From Halobacteriales archaeon SW_8_68_21 (lineage in GTDB: Archaea; Halobacteriota; Halobacteria; Halobacteriales; Haloferacaceae), in NCBI GenBank assembly GCA_003023405.1, contig PXST01000002.1, positions 12,108 through 76,107 of the forward strand: a stretch of DNA of 64,000 nucleotides. The letters run 5' to 3'. The notes beneath the pieces were generated by a model, which saw only the letters and a program-made list of their open reading frames with translations, did not search any database and had not been told where the DNA came from. A program made the position numbers and the translations under genes. Below are positions 1 to 64,000 of this stretch, piece after piece. The stretch's first letter is position 1, and the number at the start of each line of letters is the position of its first letter.

Positions 1-1
1 C

Positions 2-637
2 CTCGACGCCGACCTCGGCCGCCTCCGCGACCCGATCGAGGCGTACGACGAGGCGGTCCGGGAGGCGTTCCGGGAGTTCTTCAAGTCGGCGTCCGCCCGG
101 GAGGTGTTCGCGTTCCTCGACCGCGCCGACGGGACGCCGTTCGTCGATGTCGACGTGCCGCCGACGGACCTCGCGGAGTACGTCAAGACGCACGCGGCCG
201 GCGAGGAGCCGCCGGCGACGCTGCTGGAGTACGCCGACTACACGAACTCGAAGCTCGAACACTACGTCGACGACCCCGGGGCGCTCCGGACCGCGGTGGC
301 GGTTCACCGGACGTACCTCGAACGGCTCGACGGCGAGCCGCTGACGCTCGACTGGCCGCCGAAGCCGGGCGACGAACTCGCCTACGAGATCGACGAACTG
401 GTCCCGCTCGTCGGGCGGATCGCCGACGACGACACGGTCGCGACGCTGCGTTCGGTCCGCGAACTCGCGCGGAGCGACGAGTACGAGCGGCTTCGCCGGG
501 CGGCCGAGGTGCGCCACGCCCTCGACGACCCGGATCTGGCCCTGATCGAGCGCGGCGAGGCCGCCAACCGGGTCGAGACGGCCGAAGAGACGCGCTCGCT
601 TGTCGACGACGTGCTGGCGGAGACGGAGCGGGAGTGA
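2..637 (+). CDS. Haloarchaeal conserved protein, 5'-truncated by window edge
   Basis: Frame stays open from base 2 through the listed ORF to TGA at 637. Confidence 0.6.
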   Translation, partial: LDADLGRLRDPIEAYDEAVREAFREFFKSASAREVFAFLDRADGTPFVDVDVPPTDLAEYVKTHAAGEEPPATLLEYADYTNSKLEHYVDDPGALRTAVAVHRTYLERLDGEPLTLDWPPKPGDELAYEIDELVPLVGRIADDDTVATLRSVRELARSDEYERLRRAAEVRHALDDPDLALIERGEAANRVETAEETRSLVDDVLAETERE

Positions 638-681
638 GGCCGGGAACGGATATTTAAGGGCCGTCGCGGCCGAGCAGAGAT

Positions 682-1080
682 ATGACCCGATTCGACGCCG
701 CGACCGAAGCGGAGCGGCTGGGCCTGTTCGCCGACGCCGCGGCCGCGCACCGCGCGCGCTCCGGCGACGTGATGACCGTCGACGTCGACCCCGACAGCGA
801 CGACACCGAGGGCGGCGAGGTGCCGCCGTGGATCCAGCTCGCGGGCACGGAGCTGATACTGGACTGTACCGACGAGGAACTCGAACGGCTGAAAGATCTG
901 CTCTCCGAGTTCCCCGAGTTCCGGATCGACGAGCTGGTCAGCCCGGAGGAGGCCGAGGGGACCAACGCCGTCGTCACCGCGCGGTCGGACGCGAACCGCG
1001 TCGCGGGGTTCACCGAGCGCGCCTTCCGCGAGGTGTACGAGCTCGACGAGGCGTACAAGGCGTGGGTGACGGCGATCTAA
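682..1080 (+). CDS. Haloarchaeal DUF7110-like conserved protein
   Basis: 132 aa ORF, acidic composition, clean start/stop. Confidence 0.65.
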   Translation: MTRFDAATEAERLGLFADAAAAHRARSGDVMTVDVDPDSDDTEGGEVPPWIQLAGTELILDCTDEELERLKDLLSEFPEFRIDELVSPEEAEGTNAVVTARSDANRVAGFTERAFREVYELDEAYKAWVTAI

Positions 1081-1187
1081 GGCGGGTCGATCCGGCCGTC
1101 GGATGCCGAGATCATTTATTAGACGCCGAGATCACTCATCAGATGTCGAGGCCGTCGAGCGCCCCCGGCGGCCGCACCGCCCGCCGG

Positions 1188-1355
1188 TCACTTCGCGAAG
1201 TAGCTCGTAAAAAAGCCCGAGAGGAAGGAGCTGACCGCGACCGCGACGAGGAGGTCTGCCGTGTCGTGGTCCCCGTCGCCGGCCGCGAGCCAAGTGACTG
1301 CGACGCCGATGCCGAGCGATATCGCGCCGTTCGCGGTGTCCGCTTTGAGACCCAT
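1188..1355 (-). CDS. Small membrane protein (55 aa)
   Basis: Read from reverse strand: MGLKADTANGAISLGIGVAVTWLAAGDGDHDTADLLVAVAVSSFLSGFFTSYFAK. Confidence 0.55.
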   Translation of the reverse strand: MGLKADTANGAISLGIGVAVTWLAAGDGDHDTADLLVAVAVSSFLSGFFTSYFAK

Positions 1356-1402
1356 GCGTTCCGTTGGGGTCGGAGCGGCAAAACCGATCCGACGGCCGCG
1401 AC

Positions 1403-1954
1403 TCAGTGGAAGCCGCGGTCGATGTCGTCCTCGTCGATCAGGTCGTCAAGCTCCGAGGTGAGAAGCTCCTCGGCCGCCTCGAAGGTGTCCGACAGCTCGT
1501 CGAGCTCGTCGGGCCGCCCGTCGAACTCGTACTCCATCGGGCCGAAGGCCGGCGACTCGACCGCCTCCATCACGTCCTCGAAGAGGTGGTCGGGGTCGGT
1601 CGGCGCTTCGGCGTGGACCCGCAGCGTCTCCGTGAGCCGCGTCGCCATCTCCTCGGCGTGTTTCTCGTCTTCGGGGGTCGACCGGACCGCGAACCGCCCG
1701 TTGCTGTCGACGTCCGGGAGGTGCGGGTCGAGTTCGTCGTCGACCTTGCGGGCGACGCGCGTTCCGACGCCGCGGAGGTCGCGGGGGTTCTTCGCGTACG
1801 TCTTCAGGTGGTAGAGACCGACGCTCGGGTGGCCGAAGTAGAGGTCCTCGCCGAGTCCGCCGTGGCGGGAGCCGGCGACGGCCCGCCAGCCGTCGGGGTC
1901 GGTCGCGTCGCTCGCGATGTCCGCGAGGATGTCGTCCCAGTCTCGCACGCGCAT
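1403..1954 (-). CDS. Conserved haloarchaeal hypothetical protein
   Basis: 183 aa ORF, acidic haloarchaeal composition. Confidence 0.65.
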   Translation of the reverse strand: MRVRDWDDILADIASDATDPDGWRAVAGSRHGGLGEDLYFGHPSVGLYHLKTYAKNPRDLRGVGTRVARKVDDELDPHLPDVDSNGRFAVRSTPEDEKHAEEMATRLTETLRVHAEAPTDPDHLFEDVMEAVESPAFGPMEYEFDGRPDELDELSDTFEAAEELLTSELDDLIDEDDIDRGFH

Positions 1955-2003
1955 GTCGGTATGATCGGCAACGCGAGCGCAAGAGGGTGTCGGTGGCGGC
2001 TGC

Positions 2004-3164
2004 CTACTGGTACGCCTGAATCCCGGTGAGGTCCTCGCCGAGGATCAGCGTGTGAATGTCGTGGGTGCCCTCGTAGGTGTAGACGGTCTCGAAGTTCGCC
2101 ATGTGGCGCATCGGCGAGTAGTCGGCGGTGATCCCGTTTCCGCCGAGCATCTCGCGGGCGATCCGCGACTGGTCGCGGGCGGTGCGAACGTTGTTGCGCT
2201 TGGCCATCGAGACGTGTTGCGGCCGCATCTCCCCCGCCTCCTTGCGGTCGGCGAGCCGGTGGGCCAGCAGCTGCGCGAGCGTGATCTGCGTCGCCATCTC
2301 TGCGAGCTTCTCCTGTTGCATCTGGAACCCCCCGATCGGCCTGCCGAACTGCTCGCGGTCGGTAGCGTACTCGCGGGCGACCTCGAAGCAGTCCGCGGCC
2401 GCGCCGACCGCGCCCCACGCGATGCCGTAGCGGGCCTGCGTCAGACACGACAACGGGCCCTTCATCCCCTCGACGCCGGGAAGGCGGTTCTCGGCCGGGA
2501 CGCGGACGTTCTGGAGGCCGATCTCGCCCGTGACCGACGCCCGAAGGCTGAGCTTCTCGTCGATCTCGTTCGTCGTGACGCCGTCGCGGTCCGTCTCGAC
2601 GAGGAACCCGCGCACCGGCGTCCCCTCCTCGCCGTGGTCTTTCGCCCACACGACCGCGACGTCGGCGATGGGCGAGTTCGTGATCCACGTTTTCGAGCCG
2701 TTCAAGACGTAGTCGTCGCCGTCGGGCTCGGCCATCGTCTCCATCGCAGAGGGGTTCGACCCGTGTTCCGGCTCCGTGAGTCCGAAGCAGCCGACCGCCT
2801 CGCCGGTGCCGAGCCGTGGCAGCCACTCCGCTTTCTGTTCGTCGCTGCCGAACGCGTGGATCGGGTACATCACCAGCGCCCCCTGAACGCTCGCCATCGA
2901 ACGGAGCCCGGAGTCACACGCCTCCAACTCGCGCATCAACAGGCCGTACGCCCGCTCGCTGACGCCCGGCAGGCCGTACCCGTCGAGGTTCGGGGCGTAG
3001 AATCCCATCTCGCCCATCTTCGGGATGAGCTCCGTGGGGAACGTGCCGTCGATCCAGTGGTCTCCCATGTCCGGCACCTCGCCGTCGATGAACGAGCGGG
3101 CGGAGTCGACGAGGAGCCGCTCCTCCTCGGACAGCGTCGACTCCATGTCAAAGTAATCCAGCAT
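2004..3164 (-). CDS. Acyl-CoA dehydrogenase (glutaryl-CoA dehydrogenase-like)
   Basis: 386 aa with CFGLTEPEHGSNP, ITNSPIADVAVVWAK, EMLGGNGI and YEGTHDIHTLILG motifs. Confidence 0.9.
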   Translation of the reverse strand: MLDYFDMESTLSEEERLLVDSARSFIDGEVPDMGDHWIDGTFPTELIPKMGEMGFYAPNLDGYGLPGVSERAYGLLMRELEACDSGLRSMASVQGALVMYPIHAFGSDEQKAEWLPRLGTGEAVGCFGLTEPEHGSNPSAMETMAEPDGDDYVLNGSKTWITNSPIADVAVVWAKDHGEEGTPVRGFLVETDRDGVTTNEIDEKLSLRASVTGEIGLQNVRVPAENRLPGVEGMKGPLSCLTQARYGIAWGAVGAAADCFEVAREYATDREQFGRPIGGFQMQQEKLAEMATQITLAQLLAHRLADRKEAGEMRPQHVSMAKRNNVRTARDQSRIAREMLGGNGITADYSPMRHMANFETVYTYEGTHDIHTLILGEDLTGIQAYQ

Positions 3165-3269
3165 ACCAACGCTTGCGTTGCCAAGGATAAATAAGTATAT
3201 TCCCGCCCGGTGAGCCGCCAGAATCGCGCGCCGAGGGGTTTCGACGCCGGCGGGTTGGAAGCCGGCGCT

Positions 3270-4487
3270 TCAGAACCCGTCGGTCCCGTCGAGGAGATGC
3301 TCCTCGACGACGTCCATGTCGAGTTCGATCCCGAGGCCGGGCGTCTCCGGCACGGCGATGCGACCGTCCTCGATCAGGGGCTCGTCGCGCGCCAGCAGGT
3401 TGTCCCACCAGTCGACCTCCAGCGCGTGGTACTCCAGTAGGTCGAAGTTCGGGGTGGCGGCACCGAGGTGGACGCAGGCTATCGTTCCGACCGGGCTACA
3501 GACGTTGTGCGGAGACATCGGGATGTAGTTCTCCTCGGCGCGGTCGGCGATCCGCATCGACTCTGTGAGTCCACCGACGGTCGTCGGGTCGGGAGTGACG
3601 ACATCGACGCCGTGTTCGTAGATCAGGTCCGACAGCTCGAACACGCGGAAGCGGTTCTCGCCGGTAGCGACCGGGGTCCGGGTCGCCCTCGTCACCTCCT
3701 TCTGGGCGTCGATGTTCTCCGGTGGGATCAGGTCCTCCAGCCACATCAGGTCGAACGCCTCGAGCTCGTTGGCCAGCCGCTTTGCGCTCTCGACGGAGTA
3801 GTCCCAGTGGCAGTCGAAGGCGAGGTCGACATCGTAGCCGATCGCCTCGCGCACGGCCTCGACGATCTCGCGTTTCTCTCGGATCGCGGCGTTCGTCAGC
3901 CGCCCGTTGTACGAGTCGTTCTCGTTGTCGGCCGGGAGATCGAGGTCGAACTTCAGCGCCGAAAAGCCCATTTCGGTGACTCGGGCCGCCTCCGCGGCGT
4001 ACGCCTCCGGGGAGTACGCCTCGGCGTCGGCGTAGGCGGTCGCGCCGTCCTCGACCGCGTACGCCTCGCCGGCGTGGCAGTCACAGTAGAGCCGGATCTC
4101 GTCGCGGTACTTCGAGCCGAGCAGCTGGTAGACGGGGAGTTCAAGTACCTTCCCGGCCGCGTCCAACAGCGCGATCTCGATACCGGAGGCCGCGGTGACG
4201 ACCTTCCCGGTCGTGCCGCCGTGGCCCGACATCTCCTGAAAGATGTAGCGGACCAGCCGCTCGACGTCGAGCGGGTTCTCGCCGACGAGGAACCGGTTCG
4301 TGTACTCGACGAGTTCCGGGATACCGCCGCCGCGGTACGCCTCGCCGATACCGGTGACGCCCGCGTTCGTCTCCACTCTGATCAGGTTCCACTCGAAGTT
4401 TCCCTCCACGACGCAGGCGTCGAGGCCGGTGATCTGTACGTCTCGGTCCGCGTCGCGGGTGTCGATCTGGCCTGAGTAGTCTCTCAT
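3270..4487 (-). CDS. Enolase-superfamily (mandelate racemase/muconate lactonizing type) sugar-acid dehydratase
   Basis: GIGEAYRGGG, ALKFDLDLP, DLAFDCHW, WLEDLIPPEN, TGENRFR motifs; start at MRDYSGQIDTRD rather than the longer ORF start. Confidence 0.85.
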   Translation of the reverse strand: MRDYSGQIDTRDADRDVQITGLDACVVEGNFEWNLIRVETNAGVTGIGEAYRGGGIPELVEYTNRFLVGENPLDVERLVRYIFQEMSGHGGTTGKVVTAASGIEIALLDAAGKVLELPVYQLLGSKYRDEIRLYCDCHAGEAYAVEDGATAYADAEAYSPEAYAAEAARVTEMGFSALKFDLDLPADNENDSYNGRLTNAAIREKREIVEAVREAIGYDVDLAFDCHWDYSVESAKRLANELEAFDLMWLEDLIPPENIDAQKEVTRATRTPVATGENRFRVFELSDLIYEHGVDVVTPDPTTVGGLTESMRIADRAEENYIPMSPHNVCSPVGTIACVHLGAATPNFDLLEYHALEVDWWDNLLARDEPLIEDGRIAVPETPGLGIELDMDVVEEHLLDGTDGF

Positions 4488-4687
4488 GAGTACCTCGATT
4501 TCGTGTCGGTGGTCAGTCGCCGGCGAACGGCACGGGCGCGCCCTTGGTCGAGCGGCACGCCGCGGCCGGCGTCCGTTCGCACGCACGTCATCGCGTGGTC
4601 CCGGGAGGCGAGCGTCCGGTCAGAAAAGGAGGCGGGCAGCTCCGGCGGGAGCTCGATCGGGAACGACTCGACTTCGGTGATCCGCAT
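4484..4687 (-). pseudogene. N-terminal remnant of a second enolase-superfamily gene
   Basis: MRITEVESFPIELPPELPASFSDRTLASRDHAMTCVRTDAG resembles an MR/MLE N-terminus, then loses similarity and terminates. Confidence 0.55.
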
Positions 4688-4805
4688 GCGTGGTGGGTGT
4701 CACATGGGTACAAGTAAACCGTCGTATCGGCAATGCTCCCGCGGAGTTCCGTCGGACCGGGTGGGGCGACCCGCAGTTTTTGTATCGTCGCTGCGAGAGA
4801 GCGGC

Positions 4806-6125
4806 ATGGAGTTCCCCGATCGCTTTGCGGTCGACGACCTCATCGATCCGCAGCCGCTCCCCGAGTTCGCGCGGGTCCGGCACGAACCGGAGACGGATCG
4901 GCTCGACGACCCCGTCGGAGCGGCGCGCGAGGCGCTGGACACGCTGGACCTCGACGGGCTTGACCCGGGGGCGACAGTCGCCGTCGGCGTCGGCAGCCGC
5001 GGGATCGACCGCATCGACGAGGTCGCGGCGGCGGTCGTCGAGCGGGTCGCCGAGCGCGGCTTCGATCCGGTTGTGGTGCCCGCGATGGGCAGTCACGGCG
5101 GCGCGACCGCCGAGGGACAGCGCGAGGTGTTGGCGGCGCTCGGGATCACCGAGGAATCCGTCGGCGCGCCGATCGACGCGCGCATGGCGGCCGCGGAGTT
5201 GGCGACGGTCTCGGTGGGCGACGCCGATCTCCCGGTGTACTTCTCGGAGGCGGCGCTCGCGGCCGACGCGGTCCTCGTCGTGAACCGCGTGAAGGCCCAC
5301 ACCAACTTCACCGGGGCGATAGAGAGCGGGCTCGCGAAGATGACCGTCGTCGGGCTCGGCAAGCAGCACGGCGCGAAGTCGTTCCACTCGACGGCGATCG
5401 CCGAGGGGTACGTCGAGGCGCTGACGGCCGCGCTCGGCGTCATCGAGCGCGAGACCCCGATCGTCGGCGGGATCGCGCTCGTCGAGAGCTTCGAGGAGGA
5501 GATCGGACACCTAGAGGCGGTCCCTGCCGGCTCGTTCCTCGACCGCGAGCCAGAGCTGCTGGAGCGGGCGTACGACCAGATGCCGACGCTGCCCGTCGAC
5601 GACATCGATCTGCTCGTCGTCGACGAGATCGGCAAGGAGATCTCGGGTACAGGCATGGACACGAACATCATCGGTCGCTACCGCGTGCTCAACGCGCCTG
5701 ACCCAGAGACCCCCGACATCGACATCATCTACGTGCGAGGGCTCACGGACGCGACGAAGGGAAACGGGAACGGAATCGGGCTTGCCGACCTCACCCGGCA
5801 GGCGGCCGTCGACGACCTCGACTTGGAGAAGACGTACGCGAACGCGCTCACCAGCGGGTCGCTCGCGAAATCGAAGCTCCCCGTCGTAGCGCCCGACGAC
5901 GAGTTCGCGCTCCGGACCGCGCTGGCCGCGCTCGGGGGGTACGACCCCGAGGCGGTGCGGGTCGTCTGGATCCGCAACACGCAGGACCTCGGGGAGTTCT
6001 TGATTTCTGAGGCCGTGGTCGAGGACCTCCCAGAGGCGGCGAGGACGGTCGGCCGCGAGACGGTGGCCTTCAACGGCGGGTCCGCGGCGCTCGACAAGCC
6101 GATCGGTGGCGGTTCGGACTCCTGA
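4806..6125 (+). CDS. LarA-like / DUF2088 protein (lactate racemase N-domain family)
   Basis: GVGSRGIDRIDE, GSHGGATAEGQ, VNRVKAHTNFTGAIESGLAKMTVVGLGKQHGAK motifs. Confidence 0.8.
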   Translation: MEFPDRFAVDDLIDPQPLPEFARVRHEPETDRLDDPVGAAREALDTLDLDGLDPGATVAVGVGSRGIDRIDEVAAAVVERVAERGFDPVVVPAMGSHGGATAEGQREVLAALGITEESVGAPIDARMAAAELATVSVGDADLPVYFSEAALAADAVLVVNRVKAHTNFTGAIESGLAKMTVVGLGKQHGAKSFHSTAIAEGYVEALTAALGVIERETPIVGGIALVESFEEEIGHLEAVPAGSFLDREPELLERAYDQMPTLPVDDIDLLVVDEIGKEISGTGMDTNIIGRYRVLNAPDPETPDIDIIYVRGLTDATKGNGNGIGLADLTRQAAVDDLDLEKTYANALTSGSLAKSKLPVVAPDDEFALRTALAALGGYDPEAVRVVWIRNTQDLGEFLISEAVVEDLPEAARTVGRETVAFNGGSAALDKPIGGGSDS

Positions 6126-6216
6126 GTCTCTCAGGGACCGATTCCGCTCCCCGGGCCGGGCCCCCTCGTTTGCCTACAAGAAAATGTTTTCACGCCGGCC
6201 TCGGGACGGGAGGAAC

Positions 6217-7005
6217 ATGGACCTACAGATCGACGGGAACGCGGCCCTCGTCACGGCGTCGTCCAGCGGGCTCGGCAAGGCATCGGCGAAGGCGCTCGCG
6301 CGGGAGGGCGTGAACGTCGTCATCAACGGCCGCGACGAAGAGCGACTGGCGGACGCGAGAGCGGAGGTCGAGGCGGTCGCGGCGGGCGAGGTCGTCGCGC
6401 AGTCGGCCGACCTGACGGACGCCGACGAGGTCACGGCGCTCGTCGAGGCGACCGTCGACGAGTTCGGCACGATCGACCACCTCGTGACGAGCGCCGGCGG
6501 TCCGCCGTCGGGCGCGTTCCTCGACACCGACGACGAGGACTGGCAGCACGCCTACGACCTGCTCGTGATGAGCGTCGTCCGCCTGGCGCGGGAGTCGTAC
6601 CCGCACCTCAAGGAGGGAGACGGCGGCACCATCGTCAACATCACTTCCCGGAGCGTGAAAGAGGCGCTCGACAGCCTCGTCTTATCGAACGCGGTTCGGA
6701 TGGGGGTCATCGGACTGGAGAAGACGCTCTCGAAGGAGTTCGCCCCGGAAGTGCGCGCCAACGCCGTCCTGCCGGGCCCCCACGAGACGAGCCGGATCCG
6801 CGACCTCGTCGAGGCCGCCGTCGAGCGCGGCGAGTACGACTCCTACGACGACGGGCTCGGCGACTGGGCGGGCAACCCGCTCGACCGGATCGGCGACCCG
6901 ATGGAACTCGGCAACACCGTCGCGTTCCTCTCGTCGCCGAAGTCCGGCTTCGTCAACGGCACCGCGCTGCCGATCGACGGCGGGGCCACCGGAGCGAACC
7001 TATGA
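6217..7005 (+). CDS. SDR family oxidoreductase
   Basis: ALVTASSSGLGKASAKAL nucleotide-binding motif, SAGG, C-terminal FVNGTALPIDGGATG. Confidence 0.9.
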   Translation: MDLQIDGNAALVTASSSGLGKASAKALAREGVNVVINGRDEERLADARAEVEAVAAGEVVAQSADLTDADEVTALVEATVDEFGTIDHLVTSAGGPPSGAFLDTDDEDWQHAYDLLVMSVVRLARESYPHLKEGDGGTIVNITSRSVKEALDSLVLSNAVRMGVIGLEKTLSKEFAPEVRANAVLPGPHETSRIRDLVEAAVERGEYDSYDDGLGDWAGNPLDRIGDPMELGNTVAFLSSPKSGFVNGTALPIDGGATGANL

Positions 7006-7352
7006 GGCCAGTCGCGTTTGACGAGGCGGAGAGCTACGAGCCCGACGAGGGCTGGCGGCGCGTCTCGATGGCCGGCAGCGACCGGTTCTCCTTCGAGTGG
7101 TTCGAGAAGCCGCCGGGACACAGCTCGCCGATACACGACCACGAGAACGAGCAGGTGTGTCTCTGTCTGGAAGGCGAGCTCACGGTCGCGACCGCGGACG
7201 ACTCGGTCACGCTCGAAAAGAACGACTCCGTCCTCTTGGAGTCCAACGAGGCCCACCGCGTCGAGAACACCGGCGACGAGCGCGCGGTCGGACTCGACGT
7301 GTTCGCGCCCGGACGCTCGTTCGATTTCTGGACGGACCGAGAAGAGAGATGA
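7002..7352 (+). CDS. Cupin-domain protein
   Basis: HSSPIHDHENEQVCLCLEGELTV cupin motif; 4-bp overlap with SDR gene. Confidence 0.85.
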   Translation: MRPVAFDEAESYEPDEGWRRVSMAGSDRFSFEWFEKPPGHSSPIHDHENEQVCLCLEGELTVATADDSVTLEKNDSVLLESNEAHRVENTGDERAVGLDVFAPGRSFDFWTDREER

Positions 7353-7433
7353 TCTGGACGGACCGGAGCGGCCCGAACGCACGATCACCATGAACGGGAA
7401 ACACGCGACGAAAACGAACGGACCGAACGCGCG

Positions 7434-8255
7434 ATGAAGTACCTCGCACGCACGGCGACCGGCGATCCCCTGCTCGGCGACGACGAGGGATACGTCCCCC
7501 TCAGCGCGGTCGAACCGGACGCGGAGAGCGTCCGCGACGCGCTTCCCTGGGCGGCCGCGGGGACGCTCGGCGACGCCGCCGACGCGACCGCCGACCCGGT
7601 CCCCCCAGCGGACCTGTCGTTCGGCGCGCCTCTGGCGTCGTTCGGGAAGCTGTGGGGCATCGGCCTGAACTACGAGGAACACGCCGGCGACCTCGACGAG
7701 CAGGGCCCCGAGGAGCCGGCGAGTTTCATGAAGCCGTCGTCGGTCCTGACGGGGCCGGGCGGTCCGATCCGTCTGCCGCCGGAGTCACAGAGCGAGCGGG
7801 TGACCGCGGAGGCGGAGCTCGCGGTCGTGATGGGGCGAACGTGTCGAAACGTCACAGAGGACGAGGTCGAGGACGTGATAGCGGGCTTTCTCCCCGTGAT
7901 CGACATGACCGCTGAGGACGTCCTCCAGCGGAACCCGCGGTTCCTCACGCGGGCGAAGAGCTACGACACGTTCCTCGTGCCCGGCCCCGCGCTCGCGGTG
8001 CCGGAGGAGCCGCTCGATCTGGCGGGGCTCTCGGTGCGGACCGAGGTCGACGGGGAGGTGCGGGCCGAAAACGAGATCGGGAACATGCTGTTTCCGCCGG
8101 CGGAGATCGTCTCGTTCCACTCCGACGTGATGACGCTGGAACCGGGCGACCTGTTCAGCACGGGGACGCCCGGCGCAGCGCCGATCGACCCCGGCGACGA
8201 GGTACGGGCGGTCGTTGAGTCGGTCGGGTCCGTCGACGCGCCGGTGACGCGGTAG
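7434..8255 (+). CDS. Fumarylacetoacetate hydrolase family protein
   Basis: GIGLNYEEHAGD, FMKPSSVLTGPGG, EAELAVVMG, STGTPGAAP motifs. Confidence 0.9.
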   Translation: MKYLARTATGDPLLGDDEGYVPLSAVEPDAESVRDALPWAAAGTLGDAADATADPVPPADLSFGAPLASFGKLWGIGLNYEEHAGDLDEQGPEEPASFMKPSSVLTGPGGPIRLPPESQSERVTAEAELAVVMGRTCRNVTEDEVEDVIAGFLPVIDMTAEDVLQRNPRFLTRAKSYDTFLVPGPALAVPEEPLDLAGLSVRTEVDGEVRAENEIGNMLFPPAEIVSFHSDVMTLEPGDLFSTGTPGAAPIDPGDEVRAVVESVGSVDAPVTR

Positions 8256-8308
8256 ACGCCCCGAGAGCCGCAACCATCTTTATTAGTCGTGTTCGGTTAG
8301 GTGCGGAC

Positions 8309-8737
8309 ATGTACCGCGTACTGCTGCCCGTCAGCGCGGAGCCCGGTCAGGCGCTGACCGCCGCGGACGCCGTCGCGTCGCTCCCGAACGCCGCCGAGGA
8401 GGTCGAGGCAGTGATTCTCAACGTCTACGAGGGGTTTGAGGCCAGCGGCGAGGGGGGCCGCGTCGACTCCGAGGAGGTGTGGAACGAGGAGAACTATCCC
8501 GAGACCGTCGACGCCGTCGCGGACCGGCTGGCGGAGGCCGGCGTCGCGACCACCAGACGGCGGGAGCACGGCGACCCAGACGAGGTGATCGTCGAGGTCG
8601 CCGCGGAGCTCGACGCAGACAACATCTCCATGAGCGGGCGACGCCGAAGCCCCACCGGCAAGGTGCTGTTCGGGAGCACCACTCAGTCGGTGGTGCTCGC
8701 GGCCGACTGCCCCGTGACGGTGACGCTCGACGACTGA
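8309..8737 (+). CDS. Universal stress protein
   Basis: ISMSGRRRSPTGKVLFGSTTQSVVLAADCPVTV UspA C-terminal signature. Confidence 0.9.
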   Translation: MYRVLLPVSAEPGQALTAADAVASLPNAAEEVEAVILNVYEGFEASGEGGRVDSEEVWNEENYPETVDAVADRLAEAGVATTRRREHGDPDEVIVEVAAELDADNISMSGRRRSPTGKVLFGSTTQSVVLAADCPVTVTLDD

Positions 8738-8833
8738 GCGGCGTCCGTGTGGGACGGGCGTCAGGTCCGCGGATATCCCGTACGTTTGAACTGAAATAAA
8801 CAGATACATTGTTAATGATTGACCGAAAGTACC

Positions 8834-9964
8834 ATGTTGAGCATGGCAGATAATTCCATCAATCGGCGTAAGTTCCTGTACGGCACGGGCGCAGTAGGGA
8901 TGACCGGACTCGCAGGCTGTAGCGGTGGCGGCGACGGCGGCGACGGCGGTGACGGGATGGACGGCGGCGACGGCGACGGCGGCGATGGCGGTGACGGCGG
9001 TGACGGGATGGACGGCGGCGAGGACCTCATGCTGCGCGTCGGGACGTCGGCGGGCGGGACTCAGGATGTCGGACTGGCCGTAGAGCGCGCGGTGAGCCAA
9101 GAGAGCGACAGCCTGAACTACTCGACAATCGAGAGCCCGGGATACATCGGCACGATCCGTCGGATGGCGAACAACCAGTTCAACGCCGGGATCACCGACA
9201 ACAACTCGCTGTCGAAGGCGCTCAGCGAGACCGGTGCGTTCTCCGATCAGCCGGTCGAACGGATCCCGCAGTACGGGTTCTACGCGTTCCCGTACAGCAT
9301 CTACGTCATCGCCCGCGACGGCACGGGGATCGAAACGTTCGACGACCTCGCCGGCGCGAACGTCTACCCCGCCGAACCGGGGTACTCGACGCGTGCGACG
9401 ACGCTCGACGTCTGGTCGCAGGAGCCAACCGCGGACGTGTTCGACCAGATGAACGTCCAGAACCAGAGCGTCGACTCCGCGCCCGGCGCGATGGAGGAGG
9501 GCAACATCGACGCGACCATCGCGTACGGAACGCCCGGCGTTCGGTACACCGGGTTCGTTCAGGAGATCGCCTCCCGGATCGACGTCCACTACGTCGAGCC
9601 GACCGACGCGCTCATCGAGTCCGCCGAGTCGTACGACGGGGCCGGGACCGGCACCACGAGTTACGAGGACTGGCCCATCGCGGACACCGACATCGGCACC
9701 GACGAGGTGTTCCACTGGAACTTGGAGGTGAACTACACGTTCAACCCAGAGGCAAATCCGGACGCAGTCTACGAACTGTGCCGGGTCGTCGACGAGTCCA
9801 ACGACACGGTCAACGAGGGCGAAGAGCAGTTCAACGACTTCGGGTCCACCGAGGACATGCTCGGCTCGGCGCGCGAAAACATCCCGGTCCACCGCGGCGC
9901 GGTACAGTACTACCGGGACAACGACGTGTGGGACGGCAGCCTGACCGAGGGGGACAGCGCCTGA
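8834..9964 (+). CDS. TAXI-family TRAP transporter solute-binding lipoprotein
   Basis: Tat/lipobox (RRKFLYGTGAVGMTGLAGC), Gly/Asp repeat linker, LRVGTSAGGTQDVG. Confidence 0.88.
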   Translation: MLSMADNSINRRKFLYGTGAVGMTGLAGCSGGGDGGDGGDGMDGGDGDGGDGGDGGDGMDGGEDLMLRVGTSAGGTQDVGLAVERAVSQESDSLNYSTIESPGYIGTIRRMANNQFNAGITDNNSLSKALSETGAFSDQPVERIPQYGFYAFPYSIYVIARDGTGIETFDDLAGANVYPAEPGYSTRATTLDVWSQEPTADVFDQMNVQNQSVDSAPGAMEEGNIDATIAYGTPGVRYTGFVQEIASRIDVHYVEPTDALIESAESYDGAGTGTTSYEDWPIADTDIGTDEVFHWNLEVNYTFNPEANPDAVYELCRVVDESNDTVNEGEEQFNDFGSTEDMLGSARENIPVHRGAVQYYRDNDVWDGSLTEGDSA

Positions 9965-10116
9965 TCGGTCCCTGAGCCGGTTCTCTCCCGCCTCTCGGGA
10001 CGTGCTGATCAATAATTTAAAATCACCGAACACACAACCGACGACTCGGAAACAACCATGACACTATCCACCACGCCCGGGCGGACGAACGTCCCGCATG
10101 ACGCGCGCTGGCACCG

Positions 10117-12186
10117 ATGAGTACCGAAACGGTCTCGGCCGAGTCCGAATCCGAATCCGAGTCCGGACTGCTCCGCGGGCTCGATGTCACGGTCACGGTG
10201 GCGGCGCTGTTGTTCTGGGCCGGGGTACTCTACTGGGCTCAGACGCAGGTGATCTCGCAGGTGCGGTACGCCACCGCGTTCGTCGGCGGCATTCTGACCG
10301 TGTACGCGCTCAACGAGACGCGGCTCGCCATCAGCGACGGGGACTGGGTCGACGGCGCGGTGTTGATCCCGGCGTCGCTGGCGCTGATGACCGCCTCGGC
10401 CTTTTTTGCCGTCAACTTCCAAGACGTGTACCTCCAGCGGCAGGGGTACGCGCTCGAACACGAGTACATGCTCGCGCGACTCGTCATCCTCTCGCTGATG
10501 TACCTCACGTGGCGCGAGTTCGGCAACGTGTTCCTCGGGCTCATCTTCGCCGTGTTCGGGTACGCGATGTTCGGGAACCTCGTGCCGGGCGTGTTGGGGC
10601 ACGCGGGGATGAACCAGACGACGCTGCTCCAGGCGACGGTCACCGACCTGTACGGGTTCTACGGGAGCTTGACGCAGATCACGGCCTCGTGGATCGCCCC
10701 GTTCCTGCTGTACGCCGGACTGCTGTTCGCGTACGGCGCGTTCGAACTCATCCTCCGGATCGCCATCGTGGCCGCGAAGTACATCGAGTCCGGCATCGCC
10801 CAGACGGCCGTGCTCTCCTCGGCGGTCATCGGGTCGATTAACGGCTCGTACACCGCCAACGCGGCGATGACGGGGTCGTTCACCATCCCGACGATGCAGG
10901 AGGCCGGCATGAAAGGGCACCGCGCGGCGGGCATCGAGGCGGTCGCCTCCACCTCCGGGCAGGTACTCCCGCCCGTGATGGGGGCGTCTGCGTTCGTGAT
11001 GGCGTCGTACCTCGGCGTTCCGTACCTCGACATCGTCGTCGCGGGGCTCGTCCCGGCCACGATCCTGGTGGCGTCCATCTCCATCGCGGTCCACTATCTC
11101 GCCGTCTCCGACGCCAGCAGTCAGGACATGGAGTTTTCCGAGTTCTTCGAGGAGACGCTCACGAACCGACAGAAAGTCTTCGAGGCGCTCCGGTTCGGCG
11201 TGCCGTTCGCGATACTCATCTACCTGCTCGGTGTCGTCCAGTTCACCGTGATGACCTCCGCGCTGTACACGGTCGTCGCGATGACGGTCACGGGCGTCCT
11301 AATGCCGACCGCCCAGCGCGGCTTCGAGTGCGTGGTCGGACTGAAGTCGTGGCTGCGGGACCCCGACGATGTCGAGGTCGGCGGACCGACCGCGGGCGTC
11401 TCGGGCACCGTCGCCGCGCCGTTCCGGCGTGTGGCCGCGTCGCTGCTCCGGTTCCGCCCGCTCGCGAAGTTCGCCGACGAGGTCGGGAACACCGTCCACG
11501 GGTTCCGCCGCGGCGCGGTCATCTTGGCACCGATCGCGATCATCTTGGTCGTCATCAGCGGCGTCGTGAACCTCTTCGGCACCACGGGGATCCCGGCGAA
11601 GATCGCGCTGCTCCTCATCAACATCTCGGGCGGCGTGCTGCTGTTCGCGGTGCTGCTCGGGATGGGCGTCGCCATCCTGATGGGCGTCGGCATGCCGACG
11701 GTCGCCGCGTACGTCATTGTGGCCATCCTCATCGTGCCGACCTTCGTCTCCGATTTCAACGTCGCGCCCATCACCGCCCACTACACGATGTTCTATGCGG
11801 CCATCCTCGCGGGGATCACGCCGCCGGTGGCGACGGCCGCGGTGATAGCGGCGGGCATCGCGGAGGCGAACTTCTGGCGGACCGCGTTCGTCTACAACCC
11901 CGGACTGATCTCGGTGGACGTCGGGTCGTACACGCTGTACGTCGGGCTGCTCGTGCTGCTCGGCGCGGTGGCAATCATCTACGGGCTGAACTACCCGTTC
12001 AAGATGCGTCCCGGACGCAAGATCGGGACGCGGGCGCTAGTCGCGGCGCTCGGGCTCTTTATTATGGTGTTCCCGAACAACGGCGTGAAGATCGCCGGTG
12101 TCGCGGTCTTCGCGGCCGTCTTCGTGGCCGAGAAGGTGATGATCCGTGGGGTCGAGCTTCCGTTCGGGAAGGGGACGAGCCAATGA
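10117..12186 (+). CDS. TRAP transporter fused permease (DctQM-type)
   Basis: 689 aa membrane protein with SINGSYTANAAMTGSFTIPTMQEAG, PPVMGASAFVMASYLG, MGVGMPTVAAYVIVAIL. Confidence 0.92.
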   Translation: MSTETVSAESESESESGLLRGLDVTVTVAALLFWAGVLYWAQTQVISQVRYATAFVGGILTVYALNETRLAISDGDWVDGAVLIPASLALMTASAFFAVNFQDVYLQRQGYALEHEYMLARLVILSLMYLTWREFGNVFLGLIFAVFGYAMFGNLVPGVLGHAGMNQTTLLQATVTDLYGFYGSLTQITASWIAPFLLYAGLLFAYGAFELILRIAIVAAKYIESGIAQTAVLSSAVIGSINGSYTANAAMTGSFTIPTMQEAGMKGHRAAGIEAVASTSGQVLPPVMGASAFVMASYLGVPYLDIVVAGLVPATILVASISIAVHYLAVSDASSQDMEFSEFFEETLTNRQKVFEALRFGVPFAILIYLLGVVQFTVMTSALYTVVAMTVTGVLMPTAQRGFECVVGLKSWLRDPDDVEVGGPTAGVSGTVAAPFRRVAASLLRFRPLAKFADEVGNTVHGFRRGAVILAPIAIILVVISGVVNLFGTTGIPAKIALLLINISGGVLLFAVLLGMGVAILMGVGMPTVAAYVIVAILIVPTFVSDFNVAPITAHYTMFYAAILAGITPPVATAAVIAAGIAEANFWRTAFVYNPGLISVDVGSYTLYVGLLVLLGAVAIIYGLNYPFKMRPGRKIGTRALVAALGLFIMVFPNNGVKIAGVAVFAAVFVAEKVMIRGVELPFGKGTSQ

Positions 12187-12416
12187 GCGACGACTCCTCT
12201 CCCGAGGCGGTCGCCGAGGAATCCATCGAACAGGCCGGCGGTCTCGGAGAGATCGTCCCGGAGCCGCTGATGCCGCTCTGGAGCCGGGTGGAGCTGGTAC
12301 AGGCGTTCCGTCGGACCCACGGCGAGACGTACGTCGGCGTCCTCGAGCTGCTCACCGCGCTCGTACTCGCCGGCGGCTACGTCTGGTGGCTACTCATCTT
12401 CTTCGAAGTACTGTGA
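12183..12416 (+). CDS. Small single-TM protein translationally coupled to TRAP permease
   Basis: 77 aa, ATGA overlap with the permease stop, hydrophobic C-terminus. Confidence 0.75.
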   Translation: MSDDSSPEAVAEESIEQAGGLGEIVPEPLMPLWSRVELVQAFRRTHGETYVGVLELLTALVLAGGYVWWLLIFFEVL

Positions 12417-12591
12417 GATCGTAACCCCCTCGGATCGCCCGTGTTCGGGCCTACAGCTCCGAGCAAAGGCCGTCAGCGATGGAACCGGTGCCGTCGTGAG
12501 GGCGGTGGTCGTCGGACGGGAGCCGAGGCCGACGCGCGTCGACCGACTCGCTCACCGACAGCGTTTTTCACCGCGGCCGCCGAGCGGGGGC

Positions 12592-15357
12592 GTGAACGTT
12601 CGGGGGCCGATCGTCTCCGTCGGAGAGGCGCGGACGGTGTCGACGTCGTACGGCGAGCGCGACCTCCGCGAGGTGCGGGTCCAGCCCGACCGCGGCGCTG
12701 GCGACCCGGTCGACGTGACGCTGTGGGGGAAGTGGACGGAGACAGCCGAACACGCCGAGACCGGCATGGAACTGCTCGTCACGACGGCAGCGGAGGACGA
12801 GTACCGCGGCGAGGTCGGCTACGCGACGACCGACGAGTCGTGGGTCGTCCTCGAACCCGACTTCCTCGTCGACGTGACCGGGATCCGGTCGTGGGTACAG
12901 TGCCCGCGGATGTACTACCTGAACAAGCTCTCGGGGATCCCGCTCAACTACCCGGTGGTCAAGGGGACCATCGTCCACGAGGTGTTCGGCGACCTGCTGC
13001 GCGGGGTGGATCTCGAAGCGTCCATCGCCGACCGCGTGGACGAGGCCGGGCTGGAACTCGGCCTGCTGGGCTACGAGCGCGCGGAGGTCGAAGACGAGGT
13101 GCGCCGCAACGCCGCCGCCGTCGAGGGGTGGCTCGCGCAGGGGACGCTCTCCGACGAGGACACGTGGCGCTCGGAGTTCACCCTCATCTCCCCCACCTTC
13201 GGCCTGAAGGGCCGGGCGGACGCGCTCCGGCGCGGCACCCCCGTCGAACTGAAGACCGGGAAGAACACCAAGCGCGAGCCGCGCTTCCACGACAAGGTAC
13301 AGGCCGCCTGCTACGCCCTCATGCTCGACGAGCGCGGCGTCGACCCGGACATCGGCACGCTGCTCTACACGAAAAACACCGCCCTGGACCGCAACGAGGA
13401 GTCGGGCGACCTCGCGCCCGCCAAGGAGTTCACCGTCGGCCGCGGGTTCTTGGAGTTCGTCGTGCGCGAGCGCAACGCCCTCGCCGCGATGGAGTGGCGC
13501 GCGCTCAACGACCCGGGCGAACGCCCCACGGTGCCGACGGGGTACGAGGCGGACGCGACGTGTAGCTACTGTTTCGAGCAGGACGCCTGTATGGTCGTTT
13601 CCGGTCGCCTCGATCAAGAGTCGAAGGCGGGGCAGATTGGGACGCCGGTCCCCGAAGAGGAGCGCGACTACTTCGACCGCTTCTACGCCGCAGTCGAGGA
13701 GGAGCGCCGCGAGACCCACGCCGAGTACCGGAAGCTGTGGGAGCAGACGCCCGAGGAGCGCGCCGCGGACGACCGCGCGTTGATCGGCTTAGAGCCGGCG
13801 GGGCAAACGGAGATCGACGACGCCCGCTGGGAGCTTCGCGCCCGCAAGCCGGGCGACGCCGTCTCGAAGCTCCGCGAGGGCGACGTGGCGCTCGTGAGTG
13901 ACGGCGACCCCGTCTCGGGCCACGCGGAGCTCGGCCGGATCACCGAACTCGGGAGCGACGAGGTCGTCGTGGAGGCGGACGAACCGGTCGAGCTGCGCCG
14001 CCTCGACGTGTACCCCTCCGAGATCTCCGTCGACCGCTCGCTCACCGCGCTCCACGACGCGGTGCTGAAGGGCGGCCCCGACCGCAAGGACGTGCTGTTC
14101 GGCCGGCGGGAGCCGGCGTTCCGCGACCCGGCCGACCGGCCGACGGGGAGCCCGGGAAGCGACGGTCCGGACGCGCCGGACGATTACGTCGGCAACAACG
14201 ACGCCCAGAACGAGGCGGTCGAACTCGCCGTCGACGCCGAGGACTTGGCGCTGATCCACGGCCCGCCCGGTACCGGGAAGACGTACACCATCGCCCGGAC
14301 GATCCGCGCGCTGGTCGCGGAGGGGAACCGGGTGCTGCTGTCGGCGTTTACGAACCGCGCGGTCGACAACGCGCTCGAAGCGCTCCGCGACCAGGGGTTC
14401 GAGGACTGGGTCGCGTCCGCGCGACCAGACGGAGCCGGTGAAACTGGTGGAATCCTGCGCGTCGGGACCGAGACCGGCGTCCGCGACGACATGCGGGACG
14501 TGCGGCTCGTCCAGCGCGGCGACCCAAACGCGAAGGCCGCAGAGCTGCGCGACGCGCCGGTCGTCGCCGCCACCACCGCGGCATGCGGCTCCCGGGTCAT
14601 GCGCGAGTGCGAGTTCGACGTGGCGCTCGTCGACGAGGCCTCACAGCTCACCGAGCCGGGGACGCACGCCGCGATCAACCGCGCCGACCGGTTCGTCCTC
14701 GTGGGCGACCACGAGCAGCTTCCGCCCGTCGTCCGCGCCGAGAACGACCTCAGCACTTCCCTTTTTCAGCGGCTCATCGAGGAGTACCCCGAGGCGAGCG
14801 TCATGCTCGACCGGCAGTACCGCATGAGCCAGCGGATCCAGGCGTTCGCCTCCGCGGAGTTCTACGACGGCGCGCTCCGGCCCGCGACCCCCGAGGTGGC
14901 CGGCCAGACGCTCGCCGACCTCGGCGTCGACCCCACCGCGCTCGCGCCCGAGCTGACCGGCGGCGTAGGGTTCGTCGACCCCGACGGCGAGCGCGACGGC
15001 AACCGAAACGTCCGTGAGGCCGAGCGCGTCGCCGCGGTCGTCGACGCCTACGTCGCGGCCGGGGTCGACCCGGACGACATCGGCGTCATCGCGCCCTTCC
15101 GCGCGCAGGTCGCGGAGATCGGTCGCCGGACCGACGTGACCGTCGACACCGTCGACCGCTTCCAGGGCTCCTCGAAGGAGGTGATCGTCGTCTCGCTGGT
15201 GGCGACCGGCGACCTCGACGGGCCCATCTTCGAGGACCACCGCCGCGTGAACGTGGCGCTCACCCGGGCCAAAAAGCAGCTGACGGTCGTCGGCGACGCA
15301 GACGCGCTCGGCACCGACCCCTTCTACGCGCGGCTGCTGGAGTGGGCGCAGCGGTGA
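12592..15357 (+). CDS. Dna2-like nuclease-helicase (Cas4/RecB nuclease domain + SF1 helicase)
   Basis: WVQCPRMYYL plus YCFEQDACM cysteines, PVELKTGK nuclease motif, GPPGTGKTYTIA Walker A, VDEASQ, GDHEQLPPV, NVALTRAKKQL. Confidence 0.88.
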   Translation: MNVRGPIVSVGEARTVSTSYGERDLREVRVQPDRGAGDPVDVTLWGKWTETAEHAETGMELLVTTAAEDEYRGEVGYATTDESWVVLEPDFLVDVTGIRSWVQCPRMYYLNKLSGIPLNYPVVKGTIVHEVFGDLLRGVDLEASIADRVDEAGLELGLLGYERAEVEDEVRRNAAAVEGWLAQGTLSDEDTWRSEFTLISPTFGLKGRADALRRGTPVELKTGKNTKREPRFHDKVQAACYALMLDERGVDPDIGTLLYTKNTALDRNEESGDLAPAKEFTVGRGFLEFVVRERNALAAMEWRALNDPGERPTVPTGYEADATCSYCFEQDACMVVSGRLDQESKAGQIGTPVPEEERDYFDRFYAAVEEERRETHAEYRKLWEQTPEERAADDRALIGLEPAGQTEIDDARWELRARKPGDAVSKLREGDVALVSDGDPVSGHAELGRITELGSDEVVVEADEPVELRRLDVYPSEISVDRSLTALHDAVLKGGPDRKDVLFGRREPAFRDPADRPTGSPGSDGPDAPDDYVGNNDAQNEAVELAVDAEDLALIHGPPGTGKTYTIARTIRALVAEGNRVLLSAFTNRAVDNALEALRDQGFEDWVASARPDGAGETGGILRVGTETGVRDDMRDVRLVQRGDPNAKAAELRDAPVVAATTAACGSRVMRECEFDVALVDEASQLTEPGTHAAINRADRFVLVGDHEQLPPVVRAENDLSTSLFQRLIEEYPEASVMLDRQYRMSQRIQAFASAEFYDGALRPATPEVAGQTLADLGVDPTALAPELTGGVGFVDPDGERDGNRNVREAERVAAVVDAYVAAGVDPDDIGVIAPFRAQVAEIGRRTDVTVDTVDRFQGSSKEVIVVSLVATGDLDGPIFEDHRRVNVALTRAKKQLTVVGDADALGTDPFYARLLEWAQR

Positions 15358-15410
15358 CATCCTCCCCGCGCTAAGGGACCGGGCTTCCCGAACCGCACAA
15401 ACAAACGGCT

Positions 15411-15500
15411 GTGCTGTGGCGCGCGCCTCCGAGCACCCATTTAAAAGGTGCGAGGAGCGCCGCGCGCGGCTGGGGCTTTGGAGGCGTTCACCGCGGCGTC
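15411..15500. repeat. Dispersed structured repeat, copy A
   Basis: GTGCTGTGGCGCGCGCCTCCGAGCACC...GGTGCGAGGAGCGCCGCGCG...GGCTGGGGCTTTGG; shared with copy at 61878. Confidence 0.6.
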
Positions 15501-15509
15501 AACGACTTC

Positions 15510-16514
15510 TTATAAGTCGTCGATCGCGTCGAGCGCGGCCTCGATGTCGGGCGCGTCGAACCAGTCGCGGTCGGTGTACGCGTTCGTCCCGGCCGCGTAC
15601 AGGTCCGAGGCCTCGTCGACGACCTCGGGGGGAAGGGAAACGGGGTCCGGCTCGCAGAGCGCGCGCCAGTCGTCGGTGTCGCGGTCGGCGACCACCGTCT
15701 TCGCCTCTTTCACGGCCGCGACCCAGTCGGGGTCGTTCGCCTTGTACCACTGGCGGACGACCTCCTTCGAGACGCTGCGGCCGCCGTACGAGAAGCGGTT
15801 TTCGTCGAAGGTGCCGACCACGTCGGCGACGCGGAGTTCGCCGTCGGCGTAGAGGCACTCGATTTTTCCGTCCTCGTGGACGAACCCCGCCGTGTCGGCG
15901 CGCTCGGTGACGACGCGGTTCACGTCGCGCGCGAGGGATTCGAGCGCGTCGATGTCGGCCGCGCCCGCTATCTCGTCCGCCTCCACCCGCGTGAGGTACC
16001 GGTCCTGCCGCTCGTACTTCGTCGAGAACTCCACGACCGGCTCGGGGAGATCAACCGGCTCGTCCGGCCACTCGTCGACGCCGAGCGCCGAGTCGAGCCC
16101 GAACTCGGCGGGCCCGCCCGCGGCGTGGAAGGCGTCGTAGTCGTAGCCGGCGTGGGGGCCCTCGTACGGCAGGTCGGGGACCCGAGTCAGGTCGATGGCC
16201 ATCTTGGTCGGCGGGGCGGTCGCTTCGTCCAGCGGGACGACGGCCGGGGCATCGGTCTCGTCGTTCCCGGCGTCGGTGGTCTCCTCTGCGGCGGGGTCGG
16301 TGACGCCTCGGTAGTGAGTCGGCACTCCCTCGCGTTCCAGCAGTTCGAAGTTGAACGCGCCCATCGCGCAGAGGCTCGCGCCCTTGTTCGGGATCGCGTC
16401 GGGCATCTGTCCCCAGTCGAACACGGAGTAGGCGTCCGTGAAGACGAATCGTCCCCGACCGAGTCCGTCGGCGGTCGCCGGCTCGTCGACGCGGAACTCC
16501 TTGACGCTCGTCAT
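15510..16514 (-). CDS. purC: Phosphoribosylaminoimidazole-succinocarboxamide synthase
   Basis: [28 protein letters not shown] and THYRGV; haloarchaeal PurC-type protein. Confidence 0.85.
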
Positions 16515-16682
16515 GGGTCACACCGCGACCGCCTCCCACATGAAACCTCCAGTTACGTGGTCACTTCGATGCGTTTCGCCTCAATTCGATCCACACATGC
16601 GGATCAGAACGGACGCGGCGGCGGTTGGCGGCCGCGCGGTCGCATCGAAAGCGACACCCGAGTCGGTCCCCCATCGCGTGGC

Positions 16683-17372
16683 ATGAGCGAGGCGCGCGAG
16701 GTCGTCGTCCTCCGCTACGGCCACCGGCCGGGACGCGACGACCGCATGACGACGCACGTAGGACTCACGGCGCGGGCGCTCGGCGCGGACCGGGTGATCT
16801 TCCCCGGCAACGCCGGCCAGTCGGCGGAGACCGTCCGGGAGGTTACCGACCGGTTCGGCGGCCCCTTCGCCGTCGAACTGCGCGACGATCAGAAGGCGAT
16901 CGTCCGCGGGTTCGACGGGGTCGTCGTCCACCTCACGATGTACGGCGAGCGGGTTCAGGACGTGGAAGGGGAGATCCGTGAGGCGGCCGGCCTCGACGAC
17001 GCGACTACGGGCGGGTCGCCGCCTGCGCCCCGCGACGTCCTCGTCGTCGTCGGCGGCGAGAAGGTGCCGTGGGCGCTGTACCAGCGCGCCGACTTCAACG
17101 TGGGCGTGACGAACCAGCCGCACTCCGAGGTCGCCGGGCTGGCGGTGTTCCTCGACCGGCTGTTCGCGGGGACCGAACTGGACCGCGAGTGGGCGGACGC
17201 GGACCGCCGGGTCCTCCCCGAGGCGACCGGGAAGACCGTCGTCGACGCAGACGGGTCGGCTGATCGAGAGGCCGGCGGGCCGGGGGACGGAGCGGCCGAC
17301 GGGCCGGGGGACGGAGCGGTCAACGGATCGGCTGACCGAGAGGCCGGCGGGCCGGCGGACGGAGCGGACTGA
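16683..17372 (+). CDS. tRNA (cytidine(56)-2'-O)-methyltransferase (aTrm56)
   Basis: LRYGHRPGRDDRMTTHVGLTARALGA, VVVGGEKVPWALYQRADFNVGVTNQPHSEVAGLAVFLDRL. Confidence 0.9.
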   Translation: MSEAREVVVLRYGHRPGRDDRMTTHVGLTARALGADRVIFPGNAGQSAETVREVTDRFGGPFAVELRDDQKAIVRGFDGVVVHLTMYGERVQDVEGEIREAAGLDDATTGGSPPAPRDVLVVVGGEKVPWALYQRADFNVGVTNQPHSEVAGLAVFLDRLFAGTELDREWADADRRVLPEATGKTVVDADGSADREAGGPGDGAADGPGDGAVNGSADREAGGPADGAD

Positions 17373-17460
17373 CTCGGGACGGTTGCGGTCGCTCAGCGCC
17401 CGTCGTCCTCGTCACGTCGCGGCCGCCTCTCGTCGTCCGTCGGCCGTCTCGGGGTCCCGC

Positions 17461-17611
17461 TCAGGATGCCCCGCAGCCCCGACATCGGCTCGCCGACCGG
17501 CTCGGGATCTGGCTCATGTACTGGGTCGTGGGGAAGGCGGGTGGCGAGTTCGACATCGACACCGGCGCGGACGGGACGACCGTCCGGCTGGAAGTCCCGG
17601 CGCATCCCTGA
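17461..17611 (+). pseudogene. Histidine-kinase C-terminal remnant
   Basis: Reading frame ending at TGA 17609-17611 gives RLADRLGIWLMYWVVGKAGGEFDIDTGADGTTVRLEVPAHP, like an HATPase_c G2-box tail; no upstream kinase. Confidence 0.5.
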
Positions 17612-17734
17612 TCCGGAGGGCTGCCGCGCGGAACCCGAGACGACCGCGGTCTACAGGCGGAGCAGGCCGAGTGCCTCGGGGTCGTACGGAAATCTTTGAT
17701 TTCCGTGATGACGAGACGCCTGCGGCGTCTCGAA

Positions 17735-18613
17735 TCACTTGACCCCGAGCGAGAGGCGGTCCAAAAGCGGCGGCCAGTCGCCCGCGCCCGCGGCGTCGCT
17801 GGCGAACGCGACCGCGTTCCCGAGCCCCTCGCGCTCCTCGGTCCCAGTCCGGGCGACGAGCGCGTCCGCTGCGCTGCGCCCGCCGGCGATGGAGAGCCGG
17901 TCGCCGACCGTCGCGGGGACCCACGCCGGGAGCAGCGCCAGCCAGCACAGGGCCCCCGCAACCACGTAGGCCCACGACGGGACGCGCTCGCGGTCCGGCT
18001 CGTACCCGTGGATCCGGTTGACGCGCCGGTCGGCGGCGGTGCGGTCCCCGCGGCGACCCACGAGCAGCGTCGCGAGCAGCGCCGCGGTCTCGACCGCCGC
18101 CAGCGCCGGGAGCGTCGCGGTCGTGAGCAGTGCCTGCCGGGTCCGGAGTCTGATCAGCGCGTGACGCAGCGCGGCGTCGCGGTCGGCCTCGGAAAGCCCG
18201 AGCAGCCGCGTCGAGACGACCAGCCGGGAGCCGCGGTAGCCGTCCGCGACGGCGACGTTCGCGGCGTCGGCGCGGACCGCGGTCACCTCGGGAACGTCGA
18301 CGCCGACGTCGGCCGCGAGCCGCTCGACGCAGTCCGCGACGAAGTCGGCGCGGCGGTCGTCAAGGCCGGCCTCGGGGAGCCGGGAAATCCGCCGGTCGAC
18401 GAGGACCGGTCCGAGGAGCGCGGCGGCGACGGGACCGACGACGGCGGCCGCGAGCAACCCGCCGAGCGCGTCGACCGGGAGGAGGCCGAGTCCGCCCGTA
18501 CCGAGCAGCGCGGCGAGCGGAACGAGCGGTACCGCCGCCAACACGACCGGGACCGCGAGGAGTGCGACGGCACCGAGCGCGCGACGCCCGCCGCCGTCGA
18601 CCGAGTCAGTCAT
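17735..18613 (-). CDS. M48-like membrane protein with degenerate zinc site
   Basis: M48-like layout around LVVSTRLLGLSEADRDAALRHALIRLRTRQ; HExxH absent. Confidence 0.6.
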   Translation of the reverse strand: MTDSVDGGGRRALGAVALLAVPVVLAAVPLVPLAALLGTGGLGLLPVDALGGLLAAAVVGPVAAALLGPVLVDRRISRLPEAGLDDRRADFVADCVERLAADVGVDVPEVTAVRADAANVAVADGYRGSRLVVSTRLLGLSEADRDAALRHALIRLRTRQALLTTATLPALAAVETAALLATLLVGRRGDRTAADRRVNRIHGYEPDRERVPSWAYVVAGALCWLALLPAWVPATVGDRLSIAGGRSAADALVARTGTEEREGLGNAVAFASDAAGAGDWPPLLDRLSLGVK

Positions 18614-18832
18614 ATCAGCGAGTGTGAGCCACGGATCGTAAAGCTCTGCCGAACCCGCGGGTCGGTCGCCGGCGGTCCGGGGGCGCGGAGCGATCGCCGG
18701 CGGTCCGGGAGTGCGGGTCGGTCGTCGAGGTTCGAGAACGCGGTTCCAAGCGGCGGGCGGTCGGGCACGGCGGGGCGGTCACGACCGCGCCTTTCGGAGG
18801 TTTTAATCCGATTCCACCATTGGAGTCCTGTA

Positions 18833-19357
18833 ATGGCTTTTGAGGATCTACTGAACGACCCCGTCATTCAGAAGTACCTCCACGAGCTGGTGGGACCGAC
18901 GGGGATGCCGGTCGCGGCCGCGCCGCCCGACGGCGAGGTCACCGACGAGGAGTTGGCCGAGGAGTTGGGCTTAGAGCTCAATGACGTGCGGCGCGCGCTG
19001 TTCATCCTGTACGAGAACGACCTAGCGACGTACCGTCGCGTCCGCGACGAGGACTCCGGGTGGCTCACGTACCTGTGGACGTTCCACTACGATAACATCC
19101 CGGAAAACCTCCAAGAGGAGATGTACCGGCTGCTCGACGCCCTCGAAGAGCGCGAGGAGTACGAGCGCACCCACGAGTTCTACCTCTGTGAAGTGTGTTC
19201 CATCCGCTTCGAGTTCGGCGAGGCGATGGACTTCGGCTTCGAGTGCCCCGAGTGCGGCTCGCCGCTGGACGCGATGGACAACGACCGGCTCCGCAACGCG
19301 ATGGACGAGCGGATCGGCAAGCTCCGTGACGAACTCAACGTGGACGTGACCGGCTGA
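18833..19357 (+). CDS. tfe: Transcription initiation factor E subunit alpha
   Basis: N-terminal winged helix plus CEVCSIRFEFGEAMDFGFECPECGSPL zinc ribbon. Confidence 0.92.
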   Translation: MAFEDLLNDPVIQKYLHELVGPTGMPVAAAPPDGEVTDEELAEELGLELNDVRRALFILYENDLATYRRVRDEDSGWLTYLWTFHYDNIPENLQEEMYRLLDALEEREEYERTHEFYLCEVCSIRFEFGEAMDFGFECPECGSPLDAMDNDRLRNAMDERIGKLRDELNVDVTG

Positions 19358-20052
19358 TGGTCGTCCTCGCAACCAAGTGCTACGTCGAGGGCGACGCCCG
19401 CGACCGGGCGCTCGACGGCATGAACTCGCTCGTCGCCAACGACGTCGGAGACCTCGACGTCGACTGGCAGGTGGGCGTCCGCGACGACGACTTCGTCCAA
19501 GCGGACGTGACGGGCGAGGACGCGCCGGTCGCGCGCAACGTCCTCGTGGAGACGTGGGGCGAGATCGTCGCCCACGACGGCGGGCTGGAGGCCAGCGAGA
19601 CGTACGTGGGCACCCTCGAATCGTGGGACGACGTGGGGTTCACCCTCGACGCGGGCGTCGACGTGTTCGTTCCCGCCGACGAACTCGGCCTCGGCGTCGG
19701 CTCGCCGGAGCAGGTCGTCGAGCGGTTCGGCCTCGTCCAGCACCTCCCGATGCGGTTCGTCTACGGCGGCGACGCCGGTGATCTGGACGCGGAACCCTCC
19801 CGGCTCGCCGACGCCGAGCGCGACCGCCTGTACGGCTGGCAGCGCGGCGACGGGCGGGTGAACGTCAACTCCGCGACCCGCGGCGAGACGCGGGCGACGG
19901 TGAACCGCGCGGGCCACGCGCAGGACATCGTCACCGTCGAGCGGCTCGGCCTGTTGGAACAGAGCGTCGTCTGCGCGGAGGCGACCGACCCGCCGGGGCT
20001 ACTCGCGGCGATCGGCTCGTATCTCCCGGCCGAGATGCGCTGTGTCGTCTGA
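19357..20052 (+). CDS. DUF2110 family protein
   Basis: 231 aa, coupled to tfe (TGATG). Confidence 0.8.
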   Translation: MVVLATKCYVEGDARDRALDGMNSLVANDVGDLDVDWQVGVRDDDFVQADVTGEDAPVARNVLVETWGEIVAHDGGLEASETYVGTLESWDDVGFTLDAGVDVFVPADELGLGVGSPEQVVERFGLVQHLPMRFVYGGDAGDLDAEPSRLADAERDRLYGWQRGDGRVNVNSATRGETRATVNRAGHAQDIVTVERLGLLEQSVVCAEATDPPGLLAAIGSYLPAEMRCVV

Positions 20053-20066
20053 GGTGAGTTGAATAC

Positions 20067-20846
20067 GTGAACCGACGCTTCGCGCTTGCGACCGCTGCGA
20101 TCGCCCTCCTCGCCGTCAGCGCCGGCTGTCTCGGCTACGCGACGGGCGGCGGCGAGGTGACGAACGAGACCCTCGACGCCGAGCCACCGCACGAGTACGA
20201 CTTCGACACGGATCGGGACGCCGCGTTCGACCTCTCCGACGACGCGATGTATACGGTCGTGTACGCGGTCGGCGACCGCGAGGAGCTGCGCCTCTACGAG
20301 CAGACGCCGTACGCCGGCGACCAGCCCCTGGAGTTCGAGTCGCTCCGGTACCAGTACCCCGACGGCGAGGTGATAAACGGGAGCGAGTTCCGCGCCCGCG
20401 GCGGTGAGGTCGAGCAGACGACCGACGAGACGTGGATCCGCTTCGCCGACGACATGGCGGGCGGCAGGCTCGCGTTCGCCGGCGACGGGTCGCCGCGCCG
20501 GTTCAGCACCCGCGCGTACGTCGAGGGGTCGTACGCCGTGACGCTGCCGTCGGGCTTCAGTACGGACGTGCCGATCGTCGGCCACGTGTCGCCACGCGAC
20601 CACGCGATCGAGACGGTCGGTGACCGCGACCGGATCGTCTGGGACGGGGTGACGGGCGGGTCGGTCGTCGTCCAGTCGTACCGCGAGAGCGACCTGCTGG
20701 TGTTCGGCGTCGTCCTCGGCGTCGCGGTCGTCGCCGCGATCGCGGGGATTCTCTACTTCCGGCGACAGCTGGAAGCGCTTCGACAACGCAGGCGCGACCT
20801 CGGATTGGGCGTCTACGAGGACGACGAGGACGACGGCTGGCTCTGA
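20067..20846 (+). CDS. DUF5803-like lipoprotein
   Basis: GTG start, SAGC lipobox-like N-terminus, C-terminal TM helix. Confidence 0.75.
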   Translation: MNRRFALATAAIALLAVSAGCLGYATGGGEVTNETLDAEPPHEYDFDTDRDAAFDLSDDAMYTVVYAVGDREELRLYEQTPYAGDQPLEFESLRYQYPDGEVINGSEFRARGGEVEQTTDETWIRFADDMAGGRLAFAGDGSPRRFSTRAYVEGSYAVTLPSGFSTDVPIVGHVSPRDHAIETVGDRDRIVWDGVTGGSVVVQSYRESDLLVFGVVLGVAVVAAIAGILYFRRQLEALRQRRRDLGLGVYEDDEDDGWL

Positions 20847-20955
20847 CGGGGCCGCGGGCGGCCGGTCGTCGCGTCCGGCGCTGACCGTCGCGTACCCGAG
20901 AGCGGTCGGCCGCCCGCGCCGCGGTCCTTTTCTACCGCGCGCCGCTTGAGCCGGT

Positions 20956-21666
20956 ATGAACGCCGCCGTCGTCACCGTCGGGGACGAACTCCTCGTCGGC
21001 GACACCGAGAACACGAACGCGACCTGGCTCTGCGACCGCCTCGACGCCCGCGGCGTCAGGGTCAAACGGGTGACCGTCGTGCCGGACGAGGTCGCCGAGA
21101 TCGCGCGGGTCGTCAACGAGTACCACGCCGAGTACGACGCGGTGATCGTCACCGGCGGACTCGGTCCGACGCACGACGACGTGACGATGGAAGCCGTCGC
21201 GGCCGCGTTCGGGCGCGGCGTCGAGGAGAACGAGGAGGCGGCCGCGTGGCTCGCCGAACGGGGGTACAGCGGCGGTGACCTCGCGGCGGAGACGACGCAC
21301 CTCCCCGTCGACTGCCGCCCGCTCCCGAACGAGGCGGGCGTGGCTCCCGGCGCTGTCGTCGAGTCCGTCTACGTCCTTCCGGGGGTTCCAAAAGAGATGA
21401 AGGCGATGTTCGAACTGGTCGCGGAGGAGTTCGCCGGGACGCGGACCCACGTGGTGACCGTCGACGTCGACGAACCGGAGAGCGAACTGCTCGGCCGGTT
21501 CGCGTCGCTGCGCGAGCGGTTCGACGTGCGGATCGGGTCGTACCCGGGCGAGGTCGTGACCGTGAAGATCACGGGCGAGAGCGAGGCGGAGGTCGAGCGC
21601 GCCGCCGCGTGGATCCGCGACCACGCGGACGCAGTCGAGGGACGGTCGGCAGGGAGAAAAGAGTAG
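20956..21666 (+). CDS. CinA N-terminal/MoCF-type molybdopterin-binding protein
   Basis: VVTVGDELLVGDTENTNATWL, VIVTGGLGPTHDDVTMEAVA, LPGVPKEMKAMFE. Confidence 0.9.
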   Translation: MNAAVVTVGDELLVGDTENTNATWLCDRLDARGVRVKRVTVVPDEVAEIARVVNEYHAEYDAVIVTGGLGPTHDDVTMEAVAAAFGRGVEENEEAAAWLAERGYSGGDLAAETTHLPVDCRPLPNEAGVAPGAVVESVYVLPGVPKEMKAMFELVAEEFAGTRTHVVTVDVDEPESELLGRFASLRERFDVRIGSYPGEVVTVKITGESEAEVERAAAWIRDHADAVEGRSAGRKE

Positions 21667-21687
21667 GTCGGCGGAGCAGGGCGCGGT

Positions 21688-21801
21688 TCACCGGTACAGG
21701 TACGCGACCCACACGACGACGAGGGCGAGGCTCGCGAGCAGGACCGCGCCCGCGGTCTCGCTGATCGGCAACGGCTCCGTCACGGCGGCTTCGAGGATCA
21801 T
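21688..21801 (-). CDS. Tiny membrane protein (37 aa)
   Basis: MILEAAVTEPLPISETAGAVLLASLALVVVWVAYLYR. Confidence 0.45.
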   Translation of the reverse strand: MILEAAVTEPLPISETAGAVLLASLALVVVWVAYLYR

Positions 21802-22195
21802 AGTCTGAGGTTGTTCTGGCGGTGTCTTAAGTATTAATTCTCGGGCGAGGCGGACGCTGACGGATGAGCGACCGGCGGCGCGCGACCGCGGTGTGATTTC
21901 GCGGGCAGGGGGGATGCGGTCGCAACGCCGTCCCGTCGGCCCGAAACGGAACTGGGCGGCATGGGCGCGTGGCAGCTCCCACGGAAGGGATCCGGTCCCG
22001 GTGAGACGAGCAGTTCGCACGCCGATGGCGGGCTCGTTCCATCGGCGTTTCGTCCGAGTAGCGGGTATCGGTTGGTTCCCGTGCCCGGGTGTTGGGGGGT
22101 TTTATCAGTCGATCGGGCAGGCCGTCGACGCGCAACGCCGTCCCGTCCCGGTCCGACGCGTCTCACTTAAGAGGCCGGCGCGGTGAACGTCTGGC

Positions 22196-23229
22196 ATGTA
22201 CGTGGGGATCGCGGTGAATCCGGTCGCCGGGATGGGCGGCCGCGTCGGACTGAAGGGGACCGACGGGAAGGTGGTCGAGGCGGTCGAGCGCGGCGCGGAG
22301 CCGCGGGCCCCGGCTTCGATCCGGCCCGCGTCGTCGACCCGTTCGACGGTGAGACTCCGGAGCCGACCGAGACGACCGCGGCTCACACGGCGGCGGTCGT
22401 GCGCGCCTTCGCCGGGACCGACGGCGAGAGGGGTGGCGACGGCGGGACGGGGGGATCGACCTCGGAGCCGGTCGACCTCGTCCTGTTCGTCGGCGGCGAC
22501 GGGACCGCCGCGGACGTCGCGTCGGCGCTTGAGGGGACCGACGTGCCGATGCTCGGCGTTCCCGCCGGCGTGAAGGTGTACTCGTCGGTGTTCGCGGTGT
22601 CGCCGGAGGACGCAGCCGAGGTCGCGGCGTCGTCCTCGCGGACCGAGCGCCGCGAGGTGATGGACATCGACGAGGACGCCTACCGCGAGGGGGAGGTCCA
22701 CCCGGAGCTGCGGGGCGTCGCGTACGTCCCCGTCGCCGACGACCTCCAGTCGTCGAAACAGACCGCGAGCGGGACCGTCGAGTCGCTGGCGGAGGGGGTC
22801 ACAACAGATGTCCGCGAGCGCGACGGCGAGGGAGTCACCTTCGTCCTCGGTCCGGGGTCGACCGTCGGAGCGATCAAGGACGAACTCGGCTTCGAGCCGT
22901 CGCCGATCGGTGTCGACCTCTGGCGCGACGGCGAGGTGATCGCCCGCGACGCCACGGAGGCGGAGATACTCGACGCGCTGGGCGAGGAGAACGCCATCGT
23001 CGTCTCGCCGATCGGCGGGCAGGGGTTCGTCTTCGGCCGCGGCAACCCGCAGATATCGCCGGCCGTGATCCGGCGCTGTGACCTCCGGATCGTCGCTTCG
23101 CGGGCGAAGCTCGACGACGTGCGTGCGCTCCGCGTCGACACCGACGACCCAGACCTCGACGGCGACCTCGCGGGGTGGGTCCGCGTCCGCGTCGGGAAGT
23201 TCGAGACGCGGATGATGAAGATCGTGTGA
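22196..23229 (+). pseudogene. ATP-NAD kinase family (COG3199-like) gene with internal frame-breaking deletion
   Basis: N-terminus MYVGIAVNPVAGMGGRVGLKGTDGKVVEAVERGAEPRA in one frame; GFDPARVV...VDLVLFVGGDGTAADV... in another. Confidence 0.75.
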
Positions 23230-23284
23230 CCGTCTCTTCCGCCGCGACGGACAGACTGATACCGGTCGCGGCGTCGCAGGGCGT

Positions 23285-23730
23285 ATGGAAAGCGAGAAGA
23301 AGCGGATGCTCGCCGGCGAGGGATACGACCCGACGGACCCGGAGCTCGTCGCGGACCGCCGGCGGGCGAGGGCGACGGGTTCTTTGCGAACTACGGTTGC
23401 GTCCTCTTAGACGCCGCGCCGATCGCGTTCGGCGAGAACTGCCTGCTCGGTCCGGGCGTCCACGTCTACACGCCGACGCACCCGATCGACCCCGGCGAGC
23501 GCGCGACCGGCGAGGAGTTCGGCGACCCAGTGACCGTCGGCGACGACGTCTGGATCGGCGGGCGGGCGGTGATCACTCCGGGCGTCGAGGTCGGCGACGG
23601 GGCGGTCGTCGCGGCCGGAGCGGTCGTCGTCGACGACGTGCCAGCGGGGACGGTGGTCGGAGGGAACCCCGCGGAGGAGATCCGGCGGATCGACGGGGCG
23701 GGGACGGACTCGTCGAGGACGACCGACTGA
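23285..23730 (+). pseudogene. Maltose/galactoside O-acetyltransferase-like gene with internal frame-breaking deletion
   Basis: N-terminus [29 protein letters not shown] then frame change to [38 protein letters not shown]... Confidence 0.8.
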
Positions 23731-24499
23731 TCAGACCGGGTCCAGTGCGTCGGCCACGGCGGGCGCGACGCTGACGACGCTACAACCGCGCTCGACGGTG
23801 TCGGTGCCGACGACCCGGTCGACCCCGGCGGCGCGGAGCTTCGTCACCGCGTTGGCCGCGAGGACGGGGTGGACGCAGGCGGTGAAGACCCGCGCCGCAC
23901 CGCGGTCCGCGAGGACGGCGACCGACTCGCTCATCGCGGTCGCGGTGCTTCTCGAAGTAATCCGTCTTGCCGGCCCCGTAGGCGTCCCGGACGGTGGCGG
24001 CCACGTCGACGGCCCCCTCGTCGGGCGCGAGGAAGAGCGGGTCGTCGAGGTCAGTCGGGAGCGGCTCGGCGAGGACCCTCGCGGCGTCGACCGTCTCGAC
24101 GGGGACATCGAAGAAGTCGGCGACGGTCGCCTCGTGTGGGTTGACGAGGCAGACGTGGTCGGTGCCGGTCGAGATCGCCTTCGCCATCGCGCGGGCCGAG
24201 ACCGGTTCGCCGTCGCCGAACGAGGCGTCCTGCCGCGCGTAGCCCATGTACGGGACCACGGTCGTCACGTCCGTCGCGCCCGCCTCGCGGACGGCGTCCT
24301 GGAGCTGGAGCAGTTCGACCCACGCCTCGTCGGCGTCGGTGGCGGCGACGATCACGGCCTCCTCGCCGTCGAAGTCGGGCACCGCGGCGATCCCCTCCCC
24401 GTCCGGGAACCGGTCGTAGGTGGGCGTCGCGAGCGCCCGGCCCGTCTCCTCGGCGAGCGCGGCCGCGAGCTGCTGGGAGCTGGACCCGGGTACGATCAT
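23731..24499 (-). pseudogene. prs: Ribose-phosphate pyrophosphokinase-like gene with internal frame-breaking deletion
   Basis: N-part ends ...YGAGKTDYFEKHRDRD; C-part MSESVAVLADRGAARVFTACVHPVLAANAVTKL in another frame; PRPP-loop region missing. Confidence 0.75.
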
Positions 24500-24654
24500 G
24501 GGCGACCGTTCCGCGGACTCCGGTAAACCAGTTTCCTTACCGCGCGGCGCTCCGCGGCCGAAGCTCGGCGTCCGCTGCCGCGCGCCACGCGATCGCGGCC
24601 CACACCGGCCTCACAGGGGCGGATATTTACGGGCGCGGCGGGTACGAGCGCCCA

Positions 24655-25311
24655 ATGAGCGATACTGAAGCCGGAGCGCGCGTCGGACTCCCCTGTCCGT
24701 CGTGTTCGTCGTCCGAGCCGACCGTCCACGAGGTCCTCAGCCCCGGCGGGCAGGCCACCGTGCGCTGTACCGAGTGCGACCACACGCACAAAGCCGAGAT
24801 ACCCGAACCGGAGACCGTCTCCGTGACGATCGTCGTCTCGCAGGACGGCGACTCGTTCACGACACAGATGGACGTCCCCGCCGACGGCGACGTCGCCGCG
24901 GGCGAGGAGTTCGTCGTCGACACCGACGACGCGCTGATGCAGGTGCGGATCACGGACATCGAACTCGGTCCCGAACAGCGCGTCGAGGAGGCGGAGGTCA
25001 CCGACGTGGAGACGCTGTGGACCCGCGCGGTCGACAACGTCGCCGTGCCCGTCACGCTCCACCCGAAGGACGGCGACGCCGACCAGACGCGCTCGCTGCG
25101 CGTGAACGTCCCCGGCGACTACGAGTTCACCGTCGACGAGACGGTCGAGTTCGGCGAGGAGCAGTTCACCGTCGAGGGGCTCCAGCTCCGCGAGGACGCG
25201 CCCGAATACCGCCACGAGAAGCTCGACCACCCCGGCGACCTCGCCTACGCGAAGGACCTCAAGCGGGTGTACGCCCGCGACGAGACGCTCACCGCGTGGT
25301 CGGCTTGGTAG
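24655..25311 (+). CDS. HVO_0476-family zinc finger protein
   Basis: CPSCSSSEP...VRCTECDHTHKAEIPEP zinc ribbon; conserved C-terminal region. Confidence 0.8.
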   Translation: MSDTEAGARVGLPCPSCSSSEPTVHEVLSPGGQATVRCTECDHTHKAEIPEPETVSVTIVVSQDGDSFTTQMDVPADGDVAAGEEFVVDTDDALMQVRITDIELGPEQRVEEAEVTDVETLWTRAVDNVAVPVTLHPKDGDADQTRSLRVNVPGDYEFTVDETVEFGEEQFTVEGLQLREDAPEYRHEKLDHPGDLAYAKDLKRVYARDETLTAWSAW

Positions 25312-26023
25312 CCGGCACGGCCGACCCCACCGAGCGACCCGACTCGCGGCTCCTTTTCGCCCCTGTCGTCCCCGCCGCCGCCAACACATCCGACGAGATC
25401 CGCGCCCGGCGATCCTCATACCAACATAAACAATTATTAATAATACGTCTGTAACATACAGCGTGCCGTACGCAGTCCACGACTGACGCACGCTCGACGG
25501 CCGAGACGACGATCGGTCCCAGCGGTCCGAGCACGCGCGAGGCGACGCGGAGCGAGCGACGTATCGACCGACCGGCTCCGTCCGCGAGCCCGGACGGAGA
25601 CGACGCAAAGAAGGGTCCAGACGACTTGCCGACCGCCGCCGAGGCGGTCGCGCGTTCGGCCGCGATGTTCGACCCGTCGGGCACGAGTCGGATCCCGAAC
25701 GGGACCGACCGCTGGAACGAGTACGCCGGCTCGTCGCACTGACGGCGCGGCCGAATCACTTTATTCGCCGGAGCGGCTACCGACGAGCGGCCGATGACGA
25801 ACCACCGCTCCGAGCCGGACTCGGCACCCGGCGACGACGAGCCCTATGAGTACCGAGGCCAGCTTTCCTCTCGTCTCCGTGCCCGCCGAGGGGGAGACCG
25901 CCCTCACCCGCTCGACAGATACCGCTGAGGGCTCTCTTGTTGCGGTGTTGCTTGCGAGAGAGGCTGAGGCTGCTGTCGCCTAGCGGTCGCGGCCACCGAT
26001 GTGTGTAGTGCGCCGCGGCGGCC

Positions 26024-26254
26024 TCAGAGCAACACCGAGATGATCGCCAGCACGAGGAAGATCATAACGAGCCACTTCGCGATCGTCATCGAGAGGCCGG
26101 CGATCCCGCGGGCCCCGAAGATCGCCGCCACGACCGCGATGACTAAGAACACCACCGCCAGTTCGAGGAAGTCGCCCGAGAACTGGAGCGGCGAGACGCC
26201 GTCCACGGAGTGTAACCGACTGCCGACGGAGCGTATCGACGTGCCGATATCCAT
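26024..26254 (-). CDS. DUF1328-like small membrane protein
   Basis: LELAVVFLVIAVVAAIFGARGIAGLSMTIAKWLVMIFLVLAIISVLL. Confidence 0.75.
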   Translation of the reverse strand: MDIGTSIRSVGSRLHSVDGVSPLQFSGDFLELAVVFLVIAVVAAIFGARGIAGLSMTIAKWLVMIFLVLAIISVLL

Positions 26255-26727
26255 ACGCCGGATGTCAGCGCCACCCTATTAGTTATACATCATCATCTCG
26301 GATATGCCGAGATTACCTGGGGTCGGGCATCGGTGGAAGCGAAGAGCGGTCCGGTGACGGAGTGAGAGCCACTTCCCGTGCTGTTCCGACCCGAGTTCTC
26401 CACGGCCGCGGTCCGCCCGACCGGGTTCTCCCCGACCGCAATTCCCGCCGTTTCCGTCCGTTTCCCCGTCGATGCCCACGCACCCTCGACGGCGAGATCG
26501 CGGCGGAGCTGATGGACCGCGCCGACGGGCTGTTCGTGGAGGATCCCCAGATCGACGAGATCGAAGTCCTCGCGGCCAAACACTCCTGAACGCTCGACGC
26601 TTGCCGACCGGTCCCCGACCGTTGACGCCACGCGGTCCGGAATCGCGGCGGCACCGTCGGATCCGCGGGATCGACACCGGACACATCCGGTCGTAGCTTT
26701 ATTCTCCCGGCTGCCGGACGGTCGTGT

Positions 26728-28386
26728 ATGGAGCCAGACTTAGACCGATTCACGTCGCGTCGGTCGACAGTGTACGGTCAACGCGGCGTGGTGGCGACCA
26801 GTCAACCGCTCGCGAGCCAAGCGGGGATCGAAGTGCTACGCGAGGGCGGCAACGCGTTCGACGCCGCGGTCGCTACCGCGGCCGCGCTCAACGTCGTCGA
26901 GCCGACCTCGACCGGGCTCGGGGGCGACGTGTTCGCGCTGTACCGGACCGCGGACGGCGACGTCGGCGCGATGCGCTCTTGCGGCGGTGCGCCGGCCGAC
27001 GCGACGATAGAGAACGTACAGGACGCGCTGGCCGCAGACGACGACGCGGACTCCTACTACCCCGACGACGGCGGCTATGCGGTCGACGACGCCGGCGAGG
27101 CCGGGATGCCCTTCTACGGCCCGCACGCGGTCACGGTCCCCGGGACGGCGCGCGGCTGGGAGGCGACCGTCGAGGAACTGGGCCGGCTGAGCCTCGCGGA
27201 CGCCCTCTCGCCCGCCATCCGCTACGCGACCGAGGGCTACCCGGTGTCGGAGGTCATCGCCTCCCACTGGGCGAGCGCCGATGCGCTGTTCACCGACGAC
27301 CACGCCCGCGAGGCGTTTCTGTTCGACGACGAGCCGCCGGAGGTCGGCCAGACGGTGACGCTCCCCCGGCTCGGCGAGTCGATGCGGAAGATCGCCGAGG
27401 CGGGGGCCGACGTGGTCTACGAGGGCGAGATCGCCGAGGCGATCGCCGACGAGGTCCAGTCGCAGGGCGGGTTCATGACCGTCGACGACCTCGCGGACTT
27501 CGAGGTCGAGTGGCCCGAGCCGGTCTCGACCACCTACAACGGGGCCGAGGTGTACGAGCTGCCGCCGAACAACCAGGGACTGATCGCCTTGGAGGCGCTC
27601 AACGTCGCGTCCGAGCTCGGCGCGGGCGAGTACGACTACGACTCGCCGGAGCGGGTCCACTACTTCGCCGAGGCATTGAAAAGAGCCTTCCACGACGGCC
27701 ACCGCTACGTCACCGACCCCGACTACGAGGCGATCCCGCCGCTCGCGTCCGAGGAGTGGGCGGCCGAGCGTGCCGCTGGCGTGGGCGAGACGGCCTCGCA
27801 CGACGTCTCCTTCGGCGTGCCGAACGCGAACGCCGAGGACGCGGACACCGTCCTCCTCACCGTCGCCGACGACGCGGGCAACGTCGTCTCGTACATCAAC
27901 TCGCGGTTCGCCGGATTCGGCTCCGGTCTCGTCGCGGGCGACACGGGGATCGCTCTCCAGAACCGCGGGGCGTCGTTCTCGCTCGATCCGGACCACCCGA
28001 ACGCGCTCGAACCCGGCAAGCGGCCCTTCCACACGCTCATCCCGGGCGTCGTGAAGTTCGACGAGGACGACTGGGCGGCGTTCGGCGTGATGGGCGGCTA
28101 CATGCAGCCCCAGGGCCACCTTCAGGTGATCTCGAACCTCGTCGACTACGGGATGCCCCTCCAGCGCGCGCTTGACGAGCCGCGGTGGCGGTACCGCGAG
28201 AGCGGCGAGCTGGCGCTCGAACCCCACTTCGACGACGACGCCGCGGCCGAGCTGGTCCGGAAGGACCACGACGTGCGGACGCTCTCGCCGGTCATGTTCG
28301 GCGGCGCGCAGATCACCCGGAACCGGAAGGGAGTCCTCTCGGCCGCCACCGAGCCCCGGAAGGACGGGAACGCGCAGGGGTACTGA
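26728..28386 (+). CDS. ggt: Gamma-glutamyltransferase family protein
   Basis: ASQAGIEVLREGGNAFDAAVATAAALNVVEP, TVLLTVADDAGNVVSYINS, GGYMQPQGHLQVISN. Confidence 0.92.
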   Translation: MEPDLDRFTSRRSTVYGQRGVVATSQPLASQAGIEVLREGGNAFDAAVATAAALNVVEPTSTGLGGDVFALYRTADGDVGAMRSCGGAPADATIENVQDALAADDDADSYYPDDGGYAVDDAGEAGMPFYGPHAVTVPGTARGWEATVEELGRLSLADALSPAIRYATEGYPVSEVIASHWASADALFTDDHAREAFLFDDEPPEVGQTVTLPRLGESMRKIAEAGADVVYEGEIAEAIADEVQSQGGFMTVDDLADFEVEWPEPVSTTYNGAEVYELPPNNQGLIALEALNVASELGAGEYDYDSPERVHYFAEALKRAFHDGHRYVTDPDYEAIPPLASEEWAAERAAGVGETASHDVSFGVPNANAEDADTVLLTVADDAGNVVSYINSRFAGFGSGLVAGDTGIALQNRGASFSLDPDHPNALEPGKRPFHTLIPGVVKFDEDDWAAFGVMGGYMQPQGHLQVISNLVDYGMPLQRALDEPRWRYRESGELALEPHFDDDAAAELVRKDHDVRTLSPVMFGGAQITRNRKGVLSAATEPRKDGNAQGY

Positions 28387-28614
28387 GACGCGGGAGCCGC
28401 GTCGGCGGGAGCAACGGCGGAGCGCCTGTCACGTACGTTCTCTTATCACTCCCGTGGAAGGATATCCGTTTCGCGCTCGATCGCCGTTGAGGGAACCGGC
28501 TGTAGAAGGGTGAGAAACCGGATCGAACCCGGTCTGGAGCGTTCGGACGCCCGCGGTGTCGTATTTGTGTTCGTGGATACACTTATAATGACTCGTATGG
28601 TATGAGCTTACAGG

Positions 28615-30006
28615 ATGACGCGAAGAATCCAGCGACGCGACGTGCTCAGAGGTGCCGGTGCGGTCGGTATCGCGGGGATCGCCGGCTGCTCGACCGAGAG
28701 CGGCGACGGCGGAGACGGTTCCGACGGTGGAGACGGCTCCGACGGCGGGGACGGCTCCGACGGTGGCGACGGCGGGGACGGCTCCGACGGTGGCGACGCC
28801 GGGTCCGTTCCCGACGCCGTGATGGTCGTCGGGTTCCCGCAGTCGGGCATCCAGCTGTTCCGCGACTTCTACTCGGAGTTCGCCGACAGCGCGCCGGATC
28901 TCGACATCATCGTCCCCGACGGACTGATCGACAGCGACCTCCCGGGCGAGGTCGACAACGACATGAACAACGTCATTGGTACGGCACCGTCGGCCGGCGG
29001 TCCCGGGGCCGACTTCTTCGCCGAGTCGTATCAGGAGGAGTACGACGAGGAGCCGGGCGTGTTCACTTCGCAGGCGTACGACGCCATGGCGGTCGAGATC
29101 CTCGCGGCCACCGCCGCGGGCGAGAACAACGGCGAGGCGATCCGCGACCGCGTCCGCACGGTCGCCAACCCCGGCGGCGAGGAGTTCGGTCCCTCGAACC
29201 TCCCCGAGGCGATCGAGACGGTCGCCGCCGGCGACCCGGTCCACTACGTGGGCGCGTCCTCGAGCGTCAACTTCGACATCAACGGGGACATGGCCACCGC
29301 CGCATACGACATCACCGACTTCCAGGACGGCGAACTCGTCGGACTCGACACGGTGGAGTTCGGCAACGAACTCTCCGACGAGGATCGGAACGCGACGGCC
29401 GAAGACCCCGTCGGCGTCGACTCGTTCACGGCGCGTGTCGGCGTGTTGATGCCAGAGACCGGAGACCTCGGGCCGCTCGGTGTACCGATCCGCGACGGCG
29501 CGCTGCTGGCCGCCACACAGGTCAACGACGCCGGCATCGGCGTCGATGTCGAGACCCGCGTCGAGGACACGCAGACGGACCCACAGGCTGGCATCTCTGG
29601 GGCGAACGCCCTCGTGAACGCGGGCTTCGGTGCGGTCGTCGGGCCCGCCTCCTCGAACGTCAATCTTCAGGTGTCAGACCAGGTGTTCATCCCGAACGGC
29701 GTCGTGGGCATCTCGCCGTCCTCGACGGACCCGAACGTCACGGATTTAGAGGACAATGGGTACGTTTTCCGGACCGCCCCGTCCGACCTGCTTCAGGGGC
29801 CGGCGATGGCCGACCTCGCCGTCAGCGACACCGTCGGCGCGGAGACCTCCAGCACGTTGTACCTCAACGACGCGTACGGCCAGTCGCTCGAAGAGTCGTA
29901 CGTGAACGCCTTCGAGGAGCGCGACGGCACCATCGATCAGCGCGTCTCCTTCGAGCCGAATCAGGCGACGTACACGAGTCAGTGGTCGAGCGTGCTGAAC
30001 CAGTAG
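28615..30006 (+). CDS. Branched-chain-type ABC substrate-binding lipoprotein with circularly permuted lobes
   Basis: Lipobox and GD-rich linker, then MVVGFPQSGIQLFRDFY... (usual C-half), then VGVLMPETGDLGPLGVPIRDGALLAATQVNDAG... (usual N-half). Confidence 0.8.
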   Translation: MTRRIQRRDVLRGAGAVGIAGIAGCSTESGDGGDGSDGGDGSDGGDGSDGGDGGDGSDGGDAGSVPDAVMVVGFPQSGIQLFRDFYSEFADSAPDLDIIVPDGLIDSDLPGEVDNDMNNVIGTAPSAGGPGADFFAESYQEEYDEEPGVFTSQAYDAMAVEILAATAAGENNGEAIRDRVRTVANPGGEEFGPSNLPEAIETVAAGDPVHYVGASSSVNFDINGDMATAAYDITDFQDGELVGLDTVEFGNELSDEDRNATAEDPVGVDSFTARVGVLMPETGDLGPLGVPIRDGALLAATQVNDAGIGVDVETRVEDTQTDPQAGISGANALVNAGFGAVVGPASSNVNLQVSDQVFIPNGVVGISPSSTDPNVTDLEDNGYVFRTAPSDLLQGPAMADLAVSDTVGAETSSTLYLNDAYGQSLEESYVNAFEERDGTIDQRVSFEPNQATYTSQWSSVLNQ

Positions 30007-30050
30007 GCATCCGAACCGAGCTTTTCTCCGAGTTTTTCACCCGGTAGGCG

Positions 30051-30160
30051 GTGCGGTGGCGTCGCCGGCGGCGGAGCCGCCGGCTGCCAGAGGCGCGTAG
30101 CGCCTCCCCGCATGCCCGCGAGCGGTCGCCAACGGCGATCGCGAAGAGCGCCGCGCGGGG
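30051..30160. repeat. Dispersed structured repeat, diverged copy B
   Basis: GTGCGGTGGCG start and GCGAGCGGTCGCCAACGGCGATCGC...GAGCGCCGCGCG core, with additional hairpins inserted. Confidence 0.45.
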
Positions 30161-30258
30161 TCGTCGGGCTTCGCCCGACTGCCCGAGGGACCGTGTCCCT
30201 CGCTGCCGGAGAATCTCCGATTCTCGCTGGAGTCAGTCGCGGTCGCGATGCGACTGAC
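30064..30258. repeat. Array of seven consecutive hairpins (7-9 bp stems; six with 3-nt loops)
   Basis: Stems checked base by base, e.g. GCCGGCGGC-GGA-GCCGCCGGC, GAGGCGC-GTA-GCGCCTC, GTCGGGC-TTC-GCCCGAC, CGAGGGAC-CGT-GTCCCTCG, GAGAATC-TCC-GATTCTC. Confidence 0.85.
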
Positions 30259-30333
30259 ACCGAATCGCCGAGCAGTCGGAAACGCGACGTCGGCGTCCGC
30301 CGATTGGCGATGACCGACTCGGTAGCAGTTCGC

Positions 30334-31164
30334 CTACCCGCCGAGGAAGTCGCGCCGAACGTCCTCGTCGGCGAGCAGCACGTCTCCCCGGTCCGTGTAC
30401 CGGTTCCCCCCGTTCACCAGCACGTACCCGCGGTCGCAGCGGCGGAGCGCCTCCGTCGCGTTCTGCTCGACCATCAGCACCGCCGTCCCCGAGTCGTTGA
30501 TCCGGTCGATCCGGTCGAACATGTCGGAGACGAGGTCGGGAGCGAGACCGGCCGAGGGCTCATCGAGCAACAGGAGGTCGGGGTCGAGCATGAGCGCCCG
30601 CCCCATCGCCACCATCTGCCGCTGGCCGCCGGAGAGCGTCCCCGCCTTCTGGTCGCTGCGCTCGCGGAGGATCGGGAACCGGTCGTAGATCGTCTCGATC
30701 TGGTCTTCGGGTACCTCGTCGAGGATGTACGCGCCCATTTCGAGGTTCTCGCGGACGCTGAGTCCGGGGAAGACGTTGTCGTTCTGCGGGACGAACCCGA
30801 TCCCCTCGCGGATGATCCGCTCGGGCGCGAGCCCGTGGATCGGCTCGCCGTTGAACTCGACGGTGCCGCCCATGTGGGTCGTGAGTCCGAACACCGTCTT
30901 CATCACCGTCGACTTGCCGGCCCCGTTCGGGCCGACGATGGTCACGTACTCCTCGCCGGCGACGTCGAGGACAATGTCCGAGAGGATCTGGAGGTCGCCG
31001 TAGCCGGCGTCCAGATCGCGGAGCCGCAAGATCACATCGCCGTCGAGCGCGTGGGTCGTCCCGGCGGTCACGTCGGCGTCCGGGTTGCCCCCGGCGTCCG
31101 GGTCGGACTCCGTGGCCGGTTCGGTGCTCGTCGCACCGTCGGCGTCCGCGGCGTCGGCGGTCAT
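30334..31164 (-). CDS. Branched-chain amino acid-type ABC transporter ATP-binding protein (LivF-like)
   Basis: GPNGAGKSTVMKTVFGL, LSGGQRQMVAMGRALMLDPDLLLLDEPSAGLAP. Confidence 0.92.
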   Translation of the reverse strand: MTADAADADGATSTEPATESDPDAGGNPDADVTAGTTHALDGDVILRLRDLDAGYGDLQILSDIVLDVAGEEYVTIVGPNGAGKSTVMKTVFGLTTHMGGTVEFNGEPIHGLAPERIIREGIGFVPQNDNVFPGLSVRENLEMGAYILDEVPEDQIETIYDRFPILRERSDQKAGTLSGGQRQMVAMGRALMLDPDLLLLDEPSAGLAPDLVSDMFDRIDRINDSGTAVLMVEQNATEALRRCDRGYVLVNGGNRYTDRGDVLLADEDVRRDFLGG

Positions 31165-32117
31165 AGGTCCTCCCCCAGGTACGCCTCGATGACCCGCTCG
31201 TCGTTCCGTATCTCGTCGCCGGTCCCCTCGGCAAGCACGCTGCCCTGATGCATGACGATGACGCGTTCGCAGTTGTCCATGATAACGTCCATGTCGTGTT
31301 CGACGAGCAGGAAGGTGTAGCCGTCCGCGCGCAGGTCGTGGATCCGGTCTAAGAGCTTCTCCTCTAAGGTCGGGTTGACCCCGGCGAGCGGCTCGTCGAG
31401 CAGCACCATCTCGGGATCGGTCATCAGCACGCGGGCCATCTCCAGCAGCTTCCGCTGCCCGCCGGAGAGGTTCCCCGCGTGCTCGTGTGCGAGGTGGTCG
31501 ATCTCGAAGAACGCCAGCGTCTCCCAGGCGCGCTCGCGCAGCGCGGTCTCCTCTTCGACCACCGCGCCGCGGAACCCGGGCGTCACCGCGCGGATCGCGG
31601 ACTCGCCGAGCTGTCCCTGCGGCGCGAGCATCAGGTTCTCTAAGACTGTCATCTCGGAGAGCTCCCGGGCGATCTGGAACGTCCGAACCAGTCCCTTCCG
31701 CGCGATCTGGTTCGGTCTGAGCCCCGTGATGTCCTTGCCCTCGAAGTACACCGTCCCAGCTGTCGGCTCGTGGACGCCGGTGATACAGTTGAACGTGGTC
31801 GATTTCCCCGCGCCGTTCGGGCCGATGAGTCCGGTGAGGGATCCGGACTCGACCTCGAAGGAGGTTCCGTCGACGGCCGCGACGCCGCCGAACCGCTTCA
31901 CCAACCCCTCGACGCGAAGCGGCGGCGTCCCGGACGGCACGTGTTTCGCCGCCTCCTCGACCTCGCTGTCGTTCGCCTCCGGTTCGTCGACGGCCGGAGC
32001 CGAGGCGTCGACCGCGTCGGCGACGGCGTCCGTGTTCGCCGCGTCGCTTGCGTCTGCCGCGTCCCTCACGTCCGCCGTCTCGTCCGGACCGGGGGCGTCG
32101 CTACTCATCGGACTCAC
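31161..32117 (-). CDS. Branched-chain amino acid-type ABC transporter ATP-binding protein (LivG-like)
   Basis: GPNGAGKSTTFNCITGV, LSGGQRKLLEMARVLMTDPEMVLLDEPLAGVNP. Confidence 0.92.
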   Translation of the reverse strand: MSPMSSDAPGPDETADVRDAADASDAANTDAVADAVDASAPAVDEPEANDSEVEEAAKHVPSGTPPLRVEGLVKRFGGVAAVDGTSFEVESGSLTGLIGPNGAGKSTTFNCITGVHEPTAGTVYFEGKDITGLRPNQIARKGLVRTFQIARELSEMTVLENLMLAPQGQLGESAIRAVTPGFRGAVVEEETALRERAWETLAFFEIDHLAHEHAGNLSGGQRKLLEMARVLMTDPEMVLLDEPLAGVNPTLEEKLLDRIHDLRADGYTFLLVEHDMDVIMDNCERVIVMHQGSVLAEGTGDEIRNDERVIEAYLGEDL

Positions 32118-33426
32118 CTCCGGCAGGCCGCTCGGAGAGGTCGACGGCCGCGGCCGTCTCGATCCGATCGCCGAGGATCCCCTCCGGCCGCCGGTGGATG
32201 ATGAACACTAAGACGAGACCGAGGAAGACGAACTGGAGCGGCGCGACGTTGTCGGTCGCGTACGCGAGGAACGTCACCGGGTCCAGCGAGACGAGCGCGT
32301 CCGCGAAGGAGCCGGGCGTCTCCGCGTCGATGAGGCCGCGGACGGCCCCGCCGACGCGCCGCGGCCCCTCGAACAGCACCGCGGCGAAGATGATGCCGCC
32401 GAGGACGGAGCCGGTGTTCGAGCCGGAGCCGCCGATGATCACCGCGATGAAGACGTAGAAGGTGAGAAGCGGCCGGAACTGCGGCGTGGGCGAGACGTTG
32501 CCCTGACTGCCGAACCAGAGGATGCCGGCGAGTCCCATCAGCGCGCAGCCGATGACGAACACCTTGATCTTCACGAGGTTCACGTCCTTGCCGAGCGAGT
32601 TGGCGACGAGTGCGTCCTCGCGGAGCGCCTTCGTCGTCCGCCCGAACGGCGAGCTGCCGAGGCGTTCGAGCAGGAGGTAGAAGCCGACGAGGAAGACGCC
32701 GAGGACGGCGATGTACCCCCAGCCGATGAGGATCGGGTGAGAGATGCCGAGGCCGTCGGTCCCGAAGACGCCGAAGACGAGATCGCCGAGCGCGGTCGGG
32801 GTCCCCGCCTGCCCGTCGACAAGGAACAGGCCGCGGACGGGGTTGTCCGGCATCCCCATCCCGCGGCCGCCGCCTGTCCCGGCACCGATCGTGTCGCGCA
32901 GGAAGCTGTCGAAGGCGCTTGACTGGAGCGAAAGCCGGATGATCTCGGAGAGACCAAGCGTCACGATCGCGAGGTAGTCGGCCTTGAGCCGGAGTGCCGG
33001 CAGCGCGGCGACGCCCCCGAGCAACGCTGCCACCGCCATCCCGGCGAGGATACCCACCGGGAGCGGCAGCCCCAGTCCGGGGGGTCCGAAGGCCGGGTCC
33101 GGCGACCGGACGACCATCCCCATCGTGTACACGCCGACGGCCATGAAGCCGGCGACGCCGATGTTGAACAGTCCGGTGTACCCCCACTGGAGGTTCAGCG
33201 CGAGCGCGGTGAGCGCGTAGACGAGGCCGAGGAACGTAAGCGTCTCCATGAGTCCGACGACGCCGTTGAGACCGTCGCTGAAAGAGAGGAGCGCCGCGGC
33301 CGCGTAGACGACGAGCAGCGTCCCGACCACGAGTCCAAGATCGCTCTCCTCGGCGGCCGCAATCACCGCCGCCGTGGCGCTCTCGGGCGCGTCGGCTTCG
33401 GGAGCGGCCGAATCTACGCCGCTCAT
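32101..33426 (-). CDS. Branched-chain amino acid-type ABC permease (LivM-like)
   Basis: ALNLQWGYTGLFNIGVAGFMAVGVYT, IIGGSGSNTGSVLGG; start at MSGVDSAAPEADAP. Confidence 0.9.
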   Translation of the reverse strand: MSGVDSAAPEADAPESATAAVIAAAEESDLGLVVGTLLVVYAAAALLSFSDGLNGVVGLMETLTFLGLVYALTALALNLQWGYTGLFNIGVAGFMAVGVYTMGMVVRSPDPAFGPPGLGLPLPVGILAGMAVAALLGGVAALPALRLKADYLAIVTLGLSEIIRLSLQSSAFDSFLRDTIGAGTGGGRGMGMPDNPVRGLFLVDGQAGTPTALGDLVFGVFGTDGLGISHPILIGWGYIAVLGVFLVGFYLLLERLGSSPFGRTTKALREDALVANSLGKDVNLVKIKVFVIGCALMGLAGILWFGSQGNVSPTPQFRPLLTFYVFIAVIIGGSGSNTGSVLGGIIFAAVLFEGPRRVGGAVRGLIDAETPGSFADALVSLDPVTFLAYATDNVAPLQFVFLGLVLVFIIHRRPEGILGDRIETAAAVDLSERPAGGESDE

Positions 33427-34544
33427 GCGGTCGAAACACCTCCGAACAGCCCCTCGGGGCGAAGGAGAAGCATCAGGATCATCACGGCGAACGCCGCGGC
33501 CTGGTTGAAGTCGGACGGGATCCAGATCGTCGAGGTGGTGAACACGACCCCGATGACGAGTCCGCCAACGATGGCACCGTAGACGGAGCCGATCCCGCCC
33601 AGGATTACGGCCGCGAAGATGAGCAGGAGGAGGAGCCAGCCGAAGTCGAACTGGATCGTACCGCGGAGCAGGACGTAGAGGTAGCCGGACGCGCCCGCGA
33701 GCCCGCCGCCGATGATCCACGTGGCGGTGACGACGCGCTCGGCCGGGATCCCGGTGATGAGCGCGAGGTCCTTGTTGTCGGCCATCGCGCGCATCGCCGT
33801 GCCGAGCTTCGTGTGCTGGAGCATGGCGTGCATCGCGAGCATCAGTCCGACCGCGGCCACGAGGATGGTGAGTTCGTGCGCGTTCACCGAGACTCCGAGG
33901 GGACCGAACGCGAGGTTCGACTGCTCGACGCTCGCGGTCACGCCCCGGCGGTCGGAGCCGTAGCCGAACTGGAGCAGATAGCGGACAATGAGCGCCGCGC
34001 CGATGGAGGCGATGAGTAGCGCGATGCCGTCACGGTCTCGCATCGGCTTGTAGAACGCCCGGTCGAGCGCCACCGCGAGCAGCGCGGTGACGACGAACGC
34101 CGCGATCAGCCCGAGGAGGATCGCGCCGGGCGTCGAGAGGATGTGCGCCCCGATGTCGCCCGGGGAGGCGTTCCCCGCGTCGCGGACGGTCAGGAGCGCT
34201 CGGACCGGCACGTCGCCGAACCCGGCGATCAGGAACGCGACCCCCCACCCGGTGAATGCGCCCGCGCTGACGAGGTCGCCGTGCGAGAAGTTCGCGAACG
34301 AGAGGATGCTGTACGTCATCGAGAGCCCGATACCGGCCAGCCCGATCACGAGGCCGATGACGACGCCGTTCCAGAGGTTCGATCCGAGCCGGTCGACCGA
34401 GACCGCCCCCCCGATCGGGCCGAGACCGACCCCCGCGAGCTTCGCCGCGAGGTCGGCGAGGAGTAGGCCGCCGAGGAGAGCGACGAAGAGGAGCCCCGGT
34501 CGACCCCGTGCGACGTCGACGATCGACGAGTCAGTTGTTCCCAT
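33423..34544 (-). CDS. Branched-chain amino acid-type ABC permease (LivH-like)
   Basis: GIGLSMTYSILSFANFSHGDLVSAGAF, ILGGIGSVYGAIVGG. Confidence 0.9.
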   Translation of the reverse strand: MGTTDSSIVDVARGRPGLLFVALLGGLLLADLAAKLAGVGLGPIGGAVSVDRLGSNLWNGVVIGLVIGLAGIGLSMTYSILSFANFSHGDLVSAGAFTGWGVAFLIAGFGDVPVRALLTVRDAGNASPGDIGAHILSTPGAILLGLIAAFVVTALLAVALDRAFYKPMRDRDGIALLIASIGAALIVRYLLQFGYGSDRRGVTASVEQSNLAFGPLGVSVNAHELTILVAAVGLMLAMHAMLQHTKLGTAMRAMADNKDLALITGIPAERVVTATWIIGGGLAGASGYLYVLLRGTIQFDFGWLLLLLIFAAVILGGIGSVYGAIVGGLVIGVVFTTSTIWIPSDFNQAAAFAVMILMLLLRPEGLFGGVSTA

Positions 34545-34705
34545 GTGTACGTCTCACTGACGCAGGGTGAGTCACCGAGAGGTAAATAACTCGCTGATCG
34601 AACAAGCGTCGGGACCTCGAACGCGCCTGACAGCCGCCGGCGGACCGGCTCCGGTCAGCCGTACGAACGTCGCCGGGGGCGCGGCTCGCTCGTCCGATCC
34701 GCGGC

Positions 34706-35683
34706 TCAGTCGCCGCCGGCGGCCCGCGCGCGGCGACGCGCGTCCTCAGGCGAGCGGCCCTCGCGGACGAGCGCCTCGACGAACAGTTCGCCGGCCTTGT
34801 ACGACGACCGGACCATCGCGCCCGACGCACAATAGAGGAAGTCGAACTCCGTCTCGGCCACCCGCCGCCACGTCTCGAAGACGTCCGGGTGGACGTACTC
34901 GAAGACATCGAGATGCGACCGCGAGGGCTGTAGGTACTGGCCGAAGGTGACGATGTCGACGCCGACCTCGCGGAGGTCCCCGAGCGTCCGGTACACCTCG
35001 TGGTCGTACTCGCCGACCCCGAGCATGAGGCTCGTCTTCGTGTGGATGTCCGACTCGCGGTCGATCTGGTCGAGGACCGACAGGGACTGCTCGTAGTTCG
35101 CTCGGCGGTCCCGGACCGGCCACTGGAGCCGCTCGACCGTCTCGACGTTGTGCGCGATCACGTCCGGCTCCGCGTCGACGATCCGGCGGACCGCCTCGGG
35201 CTCGCCCCCGAAGTCCGGGATGAGCGTCTCGACGAGGATCTCCGGGTCGCGCCGTTTGATCTCGCGGATCGTCTCGGCGAAGTGCGCCGACCCGCCGTCC
35301 GCGAGGTCGTCGCGATCGACGGAGGTCAAGACGACGTAATCGAGGCCGATCTCCGCGACCGCCTCGGCGACGTTCGCCGGCTCGTCCGGGTCGAGCGCCT
35401 CCATGCCACCGGTCTCGACATCACAGAAGTTACACCCGCGCGAGCAGCGGTCGCCCATGAGCATGAACGTCGCCGTGCCCCCGCCCCCGGTGGCGTCCGC
35501 CGCTTCGTCGTTCGGGGGCGCGTTCGCGCCCCCCGACCAGCACTCGCCCATGTTCGGACAGTTCGCCTCTTCACAGACCGTATGGAGGTCGTGGTCGCGG
35601 AGGATGGACTTGATCTCGGTGAAGCGATTCCCGGACGGCGGGCGCGACTTCAGCCAGTCCGGCTTGCGGCGGCCGCGTTGCAT
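34706..35683 (-). CDS. lipA: Lipoyl synthase
   Basis: CEEANCPNMGECW, MGDRCSRGCNFCDV radical-SAM motif, VLTSVDRDDLADGG. Confidence 0.95.
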   Translation of the reverse strand: MQRGRRKPDWLKSRPPSGNRFTEIKSILRDHDLHTVCEEANCPNMGECWSGGANAPPNDEAADATGGGGTATFMLMGDRCSRGCNFCDVETGGMEALDPDEPANVAEAVAEIGLDYVVLTSVDRDDLADGGSAHFAETIREIKRRDPEILVETLIPDFGGEPEAVRRIVDAEPDVIAHNVETVERLQWPVRDRRANYEQSLSVLDQIDRESDIHTKTSLMLGVGEYDHEVYRTLGDLREVGVDIVTFGQYLQPSRSHLDVFEYVHPDVFETWRRVAETEFDFLYCASGAMVRSSYKAGELFVEALVREGRSPEDARRRARAAGGD

Positions 35684-35773
35684 GTTTGATCCTTGGCGTC
35701 CGAGCGCAAAAGGGTGCGGGTCGACCGGGACTGCTTCCGGCTCGCTCCGCGACGGTGCGGGTCGCCTCGTCGC

Positions 35774-36775
35774 TCAGGCCTCGGGGACAAACACGTTCAT
35801 CGACGGCGTCTGGATCCCCTGGAACTTGTTCTTCCAGTTGTACGCGACGTTCAGGACGCGCAGCCGGTTCTCCGGCGGCCCGGTCACCACACTGACCGAG
35901 GTGCCGTCCTCCGGGATCTCGATCCGCGTGTCCTCCCACTCGAAGCCCGCGAGCAGGTCCGCCGGATTCTCGACGGTCACCGATCCGGTGTTCCTGTTCA
36001 CCTCGTACAGGCGGTAGGCGTCCGTCCCGATCAGCCGCTTGATCTCGTCGAGGTCGCGGTCGAAGTGTTCGGAGAGGGCGTCGGCCGTGTGGTAGCCACA
36101 GACGATCAGGTGCGCGAACGTCTCGATCGCTCGGGAGTCCTGTTCCGCCTCCCGAAGGTGGTCGAAGTACGCCAGCTTCTCCTCGCGGTCGAGCTCGAGG
36201 ATCGCGTCGATTATTCGGGCCGCCTCCCGCTCCGTCTCCGTCGCGTCCGGGTCCGCGAGGACCTCGTCGGCGCGCGACCCCGTGTTCTGGCCCCGCGACA
36301 CGTCGACGACGTTCTTGAGGTGTTTCGCGCGGTCGTACACCGCCGACTTGTACGACCAGTCGCGCACGTCGTCCGGGTAGCCGTCGAACTGCCGGAGCAG
36401 CGCCTGCCGGTCCTCGGGGAACCCGATCTCCTCGCGGAAGTCGCTCCACGCCGTCGCGTCGACGAACAGGCCGAAGTCGGTCAGCGTGTCCTGCCCGAGG
36501 TTCGCCCGCGTGCCGCCGCCCGCGACGAACTTGGCCTCGACGAACGTCTCGCCGTCGGGCGACTCGACGACGAGGTCACCGAGCGAATCATAGGAGTTGC
36601 CGGCGTGTCGCACCGCGGTCCGGTCGGGGAAGTCGTCCTCGATCCGTTCGGCAAGGGCCGCCGCGAGATCGGGTCGGCCCCGCTCTTCGAGGTCGGAGTC
36701 GGGTTCCGCGTCGTTCGCGAGCCGCGCCGTCAGCCGCTCCGTGGCCTCGACCCAGCCGCGCTCGTGTTTGCCCAT
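35774..36775 (-). CDS. Solitary PD-(D/E)XK restriction-endonuclease-like protein
   Basis: GDLVVESPDGETFVEAKFV nuclease-like motif and C-terminal NVAYNWKNKFQGIQTPSMNVF; start at MGKHERGWVEATERL. Confidence 0.55.
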   Translation of the reverse strand: MGKHERGWVEATERLTARLANDAEPDSDLEERGRPDLAAALAERIEDDFPDRTAVRHAGNSYDSLGDLVVESPDGETFVEAKFVAGGGTRANLGQDTLTDFGLFVDATAWSDFREEIGFPEDRQALLRQFDGYPDDVRDWSYKSAVYDRAKHLKNVVDVSRGQNTGSRADEVLADPDATETEREAARIIDAILELDREEKLAYFDHLREAEQDSRAIETFAHLIVCGYHTADALSEHFDRDLDEIKRLIGTDAYRLYEVNRNTGSVTVENPADLLAGFEWEDTRIEIPEDGTSVSVVTGPPENRLRVLNVAYNWKNKFQGIQTPSMNVFVPEA

Positions 36776-36897
36776 GTGGTGTGTCGGTTGGAGGAGAGAA
36801 ATAAAACGAACGTGTACCGGCGGCACGTTCGAAAGCGAGCCGAGAGGGTGGTGTCGAGCAGACATTCCTGGGCGTACGGGCTCGATGTCCCGGTACG

Positions 36898-37110
36898 ATG
36901 GCGTCGTCTACCAGCCCCGAAGCGGACTCGCTGCTCGCCGCGCTCCGATCCGGCGGGACCCTCCTGACCGACGATCTCGTTACGCGTGAGACCGCCCAAC
37001 AGCGAAACGTCCCAGTCACGGGATCGATCGATCCACTGATTCTCTGTGTCGAGTCCGAGGCGACCGCCCGCCAGACCGTCGACCTATGGCTCGATGCGCG
37101 GCGGATGTAG
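36898..37110 (+). pseudogene. C-terminal fragment of PIN-like toxin
   Basis: GTLLTDDLVTRETAQQRNVPVTGSIDPLIL...ARQTVDLWLDARRM resembles the last third of a DUF3368/PIN protein; N-terminus absent. Confidence 0.45.
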
Positions 37111-37236
37111 CCGAGGGTACTACGCACCCGTTGAGCGATTGATTAGGTACTCGACGACGAACAGGAGGTCGGCTGAAAGCAACCTATCTAGTCGAAATAG
37201 GTGTAACGGCACGAACAGGAACGTGGACCTCGAGAA

Positions 37237-37308
37237 AGCCTAGGCCGGAATTTGAATCCGGGGTCTCGTCCTTACCAAGGACGCGCTTTACCGCTAAGCT
37301 ACCCAGGC
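37237..37308 (-). tRNA. tRNA-Thr(GGT)
   Basis: GCCTGGG/CCTAGGC acceptor stem, anticodon loop TTGGTAA, T-arm GATTCAAATTC; cloverleaf folded by eye. Confidence 0.92.
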
Positions 37309-37610
37309 ACTACGCGTGTGTATACAGCCGATTTCCGCTCTCTACATCCAATCCTATTACACAGCCGTATAAGAATGTGGTGAAAGCCACCGACTGTGCC
37401 GTACGGTGACGTGCGAGTAAAATAATAAGAGATGAACCGGCTGACTCTTCCTGCTCGATGAGTCGAGCTACACGATTGAAACAGGTTGAGTGCTGAGGAC
37501 TCTCTTAGGGGGCTGATTTAATATACTAAGACCGGAGCATTCTATACAGGAGCCGTGTCCCACGAGATAGAAAAAATGAATGTACATAATATACAATTTG
37601 TGTGTGAGAG

Positions 37611-38465
37611 ATGGAACTGAAATACGAGGCCACCGAAGACGAGACATTTTACAGAGCGTACTTAGGTGACGCTCTAAATATGGATGAGGTCATCTCAGAC
37701 AATCAGATCGACCTCATTGTAACCTCTCCGCCGTATAATATTGGGAAAGAGTATGAGGAAGTGATGGCGCTCAACGATTATTTAGAGTTTATGCGCCAAT
37801 GGATGTTGAAGGCCGAGGAGAAATTGGCAGAAGATGGTTCGTTCTGGCTCAACATCGGATTTCGGAAAGAATCGGATGGTCGCCAGTACGTTCCGTGGGA
37901 ATATGATCTCTATCCGATTATCCGTGATGAAATGGAGATCTCGCTTGTACAGCAAGTCATTTGGCACTACAAGGCGGGAGTAAACTGCCGTCATAGACTC
38001 TCACCACGAAAGGAGACATGGCTATATTGCGTATCTGATCTTGATAACTATACATTTAATCTGGATGACGTTCGTGTCCCAGCGAAGTATCCGAATCAAA
38101 AAAAGAACGGTGAGCTGAAAGTCAATCCGAAAGGAAAGAACCCCGGAGACGTATGGGATATTCCGAAAGTTACGTCTGGAAAGGGTAGGGCATCGCCTGA
38201 ACGAACAGATCATCCTGCTCAGTATCCCGAAAACGTAATTGAACGTATCATCAAGGCAAGCTCAGACCCCGGCGATGTGATTCTTGACCCATTCCTTGGG
38301 AGTGGGACGGCAGCGAAGGTTGCGCGAGATCTTGGTCGGAGCTGTATCGGTATCGAATTGGATGAAAACTATATGGACGAGATCATCAACCCTCGCGTGT
38401 TTGAAGAATACGAGCCGCCAAAAGGAGAGGATGACGAGCAGATGAGTCTCGATGAACTCTCCTAA
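37611..38465 (+). CDS. Type II DNA methyltransferase (beta-class amino-methyltransferase)
   Basis: LIVTSPPYNIGKEYEE (motif IV) before DPFLGSGTAAKVARDLGRSCIGIELDENY (motif I). Confidence 0.92.
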   Translation: MELKYEATEDETFYRAYLGDALNMDEVISDNQIDLIVTSPPYNIGKEYEEVMALNDYLEFMRQWMLKAEEKLAEDGSFWLNIGFRKESDGRQYVPWEYDLYPIIRDEMEISLVQQVIWHYKAGVNCRHRLSPRKETWLYCVSDLDNYTFNLDDVRVPAKYPNQKKNGELKVNPKGKNPGDVWDIPKVTSGKGRASPERTDHPAQYPENVIERIIKASSDPGDVILDPFLGSGTAAKVARDLGRSCIGIELDENYMDEIINPRVFEEYEPPKGEDDEQMSLDELS

Positions 38466-39319
38466 GAATCGGTATCCGTAGTTAGAGCCTCAACCTCAAG
38501 ATCATCGCGCTCCATCGTTAGGGTATTTCGGGGATACTGCTTGACCTTTCGATAGACCTTCTCAAGATCACTATCCGGGTCTTCTACAGCATCGTATGCA
38601 ACGAGGAACTCCCCAACGGTCGAAATATCATACTGAATAAGGAAGGGACGGATATCTTCAATCGTTGATGGCCCTATCATATACACCAGTTCGAGCGGCG
38701 CATTAAGCAAGTATTCTCCATCAACGACTCGGAGTTTGTGCTTATAAACCTCTGAAGGAAGTGTCGCCGCTTGCCCTGTGGCGGCTGATTGTCCAGTCCA
38801 ATCATCAAAGTCAATCCACCCAAATCGTATGAGAAAGAGGTTGTACGAGGGGGGTAGAATTTCCTCAGAGATATGAACGTTTGATGTAATATAGAATCCG
38901 CTTTTTGACTTCTTCCCGTCCGACCCCGAATCTTGGGCAAAGCTCCTGTTACCGAATACTTTGTCATTTACCTGACCGGACATCTTGATCTCGGTTGAGT
39001 ATTCGGGGTTCTCTGTGTGAGCTAAGTCTTTTTCTGCGTCTGACCCCTGACGCCACGCAGAGTCGATTTTTTGAATCTCGTTTGCGATGATTGTTTCCAA
39101 AAACGCCCCGGTAGTCTGTGCCCCAACAGGAACATCCTCATATATTAGAATATCATCCGAGGGTTCCCCAATACGTGTCTTAAGAAGTTTGTTGTAGGAA
39201 CGGAGTACGAGATTATGGATTTCGTCCAGAGTTAGTGGGTAGTCCTCGATTAACTCGTCTCGCTTATTCGACCATTCACTTGGAGGAAGAGTCGCAAAGG
39301 GGTCTTGCACATCTATCAA
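38462..39319 (-). CDS. Putative type II restriction endonuclease (possibly ScaI family)
   Basis: GAFLETIIANEI, YSTEIKMSGQVNDKVFGNRSFAQ, KSKSGFYITSNVH; convergent with and overlapping the methyltransferase stop. Confidence 0.7.
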   Translation of the reverse strand: MIDVQDPFATLPPSEWSNKRDELIEDYPLTLDEIHNLVLRSYNKLLKTRIGEPSDDILIYEDVPVGAQTTGAFLETIIANEIQKIDSAWRQGSDAEKDLAHTENPEYSTEIKMSGQVNDKVFGNRSFAQDSGSDGKKSKSGFYITSNVHISEEILPPSYNLFLIRFGWIDFDDWTGQSAATGQAATLPSEVYKHKLRVVDGEYLLNAPLELVYMIGPSTIEDIRPFLIQYDISTVGEFLVAYDAVEDPDSDLEKVYRKVKQYPRNTLTMERDDLEVEALTTDTDS

Positions 39320-39346
39320 GTAACTGAATGCGAATGTGTAGTTTAC

Positions 39347-39397
39347 TGTACATATTGTAAAGAATGTACATTTTGTACAGAAAACGAATAGTGTACA
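39347..39397. promoter_or_regulatory. Cluster of four TGTACA hexamers in divergent intergenic region
   Basis: TGTACA at 39347, 39365, 39374 and 39392; a further TGTACA at 37581 upstream of the methyltransferase. Confidence 0.55.
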
Positions 39398-39416
39398 GAG
39401 GAGTGCCAGTTGGATA

Positions 39417-39593
39417 ATGAGTAAAACCGTGAAAGCCCGCGAACACTACGGGGCTGATTCACTCGATCTCACCATTCCCACAGAGGTCGTTGAGAACTGT
39501 GACTTATCGCCGGGAGATATCTTTGAGGTAAAGGTAGAGGGTGTAGAAGATGAGGTGACGATTTCGTACGAGTTAGTCCATCGTTCCGGTTAG
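39417..39593 (+). CDS. AbrB/MazE-like small DNA-binding protein (58 aa)
   Basis: MSKTVKAREHYGADSLDLTIPTEVVENCDLSPGDIFEVKVEGVEDEVTISYELVHRSG. Confidence 0.65.
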   Translation: MSKTVKAREHYGADSLDLTIPTEVVENCDLSPGDIFEVKVEGVEDEVTISYELVHRSG

Positions 39594-39612
39594 GTCGTCA
39601 CCTTCGCGTTCC

Positions 39613-40806
39613 TCACCAGATCTGCTCCACCGCAGACGACCGTGTTTCCGAATCCGAGTGTAGATACTTCATCGTGGTCGTCACGCTCTTGTGCCGAAGT
39701 TGCTCTTTGGCATGGTGTGGCCCGACGTGATTCGCCCAATGAGTCGCCACGCCGTGCCGAATCGAGTACCACGTCACGTTCTTGTTCGTCGGAATCGAGA
39801 TGTTCCCCTCCTCGATGAGTCACTTCAGGAGGTAGTTACACGACTTCGAGCTGTACTGCGTGGCCTTCTTCGTGGGCCATAGCTCGTCTCGGTCTTGGTA
39901 CTTCTCGTAGGTCGCACGCTCATCGAGCCAGCGACTCAGAACGTTGACCGTCCGATTCTTTAGAGTACAGTTCCAGTTCGCCTCGTTCTTCGTGGATTCC
40001 TCTTTTGAAATGTTCAGCTCGTGGGATTCCAGATTTACCCAATCCACCGTCGCCCGACCCACCTCGATGGGTCGAAGCCCGGTGTCGAGGGTAACGGCGA
40101 TCAGCGATGGAACTTTCCACGAGTTCGCCTTCTTGAACTCCTCCGGCCCGATCTCTTCTTTTACAACCTTCTCACGTCGTGCGAGGTAGGTCTTGATGCG
40201 ATTTCGTTCCTCGGGCGACACCGAGTGGTAGCTCTTGAAGAAGTCGTATTTGAGCGCGGCGCTGTATAGCTGTTTGAACGCGCCTCGATGTAGATAATCA
40301 CGCTCCTCGCCGTTCGCTTGGCTCAGGTCGAGGTCGGGTTCCCATTCCCAATCTGTGCCGTGAGTGTGGTTATGATACTTGAAGTACCGCTTGATTACCT
40401 TGATGTGATAGAGAACGCTGGAGTCGATCATCGAGTCCGACATATTCAGCACACGGATGAACCGATCTGCCTCTGCCGGGATGAGTTCCGTCGTGTACCG
40501 CTCCTCGTAGTCCCATAGCCAGCGGAAGATAGTCTCCAGCTTGTAGCGGGTGGACTTCAGGGTGGTGTCGGCCAGCCCCTCGCCCTTCTCGGGGTTCTTT
40601 CCGTAGGTGGCGAGCCACGTCAGCACTTCCTGTTTGAAGTCCCGGTAGTCCCCGAGCATATTCACGCCGAACTGCTCTAAGTCCTCTTTCGTTCGCTTAC
40701 TCACAAGCGGGAAGGAGAACTCGACGTTATCGGGCGCGGGTGGGAGCGTTTGGCTGTTTCCGACGCTTGATGGGAGGTTATCGAGTGGGTCGTCGCGGTT
40801 CACCAC
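39613..40806 (-). pseudogene. Tyrosine integrase interrupted by an in-frame TGA
   Basis: ORF 39820-40806 ends ...NYLLK*; same frame continues LIEEGNISIPTNKNVTWYSIRHGVATHWANHVGPHHAKEQLRHKSVTTTMKYLHSDSETRSSAVEQIW*, containing the RH..H, LRHKS and Y elements. Confidence 0.9.
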
Positions 40807-40989
40807 GCCTGCTCACCACCAAGTTTGTGTGTCTTGACGATTCTTCGAATCGAAATACGGCGGTCTGTTGCCTGTGTAGCGTTGTCGAACATTTGCTCGT
40901 ACCTTCTTGCGTTTGCGAGAAGAACGGAAAATGGGGCTTTAGGGCCGGGAAGCTACGTTTATGATTTACACGTCCCTTGGCTCTTCATA

Positions 40990-41030
40990 GTCCTTACCAA
41001 GGACGCGCTTTACCGCTAAGCTACCCAGGC
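40990..41030 (-). repeat. Orphan 5' part of tRNA-Thr (att site)
   Basis: Perfect copy of bases 37268-37308, lacking the 3' half. Confidence 0.92.
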
Positions 41031-41122
41031 GCAACTCGTCGTTGCGCGGAATCGAGTTTAGGGGTTTCGATTCGTGGGCGCGGCGTCGTGGGATCGCCCA
41101 CGCTCTCGCCGACCGCGTCGAC

Positions 41123-41779
41123 TCACCTGTCGGTCGCGCTGACGGCGTGGTCCGAGATGTCGGCGATGCGGTCGGCGGTCGCCTCCGGCAGCGCGCTGCC
41201 CGCTGGCGGGAACTCGCCGTCGCAGTCCGCCGCGAGGTCGCGGGCGTACGCGAGCAGTTCCTCGGGCGGGTCGCCGCCGACCGCGGTGGTGCCGGCGACG
41301 ACAGCGAGTTCGAGGGCGTCGACCTCGAGGTTGCGGTCGAGCGCGGCCGCGGCGTCGGTGCCCTCGCGGTCGCGCAGCGTCTGGTCGCGGCCGAACGCGC
41401 GAACCACGTCGACCGCGGGGCGGGCGGCGTCGGTACGGGCCAGAAGCGAGAAGCCGCGCGAGACGAGCACGTCGGCGGCGAGGATCTCCATATCCGCGTC
41501 GATGTCGGCGGCGGTCGGCGCAGTCACCCACGGCTCCTCGTGGGCGACGGTGCGGGTAAGTCGCAGCCCCTCGTAGATGAGCTGGACGCCCGCGGCGCGG
41601 TCGGCCACGTCGTCGAGGTCGACCGCCGGCTCCAGCGCGCGCGCGGTGACCAGCGCCAACACGCCGGGGGTCACCGCCGCGTCGCCGAGCCGGGCGTCGA
41701 GGGCCTCGCGGAGCTGTTCGGGCTCGACGTCCGCGAGCGCTTCGCGCGCGGCATCACGCGCTCGCGCGGCATCGTCCAT
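41123..41779 (-). CDS. DUF7114-like haloarchaeal protein
   Basis: 218 aa ORF with clean start/stop. Confidence 0.65.
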   Translation of the reverse strand: MDDAARARDAAREALADVEPEQLREALDARLGDAAVTPGVLALVTARALEPAVDLDDVADRAAGVQLIYEGLRLTRTVAHEEPWVTAPTAADIDADMEILAADVLVSRGFSLLARTDAARPAVDVVRAFGRDQTLRDREGTDAAAALDRNLEVDALELAVVAGTTAVGGDPPEELLAYARDLAADCDGEFPPAGSALPEATADRIADISDHAVSATDR

Positions 41780-41838
41780 TGTCGTTCGGTATACGAGCGA
41801 AGGGCAAAGACCTTTGGAAACGAACGGAATTCCGTCTC

Positions 41839-42603
41839 GTGATCCGAACCCGAACCGACGGCGACGTGCGCGTCGTCACGCTCGACCGGCCGGCGGCGCG
41901 CAACGCGCTCCGACCCGAGGACCTACGTTCCCTCCGGGAAGTCTTCGAGGGGGAGGCGGAGGACGGAACGACCCCGCCGGTGACGTACCTCCGTGGCGCG
42001 GGCGACGCCTTCTGTGCCGGGGCAGACCTCGACGCGGTCGCTGGGCTCAACGATCCGGAGGCCTTCGCGCGGCGAGGGCAGCGCGCGGCCGCCGCAATCG
42101 AGGAGTCCCGATCGGTCGTCGTCTGCGGGGTCGACGGCGCGGCCCGCGGCGGGGGCGTCGAGCTGGCGTTGGCGGCCGACGTGCGGGTGGCGACCCCGCG
42201 GGCGACGTTCGGCGAACCGGGCGTCGACTTCGGGCTGTTCGGGGCCTGGGGCGGAACGGTCAGGCTCCCGCGGGTGATGCGGGAGGGCGACGCGCTCGAC
42301 TTCGCGCTGTCGGGACGCGTCCTCGACGCCGAGGCCGCGCTGCGGACGGGACTCGTCTCCCGCGTCGTCGACGACCCTCGGTCGGTGGCCGACGCGATCG
42401 CCGCGGGCGAGTCCGACGCCCTCGCGGCGATCAAGCGCCGCCTCCGCGACCGACGCGGCGACGAGACGCAGGAACAGGCGGAGGCGGCGGCGTTCGCCGA
42501 CCTCCACGACGCGCACGCGGAGGAGATAACCCGGCGGAACGAGGAGAGAGGGAGCCGCAGCGACCCCGCCGAGCTGCCGTCACGATGTGACAGACTTAAG
42601 TGA
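41839..42603 (+). CDS. Enoyl-CoA hydratase/isomerase family protein
   Basis: LDRPAARNAL, GAGDAFCAGADLDAVAG, GGGVELALAADVRVATPRATFGEPGVDFGLF. Confidence 0.9.
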   Translation: MIRTRTDGDVRVVTLDRPAARNALRPEDLRSLREVFEGEAEDGTTPPVTYLRGAGDAFCAGADLDAVAGLNDPEAFARRGQRAAAAIEESRSVVVCGVDGAARGGGVELALAADVRVATPRATFGEPGVDFGLFGAWGGTVRLPRVMREGDALDFALSGRVLDAEAALRTGLVSRVVDDPRSVADAIAAGESDALAAIKRRLRDRRGDETQEQAEAAAFADLHDAHAEEITRRNEERGSRSDPAELPSRCDRLK

Positions 42604-42633
42604 TTCTCCGGTCAACTGCGAAGCAGGAAGTAC

Positions 42634-42704
42634 GCACCGGTAGTGTAGTGGTATCACGCAACCTTGCCATGGTTGCAACCCGAGTTCAAATCCCGGCCGG
42701 TGCA
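42634..42704 (+). tRNA. tRNA-Gly(GCC)
   Basis: GCACCGG/CCGGTGC acceptor stem, anticodon loop TTGCCAT, T-arm CGAGTTCAAATCCCG. Confidence 0.93.
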
Positions 42705-42804
42705 CTTCCGACTGACTCCGTCAGTCGACGTTTGTCTCACTTCGTTCGACAGACTCCTTTCAGTCGTGCCCCGGCCTGACTCCCGTCCGCTCCGCTCACG
42801 GGAG

Positions 42805-43005
42805 TCTCGGCCGGTGTATTTCTCGAACGAAGTGAGCGAAATCACCGACGAGTCTGAGCGTAGAGCACAGCCAGCGCAGCGAACGAAGCGAGCGAGCAGG
42901 ACTGTCTTTCCACAGTTCGAACCTCGCCCGGTGTACTCTTTTCAGTCGCGTCTCGTCCTGACTCCGGCTCACGACTCTGGGGAGCGTCTCGGCCGGTGCG
43001 TTTCC
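42805..43005 (+). repeat. Three degenerate copies of the tRNA-Gly 3' end
   Basis: tctcggccggtgtatttct (42805), ccacagttcgaacctcgcccggtgta (42910), tctcggccggtgcgtttcc (42987) against tcccggccggtgcacttcc. Confidence 0.7.
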
Positions 43006-43144
43006 CGAACGATGGGGAAACCCCCCGAGTGCGGCGGCTGCGTCGCGGCCGAGTTCGGGTCGCCTCGGGGAGAGCGGCGGCGGACCCCGGTGGCGGCGGC
43101 GGATCCTATCCGTTTAAGCGCACGTGACTATTCTGACAGCGTAC

Positions 43145-44308
43145 ATGGTAGCGATTCTTTTTCTCGTGGGAGTCGCGGTGGCGGCGTTCGTCGGCTACAA
43201 CATCGGCGGAGCGACGACTGGACCGGCGTTCGGACCGGCCGTGGGCGCGGACGTGCTGTCGAAGTCGGGCGCGGCGGCGCTGATGTCGGTGTTCTTTTTC
43301 ATGGGTGCGGGGACGCTGGGACAGCGCGTGGTCACGACGCTCGGCGAGGACCTCGTCTCGGGCTCGAACGTGTTCACGTTGGAGACGAGCATCGTCGTCC
43401 TCTTTTTTATCGGTGGCGCGCTGTTCGTCGGTAACTTCGCCGGCGTCCCGGCGTCGACGTCGATGACCGCGGTCGGCGCGATCGCCGGGCTGGGGCTGGC
43501 GACGAACACGCTCAACTGGGGCGCAATGGGCGAAATCGCGATCTGGTGGCTCGTCGCGCCGATCATCGGGTTCTGGGTCTCCGGGATCGTCGGCCGCTAC
43601 TTCTACTCCTCGATCGACAGCTGGGTGGCGATCGACAGCACCGAGGGCGCGCTGTTCGAGTTCGACCGGACGGGCGTGGTTCCGAAGCCTGTCCCCGGAC
43701 CGAACACGACCCGCCGCGAGCTGTTCGGCGGCTTCGTCGTCGTCGCGATCGGGTGTCTGATGGCGTTCGCCTCCGGCACGTCGAACATCGCGAACGCCAT
43801 CGCGCCGCTGGTGGGCGCGGGTGTGGAGATCCAGCCGATGATCCTGCTCGGCAGCGCCGCGGTCGCGGTCGGCGCGTTCACCATCGCCCGGCGAACGCTC
43901 GACACGCTCGGCAACGACATCACCGACCTCCCGCTGACGGCCGCCATCGTGGTCGCGGTCGTCTCCTCAGGGATCGTCATCAGCCTCTCCGCGGTCGGGA
44001 TCCCCGCCTCCTTCGTGATCATTGCGACGATGTCGATCGTCGGTCTCGGCTGGGGTCGCGCGACCCGCACGGTGACGGTCCGAGAGGGGATCAGAGGCGA
44101 GAAGGAGCCGACGGTCTCCGTCGGCGCGCTGACGGCCGACGAGATGCCGGCAATCGGCGAGGGCGACGCGAACGACGTCCCCTCGGCGTCGGACCTGTTC
44201 AATCCGGGGACGAGCGCGCGCGTCGTGCTGATGCAAAACGTCGTACCGATCCTCTCGACGGTCGGCGCGCTGGTGACGTTCTCTGCTCTCTTCACGTTCG
44301 TCTGGTAA
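43145..44308 (+). CDS. Inorganic phosphate (PiT-family) transporter
   Basis: VGYNIGGATTGPAFGPAVG, FASGTSNIANAIAPLVGAG. Confidence 0.88.
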   Translation: MVAILFLVGVAVAAFVGYNIGGATTGPAFGPAVGADVLSKSGAAALMSVFFFMGAGTLGQRVVTTLGEDLVSGSNVFTLETSIVVLFFIGGALFVGNFAGVPASTSMTAVGAIAGLGLATNTLNWGAMGEIAIWWLVAPIIGFWVSGIVGRYFYSSIDSWVAIDSTEGALFEFDRTGVVPKPVPGPNTTRRELFGGFVVVAIGCLMAFASGTSNIANAIAPLVGAGVEIQPMILLGSAAVAVGAFTIARRTLDTLGNDITDLPLTAAIVVAVVSSGIVISLSAVGIPASFVIIATMSIVGLGWGRATRTVTVREGIRGEKEPTVSVGALTADEMPAIGEGDANDVPSASDLFNPGTSARVVLMQNVVPILSTVGALVTFSALFTFVW

Positions 44309-44335
44309 GACGGGTGGAACGTCCGTCTGATCCGG

Positions 44336-45004
44336 TCAGCGGCCGAACCGACGCTGTCTGTTCTGGTATTCCAAGACTGCGCGGAGGTACTCGCGTCTGC
44401 GGAAGTCCCGCCAGTTCACGTCGGTGAAGTAGAGTTCGGCGTACACCGACTGCCAGATTGCGAAGTCGGAGAGCCGCTCGGCCCCAGTCTTGATCACGAG
44501 GTCTGGCTCCTCGGGGAACAGCAGGCGGTCGGCCACGTCGGCCTCGTCGATTGTCTCGGGAGTTATCTCCCCGTCCGCCACGTCGTGTGCCAATTCGCGG
44601 ACCGCGCCGGCGAACTCCGCCTTCCCGCCGAGACCGACGAGGATCCGGACCGGGGCGTCCGGGCCACCGGGGTCGAGCGAGTCGCCGGCGGGTCCCGCGG
44701 TCGGCTCGTCGGCGTCCGGGCCTCGGACCGCGGTCTCCGCGGGGGCGTCGAGCCGGCGTAGCTCGCGGACCAGCGTCGGGGCGACCGCCCGGTCGAGGAC
44801 GGAGACGGAGACCGTGACGCGCTCGGCCCCGTACTCGAACGCCCAGCCGATCGCCGACGACAGCGTGTCGAACGCGCCGGCGGCGAGGAGGTCGCGCTCC
44901 GTGACGACGAGCGCGACGTGCGCCGGCGGCGCGGCGTCGTGGAGGCGGTGGCGCGTCGCGAGGTACGCGTCGTAGAGACCCACGTGAGAGCGATCCGCTC
45001 GCAC
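44336..45004 (-). CDS. Divergent undecaprenyl-diphosphate synthase (cis-prenyltransferase) family protein
   Basis: C-terminal PDLVIKTGAERLSDFAIWQSVYAELYFTDVNWRDFRRREYLRAVLEYQNRQRRFG. Confidence 0.8.
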   Translation of the reverse strand: MRADRSHVGLYDAYLATRHRLHDAAPPAHVALVVTERDLLAAGAFDTLSSAIGWAFEYGAERVTVSVSVLDRAVAPTLVRELRRLDAPAETAVRGPDADEPTAGPAGDSLDPGGPDAPVRILVGLGGKAEFAGAVRELAHDVADGEITPETIDEADVADRLLFPEEPDLVIKTGAERLSDFAIWQSVYAELYFTDVNWRDFRRREYLRAVLEYQNRQRRFGR

Positions 45005-45033
45005 GTATAAATGGCTTCCCGCCGACGAGGGCG

Positions 45034-45722
45034 GTGTTCAGATAAGGATTGAAAGCTGAGGCGGTACGTTTTCAAAGTGATCTATGCCCGAAAATGACCG
45101 CCTCAGCGGCTGTTTAGACGAGATCAATTTAGAGTTTATGTAGCGAGAAGCAACACCGCGGCTGTTGATGAAGCTCAGTATTCAGCTCCATTTAGCTGGA
45201 CTCTCACTTTCGAATACTATTCGTTTCTTGAGGTATTTGGTGTTAATCGAGTTCGATCGACCGTTCATAACTGGGTTCACAAGGCCGATCTACAGCCAGA
45301 ATCTGGCCGGAGCCCGAATCACGTTGCGGTCGATGAGACAGTGATTCGACTCGACGATGAATAGTATTGGCTGTACGCTGCTGTCGATCCAGAAACGAAC
45401 GATCTGCTCTATACACAGCTTGAGCCAACGACGAATAACGCTCTCGCAGATCGGTTTTTCGCTGATCTCCGTGACAAACACGATGTTGATGACGCAACTG
45501 TTCTCGTTGATGGATCAGCCTCACTTCAGCGAGCCTGTCGCAAACACGACCTCGATTTCAGATACGAACGACATGGAAATCGAAACAGCGTCGAACGTGT
45601 CTTCCGTGAGATAAAACGCAGAACTATGAGTTTCTCAAACTGTTTCAGCAACGCCGAAGCAGAAACTGCTAACGAGTGGCTGAGATCGTTCGCTTTCGCA
45701 TGGAATCAGCTTATCTGAACAC
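45034..45722 (+). mobile_element. Decayed IS6-like insertion sequence
   Basis: 13-bp inverted ends GTGTTCAGATAAG (45034-45046) and CTTATCTGAACAC (45710-45722); interrupted DDE transposase VAVDETVIRLDDE*YWLYAAVDPET...RFRYERHGNRNSVERVFRE. Confidence 0.88.
45084..45717 (+). pseudogene. IS6-like transposase, multiply disrupted
   Basis: MPENDRLSGCLDEINLEFM*REATPRLLMKLSIQLHLAGLSLSNTIRFL; TAG at 45141-45143, frameshift after IRFL, TAG in DDE*YW. Confidence 0.88.
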
Positions 45723-45767
45723 TACCCCGACGAGGGGTTTAATTCGTCGACGCACCTACCGGAGGCG

Positions 45768-46310
45768 ATGGCAGACAGCTACCGCGGGGTGTTCGGCGCG
45801 ATCCCCTACGCGTTCCGCGCGACCGAGTCGTGGACGATGCGCACGTACGCCGCGCTCGGCGCGCTGACGGCCGGGTTCGTCGCGGTCGTCGTCACGCTCG
45901 GGCTCGTCGTCTGGATGGGCGAGACCGTCTCGGCGCAGGGGGGGACCTTCCTCTTCTCGCGGTCGCTGTTCGTGGTCGCCGGCCTCGCCGCCGTCGGACC
46001 ACTGCTCGCCCCGATCCTGTTCGTCGCCCGCCGCCACCGCCGGGACGCCCCCGTCGCGCCGGACTACGACCGGTGGATGGGTGTCGTCGGCTTCTTGTTT
46101 CTCGTCGCCCTGTACCTCGCAATGGTCATCTCGGCCCCCGCGGACCTCCGGGACCCGAGCGGCTCGACCGTGATCAACGCGCTGTACGCGCTCCCGCAGC
46201 TGGCTGGGTTCGTTCCGCCCGTCGCAGCCGCGCTCGCCGTCTTCGCGGCGCACTTCCGGCTCCGCGGCGGGTCGGACGCCGAGGCGACGCCGGAGACCGA
46301 CACGGCGTAG
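45768..46310 (+). CDS. Haloarchaeal membrane protein
   Basis: 180 aa, four hydrophobic segments. Confidence 0.7.
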   Translation: MADSYRGVFGAIPYAFRATESWTMRTYAALGALTAGFVAVVVTLGLVVWMGETVSAQGGTFLFSRSLFVVAGLAAVGPLLAPILFVARRHRRDAPVAPDYDRWMGVVGFLFLVALYLAMVISAPADLRDPSGSTVINALYALPQLAGFVPPVAAALAVFAAHFRLRGGSDAEATPETDTA

Positions 46311-46408
46311 CGAACCGAGCGGCGGCGACGACGCGGCGTAGCGGCGCGGGCGCGGCCGCCGCCCGCGGCTCGAAAGCCGGAAGTCGCCCCAGCGTCTACC
46401 GGAGGGCA

Positions 46409-46879
46409 ATGACCGACGAGAAGGAGAGCACGTTCCTCGTCACGCACGTCGAGAGCGACTCCGCCGTGCTGAAAGATGTCCACGACGGACAGGTCCACAC
46501 GCTGAGTTCGAACCCCGGACTCGACGCCGACGACGCCGTCGAGGCGACCGTCGCCCCCGATCCGCCGATGGAGGTCACCTATCAGGTGATCGAGGTCGCG
46601 GAGCGTCGCTCGCTGTCGATCGAGGAGAGCCCGGAACCGCCGACGGTCCACGAGCGCGAGCTGGCCACGGAGACGCCCACCGGAGAGCTGTCCAGAGAGC
46701 CGCGTGCGGGCGTCGGCGAGGTCCACGTGTTGACGCCGCCGGAGTCGGAAACGGAGGCCGCAGTCGCCGACGTGCTCGACGACCGCGAGGGAACGCTCTC
46801 GCGCGCGGCCCGTCTGGGCGTGAACCGCGTCGAGATCCGGTCGGAGCCGGGCGTCGTCGCGGTGCGATACCTCCCGTAG
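46409..46879 (+). CDS. DUF5812-like haloarchaeal protein
   Basis: 156 aa ORF, ATG at 46409. Confidence 0.7.
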   Translation: MTDEKESTFLVTHVESDSAVLKDVHDGQVHTLSSNPGLDADDAVEATVAPDPPMEVTYQVIEVAERRSLSIEESPEPPTVHERELATETPTGELSREPRAGVGEVHVLTPPESETEAAVADVLDDREGTLSRAARLGVNRVEIRSEPGVVAVRYLP

Positions 46880-46960
46880 CGCGGGCGGTCAAAGCTCAGT
46901 CCTCGCCGACGGCTCACCAGATAAGAAGGCTTATTCGCGCCCGCAGGGGAAGCGGTGTCT

Positions 46961-47776
46961 ATGGTAGCGATCGAGGTGCCGGAAGTCGACTACACCGACT
47001 ACTCTAACCGGCAGCTTGCGGCGGTGCCGCTCGCGTTTCTGGTCCTCGCGCTGGCGATCATCGGCGGGTGGTTCGTCGTCACCGGTGCCCCGGCGAATCT
47101 CGGACTGGAGTTCACCGGCGGCGTCGAACTACGGATCGCGGACGACGGGGACAACGTCGAACTGGTCGTCACCTTTCAGGCGGCCGAGGACGACCCGGAA
47201 GGGCTCGCGAACGACTTGGAGGACCAGGCGAGCGCGGCCGGGCTGACCACGACCGCGGTCGATCAGGTGTCGCCGAGCTTCGCGAGCGACACCGCGCGGA
47301 CCGCGCTTTTCGGCGTGGCCCTCGCCTTCCTCGGGATGAGCGTACTCGTGTTCGCGCTGTTCCGAACGTTCGTCCCTTCGATCGCGGTCGTCGCGTCCGC
47401 GTTCTCCGACCTGGTGATCCCGATCGCGGCGATGAACGTACTCGGGATACAGATGACGCTTGGGACGATCGCGGCGCTTTTAATGATCATCGGGTACAGC
47501 GTCGATTCGGACATCCTGCTGAACGACTCGGTGCTGCGCCGCACCGGCGCGTTCTACGAGTCGGTGAGCCGCGCGATGCGGACCGGGGTGACGATGACGC
47601 TCACCTCCATCGCGGCGATGATCGTGATGGCCGTCGTCGCCTCGGTGTTCGGCATCGGCCTCCTCCGTGACATCGGGATCATCCTCTCGGTCGGGCTGTG
47701 TGCGGACCTGATGAACACGTATCTGATGAACGTCTCGCTGCTTCGCTGGCACAAGTTCGAGGGGGTGAAACGCTGA
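46961..47776 (+). CDS. secF: Protein translocase subunit SecF
   Basis: LGLEFTGGVELRI, GYSVDSDILLNDSVLR. Confidence 0.92.
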   Translation: MVAIEVPEVDYTDYSNRQLAAVPLAFLVLALAIIGGWFVVTGAPANLGLEFTGGVELRIADDGDNVELVVTFQAAEDDPEGLANDLEDQASAAGLTTTAVDQVSPSFASDTARTALFGVALAFLGMSVLVFALFRTFVPSIAVVASAFSDLVIPIAAMNVLGIQMTLGTIAALLMIIGYSVDSDILLNDSVLRRTGAFYESVSRAMRTGVTMTLTSIAAMIVMAVVASVFGIGLLRDIGIILSVGLCADLMNTYLMNVSLLRWHKFEGVKR

Positions 47777-49365
47777 TGCTCGAACCGATCAAGGAGAACT
47801 GGCGGATCCTGCTGCTCGTCGTCGTCGTGATCGGTGCCACGGTGGCGCTGTTCGCGCCCGGATTCGGCCCGGAGCCTGCCCCCGGCGAAGACACGAGTGA
47901 GGCCCGAGAAGGGATTACGAACCTCCAGTATGGACTGGACCTGGCGGGCGGGACGCGGATCCGCGCGCCGCTGTCGGGATACACCGCGACCGATGTCGCG
48001 TTCGAGGGTGACGGCCCGGCGACGGTCGCGGAGGCGGTCGCCGCCGAACTCGACAATGCCTCGGCGCGGAACGTCGGGGCCGTTCCCGGCGAGCGGGCCG
48101 TGGAGGTCACGGAGCCGTCCGTCACCGAAGACCAGTTCAGGCGGGCGATGGACGCCAGCGGCTACGAGTACGGCGACGTTCGCGAGGGCGTCACGCAGGA
48201 GACGCGCGACGAGACGATGAACGTCATTCAGGGGAAGATCAACGAGGCGGGGCTCTCGGGCGGCAGCGTCCAACAGATCCAGTCGATCACCGGCGAGTAC
48301 TTCATCCTCGTCGAAGTGCCCGGCGAGGGGCGGCAGGACGTGGTCGACCTCCTCGAGGAGCGCGGGACCGTCCGGATCGACATCGCGTACGCCGACGGGA
48401 ACCGGACCGCCGTCGACGAGGGCGTGTTGGTACAAAAAAACTTCGACGACATCGGGACCGCCACACAGAGCAACCGGGGCACGGGGTCGTACGTCCCCGT
48501 CACGGTCCGTAACTCCGGGGAGAGCGGGCAGTCCCCGGCCAACACCTTCCAGGACGCCGTGGTCCAGCGCGGCTTCCCCGACGCGTACAACACCCGATCC
48601 GACCGATGTGAGTACGTCAACGGGTCGCTCACCGGCGAGCGGAACCCGTGCCTGCTGCTCGTCGTCAACGACGAGGTCGTCAACTCCTTCGGGATGGACT
48701 CGGGGCTCGCGGACAGCATGGGCGACGGCTCGTGGGCTGAGACCGGTCGGTTCCGGCTCACGACCGGCGAGTTCAGCGAGGCCCAGACCATCTCGCTGAA
48801 CCTCCGCGCCGGCGCACTCCCGGCCGACCTCGACATCAGCGGCGAGGGGACCTCCTCGTCCATCTCGGCCTCGCAGGGGGAGAACTTCCGGACGTACTCG
48901 CTCGTCATCGGGGTTCTCTCGGTGTTCGCCGTCGCGGGGATGGTGTTCCTCCGCTACCGCGAGCCGCGCGTCGCCCTGCCGATGATCGTCACGGCGCTGG
49001 CCGAGGTGTATGCGCTGCTCGGGTTCGCCGCGCTGCTCGGGTACCCGCTCGAACTCGCGGTGATCGCGGGCTTCATCGCGGTCGTCGGGACCGGCGTCGA
49101 CGACCTCGTCATCATCGCCGACCAGGTGATGAGCGAGGGCGACGTGAGCTCGCGGACCGTGTTCGACTCGCGGTTCCGTCAGGCCTTCTGGGTCATCGGC
49201 GCGGCCGCGGCCACGACCATCATCGCGATGTCGCCGCTCATGGTGCTCTCGCTCGGGGATCTCTCCGGGTTCGCCATCTTCACCATCCTCGGCGTACTGA
49301 TCGGCGTGCTGGTCACCCGCCCCGCGTACGGAGACATCCTCCGCCGCCTGCTAACGGTCAGGTGA
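47776..49365 (+). CDS. secD: Protein translocase subunit SecD
   Basis: LQYGLDLAGGTRIRAPL, AVVGTGVDDLVIIADQVMSEG; TGATG overlap with secF. Confidence 0.92.
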   Translation: MLEPIKENWRILLLVVVVIGATVALFAPGFGPEPAPGEDTSEAREGITNLQYGLDLAGGTRIRAPLSGYTATDVAFEGDGPATVAEAVAAELDNASARNVGAVPGERAVEVTEPSVTEDQFRRAMDASGYEYGDVREGVTQETRDETMNVIQGKINEAGLSGGSVQQIQSITGEYFILVEVPGEGRQDVVDLLEERGTVRIDIAYADGNRTAVDEGVLVQKNFDDIGTATQSNRGTGSYVPVTVRNSGESGQSPANTFQDAVVQRGFPDAYNTRSDRCEYVNGSLTGERNPCLLLVVNDEVVNSFGMDSGLADSMGDGSWAETGRFRLTTGEFSEAQTISLNLRAGALPADLDISGEGTSSSISASQGENFRTYSLVIGVLSVFAVAGMVFLRYREPRVALPMIVTALAEVYALLGFAALLGYPLELAVIAGFIAVVGTGVDDLVIIADQVMSEGDVSSRTVFDSRFRQAFWVIGAAAATTIIAMSPLMVLSLGDLSGFAIFTILGVLIGVLVTRPAYGDILRRLLTVR

Positions 49366-49643
49366 CCGGCGACCGGAGAGAGTCCGCCTCCGGACACTCT
49401 GTCACGCTTCGTCGTTCCTTCACGCGCCGCTCCTTCTCGCGCCGCTCCTTCTCCCGTCGCGATGAGGTATCTCGCGTTCGTCGTCCGCGTCGCCCTTTCG
49501 GGGCGTCGCGACAATCGGGCAGTTCTGTCGCAGATATCGACGCGAGTCTTGCGTTCGTTGTCTGGAGCGGACGAAAAGCCGCGTCCCTCACGAGGCGAAC
49601 GCGTATCCGACAAACTATTAATTTAGACCAGTCAAAACCGTCC

Positions 49644-50348
49644 ATGCCCACCGACGCCGTCGAGGATTATCTCAAGGCGGTCTATCGGATCGAGTCGCGG
49701 AGCGGCCCCCCCGTTTCGACCTCGCAGATCGCGGAGGCGCTGGAGAAGACCCCCGCGACCGTGACGAGCATGGTGGAGACGCTCGCCGACCGCGGACTGC
49801 TCTCGCGGGAGAAGTACACGGGGGTCGAACTCACACCCGCCGGCGAGGTCGCCGCGCTGGAGGTCGTGCGTCGACATCGACTGATCGAGGCGTTCCTCGC
49901 GGAGCAGTTGGACTACGGGCCGACCGAGGTCCACGACGAGGCCGACGCGCTCGAACACCACGTCAGCGAGGAGTTCACGCGGCGGGTCGAGCGCCTCCTC
50001 GATTATCCGGCGGCCGACCCCCACGGAGACCCGATCCCGCCGGCGGACCTGTCGACGCCGGACGGCTCCGAGACGACGCTCGTCGCGGCGCTGGAGCCGG
50101 GCGAACGGGGGACGGTCGTCCGCGTGAGCGACCGCGACCCCGACGTGTTGGAGTTCCTCGTCGACGCAAACATCACGCCCGGAACGACCGTCGAGGTCGC
50201 CGATGTCAGGTCGTTCGGACTGGTTACGCTCTTAACCGATGACGGGGCCGAACACAGCCTCCCGGAGGCGGTCGCGGACCGCGTGTACGTCCGCCGCGCG
50301 GCGGATTCGACGGCGACGACGGACGGACAGGAGGCGGGTGACGCATGA
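49644..50348 (+). CDS. DtxR/MntR-family metal-dependent regulator
   Basis: VEDYLKAVYRIESRSGPPVSTSQIAEALEKTPATVTSMVETLADRGLL and FeoA/SH3-like C-domain. Confidence 0.92.
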   Translation: MPTDAVEDYLKAVYRIESRSGPPVSTSQIAEALEKTPATVTSMVETLADRGLLSREKYTGVELTPAGEVAALEVVRRHRLIEAFLAEQLDYGPTEVHDEADALEHHVSEEFTRRVERLLDYPAADPHGDPIPPADLSTPDGSETTLVAALEPGERGTVVRVSDRDPDVLEFLVDANITPGTTVEVADVRSFGLVTLLTDDGAEHSLPEAVADRVYVRRAADSTATTDGQEAGDA

Positions 50349-51055
50349 CCGGCTACGTCGAGATAATCGCCGTCGCGTTCGCCGCTCAGCTCGCCGTGTT
50401 GCCGGGCGAGAAGGCCCAACTGATGATCGCGGGACTCGCGACGAAGTACGACCCAAAGGTCGTCGTCGCCGCTGCGGGGTCCGCGTTCGCCGGCTGGACC
50501 GCGGTCGAGATCGCGTTCGGACAGGCCCTCCAGTCGGCGCTCCCGCCGCTCGCGCTGGACGCGGTGACTGTGGTGCTGTTCTTTGCCTTCGCGGTCCTGC
50601 TGTACCGCTCCGCCCCGTCGCGCGAAGCGGCGGGTGACGGGAGGGGCGAAGAGCGCACCGACGGCGGACTGGCGGCGTTCGACGACCCCTCGCTTCCTGG
50701 ATGTCTCGACCGGTACAGCGGGTCTCTCGGGGGATTCCTTCCCATCTTCGCGCTCACCGCGACCGGCGAGTTCGGCGACAAGACCCAGCTCGTCACCATC
50801 GGTCTGGCGGTCCAGTACGGCGCGACCTCCGCCATCTGGGTCGGGGAAATGCTCGCGATCATCCCGGTCAGCCTCGCGAACGCCTACTTCTTCCACGCCT
50901 TCGCGGGGCGGGTCGACATGCGGCTCGCGCACCTCGGCTCCGCGCTGCTTTTCGCCTTCTTCGGTGCGGACACCGTGCTGTCGATTGCGACCGGCTTCTC
51001 GGTGTGGGAGACGTTCGTCGGGGCGGTCGGCGGGGTCGCGGCGGGACTGCTCTGA
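50345..51055 (+). CDS. TMEM165/GDT1 (UPF0016) family cation transporter
   Basis: TGEFGDKTQLVTIGLAVQY motif; degenerate first repeat LPGEKAQLMIAGLA; coupled to regulator. Confidence 0.88.
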   Translation: MTGYVEIIAVAFAAQLAVLPGEKAQLMIAGLATKYDPKVVVAAAGSAFAGWTAVEIAFGQALQSALPPLALDAVTVVLFFAFAVLLYRSAPSREAAGDGRGEERTDGGLAAFDDPSLPGCLDRYSGSLGGFLPIFALTATGEFGDKTQLVTIGLAVQYGATSAIWVGEMLAIIPVSLANAYFFHAFAGRVDMRLAHLGSALLFAFFGADTVLSIATGFSVWETFVGAVGGVAAGLL

Positions 51056-51090
51056 CACGCTGAGGAGGCCCGCTCGCCCTCCACGACCGG

Positions 51091-51801
51091 TCAGAACTCG
51101 TCTAACGCCGACTGCTCGGCGGCCGCCAGCGCGTCCTCGCAGGTGGCCCACGACTCGCGCGCACAGTCCGGCAGCGTCTCGTGGTCGCCGACGTACGCGG
51201 CGATGAACGACCGGGTGGCCGGGTCGCTCGGGTAGCCGCTGCCGATGTCGTCGTACTCGGGGTACGTGGCGTCGACGGCCACCATCGCGGCGTCGCGGGT
51301 CACCTTGGCGACGACGCTCGCGGCACCGACGAGCGGGTCGTTCTCGTCAGCCCCGTGTGCGGCAGTCACGTCGACCGAGGGAACGGAATCACCGTCCTCC
51401 GGTCGTTCTCCGTTCTCGCCCTCCGCGACGAACTCGCGGAGCCGCCGCGCGAACCGCTCCTCGCTGGTGTCGCCCGCGTCGGCGACGACGCGGACCGGCT
51501 CGGCGACCCCGGCGGGGCGGTCGGCGAGCGCCGCCCGGACCGCCCGCGCCTGTCCGCGGACGGTGAGCGTGTTCATGTCGGTGTCTGGACGGTCGATCTC
51601 GGCCGGCTCGACGCGGGCGACGCCGACGGCGACATCGGGGTCCTCCCCGAGGGCCGCCGCCATCGACTCGCGTCTCGCCGGGGCGATCCGCTTTGAGTCG
51701 TCCACGTCGCCTGGGAGGCCCGCGGGGTCAGCGATCACCGCGGCCGCGACCATCGGTCCGAGCGCGGGTCCCTTGCCGGCTTCGTCGACGCCGAGGTACA
51801 C
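51091..51801 (-). CDS. rnhB: Ribonuclease HII
   Basis: YLGVDEAGKGPALGPMV, DDSKRIAPARRE, GSGYPSDPATRSFI. Confidence 0.93.
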   Translation of the reverse strand: MYLGVDEAGKGPALGPMVAAAVIADPAGLPGDVDDSKRIAPARRESMAAALGEDPDVAVGVARVEPAEIDRPDTDMNTLTVRGQARAVRAALADRPAGVAEPVRVVADAGDTSEERFARRLREFVAEGENGERPEDGDSVPSVDVTAAHGADENDPLVGAASVVAKVTRDAAMVAVDATYPEYDDIGSGYPSDPATRSFIAAYVGDHETLPDCARESWATCEDALAAAEQSALDEF

Positions 51802-51854
51802 GTGTCGGTAATGGTACGGCGGGGAGAAATACCTTCAGAAAGGCGGACGCGAAC

Positions 51855-52226
51855 TCAGTCGAGCAGGACGGCGCTGACCTGACCGGTCTGGCCGGGTCGC
51901 GAGGTGACGCGCGCGCGGCCGGCGGACGTCTCGATGACCGCACCCTTTGTGACGATGTTCCGGCGGGCGTAGTTGACGTTCGCGGGGTTGTCGACGACGT
52001 TCTCGACCTCGGCCTCGGTGACCTCGCCGCCGTCGGCGACCTGCGCGACGTTCGTCGAGAGCGCGCGGACCTTCTCGTCCGTGCCGCGGGCGTCGATGTA
52101 CTGGAGGCGCGTCTCGTCGACCGTCGTCTCGGCCGGCTCGCGGCCGAGCTGGTGGCGCTTCTTGTTCGAGGCGTGCTTGAGTCGGCCGCCGGTGCGCTTG
52201 CGCGTGGAGCGTCCCTGGTCTTTCAT
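51855..52226 (-). CDS. rps8e: 30S ribosomal protein S8e
   Basis: QGRSTRKRTGGRLKHASNKKRHQLGREP...NPANVNYARRNIVTKGAVIET. Confidence 0.95.
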   Translation of the reverse strand: MKDQGRSTRKRTGGRLKHASNKKRHQLGREPAETTVDETRLQYIDARGTDEKVRALSTNVAQVADGGEVTEAEVENVVDNPANVNYARRNIVTKGAVIETSAGRARVTSRPGQTGQVSAVLLD

Positions 52227-52310
52227 ACGGATATGAACAGCCAGCGAATACTTGAACCGTTCGACTCGTCCCGGCGTGGCGGCGAAACGCGCCGCGCGCG
52301 AACGGCGGCC

Positions 52311-53948
52311 TCAGGCGAACGCGCGCTCGAACGCCCGGACGCTCTCGTCGGTGCCGGCGACGACGAGCTCGTCGCCCCGCTCGATCTGGGTCTCCGGCCC
52401 GATGTCGGTGACGAATTTGTCGTCCCGTTCGATAGCGATGGCGGTACAGCCGGTCCGCTCGCGGACGTTCGCCTCGCCGATCGTCCGGCCGACCAGCGTC
52501 GGCGTCTCGCTCCTGACGATCTCGACGTGGGTGTCTAAGGAGAGCACGTCCCGGTCCGTGAGGACGGCCGACGCCGACATCCGGGCGGTCACGAGCAAGA
52601 GGGAGAGGACGTAGTCCGCGCCGGCGCGGTGCATCTTCGGAACGCTCTCGGGGTCCGCGACCCGCGCCAGTATCTCTACGTTCGGGGCGAGGTCGCGGAC
52701 CACGAGGGTTGCGAACTCGGTGGTCGCGTCGTCCGGGAGCGCGAGGACGACGGTCTGGGCGTCGGCGACGCCGGCCGCCCGCAGCGTCTCCGGGTCGGTC
52801 GCGTCGCCGACGATGTCGACAGCCTCGCCGTCCTCCCGGTCGATGACGGTGACGGGGAGGTCGGCGGCCCCGAGCGCGTCCGCGACCGTCTTCCCGACCC
52901 GTCCGTGGCCGACGACGACCGTCTCGCCAGCGCCGAACCGCCGCGACGCGGAGTTGGTCAGATCGACGAGCCGCTCCACCTGTCCCTTGGTCCCCGAGAC
53001 GAGCAGGACGGTACCGGCCGACAGCGTCGCGTCCGGCGGCGGTGCCGCCTCGAACGCCCCGCTGAACCACGCACCGATCACGTCGACCCCGGTCCGCTCG
53101 CCGATCCGGCTCCCGGCGAGCGTCGACCCGGCGAGGCCGCTCCCGTGGTGGACCGAGACCTCCGCGATCCGCAGCGACTCGCCGATCGCGACCGCCTCGT
53201 CGAGGTCGGTCCGCACGGCCGTCGTCACCTTCGAGGCGAGGCGCTCGCCCAGCAGCGACCGCGGGGAAAGCACCTCGTCGGCCCCGGCGAGCCGGTGGTA
53301 CCGCTCGCGGCCGGGGTCTTTGACGACGCTTATGACGCGGACGTCCGTCGACAGCTCCTTCGCGGCGAGGACGATGCTGGCGTCCACGCGGTCGGAGACG
53401 TCGGTGACCAGCGCGCGCGCCGACCCGAGGTGTGCCCCTTCCAGCCCCGCGGTCGTCTCGGGGTCGGCGCGGATCACCCTGTGGCCGGCCTCGTACAGCG
53501 CCAGCGCGCGGTCGGGATCCGGCTCGACGACCACGTACGGGACGCCTTCGGACTCGAACTCGTCGAGTAGCGCGTCGGAGCGCGTGGTGTCGGAACGGAC
53601 CACGACGTGCCCCGTCGCGTCGTCCTGAAGCGACCGGGGGGCGGTCGTCGAGAAGACGGACTCGAGGAGCGGAGTGGCGACGACCGGCAGCGCGCCGATG
53701 AGAAGCATCATGCCGACCAGATCCATGACGGCGATGAACGCGTGCATCTCCTGGCTCTGCCAGTCGGCGGCGTCGCCGCCGAAGCCGGTCGTGGTGAACA
53801 TCTCGATCGCGAACTGGAACGACTCGGTCAGCGTGCGCGGGTCGCTCTCGAACACGCGCATCCCCCACCGGTAGGTGAACGCGGTGAACGCGAGTACGAC
53901 ACCGAGGAACGCGACGTACGACACCACGCGACGCTTCCACGAGTCCAT
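52311..53948 (-). CDS. K+ channel family protein with two TrkA-N/TrkA-C regions
   Basis: Pore-like FTTTGFGG, VVVGHGRVGKTVADAL Rossmann motif, TrkA-C tail. Confidence 0.88.
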   Translation of the reverse strand: MDSWKRRVVSYVAFLGVVLAFTAFTYRWGMRVFESDPRTLTESFQFAIEMFTTTGFGGDAADWQSQEMHAFIAVMDLVGMMLLIGALPVVATPLLESVFSTTAPRSLQDDATGHVVVRSDTTRSDALLDEFESEGVPYVVVEPDPDRALALYEAGHRVIRADPETTAGLEGAHLGSARALVTDVSDRVDASIVLAAKELSTDVRVISVVKDPGRERYHRLAGADEVLSPRSLLGERLASKVTTAVRTDLDEAVAIGESLRIAEVSVHHGSGLAGSTLAGSRIGERTGVDVIGAWFSGAFEAAPPPDATLSAGTVLLVSGTKGQVERLVDLTNSASRRFGAGETVVVGHGRVGKTVADALGAADLPVTVIDREDGEAVDIVGDATDPETLRAAGVADAQTVVLALPDDATTEFATLVVRDLAPNVEILARVADPESVPKMHRAGADYVLSLLLVTARMSASAVLTDRDVLSLDTHVEIVRSETPTLVGRTIGEANVRERTGCTAIAIERDDKFVTDIGPETQIERGDELVVAGTDESVRAFERAFA

Positions 53949-54086
53949 CGATACGCCATACGGCGGCACCACACAAAAGCGGGCGGCATCGCGGCCGTCC
54001 GCCGACGCCGGGCAGCGACGGGGGGCGCAGCGGCCGTCGTCGGACGATGTTCGATCCTTTAAGTTCGGAGGGGCGAACCGTCAGGC

Positions 54087-54485
54087 ATGGTGCGGGATCC
54101 GTCGCAAGGCCCGGAGCCGCCGTCGGTCGACGAGGTGCTCGACGCGCTGGCCGACGACGCGGCCCGTCGGATCGTCGCGGCGCTCACCGAGCCGAAGACC
54201 GCGAGCGAGCTCTCCGAGGAGTGTGACATTCCCCTGTCGACGACCTACCGGAAGTTAGAGAAGCTCACCGACGCCTCCCTGCTGGCGGAGTCGACCGACA
54301 TCCGGCGGGATGGACAACACACGACGCGGTACTCGGTTTCGTTCGACGCCGTCGCCGTCTCCGTCGACGACGGCGCGGAGAACGCCGAGGACCGTCGCGA
54401 GTTCGACGTGGAGTTCTCTCGGCCCGAGCGGACCCGAGACGAGCGACTGGCCGACCTGTGGTCTGAGCTACGAGAGGAAACATGA
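54087..54485 (+). CDS. Winged-helix transcriptional regulator (ArsR-like)
   Basis: VDEVLDALADDAARRIVAALTEPKTASELSEECDIPLSTTYRKLEKL. Confidence 0.88.
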   Translation: MVRDPSQGPEPPSVDEVLDALADDAARRIVAALTEPKTASELSEECDIPLSTTYRKLEKLTDASLLAESTDIRRDGQHTTRYSVSFDAVAVSVDDGAENAEDRREFDVEFSRPERTRDERLADLWSELREET

Positions 54486-54760
54486 ACCCGTATATCAACC
54501 TGACGATCATCGCCGCAAAGACCGCCATCTTGGTGCTCGGTGGCAGCATCACCTACTACGCGCTCCGCGCGTACGACCGGACTGGAGACCGGTCGCTGCG
54601 GGAACTCGGCATCGGATTCGGCGTCGTCACCGTCGGGGCGCTGCTGGGCGGCGTCTCTCACCAGATCATCGGGGCCGGCCTCACGGTGGGGATCGCGATC
54701 GACGGCCTCCTCACGGCCGTCGGCTTCGCCGTCATCGTCTACTCGCTGTACTTGGAGTGA
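54482..54760 (+). CDS. DUF7521-like membrane protein
   Basis: 92 aa, three TM segments, coupled to the wHTH gene. Confidence 0.75.
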   Translation: MNPYINLTIIAAKTAILVLGGSITYYALRAYDRTGDRSLRELGIGFGVVTVGALLGGVSHQIIGAGLTVGIAIDGLLTAVGFAVIVYSLYLE

Positions 54761-54779
54761 CGCCCGGTTCGCGGAAGGG

Positions 54780-54841
54780 GCGGACGGCGCTCGGGAACGC
54801 GCGGACGGCGCTCGGGGACGCGCGGACGGCGCTCGACGACC
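54780..54841. repeat. About three tandem ~21-bp units
   Basis: gcggacggcgctcgggaac / gcgcggacggcgctcggggac / gcgcggacggcgctcgacgac. Confidence 0.8.
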
Positions 54842-54901
54842 CGCAGCGTCGACGCGCGACGAACGGTAGCCTTTTGCGGCGCTCGGTCCTCAACTCGCGG
54901 T

Positions 54902-55603
54902 ATGAGCGACGCACGAGAAGAGCTCTCCCGCCGGATCGCCGGCGAGATAACGCTCAGCGACGACCCGGGGGCGACCCTCCGGAAGTGGCGGACCGATTTC
55001 GACGTCTCGCAGACGGAGCTGGCCGACCAGCTCGGCGTCTCCTCGTCGGTCGTCTCCGACTACGAGAGTGGTCGCCGCGAGAGTCCGGGGATCGGGGTCG
55101 TGCGTCGGACCGTTGACGGGCTTCTCGACATCGACGAGCGTCGGGGCGGCGGGCGGCTCCGCCAGCACGCCAGGGTGCTCTCGGCCGGGTTCGAGAGCGA
55201 CATCGTCCACGACCTCCGTGAGTACTCGACGGCGGTCCCGTTAGAGGAGTTCTACGAGGCGATGGACGCGACGGAGATCGTCCGCGGCGAACACGACCAT
55301 GTCAACGGCCACACGGTGATCGACTCGATCCAAGCGATCACGCGGCTGTCGAGCGAGGAGTTCTACCGGCTGTACGGCCAGTCGACGAACCGCGCGCTCG
55401 TGTTCACGCAGGTGACCCGCGGGGAGTCCCCGCTCGTCGCGCTGCGAGTCGTGAGTCCGACGCCGAACGCGGTCGTGCTTCACGGGATCGAGGACGGCGA
55501 CCTGTGGGACCACGCCGCCGACCTCGCCCGCGTCGACGGCGTCTCGCTGGCGACCTCGAACCGCGACCTCGACGACTGCCTCGCGGACCTCCAGACGCTG
55601 TGA
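54902..55603 (+). CDS. XRE-type helix-turn-helix transcriptional regulator
   Basis: LRKWRTDFDVSQTELADQLGVSSSVVSDYESGRRESPGI. Confidence 0.9.
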   Translation: MSDAREELSRRIAGEITLSDDPGATLRKWRTDFDVSQTELADQLGVSSSVVSDYESGRRESPGIGVVRRTVDGLLDIDERRGGGRLRQHARVLSAGFESDIVHDLREYSTAVPLEEFYEAMDATEIVRGEHDHVNGHTVIDSIQAITRLSSEEFYRLYGQSTNRALVFTQVTRGESPLVALRVVSPTPNAVVLHGIEDGDLWDHAADLARVDGVSLATSNRDLDDCLADLQTL

Positions 55604-55706
55604 GGACGGCGAGTCCGTCGGCGTCGTCCGTGCCGACGACTTCGGTCCCGTCCGGTCCGACTGCCGAACCGCGGACCTGAAACCGCGGGCGACCGTTGGA
55701 CCGGGT

Positions 55707-56255
55707 ATGAGCGACGACTACGCCGAGCGCCTCCGCGCGAACCGCCGGGAGAAAGACGAGTTCTTCGCCGAACACCAGCAGTCGCCGATCCCGCCGGAGC
55801 AGCGCGACGAGTTCGGCGGACTCGACTACTTCGAGCCGGATCCCACCTACCGCATGGAGGCGACCGTCACCGTCCACGACGAGCCGGAGCCGGTCGAGAT
55901 GGAGACGACCGCGAGCAACCCGGTCCGGTACCTCCGAGTCGTCACCTTCGCGTTCGAGGTCGGCGGCGAGGAACACACGCTCGCGGGCTACCGACAGGAG
56001 GGGGACGACGGGCCGGTCTTCGTCCCCTTCCGCGACAAGACGACGGGCCAACAGACCTACCGGCAAGGCCGGTACATGGAGCTTACGCCCGAGCGAGACC
56101 TCGACGACGGCAACACCGTCGTCGTCGTCGACTTCAACCTCGCGTACAGCCCCTTCTGTGCCTACAACGAAACGTTCTCCTGTCCGCTCCCGCCGGAGGA
56201 AAACTGGCTGGAGACCGTGATCCCCGCGGGCGAGCGGACGCCGGACCTCGGCTGA
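55707..56255 (+). CDS. DUF1684 family protein
   Basis: EHTLAGYRQEGDDGPVFVPFRDKTTGQQTY...DFNLAYSPFCAYNETFSCPLPPEENWL. Confidence 0.88.
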   Translation: MSDDYAERLRANRREKDEFFAEHQQSPIPPEQRDEFGGLDYFEPDPTYRMEATVTVHDEPEPVEMETTASNPVRYLRVVTFAFEVGGEEHTLAGYRQEGDDGPVFVPFRDKTTGQQTYRQGRYMELTPERDLDDGNTVVVVDFNLAYSPFCAYNETFSCPLPPEENWLETVIPAGERTPDLG

Positions 56256-56346
56256 TCGCGAGCCGAACGGCTCCGTACGGTCGAAACGGATCGGTCGGAA
56301 AAATCGGGGTCAGCGTTCGGGTCGTTGCCGGCCCGCCGCGGTCGGT

Positions 56347-56895
56347 CTATTCGAGCGTCTCGCTCGTGACGAGCGTGTCGTCTTCGAGGTAGTGTTCGAT
56401 GTGGTGACCGTGTTCCTCGACGGTTTCGAGGATCTCGCGGAGCTGTTCCTCGGTGGTGTAGTCGCCGAGGTTGTTAGCGAGCTGGATGTGCTCGCGGAGC
56501 TGCTCGGTGATGTCGCCGAAGATTTCGAGGTCGTGTTCCAGCGATGTGCGGATGTCGTAGGCGTCGGCGTCTTCGGAGGTCACGGGCGCGTGCTCCTCGT
56601 AGTTCGCGCCGCCGGAGAGGGGCACGCCGCCGAGCGCCTGCGCGCGCTCTGCGAGCACGTCAGCGTCCTCTTCGAGGTCGACCGCGACCTCGCCGAGGTA
56701 CTCGTGGATGCCGAGGAACTCAGCGCCCTCGACGAGCCAGTGGTGCTTTTTGATCTGGTGGTAGAGGACGTACGTCGCGGCCAGATCGTTGTTGAGCGCG
56801 TCGACGAGCTGTTCGGCCTTCTCCTCGGGGACGCGGAGCGCTTCGCTCTCGTGAACGTCGCCGTACCGTTGTCGGGCCTGCTTTTGGGTACTCAT
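56347..56895 (-). CDS. dpsA: DNA starvation/stationary phase protection protein
   Basis: ALNNDLAATYVLYHQIKKHHWLVEGAEFLGIHEYLGEVAVDLEEDADVLAERAQALGGVPLS. Confidence 0.92.
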   Translation of the reverse strand: MSTQKQARQRYGDVHESEALRVPEEKAEQLVDALNNDLAATYVLYHQIKKHHWLVEGAEFLGIHEYLGEVAVDLEEDADVLAERAQALGGVPLSGGANYEEHAPVTSEDADAYDIRTSLEHDLEIFGDITEQLREHIQLANNLGDYTTEEQLREILETVEEHGHHIEHYLEDDTLVTSETLE

Positions 56896-56975
56896 TTCGC
56901 TTGTGTATAGGCGCGCGACCCACTTAACGGTTACTACGGTAGAAACTACTCTTTCGTTATTAACAAAATTATTTT

Positions 56976-57788
56976 CTACGCGCCGTCCACGGCCCCGACG
57001 AGGTCCCGCTGTGTGGCGAGCGTGTCGCGGTTGAGCGTCGCGGTCAGCGTCGTCGGCTCCCGGTCTAGTTCATCCGCGACCGCCCCGTCGGGCCGCGCGA
57101 TGAGGGAGTTGCCGGCGTACGCGGCTTCGGCGGCTTCCCGGCGACCGCCCGCGGTCCCGGTCCGGCCGGCACCGACGACCCACCTGACGCCGTCGAGCGC
57201 GCGGTCGCGGCACAGGAGCCGCCAGTTCGCGGCGTGGTCCGCGGGCCACGCTCCGACGACGACCAGCGCATCGACCGCGCGCTCGGCGAACCACGCGCTC
57301 TCCGCGACGAAGTTGAGGTCGTAACAGGTCAACAGGCCGGTCGGGCCGGCGGCCGTCTCGACGACGACGCGGTCGTCCCCCGGCTCGACCCACTCGCCTT
57401 CTTCGTCCCACAGGTGTCGCTTGCGGTAGACGGAGGCCGCCCCGCGGTCGTCGGTCGGGGACCGGTCCGGGGGCGGGACGTGCGCGGTCGCGTTGTACGC
57501 GGTTCCTCCCTCCCGTTCCGCGTACCCCGCTATCACGGCCGCGTCGGCCGCTTCGGCGACGGTTTCGAGTCGTCTGTGCGCCTCGTCCCGCCGGAGCGCG
57601 GCCGCCTTGAGGCGCTCGTCGGCCGCGAATCCCGTGAGCGCGTACTCGGGGAAGACGACGAGGTCGACGGCCGGAGAGAGAGCGGCGGCGCGGCTCTGGA
57701 TCCGGTCGACGTTCGCTTCGACGTCGAGGTCGTCGACGGATATCTGCGGGACGGCGACGGTCGGGTCATCGGGTGATCGGTCGCTCAC
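56976..57788 (-). CDS. Carbon-nitrogen hydrolase family protein
   Basis: VVFPEYALTG, YRKRHLWDEEGEWVEPGD, LLTCYDLNFVAESAWF. Confidence 0.88.
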   Translation of the reverse strand: MSDRSPDDPTVAVPQISVDDLDVEANVDRIQSRAAALSPAVDLVVFPEYALTGFAADERLKAAALRRDEAHRRLETVAEAADAAVIAGYAEREGGTAYNATAHVPPPDRSPTDDRGAASVYRKRHLWDEEGEWVEPGDDRVVVETAAGPTGLLTCYDLNFVAESAWFAERAVDALVVVGAWPADHAANWRLLCRDRALDGVRWVVGAGRTGTAGGRREAAEAAYAGNSLIARPDGAVADELDREPTTLTATLNRDTLATQRDLVGAVDGA

Positions 57789-57805
57789 GTCGACCCCTTC
57801 AGCGC

Positions 57806-57900
57806 GGCGACCGATAACGTCCGGGGCGGCGACCGGTGACGTTCGAGTCGGCGACCGATGACGTTCGAGTCGGCGACCAGTGGCGTTCGAGTCAGCGACC
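57806..57900. repeat. Four tandem 22-bp units plus partial
   Basis: ggcgaccgataacgtccggggc / ggcgaccggtgacgttcgagtc / ggcgaccgatgacgttcgagtc / ggcgaccagtggcgttcgagtc / agcgacc. Confidence 0.9.
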
Positions 57901-57953
57901 CCGACCGCGCCGCGGCCGCAAGGACGATATCGACGGGGAACCGACCGGCGGGT

Positions 57954-58499
57954 ATGACATTCGGCGACCTGTTCGACCGCGCGACGGCGGTCGGCGGCGA
58001 CATCGACGCGGCGGACGTGCGACGCGCGCTCAACGAGGTGCGGTCGGCACCGACCCCGGACGACGAGGGCGACGGCGGCGACGAGGGCGACGTCGGGAGT
58101 GCGGTCGACGACGGGGCGGTCTCCGATCCCCTCGATCCGAGTCCGGCCCGCGTCGTCGCTGACGCCGACGCGCTCGCCGTGGACCTCCTCGTCGGCGGGG
58201 CCGCCCGCGACGCCGTCGATGTCCTCCGGTCGCACGCGTGGACGACGCTCGTCGCCAGCGACGGGCTACTCGACGACGCAGAGGCGGTGATCGCGTCGTT
58301 GTCGGACCCGGAGCTGGCGGCCGAGTGCGAGGCCCACAACCGCCAACTGTACCGGCGCTACCCGACGGAAATCCTCGACGAGGGTCGACTGGAGGCGGTC
58401 GAGGAGATATTCCACGAGGACATCCAGACCCGGTCCAGGGAGGGCGAGATACTCGAGGGCCGGGACGAACTCCGGGAGTACCTGGCGGTGGTCCGATGA
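57954..58499 (+). CDS. Haloarchaeal conserved protein (DUF7384-like)
   Basis: 181 aa ORF, ATG at 57954. Confidence 0.7.
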   Translation: MTFGDLFDRATAVGGDIDAADVRRALNEVRSAPTPDDEGDGGDEGDVGSAVDDGAVSDPLDPSPARVVADADALAVDLLVGGAARDAVDVLRSHAWTTLVASDGLLDDAEAVIASLSDPELAAECEAHNRQLYRRYPTEILDEGRLEAVEEIFHEDIQTRSREGEILEGRDELREYLAVVR

Positions 58500-58558
58500 C
58501 GCCGGTCCGCACCGGCGGCGACCAGCACCGATAAACCGTCGCCGCCCGGACCGGAGGT

Positions 58559-59557
58559 ATGAGCGATTCGGACGGTGCGGCCGCGGACGACGACGCCGAG
58601 ATCGGCTCTGGCGGCGACGCCGAGGCGGACGGCGGCGAGGGCGACGCGCCGGAGCTTCCGGCCGACCTCGGCGCGGTCCGCGACGCGCTCGTCGACTGGT
58701 ACGAGGCCGATCATCGGGAGTTCCCGTGGCGGCGCACGGAGGACCCCTACGAGATCCTCGTCAGCGAGGTGATGAGCCAGCAGACCCAGCTCGACCGTGT
58801 CGTGCCGGCGTGGGAGGACTTCCTCGACGAGTGGCCGACGACCGCGGCCCTCGCGACGGCCGACCGCGCCGACGTGGTCGCCTTCTGGTCGAACCACTCG
58901 CTCGGGTACAACAACCGCGCGAAGTACCTCCACGAGGCGGCGGGGCAAGTCGAGTCCGAGTACGACGGCGCGTTCCCGAGGGACCCCGACGGACTGAGCG
59001 AGCTGATGGGCGTCGGGCCGTACACCGCCAACGCGGTGGCGTCGTTCGCGTTCGACAACGGCGACGCCGTCGTCGACACCAACGTGAAGCGCGTGCTGTA
59101 CCGCGCATTTGCGGAAATCCGTAATACGGACGACCCGCCGCACGAGGAGGTAGCGAACGCCCTCATGCCGGACGGTCGATCCCGCGTCTGGAACAACGCC
59201 ATCATGGAACTGGGGGGCGTGGCCTGTCGGAAAACGCCCCGGTGCGACGAGGAAGGGTGTCCGTGGCGGCAGTGGTGTTACGCCTACGAAACCGGCGACT
59301 TCACCGCGCCGGACGTCCCCGAACAGCCGAGCTTCGAGGGGAGCCGGCGGCAGTTCCGTGGTCGAATCGTTCGTGCTCTTTCGAACCGCGATGAACTCAC
59401 ACTCGATGAACTCGGGCCGAAGATTCGCGTCGACTATTCACCGGACGGGGAACACGGACGAGAGTGGTTAGAGGGACTTCTGGCAGACCTGGCCGGTGAT
59501 GGCCTTCTCGACGTCACAGAATCGGGTGACGAGACGGTAGCGAAGCTGAGTGAGTAA
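58559..59557 (+). CDS. mutY: A/G-specific adenine glycosylase
   Basis: ILVSEVMSQQTQLDRVVPAWEDFLDEWP, MGVGPYTANAVASFAF, VVDTNVKRV, [4Fe-4S] cysteines C-x6-C-x2-C-x5-C-like. Confidence 0.93.
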   Translation: MSDSDGAAADDDAEIGSGGDAEADGGEGDAPELPADLGAVRDALVDWYEADHREFPWRRTEDPYEILVSEVMSQQTQLDRVVPAWEDFLDEWPTTAALATADRADVVAFWSNHSLGYNNRAKYLHEAAGQVESEYDGAFPRDPDGLSELMGVGPYTANAVASFAFDNGDAVVDTNVKRVLYRAFAEIRNTDDPPHEEVANALMPDGRSRVWNNAIMELGGVACRKTPRCDEEGCPWRQWCYAYETGDFTAPDVPEQPSFEGSRRQFRGRIVRALSNRDELTLDELGPKIRVDYSPDGEHGREWLEGLLADLAGDGLLDVTESGDETVAKLSE

Positions 59558-59789
59558 TCGGTCCCGTTGTCACGGCCGAAACTGGTTGGATGTAGTGTGT
59601 CTCAACGAGCCTCTGTCACGGTACGCTTGCGAGCCGACGTGAAAGCCCCTGCCCTGACGAAGCGAGCCGTTATAACTCCGGCTCGGATGCCGCTAGCGGC
59701 TATTTATGTGACTTGGGGCCACGACCGGCGACGCGGCCGATCCGACGGCGGAACACAACCGTTAGTTCGCCGGCCGCCACAGGACGCGT

Positions 59790-60620
59790 ATGGACTTCTT
59801 CGAGACCCTCGCAGACCGGATCGAGGCGGTCGACAGCGTCGTCTCGGTCGGTCTCGACCCCGACCCGAGCCGGCTCCCCGGGCACGTGGCCGACGCCGAC
59901 CTCCCGCGGTGGGCGTTCAACCGCCGGATCATCGACGCGACCCACGAACACGCCGCCTGCTACAAGCCGAACGCCGCCTTCTACGAGGACCCCGACGGCT
60001 GGCGCGCGCTCCGCGAGACCGCGGCCTACGCCGAGGGGAAGGGCGTCCCCGTCCTGCTGGACGCCAAGCGGGGCGACATCGGGAACACCGCGCGGCGGTA
60101 CGCCGAGGCGCTCGACTGGGTCGACGGGATCACGGTGAACCCGTACCTCGGTCGCGACTCGCTCCAGCCGTTCCTCGATCGCGCGGACAAGGGCGTGTTC
60201 GCGCTCTGTCGCACCTCGAACGCGGGCGGGGCGGACTTCCAGGACCTCGAACTCGCCTCCGGCGAACCGCTCTACGAGCGCGTCGCCGCGCTCGCGGACG
60301 TCTGGAACGCGAACGACAACGTCGGGCTCGTCGTCGGCGCGACCGCGCCCGAGGAGCTGGAGACGGTCCGCGAGATCGTCCCCGAGATCCCGTTTCTCGT
60401 CCCCGGCGTCGGCGCGCAGGGGGGCGACGTCGAGGCCGCGGTCGAACACGGACTCGCCTCGCGACCGGACCTCCCGGTCGACGTCGGCCTCGTGAACTCC
60501 TCGCGTGGGATCATCTTCGCCGGCGAGGAGTCGAGCCGTCCCGACGACGAGGCGACGTACTTCGGCGCTGCGGGCGACGCGGCCAAGCGGCTCACGAAGC
60601 GGCTGAACCGACATCGGTAA
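59790..60620 (+). CDS. pyrF: Orotidine 5'-phosphate decarboxylase
   Basis: VSVGLDPDPSRLP, VLLDAKRGDIGNTARRYAEAL, VPGVGAQGGDVEAAV, NSSRGIIFAGE. Confidence 0.93.
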   Translation: MDFFETLADRIEAVDSVVSVGLDPDPSRLPGHVADADLPRWAFNRRIIDATHEHAACYKPNAAFYEDPDGWRALRETAAYAEGKGVPVLLDAKRGDIGNTARRYAEALDWVDGITVNPYLGRDSLQPFLDRADKGVFALCRTSNAGGADFQDLELASGEPLYERVAALADVWNANDNVGLVVGATAPEELETVREIVPEIPFLVPGVGAQGGDVEAAVEHGLASRPDLPVDVGLVNSSRGIIFAGEESSRPDDEATYFGAAGDAAKRLTKRLNRHR

Positions 60621-60635
60621 CACCGCCTATCTTCC

Positions 60636-60776
60636 CTATCCGCGCCCGGCAGCACAGTCGGCGCAGGCGCGGGTCGTCTCGTCCCAGTGGTCGTCACAGA
60701 CGGCGCGGCCGCAGCGATCGCAGGTGTGCGTCGCGGTCGCCGCCTCGCAGACCTGACAGAGTCCGGTGAGACTCAT
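60636..60776 (-). CDS. Small zinc-finger protein (46 aa)
   Basis: MSLTGLCQVCEAATATHTCDRCGRAVCDDHWDETTRACADCAAGRG. Confidence 0.75.
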   Translation of the reverse strand: MSLTGLCQVCEAATATHTCDRCGRAVCDDHWDETTRACADCAAGRG

Positions 60777-60826
60777 AGCGGGGGTTGGGTCGCACGCCTT
60801 ATGACGATCGGGGGCGACGCGAGGAC

Positions 60827-61456
60827 ATGCGCCAGTTCGTCGTCATCGGCCGCGACGTGCCCACCGACCCCGACGCGATCTCGCTGTCGGACGTGCCCGG
60901 AGCCGGACGGCTTGACCTGCTTTGCCGGTGTGTCAGCGCCGGCGTCTTCCTCTCGCACGGCATCCGCGAGTCGGTCCGGGTCCACCTCGTGATCGCCGAC
61001 GCGTTCACCGTCACCTTCGATTCCGACGCGCTCCGGCACCTCCACCCCGACGAGCGCAACGTCGCCGCGCGGGTCCGCGACGCGCTCGCCGCGCAGGACG
61101 ACGCCATCGGCCACATGCCCGCGGACGTCTCGCCGGGCGTCGAACTCCGCCGGATGGGGCTCGACGCGACGCTCGACCGGCTCGTGGGTGGCGGGGAGGG
61201 CGGCTCCGGCGGTCGCGGCCCCGACGGCACGCTCGTCCAACTTCACGAGGCGGGCGACCCGCTCGTCGACGCCGAGCCACCGACCGACCCCGTGTTCGTC
61301 CTCTCAGACCACCACGACTTCACTCCAGAGGAGGCCGGGTCGATCGCCGAGCGCGCCGAGCGCCGCCTCCGCGTCGGACCCGAACTGCTCCACGCCGACC
61401 ACGCGATCACGGTGGTTCACAACTGGCTCGACACCGATGGCTACGCCACCTACTGA
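60827..61456 (+). CDS. trmY: tRNA (pseudouridine(54)-N1)-methyltransferase
   Basis: LDLLCRCVSAGVFLSHGIRESVRVHLV, VFVLSDHHDFTPEE, NWLDT. Confidence 0.9.
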   Translation: MRQFVVIGRDVPTDPDAISLSDVPGAGRLDLLCRCVSAGVFLSHGIRESVRVHLVIADAFTVTFDSDALRHLHPDERNVAARVRDALAAQDDAIGHMPADVSPGVELRRMGLDATLDRLVGGGEGGSGGRGPDGTLVQLHEAGDPLVDAEPPTDPVFVLSDHHDFTPEEAGSIAERAERRLRVGPELLHADHAITVVHNWLDTDGYATY

Positions 61457-61871
61457 CGAGCCGAGAGCGGACCGCGAGACGACGACCACACCCGACACCG
61501 ATCCGCGCTTTACACTCCCGTTGCGCGGAATTTCCGTCGACTCCGAGACGCGCTGTGCCCACTGGGACGACCCCGTCGACGTGATCGCGCTCCGGTTCGG
61601 CTGCTGTGGGACGTACTACCCCTGTGACGCCTGTCACGACGCCGCGACCGACCACGAGGCGGTCCCGTGGCCCCGCGAGCGGTTCGACGAGCCGGCGGTC
61701 CTGTGCGGGGTCTGTCGAACGACGCTGACCGCCCGGCAGTACCTCAATAGCGACGAAGACAACTGTCCCGCGTGTGGGACTGCGTTCAACCCCGGATGCC
61801 GAAAGCACCGCGATCGGTACTTCGGGACCGAAGACGCGGCGGAGTCCGGGAACGACGACGAGAGATCATAA
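61437..61871 (+). CDS. CHY zinc-finger protein
   Basis: RCAHWDDPVDVIALRFGCCGTYYPCDACHDAATDH...CGVCRTTLTARQYLNSDEDNCPACGTAFNPGCRKH. Confidence 0.9.
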   Translation: MATPPTDEPRADRETTTTPDTDPRFTLPLRGISVDSETRCAHWDDPVDVIALRFGCCGTYYPCDACHDAATDHEAVPWPRERFDEPAVLCGVCRTTLTARQYLNSDEDNCPACGTAFNPGCRKHRDRYFGTEDAAESGNDDERS

Positions 61872-61877
61872 CAGAAT

Positions 61878-61990
61878 GTGCGGTGGCGCGTGCCTCCGAG
61901 CGGTCGCCACCGGCGACCGCAAGGAGCACCGCGCGAGGGAGTCCACAGCGAGCGTCTGCCCGCCTCGCGGCTGGGGCTTCGGCGGTCGTG
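61878..61990. repeat. Dispersed structured repeat, copy C
   Basis: GTGCGGTGGCGCGTGCCTCCGAGCGGTCGCCACCGGCGACCGCAAGGAGCACCGCGCGAGG...GGCTGGGGCTTCGG. Confidence 0.6.
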
Positions 61991-62183
61991 TTCTCGACAG
62001 CGACTACGTCGTAGCGAGCGGCCGAACCGCTTCGAGAACGTTCACGCCGGAACCGCACCACCACGCATCACGTACTGTTTCCGGGACAGCGGCGTCGTCG
62101 GTCCCACCGGTACGATATCCGGCAGCCGCGTATCGCCCCCCTTTCGGAAGGATTAAGAGAACGAGCGGCTTTCAGTTAGGTGC

Positions 62184-62256
62184 GGGCCGGTGGGGTAGCT
62201 TGGTATCCTTCGGCCTTCGGGTGGCCGTAACCACGATTCAAATTCGTGCCGGCCCA
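62184..62256 (+). tRNA. tRNA-Pro(CGG)
   Basis: GGGCCGG/CCGGCCC acceptor stem, anticodon stem CGGCC/GGCCG with loop TTCGGGT, T-arm GATTCAAATTC. Confidence 0.92.
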
Positions 62257-62313
62257 CTACCCGATTATACTCTTTATTGGATACTATTCGACGATATGTT
62301 CAACATCAGGTCA

Positions 62314-62733
62314 TTAGCATTTGGACCCATCCATCAATATTTCTTCATGTCTACCGTATCTAATGTTGATATCGATTTCTTCGTCAAAATCTCCTTGTCT
62401 TCCAACGCAATCAGCAGTCCCCTCAATAGACTTCACTTCGTCCCCATTGAGGAAGAGCTTAGCCGTGTAATCAACACCGGTAGGGACATTAGAGACAGCA
62501 TCTGGTTCTATTCTTGAATACGGGTTGTCTGGGCTTCCAGATCGTAATTCAAATTCCTGATCAAGAACCGTCGTACCAAGTATCTCAATTTGTACTTGAG
62601 GGCTACACGACTCTTCTCTATAATTTCGAAATCTGAGTCCAACTGTTCCGAATGCTGGAATCGATGTACATCCAGCCAAGCCGGATACTATCGATACAGT
62701 ACCCAGATGTATTAAATGACGACGTGAGATCAT
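62314..62733 (-). CDS. AT-rich predicted lipoprotein, unknown function
   Basis: 139 aa with lipobox LAGC; composition clearly lower in GC than flanks. Confidence 0.6.
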   Translation of the reverse strand: MISRRHLIHLGTVSIVSGLAGCTSIPAFGTVGLRFRNYREESCSPQVQIEILGTTVLDQEFELRSGSPDNPYSRIEPDAVSNVPTGVDYTAKLFLNGDEVKSIEGTADCVGRQGDFDEEIDINIRYGRHEEILMDGSKC

Positions 62734-62954
62734 ACCTTAACTGCTTGATCTAGGCATAAATTTTCTCTGCTATATTTTAAGAGAAGACAGAAAGTCCCAC
62801 ACGCTCAGACTATCGACGAATTTCGTCTCGCTCCGATTCTCGTCACTCGTTTCTCCCCGTACACCGACCCCGAAAGCGACTGGGCCCAACAATTCGAAAC
62901 GGTCCTACTCTCTCGCCCAGCAACCACTTCCGACTGGGGACCCTGAATCGATCG

Positions 62955-63752
62955 ATGTCAATCGAGACCGTCGCGGGCGTCGACTGGGCGGGCGGCGCGT
63001 GGATCGCAGTCGTGTTCGACGGAGACAGTGATCCGACATGCCGCCTCGAAGCGGATCTAAAAGCCCTCTGGAACGACGGCGTCGACCGGATCCTCGTCGA
63101 CGTGCCGATCGGCCTCCCCGACGACGCCGAGACGCTGGCGAAACGCGAGGCGGTCGACGCGGCCGCGCGGGCGGCCGCCGAACGTCCGAGCAGCGTGTTC
63201 CCCGTGCCCTCGCGCGGAGCGTGCGAGCTGGCGCGCGACGACGCCGACTACGAGACGGTGAGCGAGCGGAATCGCGCCGACCTCGACAAGGGACTCAGCC
63301 GGCAGTCGTACCACATCGCGCCGGCGGTCGGTGCGGTCGACGCGTTCCTCCGCGAAGACGAGGCGGCGCGGGAGCGCGTGATGGAGGCACACCCCGAGGT
63401 GTGTTTCCGCGGCCTCAACGGGTCGCCGCTCGACCGCTCGAAGACAACGGCCCGAGGCGTCGGCGAGCGCCTCGACGCGCTCGACGGCCATCTTACGGAT
63501 CCGGGTGCCACGCTCGGCCGGATCTGTCGGGAACTGGTCGACGCCGAACCCGGGACCGCAGCGGGCGATTCCCCGGACGAAGGGGTGACCGCCGACCCCA
63601 CCGTCGACGACGCCGTCGACGCGCTCGGGCTGGCGGTGGTCGCCCGCCACGCCGGCGACGAACTCCGATTCTTGCCCGGGGACGCGACTTACGGAGACAG
63701 CGAAGGGATCCCGATGCGAATGGCCTACTGGAGCGACGAGCCGCTGGCGTGA
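62955..63752 (+). CDS. DUF429 domain protein
   Basis: VAGVDWAGGAWIAVVFDGD, DVPIGLPDD, MEAHPEVCFRGLNG. Confidence 0.88.
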   Translation: MSIETVAGVDWAGGAWIAVVFDGDSDPTCRLEADLKALWNDGVDRILVDVPIGLPDDAETLAKREAVDAAARAAAERPSSVFPVPSRGACELARDDADYETVSERNRADLDKGLSRQSYHIAPAVGAVDAFLREDEAARERVMEAHPEVCFRGLNGSPLDRSKTTARGVGERLDALDGHLTDPGATLGRICRELVDAEPGTAAGDSPDEGVTADPTVDDAVDALGLAVVARHAGDELRFLPGDATYGDSEGIPMRMAYWSDEPLA

Positions 63753-63836
63753 GAGAGGGCGACCAGGAAGTGGAACCGAGACCAGACTGACCGGCCGATC
63801 GCATCTGACGCGAGGACGAGGAGACGCCGCGACCCG

Positions 63837-63998
63837 TCAGTCCGCGCGCTCCGGCCGCGGCTCGCTGCCTCCGCCGAGCGCAGTCCGGCCGGTCCGGATC
63901 GTGCGCCGCACGAGTTCGTCGACGCTCCGCCGACGCTTGACGAACAGCGCGATTCCGAGGAGGGCGTACACGACGGTGAACGCGTACAGCACCGTCAT
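63837..63998 (-). CDS. Small membrane protein (53 aa)
   Basis: MTVLYAFTVVYALLGIALFVKRRRSVDELVRRTIRTGRTALGGGSEPRPERAD. Confidence 0.55.
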   Translation of the reverse strand: MTVLYAFTVVYALLGIALFVKRRRSVDELVRRTIRTGRTALGGGSEPRPERAD

Positions 63999-64000
63999 GC

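Follow-up and report, generated by a model that had tools for sequence, protein, structure and literature searches.

The analysed window is a 64,000-nucleotide stretch of contig PXST01000002.1 from Halobacteriales archaeon SW_8_68_21. At positions 28615-30006 (+) it contains a single open reading frame (ORF) of 463 aa, which encodes a lipoprotein with a twin-arginine-type signal. The protein starts with MTRRIQRRDVLRGAGAVGIAGIAGC, i.e., the signal, which is followed by a Gly/Asp/Ser-rich spacer; homologs with the canonical order of halves have an N-terminus of the same kind (signal plus lipobox). Table 1 lists the parts of this substrate-binding protein (SBP) gene and of the neighboring transporter genes. 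As stated in the initial annotation, a complete LivHMGF-like set lies beside the SBP gene on the opposite strand (34544-30334), and the convergent arrangement SBP> LivF< LivG< LivM< LivH< is common to permuted and canonical genes. A gamma-glutamyltransferase (GGT) gene (26728-28386, +) is found directly upstream of the SBP gene.

Table 1. Parts of the permuted SBP gene and the adjacent transporter genes (positions in the window)
Feature	Coordinates	Strand	Basis
Twin-arginine-type signal peptide (RRDVL), lipobox IAGC, predicted lipidated Cys25	28615..28689	+	Direct sequence reading
Gly/Asp/Ser-rich spacer from lipid anchor to folded domain	28690..28806	+	Sequence; length and composition vary among species
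F half (canonical C-terminal half), strand PDAVMVVGFPQSG to canonical C terminus ...TVEFG	28807..29370	+	Peripla_BP_6 profile 189-311, half-HMM, tblastn
Linker from canonical C terminus to canonical N terminus (NELSDEDRNATAEDPVGVD...)	29371..29427	+	Alignments of permuted clades
S half (canonical N-terminal half, ARVGVLMPETG...), ends at break in helix SQWSSVLNQ	29428..30003	+	Peripla_BP_6 profile 2-186, half-HMM
LivF-like ATPase, convergent with SBP gene	30334..31164	-	Pfam ABC_tran; conserved gene order
LivG-like ATPase	31161..32117	-	Pfam ABC_tran and BCA_ABC_TP_C
LivM-like permease	32101..33426	-	Pfam BPD_transp_2; start set at Met of MSGVDSAAPEAD
LivH-like permease	33423..34544	-	Pfam BPD_transp_2

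The two halves of the protein are swapped relative to the canonical LivJ-like order, as had been proposed from the letters of the ORF. Residues 64-183 match positions 189-311 of the Pfam profile Peripla_BP_6 (E 5e-6, with the first part scanned alone), and residues 273-460 match positions 2-186 (E 1.2e-30 with the whole protein). ANF_receptor and Peripla_BP_5 are the other Pfam families that match the protein. The PDB relatives 4n0q and 3td9 give an equally swapped pair of matches, and the nearest PDB relatives are Leu/Ile/Val-type binding proteins. Homology to LivJ/LivK-type SBPs covers the whole domain, and the canonical collinear order is absent from the window protein and from the 80 ORFs classified as permuted (see below). 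The old termini are 18-30 aa apart in all permuted clades, as compared to 2-5 aa between the halves in canonical genes. The gene is a naturally circularly permuted LivJ-type SBP (HAAT, type I / cluster B) in its sequence order.

On the 343-position Pfam profile, the break lies at 186/189. This corresponds, in the structure model of a canonical homolog (locus L035 of Halorarius litoreus; pLDDT 81, pTM 0.81), to a short loop between helix 183-189 and strand 196-200, and when aligned to 3td9 the break falls between ...SVAMSFN and PDAIYITGY. Going by the known domain boundaries of LivJ/LivK proteins, we take this loop to be part of lobe 2 (the C lobe), so that the break sits in the middle of lobe 2 and not, as first described, almost exactly at the interlobe crossover. 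For the window protein itself, only a weak model was obtained (pLDDT 60, pTM 0.62, shallow alignment). Using Foldseek, the best matches of this low-confidence model were LivK/LivJ-type structures covering one half only (~213 columns, TM 0.28), and the canonical L035 model was matched to the same structures over its full length (388 columns; TM 0.77/0.83 to 3td9). Half-length matches are what a permutation would be expected to produce with an order-dependent aligner, which agrees with the swap but does not prove the two-lobed type I fold.

Besides the window, 26 loci in GTDB species genomes (L009-L034) showed the full swapped order as a single collinear tblastn match, and the swapped order is therefore far beyond chance. 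Their hosts include Halorubrum species, for which a search had been suggested, and also Halohasta salina, Natronomonas sp. LN261 and two Halobacteriales MAGs; the permutation is thus widespread in haloarchaea, and the idea of a local or Halorubrum-specific oddity had to be given up. The canonical order was seen in L035-L048 (Halorarius, Halobaculum, Haladaptatus, Halococcus, Halegenticoccus, Halostella, Salinibaculum and one MAG). Full-length collinear homologs, named in the initial annotation as evidence against a swap, do exist; they are themselves permuted, so that this criterion has to be rephrased, and the other homologs are canonical. About 160 of the 394 sampled haloarchaeal genomes contain a match of a strength seen only for the permuted order (best E <= 1e-98), the order having been checked individually for 80 permuted ORFs. 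Classification by HMMs of the two halves gave these 80 permuted ORFs and 69 canonical ORFs, and a search with the canonical L035 protein found canonical genes in roughly as many of the sampled genomes. Canonical relatives share up to 59-68% identity per half with permuted genes. No permuted order was seen outside Halobacteriales in the phylum-wide profile search and the phylum sample. In the plasmid search, two Haladaptatus matches were the canonical L039 and L046, and the other good matches consisted of two separate pieces, none collinear. The source genome also encodes a distant SBP of canonical order (~33% identity) on another contig (C48:17556-18827; loci L002/L003/L007).

For the gene trees, the halves were aligned separately and rearranged to the canonical order; groups P1 to P4 were defined by gene order rather than by the tree, and the pairings were tested after the tree had been seen. 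In the tree, four separate groups of permuted genes are nested among canonical genes, and all are broken at the same helix-strand loop. P1, which contains the window protein, has canonical L035 as its sister (100/98); P2, a large group, adjoins canonical L125/L127/L132 (100/92); P3 is a separate permuted group, and P4 groups with canonical L121/L122 (96/92). The starred branches of this tree force four order changes, and a single permuted clade appeared in no bootstrap tree. In the first AU run, with Treekit, one permuted clade (p=0.00026), P1+P2 (p=0.0002) and P1+P3 (p=0.0002) had the lowest values, followed by P2+P3 (p=0.0504), P3+P4 (p=0.07) and P2+P4 (p=0.26). Constrained searches with IQ-TREE (LG+F+R4; 72 taxa; two free runs each for the concatenated and half alignments) gave p=0.0013 for one clade, p=0.0002 for P1+P2, p=0.009 for P1+P3 and p=0.03 for P2+P3+P4.

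The likeliest alternative is a single permutation that spread by gene transfer. Homologous recombination with canonical genes already present in the recipients would then have replaced parts of it, chiefly the S half, and so mimicked several origins. The one-clade tests of the half alignments, repeated with IQ-TREE because a constrained tree had beaten the free search in the first run, speak on both sides of it: a single permuted clade is compatible with the F half taken by itself (p=0.40) and is rejected by the S half (p=0.0015). The F half also disfavours the concatenated topology. Each half favours a tree of its own, and the halves have therefore probably recombined to some degree. An identical break site, similar linker lengths across groups and a DSIPG-like motif common to P4 and some P2 linkers likewise fit one origin. 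Against it, a single clade is also rejected by the 120 columns around the break (p=0.0023), although joining just P1 with P2 gives p=0.068. The best tree of these columns places P1 with canonical L035/L109/L105-117, and according to identity profiles P1 is closest to the same genes on both sides of the break. P1 and P2 are mutually closest in no tested stretch, with the exception of one stretch of P2 (columns 27-54).

A control tree was built from the four LivHMGF genes, which were never permuted (1267 columns). Here P1 groups with L035 (100/100) and then with L109/L105-112 (100/99), P2 groups with L125/L127 (100/99), with canonical L125/L127 placed inside P2, and P3 and P4 group with L122 (100/100). 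AU tests of this alignment gave p=3e-6 for one clade, p=3.5e-46 for P1+P2 and p=0.0017 for P2+P3+P4, and P3+P4 was allowed, so these two can be one origin. Because the groups of the LivHMGF tree agree with those of the SBP tree, the SBP and transporter genes share one history; under a single origin, gene conversion would need to have happened several times, on each occasion in agreement with the lineage of the transporter genes at that locus, and we regard that scenario as unlikely. The simplest and best-fitting account of these trees is that one loop was the site of three or more separate permutations. We consider it likely that the loop before the third lobe-2 strand is a recurrent permutation site. 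The swapped order would have become fixed on at least three independent occasions (P1, P2 and P3/P4), and probably on four, in situ next to the same importer, as though a shift of the lipid tether to lobe 2 were favoured over its attachment to lobe 1 by selection or by structure.

We then consider whether the permuted protein still works. Permuted and canonical proteins conserve the cleft motifs (GxxS, SPxST, FRTxPSD, NxxYG, (F/Y)P and DG) to about the same degree; these residues presumably touch the ligand, an assignment based on LivK structures. In pairs of the window gene with its relatives, both halves have NG86 dN/dS values of 0.05-0.18 when the relative is close, rising to at most 0.31 when it is distant (nearly all pairs), and reading frames are intact in nearly all copies. 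Given the shared convergent locus, the retained cleft motifs and the purifying selection, it is very probable that the permuted protein still functions as an SBP, and the suggestion that it may still be a functional binding protein is strengthened to a probable functional partner of the adjacent LivHMGF (dN/dS well below 1). An amino-acid-like ligand would be expected from the family alone.

A different role, e.g. as a sensor, or a gene in decay, seems very improbable to us. The SBP gene is convergent with the LivHMGF operon and not within it, but canonical haloarchaeal SBPs have the identical arrangement. One permuted P1 gene, in a genome of the genus Halorubrum (L058:6903-8281), is broken by an insertion of ~1.4 kb with a 388-aa transposase-like ORF, the rest of its S half resuming at 8281; the selection, frames and motifs described above argue against sensor and decay readings in general. 

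In the reading that we prefer, a working SBP, the Tat-type signal and lipid anchor would lead directly into a lobe-2 loop, the ~20-residue linker would connect the former C terminus to the former N terminus, and the chain would now terminate at the helix preceding the break loop. The fold would most likely be the usual two-lobed flytrap, which may catch an amino acid or similar small amide/acid and pass it on to the LivHMGF importer encoded alongside. Physically, the chief difference would be that the membrane tether enters via lobe 2 instead of lobe 1. That the gene encodes a working permuted LivJ-type SBP lipoprotein, and that the same-loop permutation has arisen at least three times in haloarchaea, is a joint reading we hold with good confidence.

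An assembly or sequencing rearrangement has practically no chance of explaining the swap, as the same order is found in dozens of independent assemblies, single-contig genomes included. As for how the order changed, tandem duplication with deletion is a guess. In 146 loci, the surroundings of the gene contained neither half-tandem intermediates nor fused duplicates, and no vestigial copies of a half. The DNA similarity between the GD linker and the break loop is no better than elsewhere (the break window is at the 56th percentile of the gene), which leaves the linker unsupported as a recombination hotspot. With no duplicated or vestigial halves and no unusual similarity of the linker to the break, we would explain the recurrence by a structurally permissive loop, with selection on which lobe is tethered as a possible contributor.

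Natural circular permutation is usually a one-off event between distant proteins. With LivJ/LivK-type SBPs (PF13458, Peripla_BP_6) the window protein shares both recognisable halves, the cleft motifs, the signal and lipobox, and the LivHMGF partner genes; it differs in its swapped halves, its anchor via a lobe-2 loop and an extra linker of ~20 residues. The closest precedent is TpMglB-2 (Tp0684) of Treponema pallidum, classed as 'Type Ic / Cluster Bc'. It is a membrane-tethered lipoprotein and a naturally permuted type I SBP, and it was shown to bind ligand and change conformation (PMC4990184). Both proteins are circularly permuted type I SBP lipoproteins, and tethering was also proposed by the TpMglB-2 authors as the reason for the permutation. 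According to the same source, TpMglB-2 has a re-ordered N-lobe sheet and an unaffected C-lobe order, whereas the window protein has its new termini within the C lobe and no N-lobe re-ordering. TpMglB-2 also belongs to a related sugar-binding (MglB) family, to which the Pfam matches of the window protein do not point, and to a different domain of life. It is described there as one topological class and not as repeated origins, in contrast to the apparent repeated origins in haloarchaea.

Permuted halves of the Thermotoga maritima ribose-binding protein (PMC9815098) similarly indicate that the type I SBP fold tolerates new termini, but those constructs are engineered and single-lobe, and the haloarchaeal proteins are natural and full-length. 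Reviewed natural circular permutants (swaposin, transhydrogenases and DNA methyltransferases), for which duplication or fission-fusion models exist (PMC3320104), combine a changed order with a retained fold, and fold retention is likewise predicted for the haloarchaeal proteins. Unlike those cases, the haloarchaeal permutation is repeated at one loop, in one locus kind and in one archaeal order, with canonical sisters still alive. A literature search, which covered a minority of subscription journals, found no published account of a haloarchaeal permuted SBP. The swap is easily missed in annotation since canonical-order profile models match mainly one half of the permuted proteins. With permuted and canonical genes coexisting at the same locus kind in many species, and with apparently replicated origins, the system provides a natural experiment for testing the effects of permutation on folding, Tat export, ligand binding and importer docking, together with the reason for the recurrence.

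We note several other features of these loci. P1-type permuted SBPs are also found in Natronomonas sp. LN261 and two genomes from a further family, f4 (L029, L064 and L065), and since their transporter genes group with P1 as well, whole-locus transfer is suggested. In L072 and L073, two tandem permuted SBP genes adjoin one LivFGMH set. The GGT-SBP-LivFGMH-LipA neighborhood recurs in many Halorubrum P1 loci and is absent from other permuted clades, except for the P2 loci L060 and L104 (with GGT and LipA on the far sides).

Follow-up and report, generated by a model that had tools for sequence, protein, structure and literature searches.

In the window, by which we mean the whole 64,000-nucleotide stretch analysed here, a 3,681-bp segment is enclosed by two identical 41-bp direct repeats, one of which forms part of an intact tRNA-Thr(GGT) gene (Table 1). 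Apart from this pair, exact repeats of at least 25 bp occur in the window only as two local ones, whose copies are separated by 27 and 51 bp. The insert has a GC content of 0.496 compared with 0.677 for a 741-kb sample of the same assembly, and its flanks are syntenic with those of relatives in which the site is empty. The original prediction had described an AT-rich restriction-modification (R-M) element in tRNA-Thr, bounded by this repeat and carrying a methyltransferase (MTase), a candidate restriction endonuclease (REase), an AbrB-like protein and a tyrosine integrase. Repeat, base composition and gene content were all recovered, with a weak match for the AbrB-like protein. That the segment is an integrated one is borne out by the empty tRNA-Thr sites with the same flanks that we found in relatives, and by the REase, which was present in this genome alone among 391 sampled haloarchaeal genomes; the closest relatives do not carry the segment as stable core genome lacking an att duplication. 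Passed over in the prediction were an in-frame TGA in the integrase gene, 9-bp iterons ahead of the R-M genes and the fact that what is duplicated is the 5' half of tRNA-Thr(GGT) and not its 3' half. Insertions targeted to tRNA genes mostly duplicate the 3' end of the tRNA. One full tRNA-Thr(GGT) copy was found in the host assembly, a draft that is 80% complete, and this is the copy completed by the left repeat.

Table 1. Features of the tRNA-Thr(GGT) locus in the window (+, forward strand; -, reverse strand; dot, no strand assigned)
Feature	Position	Strand	Remarks
Intact hybrid tRNA-Thr(GGT)	37237..37308	-	ARAGORN; element-derived 5' half joined to chromosomal 3' half
41-bp att repeat, left copy	37268..37308	-	tRNA nt 1-41
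Element leader upstream of the tRNA	37309..37425	-	One attP arm plus putative promoter
Left arm-type integrase site (putative)	37327..37343	-	-68 from G34; repeats the right arm site in inverted orientation
Most conserved leader core TTCAYCACATTCTTATACG	37366..37384	-	Putative TATA region
Iteron copies before the MTase gene	37581..37595	.	
DNA methyltransferase, cognate of the REase	37611..38465	+	PF01555 6e-54; TSPPY ... DPFLGSGT order
ScaI-family type II restriction endonuclease	38462..39319	-	PF09569 RE_ScaI 1e-45
9-bp iterons TGTAMANNN	39347..39379	.	Between the REase and AbrB-like genes
58-aa AbrB/MazE-like protein	39417..39593	+	Putative R-M controller; weak match
Tyrosine integrase, HF2-virus type	39613..40806	-	Broken by in-frame TGA 39820-39822
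Right arm-type integrase site (putative) CCCATTTTCCGTTCTTC	40919..40935	-	+62 from G34
41-bp att repeat, right copy	40990..41030	-	Truncated 5' half of the tRNA, downstream of the native promoter
Native tRNA-Thr promoter box TCGAAACCCCTAAA	41057..41070	-	Now precedes the truncated tRNA and the integrase

Two further regions of the window are low in GC. Positions 61900-63000 lie beside a tRNA-Pro(CGG) gene and hold a lipoprotein-like ORF, and no second piece of tRNA-Pro was found in the neighbouring contig stretches examined. A second, short stretch at 45000-45750 has a GC content of about 0.5.

The MTase is of the N4/N6 type and also matches type II MTase models, and its gene overlaps tail to tail with that of the REase. 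A PF09569 endonuclease next to its cognate MTase places the pair among the ScaI-family type II R-M systems. The REase has an additional C-terminus of ~85 aa which gave no match in Pfam. A scan of IMG/VR for the REase returned nothing, and its only plasmid matches belong to a ScaI-type pair on E. coli plasmids with the same tail-to-tail order, which also provided the best plasmid matches of the MTase. An AlphaFold model of the REase alone was discarded (pLDDT 43). By analogy with the ScaI family AGTACT is the putative target, and the system presumably restricts DNA. In the host AGTACT occurs at 0.60 of the expected frequency versus 0.63 and 0.80 in two relatives, and depletion is therefore not clear; depletion of AGTACT or TGTACA in 741 kb of host sequence was set aside as not decisive. 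In the same host sample (L156-L195) GGCGCC is found at 0.04 of expectation, and CTCGAG, CTAG and TGCA are strongly depleted as well. GGCGCC is also depleted in genome G016, and in G026 it is not among the lowest. The AbrB-like assignment is weak both in sequence (Pfam E 0.026) and in fold (Foldseek E 0.1). The iteron units, of which 0 are expected by chance in the window, have a related pair before the MTase gene at 37581, and the AbrB-like protein may take the place of a C protein as controller of the R-M genes.

Compared with those of haloferacalesviruses (HF2-like tailed haloviruses), the integrase shows about 63-65% identity, and members of its family occur in 49 halovirus records, 41 of them at >60% identity. 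The closest integrase is an intact one from Halogeometricum limi (NZ_FOYS01000003; 79% identical). With this protein as query, a single TGA was again seen at the same position in the window's gene. The part beyond it holds the C-terminal motifs (YSIRHGVATH ... Y) and matched PF00589 separately. The TGA was read in one sequence from a draft assembly; it predicts that the window's copy has lost integrase activity. Because the integrase is truncated, the island is probably fixed and this copy stranded. The idea that the element moves by integrase alone therefore does not fit this copy, in which the nonsense codon precedes the C-terminal R..H..Y motifs. Moreover, an integrase alone cannot transport DNA from cell to cell.

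When the ends of the element are joined and read in tRNA orientation, two inverted arm sites flank G34 of the tRNA, at -68 and +62 in the window, at -68 and +61 in H. limi, and at -80 and +63 in the haloviruses HRTV-5 and Serpecor1. The distances are thus largely kept, though the tRNA identity runs to opposite sides of the core, the haloferacalesvirus attP carrying nt 16-72 of the same tRNA-Thr. The arm sequences differ between element and virus. Kinship in sequence and a shared attP arm geometry assign the integrase to the HF2 type, with tRNA nt 1-41 instead of the tRNA-Thr 3' part in its attP. In the HF1/HF2 group a partial tRNA-Thr beside the integrase acts as attP, and two proviruses reside in tRNA-Thr genes (PMC7230728). 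For HF2 a single promoter upstream of attP has been described for attP and int, with a mapped start at 40936 (PMC8707807); by coordinates this start lies 81 nt before G34, just ahead of the arm site. A pattern scan of viral contigs for a 5'-type attP yielded one contig (L226), which was rejected as it has a full tRNA followed by int, the 3' mode. As a separate observation, six HF-group viral segments (L085-L090, 66 kb) lack 48 of the 64 hexamer palindromes, which fits the avoidance reported in PMC7230728.

At the same tRNA two modes of integration are seen among haloarchaea. In the 3'-type, represented by 15 chromosomal integrases (63-69% identical), the tRNA-Thr upstream of int is intact and still has DUF7114 and the native promoter box on its 5' side; the other end, where found (G056, G040), consists of tRNA nt 17-72. 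The layout in the window is reversed: the truncated 5' half is beside DUF7114, followed by int, with the intact tRNA at the far end. H. limi carries a sibling element of 2.3 kb with the same 5' layout, a 45-nt repeat and an intact int. The remaining cargo of this mini-element comprises two small hydrophobic ORFs of 124 and 89 aa (L125:10422-11059), for which Pfam, PHROG and PADLOC gave no match. In another genome, G315, both ends of an 11.5-kb segment with a 41-nt 5' partial of the tRNA were identified, and no int of this type was found inside the segment. In the tree the 5'-type integrases form one clade (97/89; 95/92 with the remnants of G160 and G212 added to the window and H. limi), separate from the 15 chromosomal 3'-type and 7 viral integrases. 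Support for the joining of the 3'-type rows is not strong, and the tree gives the switch no direction. In G010 (L065:4425-7128) tRNA-Thr is flanked by a 5'-type leader with an orphan MTase at one side and by a different integrase (36%) at its 3' side, so that insertions seem to have reached this gene from both directions.

The sequences upstream of tRNA-Thr follow the same division. TCGAAA is found about 40-46 nt upstream of the tRNA in 27 of 29 loci of relatives, and the two loci lacking it are a leader locus (L010) and a one-base variant (L015). All 15 3'-type loci have the CGAAAC box and none has the leader motif. Ahead of the truncated tRNA copy the native box is present in the window, in H. 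limi and in G315. A leader homologous to that of the element precedes the intact tRNA-Thr in 14 genomes (the host itself, G010, H. limi and 11 others, with one genome sampled per species), which is a lower bound because the leader search misses divergent leaders; that of H. limi was detected via its integrase. Conservation of the leader peaks at TTCAYCACATTC(T/A)TATACG, after which the arm site comes. Of full tRNA-Thr(GGT) copies, 13 of these genomes showed exactly one, located behind the leader; in the 14th (G365) the contig stops inside the tRNA. Since the HF2 start maps just before the arm site, we infer that the leader is the int promoter of the element and that the tRNA is now transcribed from it. 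The leader could instead be mainly an integrase-binding arm. Between its TATA region and that of HF2 there is an offset of about one helical turn. An equivalence of the two TATA boxes base for base was dropped, their positions differing by about 12 nt.

The integrase is preserved to different degrees in these genomes: H. limi has an intact gene, that of the window is interrupted, and in G160 and G212 a C-terminal remnant of 123 and 53 aa, respectively, is left. The other leader genomes whose sequence covers the region from DUF7114 to the leader showed no int of this type there. In G252, G363 and G191 the leader alone lies between DUF7114 and the tRNA, and in G106, G363 and G303 a CGAAAC box is kept between DUF7114 and the leader, as expected if cargo had been lost from between. 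An MTase other than the window's (about 370 aa; PADLOC MTase_II 5e-173) adjoins the leader in G010, G096 and G106, and fragments of it occur in G160 and G315. Genes for DNA modification are therefore a recurrent cargo. Over 302 bp, the DNA of the G160 int remnant is 90% identical to that of the window's integrase; as G160 belongs to another family, this indicates transfer between families.

We read the segment as an integrative element whose tyrosine integrase is of the HF2-virus type and whose cargo is a ScaI-family R-M system; it probably exchanged the promoter of its target tRNA and is now probably fixed (probability about 0.8). In the mechanism that we propose, attP would be composed of a core, the tRNA anticodon stem-loop, between the two inverted arm sites. 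The recombination chemistry is assumed to take place at the anticodon loop, where a crossover would join the element leader and the tRNA 5' half to the host 3' half and yield an intact gene. The same crossover would leave the host promoter with a truncated 5' half, pointed at the integrase, and the promoters would therefore probably be exchanged. The leader, as the counterpart of the mapped integrase promoter region of HF2, would then drive an essential tRNA, and the tRNA promoter would face int. Its R-M genes, together with a need for the leader, probably keep the island in place. Beyond this locus, we consider it rather probable that a clade of halovirus-type integrases, unlike its sisters, regenerates the 5' and not the 3' half of the tRNA and thereby replaces its promoter in a way that loss of the element does not undo, and that promoters of element origin now drive tRNA-Thr(GGT) in about a dozen haloarchaeal species, the majority of which lack an integrase.

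An ordinary 3'-end tRNA island, with the native promoter kept and the repeat as the usual 3' duplication, would match the mode of the 15 relatives at the same tRNA and of the haloviruses. However, the repeat comprises nt 1-41, the intact tRNA lies at the end away from DUF7114 and the native box precedes the truncated copy, which makes this explanation highly improbable. It is also unlikely, though less remotely so, that the leader is an alternative native promoter of some lineage, captured by an element or spread by homologous recombination, and that the presumed scars are not insertion scars. Three genomes (L234-L236) with the leader beside DUF7114 and no cargo would agree with this, as would the 8 of the 11 other leader matches that belong to one family. 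It is contradicted by the CGAAAC box between DUF7114 and the leader in G363, G106 and G303, by the integrase remnants (G160, G212) and the 5' tRNA remnant (G315) at the expected place and by the integrase arm site within the leader.

The remaining alternatives concern mobility. A minimal R-M island that still moves, by readthrough of the stop codon or with a related integrase acting in trans, would account for att repeats that are perfect to date; a close intact integrase exists in H. limi, and another integrase at 36% identity is present elsewhere in the host genome. But the TGA cuts off the C-terminal catalytic motifs and no cognate second integrase was found in the host assembly, and we regard continued mobility as improbable. 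A little less probable still is a satellite of an HF-like virus, moved by the integrase of its helper and carrying R-M genes as anti-virus cargo. The integrase family and the tRNA target are shared with these viruses, the arm positions are similar, and AGTACT is absent from the 66 kb of viral segments. Nevertheless, the arm sequences of element and virus differ and int is the only virus-derived gene seen; since the viruses avoid 48 of 64 hexamer palindromes AGTACT is not special, and its avoidance as a mark of pressure by this R-M type was rejected as unspecific.

If promoter exchange as proposed is correct, each integration swaps the promoter of an essential tRNA and the replacement cannot leave with the element. 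This would offer a testable case of a mobile element's promoter that was taken over by an essential tRNA gene and outlasts the element. The sister 3'-type members at the same tRNA allow the 5'/3' switch to be studied by comparison.

The element also adds a ScaI-type R-M system to haloarchaea. The corresponding pair on E. coli plasmid NZ_CP104531 is 43% (R) and 47-50% (M) identical with the same tail-to-tail genes, but has an HTH controller where the element has a divergent AbrB-like gene and iterons, and the element's REase carries the C-terminal extension. With Haloferacalesvirus (HF1/HF2 group) the element shares the integrase family, the tRNA-Thr(GGT) target, the order attP then int, the inverted arm sites and a promoter upstream of attP (PMC7230728, PMC8707807), whereas the viral attP regenerates the 3' half of the tRNA and that of the element the 5' half. 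Promoter switching has been described for the ICEKp1 integrase (PMC13023037), where in the integrated state a host tRNA promoter likewise faces int. In that system it is the terminator side that the host tRNA loses, its own promoter being kept, in contrast to the loss of the promoter here. The closest precedent is pTN3 of Thermococcales, which integrates in the 5' half of a tRNA that then loses its native promoter (Cossu 2017, PMC5495485). In a 2021 review pTN3-like integrases were called unique in archaea (Badel 2021, PMC8371274), and the elements described here would be a second archaeal case of 5'-half integration, which in the open-licence papers covered had been described in archaea for pTN3-like plasmids alone (PMC8371274). 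Both supply the 5' half of the tRNA with a 41-bp core, and in both the tRNA is regenerated but severed from its own promoter (PMC5495485, PMC8371274). The pTN3 integrase is suicidal, being split on integration, and targets tRNA-Leu, whereas the element targets tRNA-Thr, has R-M cargo aboard and its att lies outside int. Because int is unsplit by att and its kin are the HF2-type viral integrases, these elements are not pTN3-like.
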